DNA of 41,321 nucleotides, taken from contig CANLJX010000011.1 of assembly GCA_947491545.1 (NCBI GenBank), positions 1 through 41,321 on the forward strand, in the 5' to 3' direction. The notes beneath the pieces were generated by a model. It saw only the letters and a program-made list of their open reading frames with translations, was not told the origin of the DNA and did not search any database. How positions within the stretch are numbered: position 1 is the first letter of the stretch; each line of letters starts with the position of its first letter. The position numbers were made by a program, and so were the translations under genes. The DNA is from Deltaproteobacteria bacterium (GTDB lineage Bacteria > Bdellovibrionota_C > UBA2361 > OMII01). Below are positions 1 to 41,321 of this stretch, piece after piece.

Positions 1-1
1 G

Positions 2-1804
<1,803 letters not shown>

Positions 1805-1821
1805 GCGCCCCTCTCCAACCC

Positions 1822-1977
1822 TGCGGAGCCGGGAGCGGCACCGGTAACGGCTGCGGCCCCGGCTCCGTTCCCCATGTCGTCTGTCCAATGACTTTATCGT
1901 GCACTCCTTTTCGGAGAGCAGCGGTAAAACCGGCACCGGAACCGGAGCCGTTGCCGGAGCCGGTGCCGTTCCCGGTT
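1822..1977. repeat. Inverted pair of degenerate CCGGNN hexamer arrays
   Basis: Two GC-rich tracts (about 1822-1873 and 1929-1977) lie between ligA and gltX. The second reads as consecutive hexamers such as CCGGCA CCGGAA CCGGAG CCGTTG CCGGAG CCGGTG CCGTTC. The first reads as the same kind of array on the other strand (GGCACC GGTAAC GGCTGC GGCCCC GGCTCC GTTCCC), and a stretch starting GGGAGCGGCACCGG is close to the reverse complement of the end of the second. The two are separated by about 55 bases of ordinary sequence. Similar short arrays occur at 11738, 14249 and 35792, always next to the 3' end of a gene. An ORF over this stretch is low-complexity and is not taken as a gene. No other element is seen in the 290-bp gap apart from the gltX promoter. 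Confidence 0.6.
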
Positions 1978-2040
1978 TGGGGGAGGGGATGGTGGAGGTG
2001 AGGATATGGTTGGCAGCGACTTCCCGGATGATCTCTCTTT

Positions 2041-2070
2041 TTGCCAAGGTGATGCGGGGTGGTCTATATT
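2041..2070 (+). promoter_or_regulatory. Predicted sigma-70 promoter of gltX
   Basis: TTGCCA at 2041-2046 and TATATT at 2065-2070 are separated by 18 bases. This predicts a transcript start near 2077, leaving a leader of about 18 nt that contains the ribosome site GAGGG (2083-2087) in front of the gltX ATG at 2095. The match to the -35 and -10 consensus is good for a GC-rich genome, but it has not been tested. Confidence 0.5.
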
Positions 2071-2094
2071 CCTGCTGTCTACGAGGGCAAAACT

Positions 2095-3579
2095 ATGACC
2101 GAAGTCCGCACCCGTTTCGCGCCGTCTCCGACAGGGCTCCAGCACCTGGGCGGATTTCGCACCGCTTTCTTCGCCTACCTGCTCGCTAAGAAGCACGGCG
2201 GAAAGTTCCTGCTGCGCATCGAGGACACTGACCGCGAGCGGCTGGTACCGGGAGCAATCCGCTTTATCGTTGAGGAGCTTGGCTGGCTCGGCATCCAGAT
2301 CGATGAGGGGCCAAGCAGAGAAGAGCTGAAAGCTATCGGCGAGCTATGGGACGGAGCGCCCGATCTTGGTGGACCGTGTGGCCCTTACATCCAGAGCCTC
2401 AAGCTGAAGCGCTACCGCGAGGTGGCCGACGAGCTGATCGCCAAGGGCTTTGCCTACCGCTGCGACTGCACCCCGGAGATGCTTGAGCGCGAGAGGGCCG
2501 AGCAGATGGCGCGGCGCGAGCTGCCTGGCTACTCAGGGTACTGCCGCACGCGAGAAGTTTCGGCCGACAAGCCGCACGTCGTTCGCTTCAAGATTCCGCA
2601 GAAGCGCGCGCTGACGCTCAACGACGCCATACGTGGCCGGGTGCACTGGGAGACAATTCCGCTGCGCGATACTGTGCTGCTTAAGAGCGGCGGATTCCCG
2701 ACCTACCACTTGGCTGCCATGGTCGATGACCACGATATGCGCATCACTCACGTGCTGCGCGGGGTCGAGTGGCTATCGTCGGCGCCGGTTCATCTCTTGC
2801 TGTACGAGGCTCTAGGCTGGGAGCCCCCAGTGTTTGCTCATATTCCGCTCGTTAACGGCACTGATGGGAAGAAGCTCTCAAAACGCTCCGGCGCGCTCAA
2901 CTCGCGCCAGGTTCGAGAAATGGGGTATCTGCCCGAGACAGTTCTCAACTTCGTGTCGCTTATCGGGTGGGCGCCAGGAGAGGGGAGCAACCAGGAGGTG
3001 TTTACCCGCGATGAGCTGGTGAAGAGCTTCTCGCTTGAGGGTATTAACCCTGCCAGCGGCGTGTTCGATGCCACAAAGATGGCGTGGATGAATGGGCTCT
3101 ACATCAGGAACCTTCCGGTAGGCGACTTTATCGAGCGCTGCAAGCCGTTCATGCAGCAGGCGGGAGTTGTGGTACCCGAGGCGCAGTTTGCTGCCCTCGC
3201 TCCACATGTGCAGGAGCGCGTGAAGGTGCTGACAGAAGTTCCGGCGATGCTGGAGTTCTTAAGCGACAAGCCGCTTGAGCGCGACATGGGTGCGATGTTC
3301 CAGAAGGGAGTTGATGGCCCGAAGGCGCGTGAGGTCCTGACCCGCTCGATCGCCGTGATTGAGGCTCTACCGGAGTTTACGGTTGAGGCCATTGATCAAG
3401 CATTGCGAGGGGTTGCAACGGAGCTAGGGCTCAAGGCTGGGCCTGCCTTTGGCGTCTTGCGCGTAGCAGCGACAGGAAAAACCATCACCCCGCCGCTGTT
3501 TGAGTCGTTTGCAGTTCTCGGCAAGGATACGGTACTATCCCGCCTCCGAGAGACTCTCGGCTTGGTACCACAGCAGTAA
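2095..3579 (+). CDS. gltX: Glutamyl-tRNA synthetase
   Basis: A class I aminoacyl-tRNA synthetase that charges tRNA-Glu (some members also charge tRNA-Gln). The N-terminal signature is RFAPSPTGLQHLGGFRTAF, with HLGG as the HIGH-type motif (residues 17-20), and the second signature is DGKKLSKR near residue 260. The tRNA-Glu acceptor-binding insert with RCDCTPEMLERER and the stretch HVLRGVEWLSSAPVH are also typical. Length 494 residues, normal for the family. The frame is open further upstream to a GTG at 2059, but the ATG at 2095 is preferred. It has GAGGG seven bases upstream, sits behind a good promoter, and gives the usual N-terminus. It leads a run gltX-efp-greA with gaps of 12 and 14 bases, likely one transcript. 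Confidence 0.97.
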   Translation: MTEVRTRFAPSPTGLQHLGGFRTAFFAYLLAKKHGGKFLLRIEDTDRERLVPGAIRFIVEELGWLGIQIDEGPSREELKAIGELWDGAPDLGGPCGPYIQSLKLKRYREVADELIAKGFAYRCDCTPEMLERERAEQMARRELPGYSGYCRTREVSADKPHVVRFKIPQKRALTLNDAIRGRVHWETIPLRDTVLLKSGGFPTYHLAAMVDDHDMRITHVLRGVEWLSSAPVHLLLYEALGWEPPVFAHIPLVNGTDGKKLSKRSGALNSRQVREMGYLPETVLNFVSLIGWAPGEGSNQEVFTRDELVKSFSLEGINPASGVFDATKMAWMNGLYIRNLPVGDFIERCKPFMQQAGVVVPEAQFAALAPHVQERVKVLTEVPAMLEFLSDKPLERDMGAMFQKGVDGPKAREVLTRSIAVIEALPEFTVEAIDQALRGVATELGLKAGPAFGVLRVAATGKTITPPLFESFAVLGKDTVLSRLRETLGLVPQQ

Positions 3580-3591
3580 CGGAAAAGAGTT

Positions 3592-4146
3592 ATGAAAGCT
3601 AAAGATGTGCGTCGTGGCACGGTAATCGTGCTCAAGAACAACCTGTACAGCGTCATGGATTTTCACCACCACACGCCGGGAAACCTGCGCGCGATGGTTC
3701 ACATGAAGCTGCGCAACCTGAGCACTGGCACGCAGATGGAGCAGCGCTTCAGCTCGACGGAAGATATCGACACAGCTGACGTATTCAACCAAGCGGCGAC
3801 CTTCCTCTACGCTGACACGAATGGCTACCACTTCATGAACTCAGAGACGTACGAGCAGGTTTCGATCACTCCAGAGATGATCGGAGACGGCCGTTACTAC
3901 GTTCAAGAGGGGATGCAGGTTCAGCTCTCGATGTACGAAGAGAATCCGATCGGCATCCAGCTTCCACAGACCGTGATCCTCACCATCGCAGAGACCGAGC
4001 CGGGCCTGAAGGGCGCGACGCAGACAAACTCGCCCAAGCCGGCGAAGACGGAAACGGGCTTGCAGCTCAACGTTCCACAGTTCGTCAATATCGGTGACAA
4101 GGTAATCATCAACACTGAGACCGGCGAGTACCAGAGCCGCGCCTAA
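3592..4146 (+). CDS. efp: Translation elongation factor P, unusual loop
   Basis: EF-P binds between the P and E sites of the ribosome and relieves stalling at consecutive prolines. The 184-residue length and three beta-barrel layout are standard: N-terminal KOW-like domain (1-64), OB domain (66-127), and a C-terminal OB domain ending in the typical VNIGDKVIINTETGEYQSRA. The tip of the domain I loop reads TPGNLRAM (residues 28-35). In E. coli this is PGKGQA with the modified Lys34, and in another class an Arg is modified; here the aligned position is Asn31. The PGNLRA form is known to me from EF-P of some Verrucomicrobia-like bacteria, so it is probably a natural subfamily, not a defect. The start follows GGAAAAGAG, 12 bases after gltX. 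Confidence 0.95.
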   Translation: MKAKDVRRGTVIVLKNNLYSVMDFHHHTPGNLRAMVHMKLRNLSTGTQMEQRFSSTEDIDTADVFNQAATFLYADTNGYHFMNSETYEQVSITPEMIGDGRYYVQEGMQVQLSMYEENPIGIQLPQTVILTIAETEPGLKGATQTNSPKPAKTETGLQLNVPQFVNIGDKVIINTETGEYQSRA

Positions 4147-4160
4147 GAACTACGCTTGCC

Positions 4161-4658
4161 ATGAAACGACCGATGACCCCGCGCGGCTACGCTGCGCTTC
4201 GCAACGAACTCACTAGGCTCAAGGCGATGAGGCCTGAGATCGCCCGTGCAATCGAGGTTGCTCGCGGACACGGTGACCTCTCCGAGAACGGCGACTACGA
4301 CGCCGCCAAAGAGAAGTCGGGCATGACCGAGGCGAAGATCCGTGACATCGAAGCGCGCCTGGCGATGGCTGAGCTGATCGACCCACGCAAGTTCGGCGAG
4401 ATGACCCGCGTCGTGTTCGGTGCCAGCGTTAAGATCGAGGACGTTGACTCAGGTGAGCAGCGCGTCTTGAGCATCTACGGCGCCGAGGAGTCTGACATTG
4501 AGAAGGGGTGGATCTCGTTTGAGGCTCCGCTCGGCAAGGCCCTGATCGGCAAGGAGCTCGGCGATGTTGCGAAGGTTCCGCTGCCTGGTGGCGCCCGCGA
4601 GTACGAGATCGTTGAGATCTTTGTGAGCTATCAGTACGAGGAGTCTGAGCAGGGATAG
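4161..4658 (+). CDS. greA: Transcription elongation factor GreA
   Basis: GreA enters the secondary channel of RNA polymerase and stimulates cleavage of the transcript in backtracked complexes. The N-terminal coiled coil (about residues 8-78) carries the conserved tip ARGHGDLSENGDYDAAKEK, with the two acidic residues (D and E of GDLSEN) needed for cleavage. The C-terminal FKBP-like domain (about 84-160) contains SPLGKALIG-like APLGKALIGKELGDV. The length of 165 residues is normal. The start ATG 14 bases after efp has only a weak ribosome site; a second ATG four codons on is an alternative. It is the last gene before a 334-bp gap with a hairpin repeat. Confidence 0.95.
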   Translation: MKRPMTPRGYAALRNELTRLKAMRPEIARAIEVARGHGDLSENGDYDAAKEKSGMTEAKIRDIEARLAMAELIDPRKFGEMTRVVFGASVKIEDVDSGEQRVLSIYGAEESDIEKGWISFEAPLGKALIGKELGDVAKVPLPGGAREYEIVEIFVSYQYEESEQG

Positions 4659-4750
4659 TCGGCTTTTGGCCTGGCTCCCTCGCAGGGTCTGGGCGTGCCC
4701 GTGAACGTACCCGCTCAAGCCAATCCTGCCGCCAGCAACAGACGCAGTTC

Positions 4751-4823
4751 ACAAAGAGAGCGGCGAGGACAGCGAGGGGAATGTCGGGTCTTAACCCCTC
4801 GCCGTTCTCGCCGCTCTCTTTGT
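4751..4823. repeat. Hairpin repeat element, copy 1
   Basis: The left arm 4751-4779 (ACAAAGAGAGCGGCGAGG + ACAGCGAGGGG) pairs with the right arm 4795-4823 over 29 positions: 27 Watson-Crick pairs, one G-U and one A-C mismatch, closed by a 15-base loop. Two more copies lie at 35902 and 36071. The arms end in ACAAAGAG and CTCTTTGT in all full arms. A role as terminator of greA is possible, since the right arm ends CTCTCTTTGTT, but there is no real U-run. Confidence 0.8.
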
Positions 4824-4976
4824 TCCCCCTTAAGCCGGGCACGGGTAACGAGCACGTTCACGTATTCAACAACCCAAGGCCGCCAGCCCTTTGAGCCTCA
4901 TTTACATGTAAAGCCTTTTTAGGGATTCAGCAGACATAAGGGGGCAAAGGTGTCGGTCCCCTTTTCCACAACAACG

Positions 4977-4985
4977 TGCTACCCT
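4977..4985 (+). promoter_or_regulatory. Possible extended -10 element directly before dnaG
   Basis: TG-C-TACCCT (4977-4985) resembles an extended -10. Its predicted start would fall at about 4992-4993, on the GTG start codon itself, giving a leaderless transcript. No convincing -35 is present at the proper distance. No ribosome binding site is seen in front of the GTG, which agrees with a leaderless reading. Confidence 0.25.
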
Positions 4986-4992
4986 CGGCTCC

Positions 4993-6903
4993 GTGATTTC
5001 CCAAGAGAGCATAGAGCGGGTCAAAGCCGAGGCGAGCATCGTGGAGGTCGTCTCGGAGACGGTCAAGCTGCGCCGTTCGGGGATGTACTACTCCGGTCTC
5101 TGCCCGTTTCATTCCGAGCGCTCCCCCTCGTTCTTCGTGCGTGAGCAGTCGAACTCGTACCACTGCTACGGCTGCGGAGCGTACGGGAACGTGATCTCCT
5201 TCGTGATGGCGTCGCGCGCCATGACCTTCCCCGACGCCGTTGAGCTGCTCGCCGGCCGCTACGGCATCGAGCTGAAGCGCGACGGCCGCAAGGGCTTAGC
5301 TCCCGGCGTTGATCGCGAGAAGCTCTTCAACGTGTGCGCGGTTGCCCAGCAGTTCTTCCGCAACTCGCTCATGCAGGTAAAGAAAGGAGCAGGGGAGTTC
5401 GCCAAAGTTGGCGAGTACCTGCGGAAGCGTGGCCTCACTGCTGATGCGATCAACTCTTTCGGCATCGGCTACGCGCCGAACCAGCGAGGAGCCCTTGTCG
5501 ACGTGCTCAAGAAAGCCGGCTTCGACGAAGAGACGATACTGCTCACCGGCTTGGTGCGTCGCGCTGCTGGCGGGGAGCTGTACGAGTTCTTCCGCGGACG
5601 ACTAATCTTTCCGATCTTCATCGACACAAAGCGCATCGCCGGATTCGGCGGGCGTATCGTTCCTGGCGTTAACGACCCTGCCTTTGAAGAGCAGGCGCCG
5701 AAGTACCTCAACTCGCCAGAAACCCCGATTTACCAGAAAAATCGCACTCTGTACGGCCTGCCACAGGCCATGAGCGCCATCCGCGAGGCAGGCGAGGTGT
5801 ACGTGGTCGAGGGCTACATGGATGTCGTCGGGCTCACGATGCGGGGCGTGAAAAATGTCGTGGCATGCTGCGGCACCGCGATGACTGAGCAGCACCTCAA
5901 GCGCTTTTCCGGACTCTGCAACCGTGTGCACCTTCTCTTTGACGGAGACACAGCGGGGCGAGGCGCCGCGGCGAAGTCGTTCGTGACTGCGCGCAATGCG
6001 GATGTCGATGTGACGGCGTGCTTCCTGCCCGACGACGTGGATCCAGACGATTTTGCGGCGCAGCACGGTGCTGAGACGGCTCAGGCTCTCAAGGGGCTCG
6101 GGAAGGCAGAGCTGATAGACGTGTACATCGACGGCCTGCTCACGCGCGCTGGCTGCTCGCTCACTGAGAAGCCCGGCGCGAATCTCTTGGGGAAGCTGAG
6201 CGACGAAGTGGCCAAGGCTTTGGGCGGAGTGGAGCGCGAGGTTGTGCGGTCTACGCTCACGGCACGCGCGGCCCGCAGGCTCGGGATTGAGACTCCACAG
6301 CTTGAGCGACTGGTGTCGAAGGGGGCTACAGCCGGTAAACAGCTGGTGCGTGCTGAGCCGACCGCGTCAGCACGTCCAGCGGAGCCGGCACAGAGCGATG
6401 AGCCCACAGCGAGGAAGCCGCGTGGGGTAGCAGAGCTGCCGCGAATTGACCGAGACCTGCTCTGCTCAGTTATGGTGCTAAAGGGAGATGTGCTCCCCGA
6501 CCTGCTGAAGAACCCCGAGATGTGCGAGGTGCTACAGCCCGAGACGGTGCGCTTCGCGATGGACCTGGACCGGGCCCTGGCCGAGCATCCGGACGATGAG
6601 CAGGGTCAGCGACAGGCGGCCAAAGAGCTCCTACAAACCCTCGGGGTCGACTGGACCAGGCTCTGGAAGGAAGCCTTCAAGATGGTCGAATCGGGCGTAA
6701 CTATGCGGGACGTGTACCAGGGAAGCCTGCTTGCGCTTCGGCGGCAGAAGCTTCGGGGGCTGCTGGATGAGTGCAAGGAGGAGCTTATCTCGGGCGACTG
6801 GGATCCCCAGCAGCAGCTTGAGATTTCAGATCGCATCCGAATCCTTAAAAACCAGATAGATGGGCTGGGTCGGGGGGTGGACCTGCACACCTCAAATAGC
6901 TAG
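4993..6903 (+). CDS. dnaG: DNA primase
   Basis: DnaG makes the RNA primers for replication. The N-terminal CHC2 zinc finger uses C37, H40, C58 and C61 (CPFH...CYGC). The catalytic core follows, with GFGGRIV and YLNSPETPIYQK, and a Toprim fold with EGYMD (E at about 273) and FDGDTAG (D317, D319) for metal binding. After a charged, Pro/Ala-rich linker (about 445-485) comes the C-terminal helical region that normally binds the DnaB helicase. The length of 636 residues is typical. The start is GTG at 4993; there is no Shine-Dalgarno sequence upstream. The next gene is rpoD, so the classical dnaG-rpoD pair is preserved. Confidence 0.96.
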   Translation: MISQESIERVKAEASIVEVVSETVKLRRSGMYYSGLCPFHSERSPSFFVREQSNSYHCYGCGAYGNVISFVMASRAMTFPDAVELLAGRYGIELKRDGRKGLAPGVDREKLFNVCAVAQQFFRNSLMQVKKGAGEFAKVGEYLRKRGLTADAINSFGIGYAPNQRGALVDVLKKAGFDEETILLTGLVRRAAGGELYEFFRGRLIFPIFIDTKRIAGFGGRIVPGVNDPAFEEQAPKYLNSPETPIYQKNRTLYGLPQAMSAIREAGEVYVVEGYMDVVGLTMRGVKNVVACCGTAMTEQHLKRFSGLCNRVHLLFDGDTAGRGAAAKSFVTARNADVDVTACFLPDDVDPDDFAAQHGAETAQALKGLGKAELIDVYIDGLLTRAGCSLTEKPGANLLGKLSDEVAKALGGVEREVVRSTLTARAARRLGIETPQLERLVSKGATAGKQLVRAEPTASARPAEPAQSDEPTARKPRGVAELPRIDRDLLCSVMVLKGDVLPDLLKNPEMCEVLQPETVRFAMDLDRALAEHPDDEQGQRQAAKELLQTLGVDWTRLWKEAFKMVESGVTMRDVYQGSLLALRRQKLRGLLDECKEELISGDWDPQQQLEISDRIRILKNQIDGLGRGVDLHTSNS

Positions 6904-6999
6904 TATCCTGGGATTCTTGGGGTCGGTAACCCCAGCCTGTGGCGTAGCCGCTCTGCGTGCGGAGACGGTGAGCGAGCCTACATAGGGTGAGAAGAGAGA

Positions 7000-7027
7000 T
7001 CCGCCATCGGCGGAGAGCAGATTTTTT
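7000..7027 (+). terminator. Weak hairpin with T-run between dnaG and rpoD
   Basis: TCCGCC (7000-7005), a three-base loop, and GGCGGA (7009-7014) form a short stem. Seven bases later comes TTTTTT (7022-7027). The gap between stem and T-run is longer than in a standard intrinsic terminator, so this may be a weak terminator, an attenuator in front of rpoD, or chance. The rest of the 183-bp gap shows no clear promoter. Confidence 0.3.
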
Positions 7028-7086
7028 ACATGAGTGTGTAGTCGCGCTGCCTACCAGCTGTCGCGGCTCGTTGAATCGGAGTTTCA

Positions 7087-9408
<2,322 letters not shown>

Positions 9409-9411
9409 GCG

Positions 9412-10008
9412 ATGCTGGCTCTAGCCCTCCGGACGGGGACACTTGTGGCTGCCGTGGCGGTTGCGGGCTGCGGCAAGTACATCCCGCCGATCCCGCCAGA
9501 GATGGTGGCACCGAAGGAGGTGCAGGTGCTGGAGGTCTTCACGACACCGAGCCAGGTGGGCCTCAAGTGGCAGGCACCCAACGAGGATCGCCGTGGGCAG
9601 GAGCTCAAGACGATCGACGGTTACACTGTGCAGCGCAAGGAGATCGCAGTGCGCGGCGACGAGACCAACCCGAATATCGAGTTCGCGGATCTTGGCTTCG
9701 TCAAGGATACCCACATTCAGGTCCGTGAGCGGCTTCGCAACGAGGCGCGCGAGCAGGGGAAGATCGGACGCGCGGTCAAGGCTCCTGCCGAGCTTACGCA
9801 CTTCTCGTTCATCGACTCCAAGCCCCAGAACGGCAAGACCTACCTCTACCAGGTAGTTCCGCAGAACCAAGGTGGCGTGGACGGTGTCATCAGGCAGGTT
9901 GTTAAGGTGGTTTTCAAGGGGGAGGCGAGCAACGTAGTGGTGCTCGCTGCCAAGGATGTGGAGGCTTCCCCGGAGCCTGAAGACAACCTGCCGGTCGGAC
10001 AGCAGTAA
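9412..10008 (+). CDS. Predicted lipoprotein of unknown function
   Basis: 198 residues. A short hydrophobic signal sequence ends in AVAVAGC, a type II signal peptidase lipobox, with the lipidated cysteine at position 20 followed by [11 protein letters not shown]. The mature part has a beta-rich, fibronectin-III-like look: [20 protein letters not shown], then DGYTVQRKE, and later [20 protein letters not shown]. These are the strand patterns of an FnIII fold with an insertion. The start codon is three bases after the rpoD stop, so it is probably co-transcribed with rpoD, and a good terminator follows. Its role cannot be told from sequence; an outer membrane or periplasmic location is inferred from the lipobox. 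Confidence 0.85.
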
Positions 10009-10028
10009 GCTGAGGGCTCGGCTTTTTT
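10008..10028 (+). terminator. Intrinsic terminator after the lipoprotein gene
   Basis: AGCTGA (10008-10013), tetraloop GGGC, TCGGCT (10018-10023) form a six-pair stem with one G-U pair, followed directly by TTTTTT. The stem begins at the last base of the lipoprotein stop codon. dapA starts only 15 bases later, so some read-through into dapA is likely unless a promoter overlaps this site. Confidence 0.6.
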
Positions 10029-10043
10029 CAGAGGATACCTGGC

Positions 10044-10931
10044 GTGAGCGCGACTGCTCTTGATCTCCGCGGCGTTTTTACTGCGCTGGTTACTCCTTTC
10101 ACCAAAGACGGAGCGGCTGTAGACACAAAGTCGCTTGAGAAGCTGATAGACTTCCAGCTCGGGGCGGGGGTGCAGGGGTTCGTTGCGTGCGGTTCGACCG
10201 GCGAAGCCGCAACGCTCACTCCGCAGGAGTACGTGCAGGTGGTGCGCAGTGTGCGTGAGCGCACCAAGGGAGTCTGCGCCTGTATCGCTGGCATCTCAGT
10301 CAGCTCGACTCGGCTTGCTATTGACACCGCTCGCGCGGCTGAGGAGCTGGGCTGCGACGGGATCCTGCTCGCGGCTCCACCCTACAACAAGCCGTCACAA
10401 GCGGGCTTAATCGAGCATGTGCGTGCGATCGCTGATTCAGTTGATCTGCCCCTGATTGCCTACAACATCCCCGGCCGTAGCGGCGTGGGTTTCACTGCAG
10501 CGACCCTCGGCACGCTCAGCAAAGAGAAGCTCATAGTGGGAGTCAAGGAATCATCGGGCTCAGTAGACTTCATGGCGGACACGATTCGGGCCGTCGATCC
10601 TTGGTGCCAGGTGCTCTCGGGCGAAGACTCGTTGGTGCTTGCGGCCCTTGCCTACGGAGGGACGGGAGTTGTCTCGGCATCGGCCAACGCTATGCCGAAA
10701 GAGTTCGTTGAGCTGACGACTTCCTTCTTCGATGGGCGAATAGAAGACGCGCGCAGGGCCCAGCTGTCGATGCTCCCGCGTATCCGCTCGCTCTTTGTGG
10801 AGTCGAATCCCGTGCCAGTGAAGACGGTGCTCGCGCTGCAGGGCGTCATCGCGGAGCCAACGGTCCGCCTGCCGCTCGTCGAGCTCGCGCCAGCGAGCCT
10901 AAAGCTCGTTCGTTCGGAGTTCTCGCTGTGA
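10044..10931 (+). CDS. dapA: 4-hydroxy-tetrahydrodipicolinate synthase
   Basis: DapA condenses pyruvate with aspartate semialdehyde, the first committed step to lysine and meso-diaminopimelate. The (beta/alpha)8 barrel of 295 residues carries CGSTGEAATL (49-58), the active-site tyrosine in AYNIPGRSG (Y140) and the Schiff-base lysine in GVKESSG (K168). GGTGVVSASAN near 210 is also typical. The start is GTG at 10044 with GAGGA 8-12 bases upstream. It overlaps dapB by four bases (GTGA), so the two are translationally coupled. Confidence 0.95.
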   Translation: MSATALDLRGVFTALVTPFTKDGAAVDTKSLEKLIDFQLGAGVQGFVACGSTGEAATLTPQEYVQVVRSVRERTKGVCACIAGISVSSTRLAIDTARAAEELGCDGILLAAPPYNKPSQAGLIEHVRAIADSVDLPLIAYNIPGRSGVGFTAATLGTLSKEKLIVGVKESSGSVDFMADTIRAVDPWCQVLSGEDSLVLAALAYGGTGVVSASANAMPKEFVELTTSFFDGRIEDARRAQLSMLPRIRSLFVESNPVPVKTVLALQGVIAEPTVRLPLVELAPASLKLVRSEFSL

Positions 10932-11686
10932 TTCGCGTTGGAGTGGTCGGGGCCTCTGGTCGTGCCGGTTCAAAAGTTGTTGAGGCGCTGGACGCTGCGC
11001 AGGGGGCGGTCCTCTCGGCCGCGGTGGTTTCGCCTTCATCATCGAGGCTCGGAGCCCGGGTGAAGGGCAGCGAGCTGTTGTACTCTTGCCAGCTCGAAGA
11101 CCTTAAAGGATGTGACGCAGTAATCGAGTTCTCGACTCCGGAGACCTCTGTGGCTGTTGCTGAGCGCTGTGCGGAGTTGGGGATTCCGCTCGTTGTTGCA
11201 ACCACCGGGCACTCTGCCGAGCAGCTAGCGCGGATTGAGGCTGCCGCCCAACAGGTGGCGATCTTGGTTGCCCCAAACACCTCGTTGGGGGCTACGATAC
11301 TCGCTCTCCTGGTTGAGCAGGCGAAGGAAGCATCGGCTGGAGCGTTCGACCTTGAGGTCATGGAGATTCACCACCGCATGAAGAGAGATGCACCCTCCGG
11401 CACAGCCAGGGCGCTGGTGCAGGTGGCACTATCCCCCGGCCAGCAGGTTGTGTTCGGTCGTGAGGCTCAGCGCAGCACGGGGGAGGTCGGTGTCGTTGCC
11501 CTGCGCGGCGGGGATGTGCCGGGAGACCACACCGTGTACTTCTTAGGTGAGGGCGAGCGGCTTGAGCTGACGCATCGGGTACACGATCGCCGTGTGTTTG
11601 GAGCCGGTGCGGTAGCGCTGGCGCGCAGATTAGTCGGGAGGAAGCCTGGGCTCTATTCTGCCCGGGTGCTGCTGCTTGGGGAGTAG
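10928..11686 (+). CDS. dapB: 4-hydroxy-tetrahydrodipicolinate reductase
   Basis: DapB reduces the DapA product with NAD(P)H. The Rossmann nucleotide-binding loop is VGVVGASGRAGSKV near the N-terminus, VIEFSTPETS follows, and the substrate-binding stretch is EIHHRMKRDAPSGTA, with the conserved His-His, Lys and SGT residues. PNTSLGATIL and the C-terminal THRVHDRRVFGAGAVALAR complete the family pattern. The length of 252 residues is slightly short but complete. The start GTG overlaps the dapA stop. This gives the two consecutive DAP pathway steps as one unit. Confidence 0.95.
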   Translation: MIRVGVVGASGRAGSKVVEALDAAQGAVLSAAVVSPSSSRLGARVKGSELLYSCQLEDLKGCDAVIEFSTPETSVAVAERCAELGIPLVVATTGHSAEQLARIEAAAQQVAILVAPNTSLGATILALLVEQAKEASAGAFDLEVMEIHHRMKRDAPSGTARALVQVALSPGQQVVFGREAQRSTGEVGVVALRGGDVPGDHTVYFLGEGERLELTHRVHDRRVFGAGAVALARRLVGRKPGLYSARVLLLGE

Positions 11687-11737
11687 TTGCTAGGCGCTGG
11701 ATGCGGCATGCGAGGTTGCGGGAGTGTTTAAAAGTTT

Positions 11738-11776
11738 GGGCCGGAGCCGTTGTCGTGCCCGTGCCGGAATTTTTTT
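11738..11776 (+). repeat. Short CCGGNN array followed by T-run, possible dapB terminator
   Basis: GGGCCGGAGCCG then GTGCCCGTGCCGG (to 11767) follows the same hexamer style as the arrays at 1822, 1929, 14249 and 35792. It is followed by AA and eight T. A GC-rich tract before a T-run about 60 bases after the dapB stop could end transcription, but the stem that can be drawn is poor. Confidence 0.4.
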
Positions 11777-11840
11777 TAGGGGTTTGAATTGGTTTCCTGT
11801 GCAGGGAGATCGCGGTTATTAAACCCCTGAAAATAGTACG

Positions 11841-11869
11841 TTGCGTTTTGGGGATCCCCCTGTTATAAG
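11841..11869 (+). promoter_or_regulatory. Predicted sigma-70 promoter of the IclR-type regulator
   Basis: TTGCGT (11841-11846), a 17-base spacer, and TATAAG (11864-11869) preceded by TG in the extended -10 position. The spacer contains the perfect palindrome GGGGATCCCC (11850-11859), which could be an operator. The predicted start is near 11876. Confidence 0.5.
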
Positions 11870-12098
11870 CCGCGACTAGGGCTATAGAACAGCATTGTGA
11901 GTCTGTGAGGTCCTCTTTTTTGTGGTTGAGCTTCGGTGCTGAGAAGTCGTTTCAGGCGCCCTGCTTACCGAGCGTTGCGGCAGTATCGATGGCACTCGGT
12001 TGTGAAGAGAGGTTTGCTGGTCACAAGAGGTGGCGTAAGAGCAGTTAGCCGCGAGCTGGGAATCAGGATTACTTTAATCAAGCAGGGGAAGTGACTCT

Positions 12099-12959
12099 AT
12101 GAAGCGCGAGAAGTCAAACTACATGATTCAATCGGTGTCTCATGCTCTCGACGTCCTTGAGGAGCTGTGCAAGGCAGCAGGAGAGGTTGGTGTCACCGAG
12201 CTCTCGAAGCGCCTGAAGCTTCACAAGAACAACGTGTTCCGTTTGCTCGCTACCCTTGAGCTGCGCGGTTACGTCGACCAGAACAAGGAGACTGAAGATT
12301 ACCGCTTGGGCGTTAAGGCACTCCAGATGGGTCAGTCGTACCTGACGCAGAGCACACTCGTTGGCCGTGCCACACCTGTTCTTCGCGAGCTCTCCGAGGC
12401 TATCGGTGAGACAGTCAGCTTGGCGGTTCTGCAGGCTGGCCAGGTTCAGTTCCCGATTAGCATCGAGTCTAAGAGGCCGGTCAAGGCCGCTCCTCGCATC
12501 GCAATTTCGTTCCCGGCCAAGCTCAATGCGGCTGGCCGACTCCTCACAGCTCAGCTATCGGACGCTGCTCTCACAGAGGTATTGGCGGGCAACACCGTTC
12601 AGGATGCAGCTATTCGCAGCCAGTTGAACGAGCTTCGCTCTACAGGCCAGATCATCGACCGCGGCGCTATCGAGGCGGACGTGGTCTCGATTTGCAAGAT
12701 CATCCGGAGCAACAACGGCGAGACGGTCGGCGCAATCGAGGTTCTCATTCCTCAGTACCGCGCCAAGATCGACTCTCTGGCGCCGCGCATCGACGAGGCT
12801 GCAAACCAGCTTTCGATAGCTCTCGGTGCCTCAAAGGCGAACCTCTCAACGTCGCTTGAGAAGGAGGTGTCAACGACCACTCCGACCCAGCCGACAACTA
12901 CTCCGCCGACGGCCAATGGCTCAACCACAACCCAGCCCACTGCGCGGCTAACGAAGTAA
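12099..12959 (+). CDS. IclR-family transcriptional regulator with Thr/Pro-rich tail
   Basis: 286 residues. The N-terminal winged helix (about 8-62) has the IclR pattern IQSVSHALDVLEELCKA, VTELSKRLKLHKNNVFRLLATLELRGYV. The effector-binding domain follows (about 80-245), with IGETVSLAVLQAGQVQF and the typical GGTVGAIEVLIP-like stretch at 207-218. Family members bind small aromatic or carboxylic effectors and usually regulate a neighbouring catabolic operon. The acyl-CoA dehydrogenase gene next door is a candidate target, though a terminator separates them. Unusual is the tail from about 246 on, rich in Thr, Pro and Ser (TTTPTQPTTTPPTANG), not part of the usual family. The ribosome site is AGGGGA ahead of ATG 12099. 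Confidence 0.85.
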   Translation: MKREKSNYMIQSVSHALDVLEELCKAAGEVGVTELSKRLKLHKNNVFRLLATLELRGYVDQNKETEDYRLGVKALQMGQSYLTQSTLVGRATPVLRELSEAIGETVSLAVLQAGQVQFPISIESKRPVKAAPRIAISFPAKLNAAGRLLTAQLSDAALTEVLAGNTVQDAAIRSQLNELRSTGQIIDRGAIEADVVSICKIIRSNNGETVGAIEVLIPQYRAKIDSLAPRIDEAANQLSIALGASKANLSTSLEKEVSTTTPTQPTTTPPTANGSTTTQPTARLTK

Positions 12960-12962
12960 AGC

Positions 12963-12992
12963 GAACGCGCCCCCCGGGGGCGCGTTCTTTTT
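12963..12992 (+). terminator. Strong intrinsic terminator after the IclR-type gene
   Basis: GAACGCGCCCCC and GGGGGCGCGTTC form a perfect 12-pair stem around a minimal loop (the inner pairs will open), followed by TTTTT (12988-12992). It starts three bases after the TAA stop at 12957-12959. Confidence 0.85.
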
Positions 12993-13041
12993 GTAGCTCC
13001 GCTGCAGCGAACTTCCCGCTCGGCGGTGCGGTGGAGGTTCA

Positions 13042-14184
13042 GTGCAATCACTCTTTGGCTTGACGCCCGAGCAGCAATCTCTCCAGGAGATCGCGACACG
13101 CTTCGCAACGGACAAGATCCGGCCGGCAGCTCCTGGGCTCGACGAGCGGGCCGAGTTTCCGGCAGCCCTGATCAAGGAAGCGCACACTCTCGGGCTGATC
13201 AATCTAACCCTTCCTGTTGAGTGCGGCGGCTCGGGCTTAAGCATTTTTGACGGCTGTCTTGTGATTGAAGAGATAGCGTGGGGGTGCTCCGGCTTTGCGA
13301 CCTCGATGGTAGCGAATGACTTGGCCCTCACCCCGATTCGGATCGGGGGCACCTCGGAGCAGAGGAAGCGTTTCGTTGAGTCGCTGGCGACAGGGGGATT
13401 GCTTGCATCTTTTTGCCTCACTGAGCCGGGCGCTGGCTCCGACGCCGCAGGGCTACAAACTACGGTGGAAGATGGCGGAGACTGCTGGATTATCACCGGC
13501 GCAAAGCAGTGGATAACGAACGCCGGGCATGCGGCACAGTTCACCGTGTTTGCGACGATCGACCGAACGAAGAAGCATAAAGGGATCTGCTGCGTCGTGG
13601 TGCCGCGTTCTGCACCGGGTATCACCGTTGGGCACCATGAGAACAAGATGGGGCAGCGCTGCTCCGACACTTGTAGCGTAGTGTTCGACAAGGTTCGCGT
13701 CCCCAAAGATCACATGATCGGGGCTCCGGGCGAGGGCTTTAAGATAGCGATGCAGACCCTCGACGCAAGCCGCCCAATGACGGCAGCGATCGCTGTCGGA
13801 ATCGCTCGAGCAGCCTTGGAGCACGCCATCGGGTACGCCAAAGAGCGAAAGCAGTTCGGGGTGCCTATCAGCAGCTTTCAGGCGATCCAGTTCATGCTGG
13901 CCGACATGGCCACCGCAGTAGAGAGCTCACGGCTCCTAACCTGGAAATCAGCCTTGATGCTCGACGAAGGGAAGGTTGCCAGCATCGAGTCCAGCATGGC
14001 GAAGCGCATGAGCGCTGATACAGCGATGAGCGTTACCACCGATGCAGTGCAGATCTTCGGAGGCTACGGCTACACCAAGGATTACCCCGTTGAGAAGCTG
14101 ATGCGCGACGCGAAGCTGCTCCAGATATACGAGGGAACAAGCCAGATCCAGCGCATCGTTATTGCTCGCGAACTGCTTCGGTAG
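13042..14184 (+). CDS. Acyl-CoA dehydrogenase
   Basis: An FAD enzyme that makes the alpha-beta double bond in acyl-CoA, with electrons passed to electron transfer flavoprotein. 380 residues, the standard length. The N-terminal helical domain is followed by the FAD/substrate signature [14 protein letters not shown], the beta-domain with [14 protein letters not shown], and the C-terminal helical domain with [20 protein letters not shown] and [20 protein letters not shown]. The last part [18 protein letters not shown] holds the glutamate that is the catalytic base in short-chain and butyryl-type members. This position argues for a short- or medium-chain, or branched-chain, substrate; the exact one is open. 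The start is GTG 13042 behind GGAGG. It follows the IclR gene and may be regulated by it. Confidence 0.93.
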
Positions 14185-14248
14185 ACGGCGACTCTGCTCT
14201 TCGTGCGCTTGTTCTACATGTGCCCGTTGAAAGGGTTTGGGGCTTTTT

Positions 14249-14287
14249 CGGAACCGGTGCCGGAACCGGAGCCGTTCCCGTTGCTGG
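14249..14287. repeat. CCGGNN hexamer array in a convergent gap
   Basis: GGAACCGGTGCCGGAACCGG followed by AGCCGTTCCCGTTGCTGGG, again readable as degenerate hexamers. It lies in the 149-bp gap between the stop of the acyl-CoA dehydrogenase (+) and the stop of the winged-helix gene (-), so between two converging 3' ends. GGAACCGG and its reverse complement allow a hairpin, so it could serve both genes as a terminator-like structure. Confidence 0.5.
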
Positions 14288-14333
14288 GTCCTACGTGAAT
14301 AGAAGAGACATCGGGAAGATGCACGAGGCGGTG

Positions 14334-14639
14334 CTAGTTCGTGGCTACCGCCGAGATCTGCCGAAGGGTTTGAACGCCCTGGCTCGTGATCTGCCACGTG
14401 CGTGAAGTGAAGTCGCCCTCAGGGAAGGGGCTGACGAGCTTCTGCCCCTCAAGGATGAAGAGGAAACGCTGAGTCTCCTTTTCGTCGCGCAAGCCGCTAA
14501 GCTCGGCGATCTCGTTTATCTGCAAGCGGCGCGGCTCCGGAGCAGGAGCTGAGTTCGGGGCGAGAGCATTAAGGATCTGGAGCTGGCTCATCGATGAGGG
14601 GCTAAGGCGCTTCTTCTTCGACGTCGTTCCTGATTCCAT
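14334..14639 (-). CDS. Small winged-helix-like protein, possible DNA-binding regulator
   Basis: 101 residues. After a basic, Ser-rich start (MESGTTSKKKRLSPSSMSQL) and an Ala/Pro linker, the stretch INEIAELSGLRDEKETQRFL resembles a helix-turn-helix. It is followed by LEGQKLVSPFPEGDFTSRTW and a final ITSQGVQTL, the usual wing and terminal strand/helix of small winged-helix proteins (the last part as in 'ITPKGL' of many regulators). A ribosome site, GGAGAG, lies eight bases before ATG at 14639. It is transcribed away from the nuo operon, with about 250 bases between, so it could control it, but this is inference from position only. No known family name can be assigned. Confidence 0.7.
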   Translation of the reverse strand: MESGTTSKKKRLSPSSMSQLQILNALAPNSAPAPEPRRLQINEIAELSGLRDEKETQRFLFILEGQKLVSPFPEGDFTSRTWQITSQGVQTLRQISAVATN

Positions 14640-14850
14640 GTTTTCTCTCCGAGTAAATCAAAAAGGTGCCCCAACAGGCGAGCGATGAGTATACGCCTCG
14701 CCCCCCGAATACGCAAATCAGGGGGCTGTTCTGAACGGGCTCTAGGAGTGCCGCACGGGCTTTTTGAGCGGGGGCGATTCCAGCGCGCTCGAAGTGCCGG
14801 CAGAGTGGGTGATGTTCTAGAAATCACACAAGTTTTCCCCCTTTGTAAGA

Positions 14851-14879
14851 TTGCCACGGTGCAAGCCTTACGGTAGAAA
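14851..14879 (+). promoter_or_regulatory. Predicted promoter of the nuo operon
   Basis: TTGCCA (14851-14856), a 17-base spacer, and TAGAAA (14874-14879). The expected start is about 14886-14888, at or within two bases of the nuoC ATG at 14888. There is no Shine-Dalgarno sequence in the few bases left, so the mRNA may be leaderless. The rest of the 248-bp divergent gap shows no other clear signal. Confidence 0.45.
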
Positions 14880-14887
14880 GTGCGGTT

Positions 14888-15481
14888 ATGGCTACAGCAG
14901 CGCGTCCCGTCGAGGAGCTCAAAGCGGCCCTAGCAGCCGAACTCGGTTCTCTCGCCCAAGAAGCAGCCGTCGAACACGGCGATCTGATCCTTACTTTGCA
15001 GCCGGCAGAGATCTTCGAAACCCTCAAGAAGTGCAAAGAGTCGGCAGCACTCGGCTTCAACCTCTTGGTCGATATCACAGCGGTCGATTGGCTCGACTCT
15101 CGCTCGACGCGATTCGAAGTTGTGTACCAGCTCTTGAGCCTCGGCAACTTGTGGCGCCTCACAATCAAAGTGCCGGTGGGCGAGGATAAGGCTGAAGTTG
15201 CCACCGCGACTCCGCTCTGGAATGGCGCCAACTTTCTGGAGCGCGAGGTGTGGGACATGTTCGGTATCCGCTTCGCAGGGCACCCCGATCTGCGCCGCAT
15301 CCTGATGTACGAGGAGTTTGTTGGCCACCCGCTACGCAAAGACTACCCGGTTCAAGGGAAGCAGCCGCGCATTCCGCTACGGATGCCTGAAGTTGAAAAC
15401 ACGGCGCGCAATATGTTGCGCCCAGATCTGGTGACGATCCGCTCGCGCAGGGGCGGCACGTCCGGCCAAGAGGTGAGGTAG
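14888..15481 (+). CDS. nuoC: NADH-quinone oxidoreductase subunit C (30 kDa subunit)
   Basis: A peripheral-arm subunit of complex I. 197 residues. The family signature is EREVWDMFGIRFAGHPDLRRILMYEEFVGHPLRKDYPV (here split for length: EREVWDMFGI at about 117, then GHPLRKDYPV at about 147). It is not fused to NuoD, unlike E. coli NuoCD. It is the first gene of the operon: nuoA and nuoB, which normally precede it, are absent and the gene upstream is on the other strand. The gap to nuoD is seven bases. Confidence 0.93.
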   Translation: MATAARPVEELKAALAAELGSLAQEAAVEHGDLILTLQPAEIFETLKKCKESAALGFNLLVDITAVDWLDSRSTRFEVVYQLLSLGNLWRLTIKVPVGEDKAEVATATPLWNGANFLEREVWDMFGIRFAGHPDLRRILMYEEFVGHPLRKDYPVQGKQPRIPLRMPEVENTARNMLRPDLVTIRSRRGGTSGQEVR

Positions 15482-15488
15482 CTCAAGT

Positions 15489-16742
15489 ATGTCAGGCGGA
15501 AAGCTTATTCAGTTTGACGTAGGTGTTGGCGGGCTCACAACAGCGGCCCGCCCGCGCGCGCTCGGCGACGACCTGCACTCAGAGACGATGATCGTCAGCA
15601 TGGGGCCAACCCACCCGGCGACACACGGCACGATCCGAATCGTCACAGAGCTCTCCGGAGAGAAGATCGTCGACGCGGATGTTGACGTCGGCTACTTGCA
15701 TCGCGGCTTTGAGAAGATGTGCGAGACGGTCGACTACAATCAGGTCATGCCGTACACCGATCGCCTTAACTACGTCTCGCCGGTGATTAACAACTTCGGC
15801 TGGTGCCTGACGGTTGAGAAGCTGCTCGGCATCGAGGCGCCCAAGCGCGCGCAGTATATCCGCGTGCTGCTCTCTGAGATCTCGCGCGTCAGCGATCACT
15901 TGACCTGCCTAGGTGCGTCGGCCATGGAGCTAGGCGCCTTCACGGTGATGCTCTACATGATGGAGGCACGCGAGTTCCTGTGGGATCTGCTGGAAGAGGT
16001 CACTGGTGCTCGCCTGACCGTGTCGTACGGCCGAGTGGGCGGAGTGAAGGACGACCTTACGCCAGACTTTGCCCCGAGGATGGTCGACGCCTTCAAGAAG
16101 GTGCGCGAGCACATGCACAACTGCGACAGGCTCATGACCCGCAACCGCATCTTCATCGACCGCATGTGTGACGTAGCGGTGATGACGGCGGAGGAGGCGG
16201 TGGGCTTCAGCCTGACTGGCCCGATGCTGCGCGGCTCGGGGGTTAACTACGACGTGCGCAAGGCGTTCCCGTACTCAAGCTACGAGGAGTTCGATTTCGA
16301 GGTCCCGCTCGGCAGCAAGGGCGACAACTACGATCGGTTCCTGGTGCGCTTCGCCGAGATGGAGCAGTCGCTTCGCATCTGCGAGCAGGCGATCAAGAAC
16401 ATCCCGAGCGGCCCGGTGATCGTTGACGACCCTCACATCGCGCTCGTGCCGAAGGACGAGGTGTATGGCTCGATCGACGGAATGATTAACCACTTTGAGC
16501 TCGTCATGTACGGCGTGAAGCCGCCGAAGGGCTCAGCCTACCAGGCGGTTGAAGGCGGCAATGGCGAGCTGGGTTACTACGTTGTGTCAGACGGCACCGG
16601 CAAGCCGTATCGCGCGCACGTGCGTGCGCCGAGCTTCATCCACATGGGCTCGATGAGGAAGATGCTCCTCGGGGCTAACATTTCAGACCTCATTCCGACC
16701 TTCGGAATGGTTAACATGATAGGTGGTGAGTGTGACCGATAA
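15489..16742 (+). CDS. nuoD: NADH-quinone oxidoreductase subunit D (49 kDa subunit)
   Basis: The complex I subunit that forms the quinone site with NuoB. 417 residues. The loop MGPTHPATHGTIR carries the quinone-contacting histidine. DVGYLHRGFEKMCE, the RVSDHLTCLGASAMELGAFT region and the C-terminus GMVNMIGGECDR are typical of the 49 kDa subunit. The 20-residue N-terminus before the conserved part is normal. It overlaps the likely nuoE start by 11 bases. Confidence 0.96.
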   Translation: MSGGKLIQFDVGVGGLTTAARPRALGDDLHSETMIVSMGPTHPATHGTIRIVTELSGEKIVDADVDVGYLHRGFEKMCETVDYNQVMPYTDRLNYVSPVINNFGWCLTVEKLLGIEAPKRAQYIRVLLSEISRVSDHLTCLGASAMELGAFTVMLYMMEAREFLWDLLEEVTGARLTVSYGRVGGVKDDLTPDFAPRMVDAFKKVREHMHNCDRLMTRNRIFIDRMCDVAVMTAEEAVGFSLTGPMLRGSGVNYDVRKAFPYSSYEEFDFEVPLGSKGDNYDRFLVRFAEMEQSLRICEQAIKNIPSGPVIVDDPHIALVPKDEVYGSIDGMINHFELVMYGVKPPKGSAYQAVEGGNGELGYYVVSDGTGKPYRAHVRAPSFIHMGSMRKMLLGANISDLIPTFGMVNMIGGECDR

Positions 16743-17346
16743 CGGACAGGTGTTTCACATCAACACGCGCGGCATCACGCCGACAAAGGCGCCGCTCGTC
16801 CTCTCGGATGAGTCGGAGAGTCGCGCGCAGGAGATAATAAAGCAGTACCCGCAAGCGCGCTCTGCTATTATGCCGCTGCTCTACATCACACAGGAGCACT
16901 TCGGGCTGATCTCGCAAGCCGGCGTTGACTGGGTTGCGCAGAAACTCTCGATGCCGCCGGTGCAGGTGTGGGAGGTCGCGACCTTCTACACCATGTACTA
17001 CAAGAAGCCGGTCGGTCGGTACCACATCCAGGTGTGCCGCACCCTGCCGTGCGCGTTGCGCGGGGCGCGCAAGGTGTCCGAGTTCCTGCACCACCACCTT
17101 GGTCTTGAGCCGGGCGAGGTGAGCAAGGATGGCATGTGGAGCTTCGAGGAGGTTGAGTGCCTCGGCTCGTGCGGAACTGCGCCGATGTGCCAGATCAACG
17201 ACGTGTTCTTCGAGAACCTCACCGACGAGAAACTCACGGCGCTCCTGAAGCGGATCGAGAAGGAGAAGCCCGACCTGCGCTTCTCGACGGTGCGCGACGA
17301 GCTGGGCGCTGGGCTTGAGGGCTGCCCGAAGTCAGAGATTATTTGA
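16732..17346 (+). CDS. nuoE: NADH-quinone oxidoreductase subunit E (24 kDa, [2Fe-2S])
   Basis: The thioredoxin-fold subunit that holds cluster N1a. Ligands are CRTLPC and ECLGSCGTAPMC, the usual C-x4-C ... C-x3-C arrangement. ATFYTMYYKKPVGRYHIQVC is a clear family stretch. The start is taken as GTG 16732 (MTDNGQ...), with AGGTGG five bases upstream inside nuoD; GTG codons at 16723 and 16726 are alternatives. The length of 204 residues includes a C-terminal extension. NuoF, its usual partner and the next gene in most operons, is missing here, and nuoG follows after 16 bases. Confidence 0.94.
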   Translation: MTDNGQVFHINTRGITPTKAPLVLSDESESRAQEIIKQYPQARSAIMPLLYITQEHFGLISQAGVDWVAQKLSMPPVQVWEVATFYTMYYKKPVGRYHIQVCRTLPCALRGARKVSEFLHHHLGLEPGEVSKDGMWSFEEVECLGSCGTAPMCQINDVFFENLTDEKLTALLKRIEKEKPDLRFSTVRDELGAGLEGCPKSEII

Positions 17347-17362
17347 GCGAGAGAGCATCCGA

Positions 17363-19051
17363 ATGTCCGAACAAGCAGCGCCGAAACAAGCTGAACTGGT
17401 AAACATCACCATCGACGGGCGACAGCTCCAGGTGGCGAAGGGCACCAACATCATCGAGGCCGCCAAGACGGCTGACATCGACATCCCGCACTACTGCTAC
17501 CATCCGCACCTCTCCGTGGCGGGCAACTGCCGTATGTGCCAGATCTCGGTGAAAGGGATGCCGAAGATGACGATCGCCTGCAATACAGGGGCGACGGAAG
17601 GGATGGAGGTCTCAACTCATCACACCTCGAAGGAGGTTGCCGACGCTCAGGCAGCGACCCTTGAGTTTATCCTGATTAACCACCCGCTCGACTGCACTGT
17701 GTGTGACCAGGCCGGGCACTGCAAGCTGCAAGACTATCACTTCGAGTACAACGCTCGCTCGAGCCGCTTCCTTGAGCAGAAGGTTCATAAGGTTAAGGCG
17801 CTGCCTCTTGGGCCCACGGTGATGCTCGACGGCGAGCGCTGCATCATGTGCACCCGCTGTATCCGCTTCTGCGACGAGATCACGAAGACCTCAGAGCTCG
17901 GGATGCTCAATCGCGGAGACCAGAGCGTGATTGCGGTAAGCCCGGGCAGGGAGCTCGACAATCCGCTCTCTGGGACGGTCGTTGACCTCTGCCCGGTTGG
18001 CGCTCTGACGCACCGCGAGTGGCGCTTCAATACCCGCATCTGGTTCACCAAGCAGACAGACTCGATCTGCCCCGGCTGCTCCACCGGCTGTAGCGTCAAA
18101 GTTGCTGAGCGTGACGGGCAGGTAGTGCTCGTCAAGGCGCGCCGCAACGATGCAGTCAACAAAGAGTGGCTGTGCGATGAGGGCCGCTACGGATTCGGGC
18201 GATTCCTTCCTCAGAGCCGCATCACTGAGCCCTACACCGTCTCAGACTCAGGCTTCGAGCCGTGCCAGCTCGCTGACTCGCTCAACGCCATCAAGGGCAA
18301 CGTGAAGACCCTGACGGTGCTTGCCTCTCCGGACCTGCTGCTCGAAGAGTTCTTCATCCTAAAGCAGCTCCTCGCCCGAACATCGTCGCTCGGCCGTGTC
18401 ACGGTAGCGTACCGTGGCCGCGAGCTAAGCGAAGTCGAGAAGATCCTCGTTGCCCCAGACTACTCAAGCAACTTCCGCGGCGCGCAGCTGGCGGGGCTTG
18501 TAGGGGAGGACCCTGAGAGCGAGTACGACGAGATGCTCGGCAAGATCCGGCGCCAAGAGATTGAGCACGTTCTGATCTTGGGCGACAGGGCAGTAGCTCA
18601 GCAGGATATCGATGCGGCGCTGATTAGCGGCCTTAAGGCGGCCAAGACATCCGTTGCGCTCCTAACGAACCGCGAGTCTCCGCTTCTCGCTGGAGTTAAG
18701 ATGGTAGTGCCGGGACGCAGCATCCTTGAGAAGTCAGGCTTGCTCGTCAACCGTGCCCTACGCCTGCAGCACGCACAGGCCGCAGTGCCCCTCAAGGACG
18801 GCACCGTTCCAGAGTGGCGTTACCTGGCGCTCTTGGCGGAGGCCGCTGGCGCAAAGGTTGTGCCCGCAAACGTCCAGCAGATGAGCGACCGAGACCTGAC
18901 CCGCTGGTACCTGACCGCGGACTCGCTCGTGTCGTCGCTTGGACTCTCAATAGCCTCGCTGAAGGATGGGGGCTTTCAGCTCACGCCATCGCAGCGGGAG
19001 CCGGCAGTTGCGTTTACTGGCGAAGAAGCAGGAGCATCCCCAGCGGTGTAG
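17363..19051 (+). CDS. nuoG: NADH-quinone oxidoreductase subunit G (75 kDa), short form
   Basis: The largest iron-sulfur subunit of complex I. From ATG 17363: [2Fe-2S] ligands C45, C56, C59, C73; His-Cys cluster H107, C111, C114, C120; [4Fe-4S] N4-type C160, C163, C166, C210; and a further set C236, C239, C243, C271 matching cluster N7, which is present in only part of the family. After that comes a shortened molybdopterin-oxidoreductase-like domain (about 290-540). The total of 562 residues is much less than E. coli (about 908) or Thermus (about 783), because this domain is reduced. The frame is open upstream to 17315, but that part overlaps nuoE; GAGCGAGAGAG precedes the chosen ATG. Confidence 0.92.
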   Translation: MSEQAAPKQAELVNITIDGRQLQVAKGTNIIEAAKTADIDIPHYCYHPHLSVAGNCRMCQISVKGMPKMTIACNTGATEGMEVSTHHTSKEVADAQAATLEFILINHPLDCTVCDQAGHCKLQDYHFEYNARSSRFLEQKVHKVKALPLGPTVMLDGERCIMCTRCIRFCDEITKTSELGMLNRGDQSVIAVSPGRELDNPLSGTVVDLCPVGALTHREWRFNTRIWFTKQTDSICPGCSTGCSVKVAERDGQVVLVKARRNDAVNKEWLCDEGRYGFGRFLPQSRITEPYTVSDSGFEPCQLADSLNAIKGNVKTLTVLASPDLLLEEFFILKQLLARTSSLGRVTVAYRGRELSEVEKILVAPDYSSNFRGAQLAGLVGEDPESEYDEMLGKIRRQEIEHVLILGDRAVAQQDIDAALISGLKAAKTSVALLTNRESPLLAGVKMVVPGRSILEKSGLLVNRALRLQHAQAAVPLKDGTVPEWRYLALLAEAAGAKVVPANVQQMSDRDLTRWYLTADSLVSSLGLSIASLKDGGFQLTPSQREPAVAFTGEEAGASPAV

Positions 19052-19057
19052 AAGCGT

Positions 19058-20155
19058 ATGATGGAATTAGGCATCCTGCTCATTAAAGTCTTCGTTGTGA
19101 TGAACGTCTCGCTGGTGCTGGCGTCGCTCTGCACCTGGCTTGAGCGCAAGGGCTCGGCCCTGATTCAGGACCGCGTTGGCGCAAACCGCGCAGGCGCCTT
19201 CGTGGAGTCGAAGCGCTGGTACCTCAAGCCCGCTCTCCCGGTGATCCGCGCCATGGGCTGGCTCGGTGTCATCAACACCCTGATGTGTGACTCTCTCAAA
19301 GGGCTCTGGAAGGAGGACTTCGTTCCGGAAGGCGCTTCGAAGTTTCTGCACGCATTGGCGCCCGTGATCGCAGTCCTGCCTATCATGCTGGCGTTTGCGG
19401 TGCTGCCGCTCGCCCCGGACTTTACGCTCGGGGGCTATACCATCCACCCGCGTGTCGCCGCGATTGATGGCGGATTGCTCTTCGTGCTGGCGATGGGCTC
19501 AGTGGCGGTCTACGGCGTGGCGATCGCTGGATGGACCGGCAACAACAAGTTCTCGCTCCTCGGGGCGCTGCGCGCCGCTGCGCAGATGATGTCGTACGAG
19601 CTCCCGATGGGGCTGGTCTTCGTTGCCCTGATCGTGGTGTACGGTACCCTCGACGTGTACTCCATCGTTGAGGGGCAGCAGAAGCTCCTGTGGGGCTTTA
19701 TCCCAATGTGGGGCATCGTGCTGCAGCCAGTTGGCTTCGTTGTGTTGCTGCTGGCTGGCATGGCCGAGACGAAGCGTGGCCCGTTCGACTTGCCAGAAGC
19801 AGAGTCTGAGCTCGTGGCCGGCTACTTTACTGAGTACTCTGGGATGAAGTTCCTGCTCTTCTGGCTGGGCGAGTTTGCGGAGATCGCGCTCTTCGCGCTG
19901 TTGCTCGCGCTCCTCTTCTTCGGCGGGTGGGACATCCCGTGGGTGACGCTGCCGCAGGGGGCTTGGTGGGCGGCGCTCATTGGCCACATCGTGCTGATGA
20001 CCAAGGTGGTCTTTTTCTGCGTTCTGCAGATAGTCATCCGCTGGACGCTGCCGCGCTTCCGGTACGACCAGCTCATGAACATGGGGTGGAAGATGCTGCT
20101 CCCGGTGGCGCTAGCTAACCTCGTAATCACGGCAGTTCTGAAGGTGGCACTATGA
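19058..20155 (+). CDS. nuoH: NADH-quinone oxidoreductase subunit H
   Basis: The membrane subunit that joins the quinone site to the proton channels. 365 residues with about eight transmembrane helices. Signatures are WLERKGSALIQDRVGANRAG at the N-terminus, QMMSYELPMGLVFVALIV, and AETKRGPFDLPEAESELVAG with GYFTEYSGMKF, the conserved acidic loop. Starts at ATG 19058 (the next codon is also ATG), six bases after nuoG. It overlaps nuoJ by four bases. NuoI, normally between H and J, is absent. Confidence 0.95.
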   Translation: MMELGILLIKVFVVMNVSLVLASLCTWLERKGSALIQDRVGANRAGAFVESKRWYLKPALPVIRAMGWLGVINTLMCDSLKGLWKEDFVPEGASKFLHALAPVIAVLPIMLAFAVLPLAPDFTLGGYTIHPRVAAIDGGLLFVLAMGSVAVYGVAIAGWTGNNKFSLLGALRAAAQMMSYELPMGLVFVALIVVYGTLDVYSIVEGQQKLLWGFIPMWGIVLQPVGFVVLLLAGMAETKRGPFDLPEAESELVAGYFTEYSGMKFLLFWLGEFAEIALFALLLALLFFGGWDIPWVTLPQGAWWAALIGHIVLMTKVVFFCVLQIVIRWTLPRFRYDQLMNMGWKMLLPVALANLVITAVLKVAL

Positions 20156-20697
20156 GCTTCATGGGGTTCGTTCTCTCTGCAGTCGCAGTCGCTTCTGCCC
20201 TTGGGGTCGTGTTCAACCGCAATCCGCTCTACAGCGCCTTCCACCTGATAGTGAACCTGCTCGCGATGGCGGGTGTCTACTCGGTTCTCGATGCGCACTT
20301 TTTGGCCGTCACGCAGGTGGTGGTGTATGCCGGCGCCATTATGGTGCTGGTGCTCTTCGTGCTGATGCTCCTTAACCTCAAGGCCGGCTCGGGCAGGAAG
20401 CTCGGCATCTTCCGGCCGCTGTGCGCGATCGCCGTAGCTTGCTCCGTTGTGACGACCGTGTACCCGGCAGTTGAGTCGAACTTCAAGGACCTCTCGCTGC
20501 ACGAGCTTCAAGAGAAAGCGTGGCGCTCTGAGGGCACAGTCAAGGCGGTGGGAGAGGAGCTGTATGGCCGGTACGTTCGTCAGTTTGAGCTCTCGTCACT
20601 GGTGCTCCTGATCGGCATCGTCGGAGCAGTGACTCTCTCGAAGCGCAAGGAAGGGAAGATCGGCCCCCGCGAGGGTGGCCTTGGGGGAGGGAAGTAA
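20152..20697 (+). CDS. nuoJ: NADH-quinone oxidoreductase subunit J
   Basis: A membrane subunit with five predicted helices and a hydrophilic C-terminal end. 181 residues. [20 protein letters not shown] and [20 protein letters not shown] are the standard NuoJ stretches, with the [19 protein letters not shown] helix 3 pattern. The start ATG overlaps the nuoH stop (ATGA), and the stop overlaps the nuoK ATG by one base (TAATG). Confidence 0.95.
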
Positions 20698-20999
20698 TGG
20701 GCTCTGTCGTCACCTACGTCGGTCTGTCGCTCGTGCTGTTCGCAATCGGAGCGGTTGGTGTGTGCATCCGCCGCAACGCAATCGTGGTGTTCATGTGCAT
20801 CGAGATGATGCTCAACGCGGTCAACCTCGCCTTCGTGGCCTTCAGCAAGCTGCAAGGCAATCTCGATGGCCAGGTGGCGGTGTTTTTTGTGATGGTGATC
20901 GCCGCGGCAGAGAGCGCGATTGGCCTCGCGATCATTATAGCGCTCTTTAGGAACCTGGTGTCGGTTGAGACCACCGACGCAGCACAGCTTAAGTGGTAG
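20697..20999 (+). CDS. nuoK: NADH-quinone oxidoreductase subunit K
   Basis: A small three-helix membrane subunit of 100 residues, the usual size. The conserved acidic residues for proton transfer lie in [18 protein letters not shown] (helix 2) and in [19 protein letters not shown] (helix 3). It is coupled to nuoJ through TAATG. Confidence 0.96.
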
Positions 21000-21004
21000 G
21001 GGAT

Positions 21005-22885
21005 ATGGGATCTGGAGACCTCAGGTTGTCGCTCGTTGTTCTGGCCCCGGCTCTTGGGGCACTGCTTTCGTATGTCATCGGTCGACGTAGCCCCAAGCTG
21101 TCGGGGGTGATCGCGTCTGGCGCGGTGTTAGTCTCTTTCCTCTGCTCGGTGCTCCTGTGGCAGCAGGTCGGAGCGACCGGCAGCTTCACTGCAACGCTCA
21201 GCTCCTGGATCTCGTTCGGGGACGTGTCCCTCCCGCTGCAGCTCTACTTCGACAAGCTCTCGGCGGTAATGTGCCTGGTGGTTACCGGTGTGGGCTTCCT
21301 GATTCACCTGTACTCGATCGGATACATGGCGCACGACGAGAGCGTGGCTCGCTTCTTCTCGTACCTCAACCTCTTCGTGGCAGCGATGCTCGTGCTAGTG
21401 CTCGGAAAGAGCCTGCCGGTGATCTTTATCGGTTGGGAAGGGGTGGGGCTCTGCTCCTACCTCCTCATAGGGTTCTGGTTTGCCAACACTGAGTACGCCA
21501 AGGCAGGCCGGAAGGCTTTCGTCATGAACCGCATCGGTGATGTCGGCTTCATCGTGGCTATGGCGGTGCTCTACACACAGTGCGGCACCCTCGATGTTGT
21601 CGAGCTTGGGCAGGGGAGCGTGCTCTCGAAGCTTCCTGCCGGCTTAGCGTTTCTGGCGGGCCTCTCGCTGTTCGTCGCAGCCACCGGAAAGTCCGCTCAG
21701 ATTCCGCTCTTTACCTGGCTGCCTGATGCGATGGCCGGTCCTACGCCGGTGTCAGCGCTGATCCACGCTGCAACGATGGTGACAGCAGGCATCTACCTGA
21801 TGGGCCGCATGCACGGGATCGTCGAGCTCGATCCGGCGGTGCCCGCGATTATCATGTGGGTCGCACTCGTGACATCAGCCATAGCAGCACTCACGGCGCT
21901 CGCGCAGAACGACATCAAGAAGGTGCTTGCGTACTCAACCGTGAGCCAGCTCGGATTCATGTTCTTGGCAGTCGGCGCTGGGCAGTACGCGATCGCGCTT
22001 TGCCACGTTGTGACGCATGCCTTCTTCAAGGCTTGTCTCTTCTTGAGCGCAGGCTCGGTCATCCACGGCTGCCACCACGAACAGGACATGCGTCGCATGG
22101 GTGGGCTCGCCAAGGCGATGCCGATCACGGCTATCTGCTACGGAGTGGCAACGCTCGCGATCGCGGGCATCTGTCCATTTGCAGGATACTACTCAAAGCA
22201 TGCGATCCTCGGCGCTATTTCGGGCACGACGAATCCGCTCTTGGTCGCTGCGGCTCCATTCATCGGCTACGCCGCGACGGCGATAGCTGTCTGCACAGCG
22301 TTCTACATGGCTAGGTCTTTCATCATGACTTTCCTCGGCGGCTACCGAGGTGAGGGGCATCCGCACGAGGCTCCGCTCGTGATGACGGCTCCGGTAGGAG
22401 TTTTGGCGCTGCTCTCAGTGATCGGAGGTTTCCTGCTGGTGCACCCGATCACGTCGTTTGTGACAGGACCCCTTCCAGCAACTGCAGGGGAGCACGGCTC
22501 AGAGGGCTTCGTTTCGCTCTTGATCGGCTCGTTGCCGGGCCTCTTCGGCATCGCGCTTGCCGCGTACCTCTTCTTGGTAGCGCCGCGGGAGAAGGAGTTG
22601 CTGCGCAGGATCTTCTCGCCGGTCGAAAAGCTGTGTGGCGGGAAGTTCTACGTGGATGAGATCCTGCAGGTCTTGGTTGTTACGCCCTGCAGGAAGATAT
22701 CTGGCATAGCGTTCCGTGCGGTCGACCAGCGCATCGTCGAAGGGAGCGGAAGCGCTCTCGGCAGCGTGACGCAGGCTGTGGGCGAGCTGACCTGCCGGAT
22801 TACGACGGGGCAGGTTACGACCTACGTGCTGCTGATGTTCATAGCGGCGGCGGCATTCTTCAGCGTTTTTTCTCAGGTGAGGTAG
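21005..22885 (+). CDS. nuoL: NADH-quinone oxidoreductase subunit L
   Basis: An antiporter-like proton channel subunit at the tip of the membrane arm. 626 residues from ATG 21005. The signatures GWEGVGLCSYLLIGFWF, KSAQIPLFTWLPDAMAGPTP and VSALIHAATMVTAGIYL are present, and the protein continues into the long lateral helix and terminal helix seen in NuoL (from about 530). ATG 21005 has AGGGG just before it. A GTG at 20993, overlapping nuoK, is the alternative. Confidence 0.96.
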   Translation: MGSGDLRLSLVVLAPALGALLSYVIGRRSPKLSGVIASGAVLVSFLCSVLLWQQVGATGSFTATLSSWISFGDVSLPLQLYFDKLSAVMCLVVTGVGFLIHLYSIGYMAHDESVARFFSYLNLFVAAMLVLVLGKSLPVIFIGWEGVGLCSYLLIGFWFANTEYAKAGRKAFVMNRIGDVGFIVAMAVLYTQCGTLDVVELGQGSVLSKLPAGLAFLAGLSLFVAATGKSAQIPLFTWLPDAMAGPTPVSALIHAATMVTAGIYLMGRMHGIVELDPAVPAIIMWVALVTSAIAALTALAQNDIKKVLAYSTVSQLGFMFLAVGAGQYAIALCHVVTHAFFKACLFLSAGSVIHGCHHEQDMRRMGGLAKAMPITAICYGVATLAIAGICPFAGYYSKHAILGAISGTTNPLLVAAAPFIGYAATAIAVCTAFYMARSFIMTFLGGYRGEGHPHEAPLVMTAPVGVLALLSVIGGFLLVHPITSFVTGPLPATAGEHGSEGFVSLLIGSLPGLFGIALAAYLFLVAPREKELLRRIFSPVEKLCGGKFYVDEILQVLVVTPCRKISGIAFRAVDQRIVEGSGSALGSVTQAVGELTCRITTGQVTTYVLLMFIAAAAFFSVFSQVR

Positions 22886-22888
22886 GAG

Positions 22889-24514
22889 ATGGATATCGGT
22901 TGGCCTCCGCTGAGCTTCGTTATTCTTTTGCCTCTTATAGGCGGACTTGTGTGCCTTGGGCCGTGGTTCGCGCCTGAGCGTGATGCTGCCAGCCGGCTCT
23001 GTCGCACCTGGAGCCTCGTGGTGTCTTCGCTCACGCTAGCGCTGCTGCTGGCGGTGGCGCAGGGAGGGATGGGCGCGCCCGATGTGCTGCTCTCGGTCAG
23101 TGAGACGCGCGCCTGGATCCCCTCACTCGGGATTTACTGGAACCTGACCCTCGATGGCCTCTCGCTAGCATTCACGCTCCTCACCTGCGTTGTGTCGCTC
23201 GCAGTGCTGGCGTGGTCGGCGCGGCCGGCTCAGGCGGGCGCGGGGTGGTACTCGCTCCTGCTGATCGGCCAGGCCACCGTCCTGGGCGCGTTCCTCGCAA
23301 CAGACCTCGTGGTTTTCTACTGCTTCTTTGAGGCGATGCTCCTGCCGATGCTCGCGGCTATGGCGCTGTGGGGCGGGCCGCGCAGGTTCCAGGCTGCTCT
23401 GAAGTTCCTGCTCTACACGATGGTCGGGTCAGTAATGATGTTCCTGGCGATTCTCTACATCGGCTGGAAGGGCTTAGGCGTCCTTGCGACTCACGGTGCC
23501 GAGACGATCTTTGCCTTCGATGTGACGACTCTCTCTACCACCAAGATGCTCGGACCAGACGAGCAGCTCTGGCTGGGGCTCGCGTTCCTCATTGCGTTCG
23601 CCGTCAAGACTCCGATCGTGCCGCTACACGGCTGGCTTCCTGAGGCCTACCGCGAAGCTCCGCACGGGACAGCCGCCTTCACGGCGGCGCTGCTCGGCAA
23701 GGTGGGGATCTACGGAATCATCCGTTTTGCGATGCCCCTCTTCCCTGGCTTTATGCTGGAGGCAGCTCCGCACCTGGCAGCGCTCGGCGCAATCGGCGTT
23801 GCGTACGGCGCAGCAGTTGCTATGGCGCAGCGAGACGTGCGCTCGCTGCTCGCGTACTCTTCGGTTTCGCACCTGGGCTTCTGTGTGCTCGGAATTGCAG
23901 CAGCGACCGAGATGGCGGTAACGGGAGCTGTGTTCCAGGCTGTGAGCCATGGTCTTGTGACTGCCGCGCTCTTCCTCGTCTTCGGAGCTATCACCGACCG
24001 TGAGGGAACTCGTGACATGGACTCCCTCGGCGGCTTGGCAGCCAGGATCCCGGTTGGTGCGTTCTTCCTGATGGTGTTCAGCATCGCGGCGGTGGCATTG
24101 CCGCTCACTAGCAGCTTCGTTGGCGAGTTCCTTGTGATTATTGGCTCGTGGCAGGCCTTCCCGCAGTGGACTTCGGTGGCGCTGATCGGAGTCGTGCTCG
24201 GAGCGGTGTACACCCTGACTGCATACCTCAAGGTCATGTTTGGGCCGGAGCGCGAGCCAGCGACGGCAAGCGATGCCGACCTTCAGGGTGGAGATGTGCT
24301 CGTGCTGGGAGCGCTCGCGGCGCTCGTAATCATTCTCGGCATCTTCCCGCAGGGGGCGCTCTCGAGCATCTCGCCTGCGATCGAGGTGCAGCTCGCTCAG
24401 GCCGCAGGCTCGGTTGAAGACGAGGCGAAGGCCCAGCTTCGGGCGCCGCTGTCGGCCGAGGTAACGGTCCAGCCAGCGCGGCTAGAGTCAGCGATTGCAG
24501 AGTCAAGCAGGTAG
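22889..24514 (+). CDS. nuoM: NADH-quinone oxidoreductase subunit M
   Basis: An antiporter-like proton channel subunit. 541 residues. FEAMLLPMLAAMALWGG holds the conserved glutamate of helix 5; FAVKTPIVPLHGWLPEAYRE and APHGTAAFTAALLGKVGIYG carry the channel lysine region. AYSSVSHLGFCVLGI is also typical. About 35 hydrophilic residues follow the last helix, a little longer than usual. The ribosome site is TAGGAG right before ATG 22889, three bases after nuoL. Confidence 0.96.
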   Translation: MDIGWPPLSFVILLPLIGGLVCLGPWFAPERDAASRLCRTWSLVVSSLTLALLLAVAQGGMGAPDVLLSVSETRAWIPSLGIYWNLTLDGLSLAFTLLTCVVSLAVLAWSARPAQAGAGWYSLLLIGQATVLGAFLATDLVVFYCFFEAMLLPMLAAMALWGGPRRFQAALKFLLYTMVGSVMMFLAILYIGWKGLGVLATHGAETIFAFDVTTLSTTKMLGPDEQLWLGLAFLIAFAVKTPIVPLHGWLPEAYREAPHGTAAFTAALLGKVGIYGIIRFAMPLFPGFMLEAAPHLAALGAIGVAYGAAVAMAQRDVRSLLAYSSVSHLGFCVLGIAAATEMAVTGAVFQAVSHGLVTAALFLVFGAITDREGTRDMDSLGGLAARIPVGAFFLMVFSIAAVALPLTSSFVGEFLVIIGSWQAFPQWTSVALIGVVLGAVYTLTAYLKVMFGPEREPATASDADLQGGDVLVLGALAALVIILGIFPQGALSSISPAIEVQLAQAAGSVEDEAKAQLRAPLSAEVTVQPARLESAIAESSR

Positions 24515-24521
24515 GGGATCT

Positions 24522-25943
24522 ATGAACGGCGTCACTTCGTTTGCACCAATTCTTACCCTCTCGCTCGGCAGCCTCGTGTACCTCGTCACGGGCAAGCTCC
24601 TTGAGCGCACCAAGCTTGCGGCGTTCCTCGCGTTCGGGCTGGTTGTTGCGGCGATAGCGATGCTCGGCATCATCCCAGACAGCATCGGCGAGAGTGAGTA
24701 CGGCCTGATCGTGAACGACTTCTCGCGGCTGCTCGCCGTTGTGGCTTGCGTTGGGGCGCTCGTCAGCCTCGTGTCAACGCGCGCAGCTGTTGAAGGCGAG
24801 GGGATAGACACGCTCAATGAGTACTACTTCCTTGCGCTGACGGCGCTCAGCGGCGCGCTCGTGATGATCTTCTGCTCGGACTTCCTCTCGCTCTTCATTG
24901 GGGTTGAGGTTGCTTCGCTCGCGCTCTACTGCCTGTGCGGCTCGCGTATCCACCGCGGCATTTCAGCCGAGTCGTCGATGAAGTACTTCCTGCTTGGCTG
25001 CTTCAGCTCGGCGTTCCTGCTGCTCGGAATCGCATTGTGGTACGGCGCGACGGGCTCGCTATCAATGGTGCCTCTGGCAGCGGTGCCGTACAACGCGATG
25101 ATCTTCCTCTCGTTCCTGATGATGCTCGTGGGCCTGGCGTTTAAGGTTGGCCTCGCGCCGTTTCACTTCTGGGTGCCAGATGTATACCAGGGTGCGCCAA
25201 CATCGGTGACCACCTTCATGAGCTGCGTCGTTAAGGTCGCTGCCTTCGCAGCACTCCTCAAGGTGCTCGTGCTCGGGTTCACCTATCCGCAGCCGTGGTC
25301 GTTCGGCGCGCTGTGGGTGCTGGCAGTGCTCGCTATGACCCTCGGCAACCTGGCCGCGCTGCAGCAGCGCAGCATCAAGCGCATGCTCGCCTACTCAAGC
25401 GTTGCGCAGGCCGGGTACATGCTCGTTGGCATCGTCTCGACTGAGTACGGCTCAGACGGAGTCGCAGCAACGCTCTTCTACCTCGTTTCGTACTGCGCCA
25501 TGACAGTCGGCTCCTTCGCTGTCTTAGCGGCGGTTGGCCCGGATGCAGACGGAGTAGACTCGATTCAGGGATTAGGGAAGAGAAGCCCGCTGCTCGCTGG
25601 CTGCCTTACCGTATTCTTCCTCGGCCTGGCGGGCCTTCCGCCGAGCATGGCCGGGCTTACGTCGAAGCTCTTCGTGTTTTCCGAGGCGCTCAGTGCTGGG
25701 CTCTACGGCCTGGCGATAATCGCCGTGCTTAACTCTGCGCTCGCCTGCGCCTACTACTTCCGGATCCCGGTTGCAGCCTTCTTCCAGAGCGCTCCAGCCC
25801 AGCAGACCCAGCCGATCTCAGTGCCGCTCACCACAGCGCTCGCTCTCGTCCTGTGTGCCGCTGCCGTGGTGCTGATCGGGCTCTTCCCAGAGCCGCTTCT
25901 GGCGCTGGTGCGCGATGCGGCGGATAGCCTGGTTGGTCCGTAG
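24522..25943 (+). CDS. nuoN: NADH-quinone oxidoreductase subunit N
   Basis: The third antiporter-like subunit, next to NuoK. 473 residues from ATG 24522, which follows AGGGGATC, seven bases after the nuoM stop; the frame is open further upstream into nuoM. KVGLAPFHFWVPDVYQGAPT and SIKRMLAYSSVAQAGYMLVG are the clear NuoN stretches, and MAGLTSKLFVFSEAL with the preceding GLPPSMAG is the usual helix 12 region. Last gene of the operon. No clear terminator is seen in the 74 bases before the converging gene. Confidence 0.95.
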   Translation: MNGVTSFAPILTLSLGSLVYLVTGKLLERTKLAAFLAFGLVVAAIAMLGIIPDSIGESEYGLIVNDFSRLLAVVACVGALVSLVSTRAAVEGEGIDTLNEYYFLALTALSGALVMIFCSDFLSLFIGVEVASLALYCLCGSRIHRGISAESSMKYFLLGCFSSAFLLLGIALWYGATGSLSMVPLAAVPYNAMIFLSFLMMLVGLAFKVGLAPFHFWVPDVYQGAPTSVTTFMSCVVKVAAFAALLKVLVLGFTYPQPWSFGALWVLAVLAMTLGNLAALQQRSIKRMLAYSSVAQAGYMLVGIVSTEYGSDGVAATLFYLVSYCAMTVGSFAVLAAVGPDADGVDSIQGLGKRSPLLAGCLTVFFLGLAGLPPSMAGLTSKLFVFSEALSAGLYGLAIIAVLNSALACAYYFRIPVAAFFQSAPAQQTQPISVPLTTALALVLCAAAVVLIGLFPEPLLALVRDAADSLVGP

Positions 25944-26017
25944 AGAACAGGCAGGAGCTGGGCTGTACGGTAAGTGCCCCCATCAAGATGCGCGGAACGC
26001 GTGCCCAGTAGGGAGCG

Positions 26018-28210
26018 TCAGTTCTCAATCACGCACAGATGCCGTCCCGTGTACTGGTCGCCGTAGTAGGCCCCAAAGACGTACCCCTCGGGGAACACAA
26101 AGTAGTACACCGCATCACCATCAGCTAGGTACCAGGCATTAACCATGTTGAGCGCCGCCATTTGCCCTACAAGACCGTTGTTAAAGCCGGACTGGTAGTC
26201 CGCTATTGTTGGAAGCCGCGCGCCCAGTCCGGTGCAGTAGCTCTGTGCAAGGCCCTGGTACCTGCTGCTTGTCGCGTCGTCCGAGATCCAGGTCAGGTTG
26301 GAGTTCGGCTGTTGCCAAGTCGAAAGGACCGTGACCGGGCTAGAAGAGGAGAACGCAGGAAGCGAGGCTGTTCCATCGGTTGCAGCACCGGCGCTCACAC
26401 TAATCTTGACTGTTCCATAGCCGGAGAATGAGCCGAGGGTCACAGTCCGAGTGTCTCCGGTGCCAGAGACAGAAACCACCTCGGCACTCGCCGAGCCTGT
26501 GGAAACGATAGAGACGTCTTCAGCCGACAAGGTAATTGACGTGGCTGCCGTAAAGGTGATCGTGTATTCGCTCGTGGCCCCGCCGGTCCCGGATAGAACG
26601 CTCGTGATGCTTGGCGCCCCTACAGAGACCGAGGGACCCCGAGCGCACAGCACGCGGCCTGTGTACTGGTTTCCGTAGTAGGCTCCGAAGTGCTGGCCAG
26701 ACGGAAAGAGGATGTAGTGCACTGCATCCGGCTCGTTAGTTAGGTACCAAGCGTTCTCCTGAATATTCAGCTTGCCGGCCTGGGCCCAAATTCCGTCGGT
26801 GATGGCCGCGCGATGCTCTCCCCACGAGGGATGACGCCATCTGTCTCCGAGTCCGGCGCAGTAAGCCGAAGCCTGAGGCTGGTTGCGAGAGCCGTCGCCG
26901 TCATCCCTAAACCACTCAAGAGCGCTGTTTGGCTGCGCCCAGATCAGATCCGGTGTTGGAGTTGCGGTCGGCGTGTCAGTGGGAGTCGCCGTTGGCGTGT
27001 CGGTTGGTGTGTCTGTTGGTGTGTCGGTCGGCGTGTCTGTTGCGGTCTCCAGTGGCGTGTCGGTTGGTGTGCTTGTTGGCGTATCGGTTGCTGTGTCAGT
27101 CGGTGTGTCGGTTGGCGTGTCGGTTGGAGTTTCCGTCGGTGTCTCAGTGGGGGTGTTTGTTGGCGTATCGGTTGGGGTGTCAGTCGGCGTGTCGATTGGC
27201 GTGTCGGTTGGAGTTTCCGTCGGTGTCTCGGTCGGCGTCATTGTTGGCGTGTCGGTAGGGGTGTCGGTAGGGGTATCAACAGGGGTGTCTGTAGGTGTGT
27301 CAGTGGGAGTTTCTGTAGGGGTGTGGGTGGGGGTGTCTGTTGGGGTGTCGGTGGGTGTGTCTACGGGAGTTTCCGTGGGCGTATCAGATGGTGTGTGAGT
27401 TGGTGTGACGGTTGGTGTATCGGTTGGAGTGTCTGTTGGGGTGTTCGTTGGAGTTTCTGCGGGAGTGTCTGTAGCTGTTGGAGTGTCCGTGGCGGTTGGA
27501 GTCTCTGTCGCTGTCGGTGTTATAGATGCTGTTGGAGTGGTCGTGGGCGTCGTCGTCCCCGTGGGGGTATCGGTGGGAGTCCCGGCTCCGGCACCGTCAG
27601 GAGCCGAGAAGAAGCCAGTAAGTTTCGCGCTCGCGAGCACGCTCGGCTTGAGCTTGCGGCGAATGGCAGCCGCAGTTGTGCCGTAGCTGCGCTTCTGCAT
27701 ATTTTTCAGCGCGAACGCTTCGAGCACGTAGCTCCGGCGTTGGCCGGGATTGGGGCAGGGACCGCTGTACCCCATGATGCCGAAGTCGTTTGGCTGCTCA
27801 AAGATCTTCTGCACATCTGGCAGCGATGAGTTTGTGAATCCTAATGGAATACCCGTTTTCCAGGTCGGATGGGTTCGGCTGACGATTGCAAACCAGAGGA
27901 TGAGGTTCTCGTCTGGAGCAGACATAAGGAGCGCGAGGTGCTTGGCGCGCTTTGGAACGTTTTTCCACTCGACCGGGAGCGTGAGCCCAGAGCCCGAGTT
28001 GCGCTCGCCGCTCGCCCAGCAAGAGCTGCGCATCGGGATGTTGCCTCGGTTGATTAGGTCCGGGGATGAGACAGAGAATTTTTGTGCCCGAACTCCGACG
28101 CGGGCAATGCCCCAGGCGAGGAAGATCTCGTGGTAACCGAATACAAGTAAGCCTGCTAGCAGCAGCCACGAGCAGCGTAAAGTGCGCCGTAGTTTTCCTC
28201 CTTTCTCCAC
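26018..28210 (-). CDS. Membrane-anchored or secreted PEBP-domain protein with Thr/Pro/Asp array and two Lcl/DUF1566-like domains
   Basis: 730 residues from GTG 28210. Parts in order: basic N-terminus and hydrophobic segment (13-34), so exported or anchored. Then a PEBP (YbhB/YbcL-like) domain, about 44-201, recognised by [12 protein letters not shown], the [15 protein letters not shown] strand, and [20 protein letters not shown] followed by [10 protein letters not shown]. Then 210 residues (211-420) of TPTD-type repeats. Then domain A (423-527) and domain A' (631-730), clear duplicates sharing W-QPNS-L-W, DD, YC-GLG-R, NAWYL and FGAYYG-QYTGR-LC; the pattern with RLPT and a final Cys resembles Lcl_C/DUF1566 domains. 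Between them lies an Ig-like beta domain (about 532-628). PEBP proteins bind anionic lipids or inhibit enzymes; here a cell-surface role is inferred from the layout. Upstream genes on the same strand are a TPR and a small membrane protein. Confidence 0.8.
26951..27580. repeat. 630-bp coding minisatellite (Thr-Pro-Thr-Asp array)
   Basis: On the minus strand this codes residues 211-420 of the PEBP fusion protein. The unit is 12 bases for Thr-Pro-Thr-Asp or Thr-Asp-Thr-Pro, with variants Glu, Asn, His, Met, Ile, Ser, Val and Ala at the Asp or Thr positions, and frequent synonymous changes. Several larger blocks recur (for example [14 protein letters not shown] twice, and [17 protein letters not shown]-like blocks). 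The opposite strand is open in two frames (Val-Gly-Val-Ser type), which is a by-product of the array. Confidence 0.9.
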
Positions 28211-28274
28211 AGCACGAATATCGGGCTGCCAGGCCTAAACCTTGAGGGATTGAGGTTGCTTGTTCTATGCAGCC

Positions 28275-28303
28275 AGTATCCTTGGCTTTTTCGGCGACTG
28301 TAA
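28275..28303 (-). promoter_or_regulatory. Possible promoter in front of the PEBP fusion gene
   Basis: On the minus strand TTACAG (28303-28298), a 17-base spacer, and GATACT (28280-28275). It predicts a start about 60 bases upstream of the GTG at 28210. It would let the PEBP gene be transcribed apart from the two genes before it. The 144-bp gap holds nothing else clear. Confidence 0.35.
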
Positions 28304-28354
28304 GCGCGGCACGGATTCTCGCTGTTGAAGGGAGGATGGCTTAGCCGCCCGGTC

Positions 28355-28870
28355 TTATTGCCTATCACCCGCGGTGGATTGCTGCTTCCCCTGTAAGTAA
28401 AGCCGCGCCGCTTTTCCATCGGCAGAGAGCATTTCTTCTGGAATAGTTGAAAGCACCGTGAGGGCCGCGAGATGCTCACCCCCTAGCATGAGCGCCGCTG
28501 CTTCGTCTTGCTTGATTCGCGAGTCTAAAGGGCTGAGAACACCAGCCTCCCGCAGCAGCTCCAGCGCCATCTGCCACTCACCGCGCGCCAAGAAGCAGCG
28601 CCCTAGAAGATGGAGTGCTCGAGCTCTCGCGCGTGGCTTCCGATAGGAGAGGATCTTCGCTGCCTGCCCAGAGGCGTAGGCCGTAGCCACATCGCCGGAT
28701 TCAAGAGCAGCTTCGCCTAGCCTCTGGTGACCGTTGCCCCAAAAGGGGTACGAGCGCAGGATTGAATGCAAGCGCGGAACCTGTTCTGCGCCGGTCTTAA
28801 GCGATGTTCGAGCGTATGCGTCGAGCAGCGCAGGAACGAGCGCCGTTGCTATAACGTTAGGCAACCGCAA
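28355..28870 (-). CDS. TPR-repeat protein of unknown function
   Basis: 171 residues. Tetratricopeptide-like helices are visible: HQRLGEAALESGDVATAYAS, ARALHLLGRCFLARGEWQMALELL and DEAAALMLGGEHLAALTVL, each with the small-residue spacing of TPR units (G/A at 8, A at 20). Such folds bind protein partners. The only available start near the N-terminus is TTG at 28870 (or TTG 28864), two bases after the stop of the preceding gene, so it would depend on translational coupling; no ATG or GTG lies in frame upstream. A frameshift that separated an original single protein (membrane anchor plus TPR) is the alternative. Middle gene of the - strand operon. Confidence 0.7.
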   Translation of the reverse strand: MRLPNVIATALVPALLDAYARTSLKTGAEQVPRLHSILRSYPFWGNGHQRLGEAALESGDVATAYASGQAAKILSYRKPRARARALHLLGRCFLARGEWQMALELLREAGVLSPLDSRIKQDEAAALMLGGEHLAALTVLSTIPEEMLSADGKAARLYLQGKQQSTAGDRQ

Positions 28871-28872
28871 GG

Positions 28873-29145
28873 TTAGTGAGCAGGAGCCTGAGCCAGCTCG
28901 GCCTTGTTGGCGTCCTCAAGGGTGAGTGGCAGGGTCTGGCGGGAATCCGTTACCCGAGCAGGCAGCGAGGCCTGAGCAACGCGCAGGCTGTGCAGCTCCT
29001 CGTTGTGCGCCGCGTCGCGAGCGGCAGCACCGCCCATGACCGTGTTGTCGCACCAGAAGAGGATGACGCTCAGGAGGACGGCGGCTGAGCCGGCGACCAT
29101 AAGCCACTTAAATCCGTCTTGAACTTCTTTTGTCCTGAGGTCCAT
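28873..29145 (-). CDS. Small single-pass membrane protein
   Basis: 90 residues. A charged start (MDLRTKEVQDGFKW) is followed by one hydrophobic helix (about 14-31, LMVAGSAAVLLSVILFWC) and a hydrophilic, Ala-rich tail that would face the periplasm. A ribosome site GGAAGG lies seven bases before ATG 29145. It is the first gene of the - strand operon and diverges from dcd. No family is recognised. It may anchor or partner the TPR protein, which starts two bases after its stop. Confidence 0.7.
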   Translation of the reverse strand: MDLRTKEVQDGFKWLMVAGSAAVLLSVILFWCDNTVMGGAAARDAAHNEELHSLRVAQASLPARVTDSRQTLPLTLEDANKAELAQAPAH

Positions 29146-29512
29146 AGGGTATCCTTCCGTAAAATCGGGGGGAGTATACCGCGGTGGCGTATTCCTGCAA
29201 GGCTGCCTCTGTCCCTCTCCGGAGCCGTTTCTAAGGGGTGAAAGGCCTCTCCCTGACGGCGATCCTACCCCGCGCCGCGGACCGCCCTTGGGCCCAAAGT
29301 CGCCACTTTTCGCCCTGCTGGACCGAAGCTAGCGGTCCGCCTCCCGAGCTGGCCTGGCGAGATCACAGGACCACTCGCGCGACCTGCCGTAAGTGCCCTT
29401 TGGGCTTGAGGAGAGGGGCTTCTCAACGTACTGTCGAGAGGCGATTCTCGACGCACCCCGGGCAGCTCCGGAGTGGCTGCGTCTGGTACAAGTTCCTAAG
29501 GAGATTGGTCGT
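29146..29512. other. Structured 367-bp divergent region upstream of dcd
   Basis: No gene is supported. Several inverted repeats are present: GCGGACCGC (29277-29285) with GCGGTCCGC (29332-29340); the second of these can instead pair locally, GGACCG (29320-29325) with CGGTCC (29333-29338). GCCCAAAG (29292-29299) matches CTTTGGGC (29398-29405). GGCCTCTCC (29244-29252) nearly matches GGAGAGGGGC (29410-29419). A perfect seven-pair hairpin GTCGAGA / TCTCGAC lies at 29433-29452. The frame of dcd stays open from 29393, but the protein family begins at 29513. Confidence 0.5.
29433..29452 (+). promoter_or_regulatory. Hairpin in the leader of dcd
   Basis: GTCGAGA (29433-29439), loop GGCGAT, TCTCGAC (29446-29452): a perfect seven-pair stem about 45 bases before the dcd ribosome site AAGGAG (29498-29503). 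No T-run follows, so it is not a terminator; its role is unknown. Confidence 0.4.
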
Positions 29513-30082
29513 ATGATGCTGTCTAACGAAGACATTAAGCGGGTGATTGAGAACGGTCAGCTCAAGGTCTCTCCTTTTAACGATGTGTGGCTGCGCTCAT
29601 CGGGCATAACGATGCACCTCGGAGAGGAGCTGCTTAAGCCGCAATCCGGCTTTGTGGTGGATGTGCGCCAGCCGGCTCCCCCGCCCTACGACGCAATTAA
29701 GATTACGATGGAGAAGCCCTACGCCCTTCAGCCGGGGGAGTTCTTGCTCGGGCACACCTTCCAGAACGTCACGGTCGGCTCAACTCTTGGATTCATGATC
29801 GAGGGCCGCAGCACCTTGGCACGAGTTGGCCTCACGATCGTGCAGACCGCGATGATGGTGTACCCCGGCCACAGCGATCGTCCTGTGACGCTTGAGCTGG
29901 CGAATCACGGCCCCAACCCGATCCTGCTCTACCCGCGCATGAAGATAGCGCGCGTGGTTCTCTTCGAGCTCAAGAGCCCCAGCTCAGAGCGCTACGACGA
30001 TCGCGGCAAGTACCGCGACCAGCAGTCGGTCGGGCTCCCGATCTTCAACAACGAGATCATGAGCGACGACGAGATCCGCTAA
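29513..30082 (+). CDS. dcd: dCTP deaminase (or dCTP deaminase/dUTPase family)
   Basis: Trimeric nucleotide-pool enzyme that converts dCTP to dUTP (bifunctional relatives go on to dUMP). 189 residues from ATG 29513, with AAGGAG nine bases upstream. The N-terminus MLSNEDIKRVIENGQL, the motif EGRSTLARVGL (97-107) and the strand PVTLELANHGP with the catalytic-type glutamate E128 identify the family. An upstream extension of the frame (from 29393) lacks family similarity. Whether it is mono- or bifunctional cannot be decided by eye. The gap to the next gene is 12 bases. Confidence 0.9.
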   Translation: MMLSNEDIKRVIENGQLKVSPFNDVWLRSSGITMHLGEELLKPQSGFVVDVRQPAPPPYDAIKITMEKPYALQPGEFLLGHTFQNVTVGSTLGFMIEGRSTLARVGLTIVQTAMMVYPGHSDRPVTLELANHGPNPILLYPRMKIARVVLFELKSPSSERYDDRGKYRDQQSVGLPIFNNEIMSDDEIR

Positions 30083-30094
30083 GGGCGAAACCCG

Positions 30095-31216
30095 ATGGGC
30101 AACAGCGGCGCAAAGGTCACGTCAGGCAGCGTGCCGCTCAGCGAGGCGGTGCAGGCAGCGCTGCGCGTTGCCGCAGCCCGGGGCGAACGGGTGTTCCTGG
30201 TTGGCGGCATCGTGCGCGACCTGGTGATGGGGCGCGGGGTGGGGGACTACGACCTCGACCTTGTTGTGGAGGGAGATGGATTAGCTTTCTCCCAAGCGCT
30301 GCAAGCTGAGCTCTTGTGCCAACTCCGTCAGCACCCGTCGTTTCTCACGGCGAAGCTCACTGGCCCTTTCACCGCGGCAGCTACAGATGGGCCGCTCTTA
30401 ACAGAGCTCGACATCGCAACAGCGCGCACTGAGGAGTACTCGGCGCCCGGCGCCTTGCCGACCGTCAAGGCTGCGCCGATCGAGAAAGACCTGTGGCGCA
30501 GGGACTTTTCAGTGAATGCACTGGCTCTGCCGCTGCTCGACTACGCGCGTCTGCGTTCTCACGAGCTTACGCCAGAGCAGGTAATCCCCGACATCGTAGA
30601 CTCTACCGTTGGGCTGCCTGATATCGCCACCCACACCTTGCGGGTGCTGCATCCAGAGAGCTTTGCAGACGACCCAACACGGCTCTTTCGCGCTGTTCGG
30701 TACGCCGTGAGGCTCGGATTCGATTTCGACATGGCGACATCGGCTGCCTTTCTGCATGCGGTGAAGAACGGCGCGCTGGGCACCCTCTCTGCCCGTCGGG
30801 TGTGGAACGAGGCGATCACCGCGCTCGATGAGGAGCGAATTCCGGAGGTGATCGAGGAGTTCTCGGAACGCGGGCTGTTCTCGGCGCTGCCGGTCATAAG
30901 CCCGGAGCGGCTCCCGGAGGTTTCGGCGGCGCTCAAGCTGCTGGCTGAGGTGCGTGACGAGCTGCCGCAGGGAGTCTTCCCGTTAGCAGCCAAGGAGATC
31001 CTTCTTGCAGGGCTCGTGCTCGATGCCCGTGAGGATATCATCGCGGCTGTGCACGAAGGCTTGAAGGCGAGCAAGCGTGTGCGCGCCATGCTGGACGGGC
31101 TGCGGTCAGGGCAGGCTCCGACAGAGCTTTCTAGCCTCGTCGCTGCGTACGCGTTTTCAGGTTCACAGCAGCTGCGCATCGCGCTCGAAGCTGCGCTTCA
31201 GGGCGGAGGTGATTAG
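30095..31216 (+). CDS. tRNA nucleotidyltransferase / poly(A) polymerase family protein (CCA-adding type)
   Basis: A class II nucleotidyltransferase that adds or repairs the CCA end of tRNA, or adds A tails. The head domain has VFLVGGIVRDLVMGRG, the metal-binding DYDLDLVVEGD (D53 and D55) and DIATARTEEYSAPG. KDLWRRDFSVNALALPL and DDPTRLFRAVRYAVRLGFDF are the neck-domain signatures that contact the nucleotide. The C-terminal body is short (373 residues in all, against about 410 or more for many CCA enzymes), with no HD domain. CCA-adding versus poly(A) activity cannot be separated by eye. It stands directly before the ArgRS-like gene (gap six bases), giving a tRNA-related pair. Confidence 0.88.
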   Translation: MGNSGAKVTSGSVPLSEAVQAALRVAAARGERVFLVGGIVRDLVMGRGVGDYDLDLVVEGDGLAFSQALQAELLCQLRQHPSFLTAKLTGPFTAAATDGPLLTELDIATARTEEYSAPGALPTVKAAPIEKDLWRRDFSVNALALPLLDYARLRSHELTPEQVIPDIVDSTVGLPDIATHTLRVLHPESFADDPTRLFRAVRYAVRLGFDFDMATSAAFLHAVKNGALGTLSARRVWNEAITALDEERIPEVIEEFSERGLFSALPVISPERLPEVSAALKLLAEVRDELPQGVFPLAAKEILLAGLVLDAREDIIAAVHEGLKASKRVRAMLDGLRSGQAPTELSSLVAAYAFSGSQQLRIALEAALQGGGD

Positions 31217-31222
31217 CCGATC

Positions 31223-32482
31223 ATGAAAGGAGATCTTCTGCCGCTCGACAGCTCGCTGCGTGACGCAGCCTCTCGTCTCTACCCGCAGGTAGTCCTTAGC
31301 GAGCGGGCGCGCTTCATGCCGATGCTTGAGCTAGAGAAGGGCGAGATTAGCTCCACCGCTGCAATTGAGGTGGCGCGCGTGACGCGCGAAAAGGCGCAAG
31401 AGGTCGCGCAGAAGCTAATTGCCCTCCTGCCACAGCCTGCTCACGCCGAGTGGCGCAGCGATCTAGGCTACATCGTGCTGCGGGAGGCCCCGGCGGAGTT
31501 CCTTATCCCGCAGGTGAGGCTTCTCGCGGAGACCTTTCCGCGCAGCGCAGCATCGCCGCAGCCGCGAGACGTCATCGTGCTTACGCCAGATGCCACCGTT
31601 CCTCTCTACGCAAGGCTGCGCCTGGTTGCTGTCGCGGCTCTGCAGGCGCTACTAACTGCTGCGTACGAGGGGAGCTGTCGCCTGATGATCTCGCCACGCC
31701 CGGCGGTGCTCATCACGAGCCGTGCTGAGCTTCTGGGGGAGCTAGGGGCTGCCGTTCAGGCTTTGGTCGCCGAGGGCTCCCCGGCGCGCCCAGATCCGCT
31801 CTCGCTTCTGGCCACAGCCTCTCCATGCCGCACCACATCTCCATGCCGCATCACCGTTGTTGCCGCTCACCACTACCACGACACGCTGCCACAGCCGACG
31901 AAAGCGAAGCTTGGGGAGCTGAAGCTCTGTGATGCGATCTCGCTTCGAATGCCGGGAGATGGCTGGCTCATCAGCCGCGATCGGGCTCTTCCAGAGATCC
32001 TCTCTGCGGCTTCGCTCCGGAGGGTAGTGGAGCAGCTCTCCTCAGAAGACGGCTGGTTGCGTTGGCTCTTCCATGCGGTCTCAAGCGTTCCGTCGGGTGA
32101 CTACGACCCGATGGTGGCGCTCTTTGATGAGTGCGCATCACCGCTATGGAGCGTGCGGATGCTGCACGAGCGCTTCGTGGATCTGGTCGGAGCCGGCCGG
32201 ATCTCTGGGCTTCGGCCAGAGATCACGCAGCTTCCGGCCAGCCAGCGCGAGCTGCTCCTGCGGTCGCTCTTCCTCCCCGCGTGGTGCGGCAGGGCGGTCG
32301 AAGAGGGGGAGGTTCTGGGCTGGATGATGGTCGTCGAACGGCTCGCCAGCCAGGGGCACGCCTTCCTCAACACCCCCGAAACCCGGCGAGCGATCGGCGC
32401 CGGAGCGCTTTCCGGCCCGGAGGCGCAGATTCTCGCTGGTCTGGGCTTCGGTCTATCCAGTATACTGCCGGTTGTTTTTTAG
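31223..32482 (+). CDS. Degenerate arginyl-tRNA synthetase-like protein, probably without synthetase activity
   Basis: 419 residues. The whole protein can be laid over class I ArgRS, which is usually 550-590 long. Residues 35-90 (LELEKGEISSTAAIEVARVT ... LGYIVLRE) match the N-terminal tRNA-binding domain ending in the PGFINFRL strand. TPDATVPLYARLRLVAVAAL (121-140) stands where ArgRS has SPNPTGPLHVGHLR..., so the HIGH-type motif has become YARL. VVAAHHYHDTLP matches the GADHHGYVPR stretch. LISRDRALPEI (249-259) stands in place of VKMSKRAGNFVTL. SGDYDPMVALFDECASPLWS matches DFDLDLAKEQSNDNPVYY, and 346-419 matches the DALR anticodon domain. The middle core is about 140 residues shorter. It lies before a SPOR gene, a place often held by argS. 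Alignment was by eye; function unknown. Confidence 0.65.
   Translation: MKGDLLPLDSSLRDAASRLYPQVVLSERARFMPMLELEKGEISSTAAIEVARVTREKAQEVAQKLIALLPQPAHAEWRSDLGYIVLREAPAEFLIPQVRLLAETFPRSAASPQPRDVIVLTPDATVPLYARLRLVAVAALQALLTAAYEGSCRLMISPRPAVLITSRAELLGELGAAVQALVAEGSPARPDPLSLLATASPCRTTSPCRITVVAAHHYHDTLPQPTKAKLGELKLCDAISLRMPGDGWLISRDRALPEILSAASLRRVVEQLSSEDGWLRWLFHAVSSVPSGDYDPMVALFDECASPLWSVRMLHERFVDLVGAGRISGLRPEITQLPASQRELLLRSLFLPAWCGRAVEEGEVLGWMMVVERLASQGHAFLNTPETRRAIGAGALSGPEAQILAGLGFGLSSILPVVF
31820..31855 (+). repeat. 18-bp tandem duplication inside the ArgRS-like gene
   Basis: Two 18-base units (31820-31837 and 31838-31855), both beginning TCTCCATGCCGCA, code for SPCRTT and SPCRIT. The insertion is in frame and lies in the shortened, least conserved part of the core. 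Confidence 0.7.
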
Positions 32483-32491
32483 AGAGGGCTC

Positions 32492-33631
32492 ATGAAGGGA
32501 TCTGCGGCGCACAACAATCGGAGCAACGGCGACGACAAGGCTCAGGCTTCCGGTCGCGGATTCATGGGCTGGCGGCTCGGCGGGTACCAGATGAAGGCCG
32601 CTGACGAAAAGGGGAGGATCCCGATGAACTCAAGGCGTCCAAGCGGCGAGAAAGCAGAGATCCGGCTCGGTACCCTGCAGGTCTTCGTTTGGCTCGGTCT
32701 CTCTCTCGGCTGCATCTTCGGCGCGTACGGCCTGGGATTCGTCTCCGGCAAGTCAGTCGGCTTTGAGAGCGCGAGAACGTCGTCGGGCACTGAGGTGGCG
32801 AAGCTGACCGTGACAGATCCGCTCCCAGAGCGCGGTGCTGACCGCAACCCTTCAGGAATTTACGACCGCCTCAACGCCCCTGCTGTGCTGCAGCAGGAGC
32901 CTGCCCCAGCCAAGCCAGAAGGGAAGGCAGGCGCCAAGGCGAAGCCAGTAATCGACGCGACCGCAGAGAAGGTTCGGCAGATCCAAGAGCAGCAGCAGGC
33001 TGAAGAGGCCGCGGCTCAGAAGGATTCCTTCGATAGCACCAGCAGCTCTCTCTCTCAGCTTGAGCAGATGTTGGGCTCCGAGGATAGCGCAGCAGTTGAG
33101 CCGGCAGCGGCCGACAACGTGCGCATGCTGGGCGCAGCCCAAGGGAAGTCTGAGCCAGCTCGGAGCAAGGAGCCAGCAGCTCAGCAGAAGACAGTAGGCT
33201 CGCTCCTCGACGAGCGGCTCGCTGCATCCTCGCAGGGTGAGGCACAGGGGGCGTACGAAGAGCAGAGTTCTGGCAAGGTGATCGGCGCTGTAGCGGTGCC
33301 ACAGAAGACCGAAGCCAAAGCAGAGCCGAAGCCAGCGCCCGTTAAGGAGAGCCCGCCGGCCTCCAGAATTCCAGTCACCAAGAAGCTGCAGAAGGGTTTC
33401 TACGCCCAGGTACAAGCGCCTGAATCGATCGATGAAGCTGAGACCCTGGCTCGCAAGCTTAAGGACTCCGGGTTCCCGGTCGCAATTGAAGCGGCCGCCA
33501 AGAACGGCCAGACCTTCTACCGAGTCATGGTTGGTCCTGAGACGAAGAAGGTGCAGGCGGATCGCCTGGTGGGGCAGCTCAAGGGCGAGAAATATATAAA
33601 AGGTACGCCGTTTATCCGCTCGGTTAACTAA
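32492..33631 (+). CDS. SPOR-domain membrane protein
   Basis: 379 residues. A polar N-terminus (1-60) is followed by a single transmembrane helix (about 61-84, TLQVFVWLGLSLGCIFGAYG), a long Ala/Glu/Lys/Pro-rich linker (about 100-300), and a C-terminal SPOR domain (about 305-379, GFYAQVQAPESIDEAETLAR ... TFYRVMVGPETKKVQADRL). SPOR domains bind glycan strands without side peptides at the division septum, so a role in cell division or envelope constriction is likely. The start ATG 32492 is preceded by AGAGAGGG, nine bases after the ArgRS-like stop. A TATACT box at 32461-32466 could be an internal promoter, but no -35 is clear. Confidence 0.9.
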   Translation: MKGSAAHNNRSNGDDKAQASGRGFMGWRLGGYQMKAADEKGRIPMNSRRPSGEKAEIRLGTLQVFVWLGLSLGCIFGAYGLGFVSGKSVGFESARTSSGTEVAKLTVTDPLPERGADRNPSGIYDRLNAPAVLQQEPAPAKPEGKAGAKAKPVIDATAEKVRQIQEQQQAEEAAAQKDSFDSTSSSLSQLEQMLGSEDSAAVEPAAADNVRMLGAAQGKSEPARSKEPAAQQKTVGSLLDERLAASSQGEAQGAYEEQSSGKVIGAVAVPQKTEAKAEPKPAPVKESPPASRIPVTKKLQKGFYAQVQAPESIDEAETLARKLKDSGFPVAIEAAAKNGQTFYRVMVGPETKKVQADRLVGQLKGEKYIKGTPFIRSVN

Positions 33632-33648
33632 AGGTACCTCGTCCTTTC

Positions 33649-33669
33649 AGGCGGTTACGGCCTTTTTTT
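33649..33669 (+). terminator. Weak intrinsic terminator after the SPOR gene
   Basis: AGGC (33649-33652), a seven-base loop and GCCT (33660-33663) with TTTTTTT to 33669. The stem is short but the T-run is good, and it lies 18 bases after the stop codon. The rest of the 192-bp gap to the next gene shows no strong promoter. Confidence 0.4.
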
Positions 33670-33823
33670 CGCTCAAAAACATTTCCCAGGCTTCAGCCTT
33701 AGTAAAACTCGTACGATAACTGATTCATGTTAGAACTTCCTGCGGATACGGCTGTAGGGAGAGGGCTATCTGCGGCTTATGTGTTAACACCGAGCCTCAA
33801 CTTGCCCTAAGAAGCTGATTCAG

Positions 33824-35761
33824 ATGGGTACAGTAAGCGAACAGCGTGGTTTTAACTTGTCGTTCCTGCGGTGCGCAGCCGGCACCGACGTGGGCATGCG
33901 CCGCGACGAAAACCAGGACTCGTTCGGTGTCTTTAAGAGTGGCCAGTGCCACGGCTACTTCATCGCCGACGGAATGGGTGGAGTGCACGGCGGAGCCACA
34001 GCTTCCCGCCTTGCTATCGGAACGGTTGAGGAGCTGCTGAGCCGCAGCAAGGGCGGCGTCACCCCAGACGCACTAATCAAGATCGCCTCTCAGGCCAACA
34101 CCCGCATCTTCGAGCGAGGCAGCCAGGATCCATCGCTGGCGGGGATGGGCACGACGCTAGTGGGGCTGGTCTTCACTGCCGATGGCGCGATCTGCGTGAA
34201 TGTCGGAGACTCGCGCGCCTACCGAGTGCGCGGCGGGACGATCCAGCAGCTCTCAGAGGATCATACCCTGGTGCGTGAGCTGGTGCGCTCTGGCGCAATC
34301 CAGATTGAGGAGGCGGAGCGTCACCCAGTCTCGCACATGCTGACGCGCTCGCTGGGCCCGGTGGCGGATGTGCAGGTGGAGGCGCGACTGCTGCCGGAGC
34401 AGCCCGAGCTAGGCGATATCTACATCCTCTGCTCGGACGGGCTGTACAACCTAGTGTCTGACGAGGAGATGCTTGGAGTTGTTCGGCAGAATCCGCTCGA
34501 TGACGCAAACCAGATACTGATTAACTTGGCCAACCAGCGCGGTGGCCCCGATAACGTTACGGTGCTCGTTATCTCAGTTGGAGACCGAGTCGGGCGGGGG
34601 CGCACGCAGGAGTACCGCAAGGCGCGAGACTTCGCTGCGGCCTTCCCGCAGGAGCCAGCGCACGCGGATATGCCATCGGGTCAGGCCTCTTCACCTGGAG
34701 CTGAGGTCGCTGACGAGCCTGAGATCAAGCCACCGCCGGTAGAGGAGCCGAAAGACCCGCGGCTGCAGCGCCAGCAGCTTCTCTCTCAGCGTGCCCAGGC
34801 GCCTCAGCCCCCGCGAGGGGTGCCAGTTCCTCTCATGGTTCTTGCGGCACTGGTGCTTGGGCTTACAGCGGGTGATATTGCACGTCGATTTGGCGTCGAG
34901 CTTGGCTCCTTCTCGACCAGGAATGCAGGACAAGACCGCCCAGCGCGTGCCACCTCGCTCACGGAAGTTTCGGCGGGGCTCGACCTTGGCAGCAGGTCGT
35001 CTCAGGGGGACGCTCGGCTGCCTGAGATCGCCCGCCAAGTCGATGCTAGGGCGGGTGCTTCCGGGGCGAACGGAGTTCAAGACAGCGTCAACGCCAGCCG
35101 TGAGGTGTTGCGGCGTGCGGTGGCGAGCCTAGATCAGCAGGTACGGCTCTTGTCTGGGCCGGTTTCAGACGCCAACGCTCAGACCCTAGCCGGTGTGCGG
35201 GCGCGCCTCACAAAGGTTAACAGTGAATTTGAGACGATTGAAGTCGAGGTTGAGGCTGCTGAGCACGCCGTTACGCGCTGGGGCGGCCGTCGGGCGCAGC
35301 TCGATGACCCGAACGCCGATATCTTCAAGCTTGCGAACCAGCTCAAGGCTGCTGGAGCGTGTCCGGAGCCGACTAGGCAGCGTCTCGACCGAATCTCTGA
35401 CCTCTCAAACAAGTACCAAGAGATCGAGGGTGGGCTTGAGGTCGATCCGTACGATGAGCAGCTCAAGACTGAACTCAGCAGGCGAGGAGATGAGCTGCGC
35501 CGTGCGCGGAACGAGATGGTTATCGAGCTGCGAGGTCTCTTTGACGGAGTTGTCTTCAAGGCCGACGCCGAGTTCGGCAACCTGCGAATCCGCCGTGACT
35601 CGCTCTTCTCTCAGCGCAGCTCGCTGCTCAACGAGATATCGATCCTTGAGGCCATCGCCGACCCGAATCCGGGCAGACGCGCCGAGCTGCGGCTCAAAAC
35701 AGAGCAGCAGCTTGAGGAGATGCGCGCAACCTTGGCCGCCGTCGAGGGGCGGGGGCGGTAG
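33824..35761 (+). CDS. Membrane-anchored PP2C-type protein phosphatase with coiled-coil C-terminal half
   Basis: 645 residues. A full PP2C (PPM) Ser/Thr phosphatase domain fills about 12-253: GTDVGMRRDENQDSFG, ADGMGGVHGG (D49, metal), VGDSRAYRV (D129), LTRSLGP, LCSDGLYNLV (D205) and GGPDNVTVLV (D243), so all metal ligands appear kept. A Pro/Gln-rich linker (about 275-332) leads to one transmembrane helix (334-352). The part outside (about 410-640) is rich in heptad-like Leu/Glu/Arg patterns and is probably coiled coil, for example SRRGDELRRARNEMVIELRG. So the catalytic domain is cytoplasmic and a helical sensor or scaffold lies in the periplasm. No kinase gene is next to it. The ATG 33824 has only AAGAAG upstream. 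Confidence 0.88.
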   Translation: MGTVSEQRGFNLSFLRCAAGTDVGMRRDENQDSFGVFKSGQCHGYFIADGMGGVHGGATASRLAIGTVEELLSRSKGGVTPDALIKIASQANTRIFERGSQDPSLAGMGTTLVGLVFTADGAICVNVGDSRAYRVRGGTIQQLSEDHTLVRELVRSGAIQIEEAERHPVSHMLTRSLGPVADVQVEARLLPEQPELGDIYILCSDGLYNLVSDEEMLGVVRQNPLDDANQILINLANQRGGPDNVTVLVISVGDRVGRGRTQEYRKARDFAAAFPQEPAHADMPSGQASSPGAEVADEPEIKPPPVEEPKDPRLQRQQLLSQRAQAPQPPRGVPVPLMVLAALVLGLTAGDIARRFGVELGSFSTRNAGQDRPARATSLTEVSAGLDLGSRSSQGDARLPEIARQVDARAGASGANGVQDSVNASREVLRRAVASLDQQVRLLSGPVSDANAQTLAGVRARLTKVNSEFETIEVEVEAAEHAVTRWGGRRAQLDDPNADIFKLANQLKAAGACPEPTRQRLDRISDLSNKYQEIEGGLEVDPYDEQLKTELSRRGDELRRARNEMVIELRGLFDGVVFKADAEFGNLRIRRDSLFSQRSSLLNEISILEAIADPNPGRRAELRLKTEQQLEEMRATLAAVEGRGR

Positions 35762-35791
35762 TTGTTTCCACTCTGTAGGCCTCCCCTACAA

Positions 35792-35832
35792 CGGACACGG
35801 CAGCGGGAACGGCTCCGGCCCCGACTCCGACG
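35792..35832. repeat. GGNNNC / CCGNNN hexamer array
   Basis: ACGGACACGGCAGCGGGAAC then GGCTCCGGCCCCGACTCCGA, the same degenerate hexamer style as at 1822, 1929, 11738 and 14249. It begins about 30 bases after the PP2C stop codon. Confidence 0.5.
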
Positions 35833-35901
35833 CAACTGGCAAAAATCCTCGCCGTTTACGTGCACGTTCGCGTTTGAGGGACGAGCGATTTGGGGGTGGA
35901 A

Positions 35902-35984
35902 ACAGTGAGAGCGGCGAGGGCAGCGAGAGGGGGAAGGCAAGTTGATTGTTACTTACCCCTCGCTGTTCTCGCCGCTCTCTTTGT
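35902..35984. repeat. Hairpin repeat element, copy 2
   Basis: The left arm 35902-35932 (ACAGTGAGAGCGGCGAGGGC + AGCGAGAGGGG) pairs with the right arm 35956-35984 (CCCCTCGCTGTTCTCGCCGC + TCTCTTTGT). A few mismatches and a two-base bulge are present. The right arm differs from copy 1 by one base. Confidence 0.8.
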
Positions 35985-36070
35985 AAATATTGAGCTGTTA
36001 CTGGCCGTGGGCAGGCTGGAGGGCGGGTGCGTGCACGTTCGCGTTTGAGGGTCGGGCTGCCTGGAGGGGA

Positions 36071-36145
36071 ACAAAGAGAGCAGCGAGGGCAGCGAGAGGG
36101 GAAAAGCCCTGTCGCTTCGTACTGACCCCTCGCTGTTCTCTTTGT
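36071..36145. repeat. Hairpin repeat element, copy 3 (right arm shortened)
   Basis: The left arm 36071-36101 (ACAAAGAGAGCAGCGAGGGC + AGCGAGAGGGG) is complete. The right arm 36126-36145 (CCCCTCGCTGTTCTCTTTGT) lacks nine bases relative to copy 2. The missing part lies between short CTC repeats, which suggests replication slippage. Pairing at both ends of the stem remains possible. Confidence 0.8.
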
Positions 36146-36354
36146 AAATATTGAGCTGTTACTGCTGGTGGAAAGGCTGGAGCGCGGGTGCGTTAACGCG
36201 CACGTTCACGAACCGGGCAAGAACTTAGGCCTCAAAACCCAGAGTTAGCTCCCGGGACGCCCAACCGACTTTCGAGAAATGCCTCGAAGCTCCTCTTTTT
36301 TCCCCGCCCCCTCCGGGCTATCCTCCCGCCATCTTCCTGCTTGGAGAGGACCCC

Positions 36355-37935
36355 ATGAAAAAGTACGCGCTCCTGAGTGTTTCTGATCGAACCGGTTTGC
36401 CAGAGCTCGCAGCGGCTCTCCACCGCGCCGGCTACGTGCTGCTCGCCACATCTGGCACCGGCAAGGGGCTGGATGAGGCGAAAGTTCCGTGGACCTCGGT
36501 AGAGTCGTACACCGGGCTAGCTGAGCTGCTCGACGGGCGCGTCAAAACGCTGCACCCGAAGATCCACGGCGGAATCCTCGCGCGTCGAGATCTTGAGAAG
36601 CACATATCGCAGATGGAAGAGGCAGAGATCGGGCCGATCGATGTGGTGGTGGTAAACCTCTATCCGTTCCTTAAGTACCTAGGCTCCGAGCGCGCCAACG
36701 ACCCGCTGGAGATGACCGAGTTGGTCGATGTTGGCGGTCCCACGATGATCCGCGCTGCGGCGAAGAATCACCGCTTCGTTTTGCCGCTGATCGACCCGGC
36801 TGACTACCCTGAGATTATCTCGGCGCTCTCTGGCGCTGCAAAGGGCACTGATCCGTTCGCAATTGAGTTGCGACGCAGGCTCGCGGCGAAGGTGTTTGCT
36901 ACCCTCTCGCAGTACGACGGCGCGATCGCTGGCTACTTCGGCGGCTTGGCAGAGGGTGAGCAAGCGGGGGGATCGCTGCCAGCGAGCTTCTCAGCGACCT
37001 TCGCTCGCCAGGCTGAACTGCGCTACGGCGAGAACCCGCACCAGAAAGCAGCCCTGTACAGAGCCGACTCAGGCCTGCTGCCCTTAATCGGCGGCCCAAC
37101 CTGGCAGCAGCTCGGAGGGAAGGAGCTCTCGTACAACAACATGCTCGACTTCGACGCGGCGCTCAGGCTTCTGGCAGACCTGCCGCCAGGGAAGCCAACG
37201 GTTGCAATCCTCAAGCACCTTAACCCCTGCGGAGTTGCGTCTGGCAGGGATGTGACCGAGGCGATTCAGCGCGCCAAGCAGTGTGACCCACGCAGCCACT
37301 TCGGCGGAGTGCTCGTGTCGAACGTTGCGATCGACCAGCAGGCAGCCGAGGAGATCCGCGGAGACTTCGCCGAGATCGTGATTGCGCCGGGCTACACGGC
37401 GGATGGCCTTGAGACGCTGCGGCTGAGCAAGAACCTCCGCATCCTCGAGGTAAAGGGCACTGCCCTTAAGGGGTACGACGTGCGAACAGTAGCCGGGGGT
37501 CTCTTGGTGCAGGAGCCCGACATCGCCACCTCGCTTGTGGCCCAAGCCTCGCTCGCATCACCGCGCCAGCCAACAGACGAAGAGCTGTCAGACCTCGATC
37601 TGGCGTGGCGCATCGTGCGGCACGTTAAGTCAAACGCGATCGTGCTCGTTCGGGACGGTCTCCTGGTCGGAGTAGGGGCAGGGCAGATGAGCCGGATCGA
37701 CTCAGTCGAGCTGGCGCTGCGCAAGGCGAAGCTGCACGGGCACCTCTTGAGTGGGGCCGTTGCTGCGTCTGACGCCTTCTTCCCGTTCCCTGACTCAGTT
37801 GAGGCCCTGGGTGAAGCGGGGATTACCTGCGTTGTTTCGCCGAGCGGCGCTCGGCGAGACGACGAAGTGAAGAGCGCTGCCACGCAGCGCGAGATGAGCC
37901 TCTTCTTTGCCGAGCGGCGTCACTTTAGGCACTAG
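36355..37935 (+). CDS. purH: Bifunctional AICAR transformylase / IMP cyclohydrolase
   Basis: PurH performs the last two steps of IMP synthesis. The N-terminal cyclohydrolase part (about 1-195) has LLSVSDRTGLPELAAALHRAG, RVKTLHPKIHGGILARRD and DVGGPTMIRAAAKNH. The transformylase part has LRYGENPHQKAALY, LKHLNPCGVASG, the HFGGVLVSN stretch, AIVLVRDGLLVGVGAGQMSR, and the end FFPFPDSVEALGEAGITCVV with RHFRH at the C-terminus. 526 residues, normal length, complete. The ribosome site GGAGAGGA lies just before ATG 36355. It forms a unit with purD, 11 bases downstream. Confidence 0.97.
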   Translation: MKKYALLSVSDRTGLPELAAALHRAGYVLLATSGTGKGLDEAKVPWTSVESYTGLAELLDGRVKTLHPKIHGGILARRDLEKHISQMEEAEIGPIDVVVVNLYPFLKYLGSERANDPLEMTELVDVGGPTMIRAAAKNHRFVLPLIDPADYPEIISALSGAAKGTDPFAIELRRRLAAKVFATLSQYDGAIAGYFGGLAEGEQAGGSLPASFSATFARQAELRYGENPHQKAALYRADSGLLPLIGGPTWQQLGGKELSYNNMLDFDAALRLLADLPPGKPTVAILKHLNPCGVASGRDVTEAIQRAKQCDPRSHFGGVLVSNVAIDQQAAEEIRGDFAEIVIAPGYTADGLETLRLSKNLRILEVKGTALKGYDVRTVAGGLLVQEPDIATSLVAQASLASPRQPTDEELSDLDLAWRIVRHVKSNAIVLVRDGLLVGVGAGQMSRIDSVELALRKAKLHGHLLSGAVAASDAFFPFPDSVEALGEAGITCVVSPSGARRDDEVKSAATQREMSLFFAERRHFRH

Positions 37936-37946
37936 GAGTTTTCGCC

Positions 37947-39212
37947 ATGAACGTTCTCGTAATCGGAAGCGGCGCGCGTGAGCACGCCATCTGCTGGCGG
38001 CTTGCGGCTTCGCGGCGTGTCTCGAAGGTGTTTTGCGCGCCCGGAAATCCAGGGATAGCGTCGGTCGCTGAGATCGTGCCAGTCGCCGTCACCGCAGTCA
38101 GCGAACTGCTGACCGCAGCAGAGCGGCTCGGAGTTGGGATTACTGTGGTCGGGCCCGAAGCAGCGCTGGAGGCAGGGGTAGTTGACGCGTTCCGTGCGGC
38201 CGGTCGCGCGATCGTTGGCCCAACCAAAGAGGCTGCGATGCTTGAGACCTCCAAGGCGTTCGCCAAGGAGATCATGATAGCGGCGGGAGTGCCCACGGCG
38301 AAGCACGAAGTGTTTCACGACCGAGCGAGCCTTGAGCGCCGCTGCAAGGAGCAGGGTGCGCCGCTCGTTCTCAAGGCCGATGGCCTAGCTTCCGGCAAAG
38401 GGGTGTTCGTGATTGAGGACGCGGCTGACTTCCCGGCTGCGCTCGATGCGCTCTTCGGGCCGATTAAAGCCGAGCGCGTTGTGGTCGAGGAGTTCCTCAC
38501 GGGCGTTGAGGTTAGCTGCATCTTCGCCGCGAATGGCTCAGAGGTTATCCCTCTCGCCCCCGCACACGACTACAAGCGGCTCGGTGAAGACGATCGTGGT
38601 CCTAACACAGGTGGCATGGGCTCAGTGTGCCCGTCGCCCCGCATCAGCGAGAGCGAGCTGGCCTGGATCCAGGAGCACTGTGCGGCGCCGATTTTGCGTG
38701 TAATGCGCGAGCGCGGAACCCCGTTCTCTGGGTTCCTGTACGCCGGGCTCATGGTTCCAACCGACCCTGCCAAGCGCCCCGATGGCATCCGGGTGCTTGA
38801 GTACAACACCCGCCTGGGAGACCCAGAGTGCCAGGCGATCCTCTCTCGCCTTGCAAGCGACCCGCTAGAGCTGATGGAGTGGATTGCGGGAGAAAGAGCC
38901 ACTCAGCCGAAGCTTGCGTGGCGACCGGAGGTAAGCACCTGCGTGGTGGTGGCTTCAGATGGATACCCTGAGGCGCCGGCCAAGGGTGACCAGATTACGG
39001 GGCTCGATCTGGCGGCGCTTGTGCCATCGACGGTCGTTTTTCACGCTGCCACGACCCGTGACTCTCGTGGTAACCTCGTTTCGGGCGGGGGGCGCACCCT
39101 CACGGTTGTGGGGCTCGGAGCTGATTACGGTTCGGCCCGTTCCGCTGCTTACAAGGCAGTGGACCTCGTCCAGCTGCGTGGACGCCGAGTTCGGCGTGAC
39201 ATTGGAGCTTAG
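37947..39212 (+). CDS. purD: Phosphoribosylamine-glycine ligase
   Basis: PurD joins glycine to phosphoribosylamine with ATP, the second step of purine synthesis. 421 residues. The start NVLVIGSGAREHAICWRLA is the family signature; VGPEAALEAGVVDAFRAAG follows, the ATP-grasp domain has PLVLKADGLASGKGVFV and VEEFLTGVEVSC, and the metal site lies in EYNTRLGDPECQAIL. Complete and of standard length. Together with purH it forms a short purine operon. Confidence 0.96.
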   Translation: MNVLVIGSGAREHAICWRLAASRRVSKVFCAPGNPGIASVAEIVPVAVTAVSELLTAAERLGVGITVVGPEAALEAGVVDAFRAAGRAIVGPTKEAAMLETSKAFAKEIMIAAGVPTAKHEVFHDRASLERRCKEQGAPLVLKADGLASGKGVFVIEDAADFPAALDALFGPIKAERVVVEEFLTGVEVSCIFAANGSEVIPLAPAHDYKRLGEDDRGPNTGGMGSVCPSPRISESELAWIQEHCAAPILRVMRERGTPFSGFLYAGLMVPTDPAKRPDGIRVLEYNTRLGDPECQAILSRLASDPLELMEWIAGERATQPKLAWRPEVSTCVVVASDGYPEAPAKGDQITGLDLAALVPSTVVFHAATTRDSRGNLVSGGGRTLTVVGLGADYGSARSAAYKAVDLVQLRGRRVRRDIGA

Positions 39213-39250
39213 TGTATCGGTCCGCGATGATGCGGCGGTCGGCGGTTAGC

Positions 39251-39580
39251 ATGAATCGGTGTTTCTTACTTCTCTGTGCGGGGTTTCTGCTTGCTTCGTT
39301 AGCTAGGGAAGCGAGCGCTGCTGAGCTGCGGGTTCTTGATGGCTCGGGGTTGGTGCGCGCAGTTCGCGTTGTCTCTAAGCCGGCCGAGGTCAAGGTGACT
39401 ATCGAAGGTGGGCAGTCACCGAAGGGCGAGTGCATCGCGGCGAACGTCGATGGGCTGCCGTCTGAGAGGAAGGCGCCTATCTCTCCGCAAGGTGTGTGTG
39501 TGTTCAAAGAGCTTGCGGCCGGCACGTGGCAGGTGACCCTGCCGGTCAAGGCCCGCTGGAAGGTTCAGATAAATCCATGA
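39251..39580 (+). CDS. Small exported protein of unknown function
   Basis: 109 residues from ATG 39251. A clear signal peptide, MNRCFLLLCAGFLLASLA followed by REASA, with probable cleavage before AELRV, and a mature part of about 86 residues. It looks like a small beta-sandwich: RVLDGSGLVRAVRVVSKPAE, VTIEGG, CVFKELAAGTWQVTLP, similar in feel to SpaA-like or carboxypeptidase-regulatory-like folds. The frame is open upstream to a GTG at 39212, overlapping the purD stop, and to ATG 39227; the chosen start gives the best signal peptide. The stop overlaps the start of the next gene by four bases (ATGA), so the two are coupled. Confidence 0.75.
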   Translation: MNRCFLLLCAGFLLASLAREASAAELRVLDGSGLVRAVRVVSKPAEVKVTIEGGQSPKGECIAANVDGLPSERKAPISPQGVCVFKELAAGTWQVTLPVKARWKVQINP

Positions 39581-41088
39581 GCGAAGGAACTTCTCAAAGT
39601 TACACGGCAGGCCTTGAGCCAGCCAACATAGACGAGCGCCCGTTTTCCGCTCTTGCAACGCGGGTTGAGTGCCTCAGTGCCCTCGAAGCAGGCGCGGCCT
39701 TTGACCTCGTTATCTGTGGCGGCGGGCTTACCGCGGCGATGACAGCGCACCAGCTCGCCCTTGAGGGAATCAGAGTGCTGGTTCTTGAGAGCGGCTACTT
39801 CGGCGTACGAGGCGTGGCGATGCGAAACATCTTCGCCAGCACACTGGCCCGTCAGCCGCTCGACCTGGTGCGTGGCTACCGCGCTGTATGGAAGCTCTCT
39901 CGCTCTATCGCGCCGCACCTCGCAACGGTTGTGACGGCTGAGCCCCACGAGTGGGCGGGATGGCGCGGCAAGCTTGGCGCCGGGGCGCTCAAGCGAGGGT
40001 GGCGTGAAGCTGCTGGCAGGCTGCCGGGGGTCAAGAATGGGTTCGCGGATCTAGACGAAGTGCTGCTGACGCGAGAGTGCATCCTCGCGGCTCGCCAAGA
40101 GGGCGCAGCAGCACTCTCGCACGTGCAGCCCCTGTACGTTGAAGCAGAGAGCAGCAGCGGCTGTTACACCGTCGCCCTCCGTGATCTTGTGACACTCAAG
40201 GAGTATCAGGTTAAGGCCGGAGGGATCTTGGTGGACCCTACCGACGGCTTCTTGCCGCCGACCAGGCTTGGCTCGCCGCTCGTCAAGGCTCCAGAGATCC
40301 TCCCAACAACGATGCACCACGTATTCTCGGTTGAGCCACGAACGCTGAGCGCGGGAAGCCGCTTCGCCTGCTTCGAGCTCTCTGATGGCTCACTCGCCAC
40401 CGTGTCGAGGGTCTCGGAAGGAGTGGTCGAAGTTGTTGCCGTGTGTGCCTGGCAGCTCCTCTCGCCGGAAACCGCGAGAGCTGTGGCCGAAGATGCCTGT
40501 CGGCAAGCTGGGTGGGTAGTCCGATCGGTGGTGAGCTCTTGGGCTTCGGGACGGAGGTACTCAAGCACTCGCGGCGTAACGCGCCACGGTGGGGTGCTGC
40601 TAGTTCAGGAGCGCGGTCCGTGGGACGCTATCGAGAGCTGTCGCCAGGTACTGAAGCTTATGATCGGGCTCTCGAAGGGACGCGCTGATCGCAACGCACG
40701 ATTCCTCTCTCGTATCTTGCCAGGAGTCGAGCGCGCCTGTGAGCTAGACGCCTTCCGTGCCCTGGCGCGTTCGCACGGCATCTCTGAGGCGACGATTGAG
40801 CTGGTAGTCAGCCGCTGGAAGGGCAGGGTGCGCTACATCGAAGAGTTTGAGGGTGGCTTCGAGGAGATCGTCCCAGGAGTGTTGGCGGGAGAGGTTAGCC
40901 TCGCGGTGTGCTCCGACCAAGTGGCAACGCTCGACGACCTCTGCTTCGCAGCGCTTAAAGTTCACTACATCCCGGGCTGGCAGTCGATGGTTCCGACACT
41001 TGCGGCGCGGCTCGCGCAGGAGCTTAAGCAGCCGGTTGCCGGGGGGGCGGTGCAGAGCTGCTTATTAGGGCGAGGCACGTCGCAGTAG
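39577..41088 (+). CDS. GlpD-like FAD-dependent oxidoreductase homologue with eroded signatures
   Basis: 503 residues from ATG 39577, which overlaps the previous stop. The N-terminal dinucleotide fold is visible: FDLVICGGGLTAAMTAHQLA with an acidic end of strand 2 (VLVLESGYFG, E71). The spacing follows aerobic glycerol-3-phosphate dehydrogenase (GlpD). Where GlpD has GTSSRSSKLIHGGLRYLE, this protein has GVRGVAMRNIFASTLARQ, so the key Ser/His/Gly residues are lost. The VNATGPWVD-type stretch is replaced by GILVDPTDGF. The C-terminal helical part (about 430-490, LARSHGISEATIELVVSRW) keeps the DAO_C-like feel. It may bind FAD weakly or not at all; activity as GlpD is doubtful. The upstream extension of the frame overlaps the preceding gene and is not used. 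Confidence 0.65.
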   Translation: MSEGTSQSYTAGLEPANIDERPFSALATRVECLSALEAGAAFDLVICGGGLTAAMTAHQLALEGIRVLVLESGYFGVRGVAMRNIFASTLARQPLDLVRGYRAVWKLSRSIAPHLATVVTAEPHEWAGWRGKLGAGALKRGWREAAGRLPGVKNGFADLDEVLLTRECILAARQEGAAALSHVQPLYVEAESSSGCYTVALRDLVTLKEYQVKAGGILVDPTDGFLPPTRLGSPLVKAPEILPTTMHHVFSVEPRTLSAGSRFACFELSDGSLATVSRVSEGVVEVVAVCAWQLLSPETARAVAEDACRQAGWVVRSVVSSWASGRRYSSTRGVTRHGGVLLVQERGPWDAIESCRQVLKLMIGLSKGRADRNARFLSRILPGVERACELDAFRALARSHGISEATIELVVSRWKGRVRYIEEFEGGFEEIVPGVLAGEVSLAVCSDQVATLDDLCFAALKVHYIPGWQSMVPTLAARLAQELKQPVAGGAVQSCLLGRGTSQ

Positions 41089-41196
41089 CTCGGGGAGATC
41101 CCGTTCTCCTGATGGACTTAGTGGAGAATTCAGAGAAGGACTCCGACCCCGGCATTTGTATCGACCGAGGACGCCCTATGCTATAGCGTCCCCGAG
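41089..41196. other. Short gap with possible promoter of the last gene
   Basis: TG-C-TATAGC (41179-41187) looks like an extended -10. The start would be near 41194, only two or three bases before the ATG at 41197, again giving an almost leaderless mRNA. A TTGTAT at 41156-41161 is 20 bases upstream of it, too far for a good -35. Confidence 0.3.
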
Positions 41197-41321
41197 ATGA
41201 TCCATCTTTCTGATGTTGAGCGAAAGATTCTGTCGATTGCACAGGGTGATGCCGACCTCTCGTGCGGAGAGATCTCCCAAACGCTCAGTGTAAGGCCCCA
41301 CACAGTCCGCTACGCACTGTC
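41197..41321 (+). CDS. AsnC/Lrp-like transcriptional regulator (3' end cut by the window)
   Basis: ATG 41197 opens a frame that runs to the window end (41 codons visible). The residues MIHLSDVERKILSIAQGD and then SCGEISQTLSVRPHTVRYAL match the N-terminal helix-turn-helix of the AsnC/Lrp family (compare the family pattern LD-x-DRKIL...D-R-S-x-x-EIA-x-x-x-x-S-x-x-T-V). Only the DNA-binding part is visible, so the ligand-binding domain and the exact family cannot be confirmed. Family members act as amino-acid-responsive regulators. Confidence 0.6.
   Translation, partial: MIHLSDVERKILSIAQGDADLSCGEISQTLSVRPHTVRYAL

Follow-up and report, generated by a model that had tools for sequence, protein, structure and literature searches.

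Dispersed intergenic hairpins in a deltaproteobacterial genome: probable gene-less copies of a tiny mobile element carrying a GxxExxY gene

The window, which is the whole 41,321 nucleotide stretch of DNA that was analysed, belongs to the genome of a Deltaproteobacteria bacterium (G000; 3.03 Mb in 206 contigs, approximately 84% complete) and contains three copies of a hairpin that recurs throughout that genome. These hairpins probably derive, as non-autonomous and MITE-like copies, from a mobile element of very small size with a GxxExxY gene, the nuclease product of which would act on them in trans. This reading is drawn from the copy number of the hairpins, their intergenic sites, the arms that bracket the gene, the co-occurrence of hairpin and gene, the matching of cognate arms in two genomes and the deletion intermediates found in relatives, all of which are visible in the DNA itself.

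The preliminary description had placed hairpins with 29-nt arms at three sites in the window, and all three were found there (Table 1). The tandem that it reported was likewise present, as the second and third copies lie within a direct repeat of 169–171 nt that includes their flanks, and the nine bases said to be missing from one right arm are exactly one 9-nt arm unit of the third copy.

Table 1. Coordinates of the hairpins and associated repeats in the window
Feature	Position (bp)	Strand	Details
Solo hairpin copy 1	4751–4823	.	Arms 4751–4779 and 4795–4823; loop 15 nt; greA-dnaG gap
Outer inverted repeat, left side	4700–4713	.	CGTGAACGTACCCG; 37 nt beyond hairpin copy 1
Outer inverted repeat, right side	4849–4863	.	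CGAGCACGTTCACGT; right of hairpin copy 1
Solo hairpin copy 2	35902–35984	.	Arms 35902–35930 and 35956–35984; loop 25 nt; upstream of purH
Solo hairpin copy 3	36071–36145	.	Left arm 36071–36099; right arm 36126–36145, one 9-nt unit short
Local tandem duplication	35859–36206	.	2 units of ~171 nt (hexamer tract, hairpin and right flank); closing hexamer tract ~36196–36206

Searching the window's genome with the arm pattern gave 85 matches, compared to 0 for the reversed control. A covariance model was built from 30 hairpin copies; a first, limited look with this model located about 76 places in the genome, and its application to the window and to 291 kb fetched around matches revealed at least 88 distinct hairpins, a count from searches and fetched stretches that is a lower bound for the genome. 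These 88 hairpins were spread over 57 intergenic regions and lay in both orientations. None of them (0/88) overlapped a gene, and the intergenic share of the window is only 9.5%. Two to four hairpins, mostly spaced 94–200 nt apart, were present in 24 of the 57 regions. As 76 of the 79 arm matches in the fetched sequence of this genome were members of paired hairpins, the unit is the hairpin and not the arm. The outermost 8 nt (ACAAAGAG/CTCTTTGT) were nearly invariant across copies and the loop sequence was free.

In a set of eleven further genomes from the genus, the covariance model gave 17 matches in G003, 8 in G008 and none in the remaining nine. The exact arm pattern was found in six other DNA stretches of the GTDB species collection, four of which had GxxExxY genes or fragments, with the other two being solo hairpins of G003. 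No such hairpin was present in the greA-dnaG gap of the five sister species whose interval was readable. A comparison with G006 yielded no base-exact empty site, the sister intergenic DNA being too diverged, and the full elements and solos that were inspected, none with an aligned empty site, had no evident target-site duplication. The mobility proposed in the preliminary description (MITE- or REP-like) is supported by the dispersal and the two orientations of the copies and with their sporadic presence among congeners, and the further copies that it suggested seeking with the arm and a covariance model were numerous in the window's genome and few in two congeners.

Hexamer tracts (ACGT-type) lie beside all three window copies, as had been described, and tracts matching the motif used in the search were enriched 11-fold near hairpins relative to other intergenic DNA. 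The description did not extend to the genome as a whole: only 19 of the 88 copies had a tract on the left and 14 on the right, and for this reason the tracts were not accepted as a fixed component of the element. The outer inverted repeat, sought around the hairpins of the same genome, was not above mis-paired controls. Upstream of purH in G003 (L133) there is a different hairpin formed from ACGTGAACGTACCCGG / TTCGGGTACGTTCACG tracts, the same motif as that of the tracts flanking the window hairpins; the inner hairpin is absent from this site.

Elsewhere in the order and class, in other families, the covariance model matched hairpins with other arms and the same build of 9-nt units, e.g. ACAGAGGGC ACAGAGAGC, and it was these that led the search to the GxxExxY family. 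Within the genus, PF13366 was detected only in G000, G001, G003 and G008, and in each of these genomes the hairpin arms form terminal inverted repeats around a GxxExxY gene. G001 encoded two intact copies, one of which spans ACAAAGAGAGCGGCGAGAACGGAGAGGGGGAA ... TTCCCCCTCTCGGTCCTCGCTGCTCTCTTTGT and measures 426 bp end to end, and no solo hairpins were detected in this genome. The gene between the arms had an internal stop in G003 and was broken in G008. The window's genome carries an intact copy with an open frame (L162, 1450–1893), in which NKECSEGREGE, near the protein start, is encoded by the left arm and the stop codon forms the end of the right arm (TTTGTAA), together with a second copy that is a pseudogene with different and degraded arms. 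Where the intact gene ends, and further downstream (L162, 1866–2028), the right arm and a tail of ~40 nt are tandemly repeated, with arms at 1866, 1939 and 2003, all of them right arms. An estuarine MAG (L072, 1–160) has several tandem left arms, many ~26 nt apart, ahead of a GxxExxY fragment that has decayed.

The GxxExxY family, which is annotated across many phyla of bacteria, is uncharacterised. The protein encoded between the arms in the window's genome was a full member of TIGR04256 (E 7.8e-44), passing the cut-offs of both TIGR04256 and PF13366. It contains the conserved GxxExxY, D, ExK and H..Q...Y residues, and six of 15 GxxExxY proteins showed weak similarity to the Cas4 profile (PF01930), the best at 7.7e-4. 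The family (TIGR04256/PF13366, PDDEXK_3) belongs with the Cas4-like PD-(D/E)XK nucleases, with which it has the conserved D, ExK and Q...Y residues in common, and its members are predicted nucleases; unlike the Cas4 nucleases, GxxExxY is encoded as a single-gene unit within inverted repeats. The predicted structure, made from an alignment of two sequences, had a pLDDT of 35.6 and was unusable. A sequence search of the PDB gave nothing credible, a defence-system library contained no match to GxxExxY, and no relatives were found in viral contigs and phage records.

Comparison of the gene-bearing elements with solo hairpins revealed how the latter may arise. A leader of ~90 nt before the left arm, starting from GTTCTCTC, and a tail of ~27 nt after the right arm, up to GAGAGAAC, are common to both G001 elements and the one in G003. 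One solo hairpin of G003 (L122) has retained the leader, the tail and the arms and has lost the gene, and a second (L057) is similar with a shortened leader. Truncated elements were also found: in G015 (L175) the arms surround a gene that stops after ~45 codons, giving a total of 197 bp, and B. finegoldii contains arm pairs of 182 bp and 159 bp end to end in addition to a complete copy. The solos with leader and tail, together with the truncated elements, demonstrate loss of the interior in relatives. The loops and flanks of the solos in the window's genome had no recognisable remnants of gene, leader or tail, so the deletion route is demonstrated for the relatives and not for this genome, the solos of which would either be of greater age or descend from a source element since lost.

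The association extends beyond the genus. In 37 genomes from across the class, hairpins matching the covariance model and PF13366 were both present in seven, the hairpin only in one, the gene only in three and neither in 26 (Fisher p = 8.5e-5; 0.0055 outside the genus, with phylogeny ignored in both). The one genome with the hairpin only (G033) had a short hairpin of different build, and the pattern of co-occurrence recurred in several families. Flanking inverted repeats, defined by a score of ≥14 where the best control scored 12, were present at 17 of 22 GxxExxY loci vs 0 of 60 small control genes (p 1.6e-13); the same test found no strong flanking repeat at the other five loci. The positive loci reached Bacteroidota and Alphaproteobacteria and included Bacteroides finegoldii, Bernardetia and a Sphingomonas copy located between fabD and fabG. 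Although the arm sequences differed, the best internal lag was 9 nt in 15 of the 17 arms examined. One such arm had 62 matches (control 0) in plasmid 1 of Gemmatirosa kalamazoonensis (Gemmatimonadota), where the hairpins measured 74–89 nt and the GxxExxY gene, in two frames, was located between two complete hairpins, one of which had perfect 35-bp arms. Additionally, the solo arm was nearest to the arm of the genome's own GxxExxY gene both in the window's genome (L162, 93% identity) and in G024 (97%).

A complete element measures ~430–550 bp, in which inner terminal inverted repeats of 9-nt units (ACAAAGAG-AGCGGCGAG-...) enclose one GxxExxY gene; some genomes add a leader and a tail as well as outer repeats. 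The arms, of about three 9-nt units, encode both ends of the protein, and loss of the gene would leave a bare palindrome. We propose that the nuclease is itself the mover and that the intermediate is DNA: the palindrome would form a cruciform, or a single-strand hairpin at a fork, on which the enzyme would act in trans, and cutting by the enzyme would start copying or insertion into intergenic DNA, after which local recombination could build the tandem arrays. Cas4-like cutting of a cruciform or fork hairpin is the simplest fit to the conserved foot of the stem, the free loops and the dependence on the presence of the gene. To our knowledge, a PD-(D/E)XK nuclease on its own does not rank among the established transposases. 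We put forward only tentatively, as a possibility that falls somewhat short of an even chance, that GxxExxY is the sole protein of a new minimal class of mobile element, in which a gene of ~370 bp set in 9-nt-periodic inverted repeats, recognised as hairpins or cruciforms, spreads both itself and gene-less palindromes with no HUH, DDE, serine or tyrosine recombinase.

The palindromes could instead be moved or duplicated by other means, such as host recombination, slippage or an unseen transposase, with the GxxExxY gene being a passenger that tends to sit inside them. The complete element does lack a known transposase, and the arrays show that local duplication occurs. G004 and G009, congeners in which PF13366 was not found, are also rich in hairpins; these belong to another abundant family with 42-nt arms (TGGAGGGCAGGCGGCCTCGCCGGCCGC..., e.g. 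L151 of G004, upstream of dnaG), the arm core of which had 80 and 95 matches in G004 and G009 respectively vs 2 in the window's genome. Abundant hairpins are therefore not always tied to GxxExxY. Against a passenger gene, GxxExxY genes of several phyla lie between arms that differ in sequence and share the 9-nt build, the ends of the gene itself are encoded by the arms, and the presence of the hairpin tracks that of the gene, which makes this explanation rather unlikely.

REP and REPIN sequences with RAYTs, and TIRtrons with TIRYTs, are species-specific families of short palindromic intergenic repeats that occur solo or in arrays and flank a single gene (PMC3116915, PMC3733652). The hairpins of the window's genome resemble these in being palindromic and intergenic, in their size, in occurring in both orientations, solo and in tandem arrays, and in having arms that also surround one gene. 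As six Y1_Tnp proteins are encoded in this genome, mobilisation by a Y1 (HUH) tyrosine transposase, in the manner of RAYTs or TIRYTs, had to be weighed, and the preliminary description had likewise raised a RAYT-type link. That link was not borne out. No hairpin arm lay within 1.5 kb of any of the six Y1 genes in the ~84% complete genome, and the best arm matches near them (16–20 of 29) were at the level of shuffled sequence (18). The foot of the hairpin lacks a GTAG or CGTC tag and has the flank consensus G/T-A-A-Y-A-T. The arms, of 29 bp with 9-nt periodicity, are found instead at GxxExxY loci, so that the partner is GxxExxY and not a Y1 HUH transposase. One of the Y1 genes (L031, 1170–1949) has a TIRtron-like organisation with its own 39-nt terminal inverted repeats (CGGAAAACCCCTGTCAGTCATGAC...), which are unrelated to the hairpins. 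We regard a Y1-driven origin as very improbable.

The preliminary description had also suggested that pairing in the stem is kept by compensating or G-U changes and that RNA structure is selected, neither of which withstood analysis. The stems are very stable (−50 to −57 kcal/mol), and G-U pairs outnumber A-C mismatches in one orientation. In the 30 copies, 88.0% of stem cells were paired vs 90.0% in shuffles, and only 3 double-sided pair changes were found vs 5.4 expected. Stem position 23 was mismatched in 26 of the 30 copies, mostly as A-G or C-T, a mismatch that we take to be the mark of a single ancestral hairpin, asymmetric and now present in both orientations. Selection on the transcript to maintain a functional RNA or a terminator hairpin is scarcely credible, despite these energies and G-U pairs, given that the arms lack covariation, that tandem, convergent and divergent gene gaps are all occupied, that orientation in tandem gaps does not match the direction of transcription (15 against and 6 with, counted per gap), that the hairpin is missing from sisters at the same gene gap and that no Rfam family matched at gathering score.

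For bacterial MITEs, a known transposase family can normally be named (PMC10969869). Like MITEs, the hairpins are short (under about 600 bp), noncoding and intergenic, have terminal inverted repeats and apparently arise by loss of an internal gene; their repeats also occur in an element of this genome that bears a gene (L162) and may be autonomous. Unlike MITEs, the putative parent element has no known transposase and no clear target-site duplication was seen. In the open literature, as distinct from subscription papers and database comments, we found nothing that describes GxxExxY as belonging to a mobile element or as having flanking repeats; the name was mentioned in one paper as a domain label beside a reverse transcriptase and in another on an algal virus, and PDDEXK_3 was not found. 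The element, which occurs in several bacterial phyla, is thus apparently undescribed. Palindromic repeats of bacteria often have no known mover. One kind of palindrome, with a 9-nt signature, is now linked to one particular family of nucleases, widespread and uncharacterised, and the question becomes testable in cultured bacteria (Gemmatirosa, Bacteroides). Should the nuclease be the mover, its gene would rank with the smallest genes known to spread themselves and would represent a new use of the Cas4/RecB-like fold; should it not be, the link would still explain a class of intergenic hairpins and give the GxxExxY family a context.

The window also contained a second type of intergenic low-complexity tract, composed of CCGGAACCGGAGCCGTT-type hexamers in both orientations (1928 bp–1975 bp, 14,252 bp–14,287 bp and 35,793 bp–35,829 bp). 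Additionally, a 12-nt tandem repeat of ~40 units (26,874 bp–27,450 bp) was located within a long minus-strand ORF (26,018 bp–28,210 bp).
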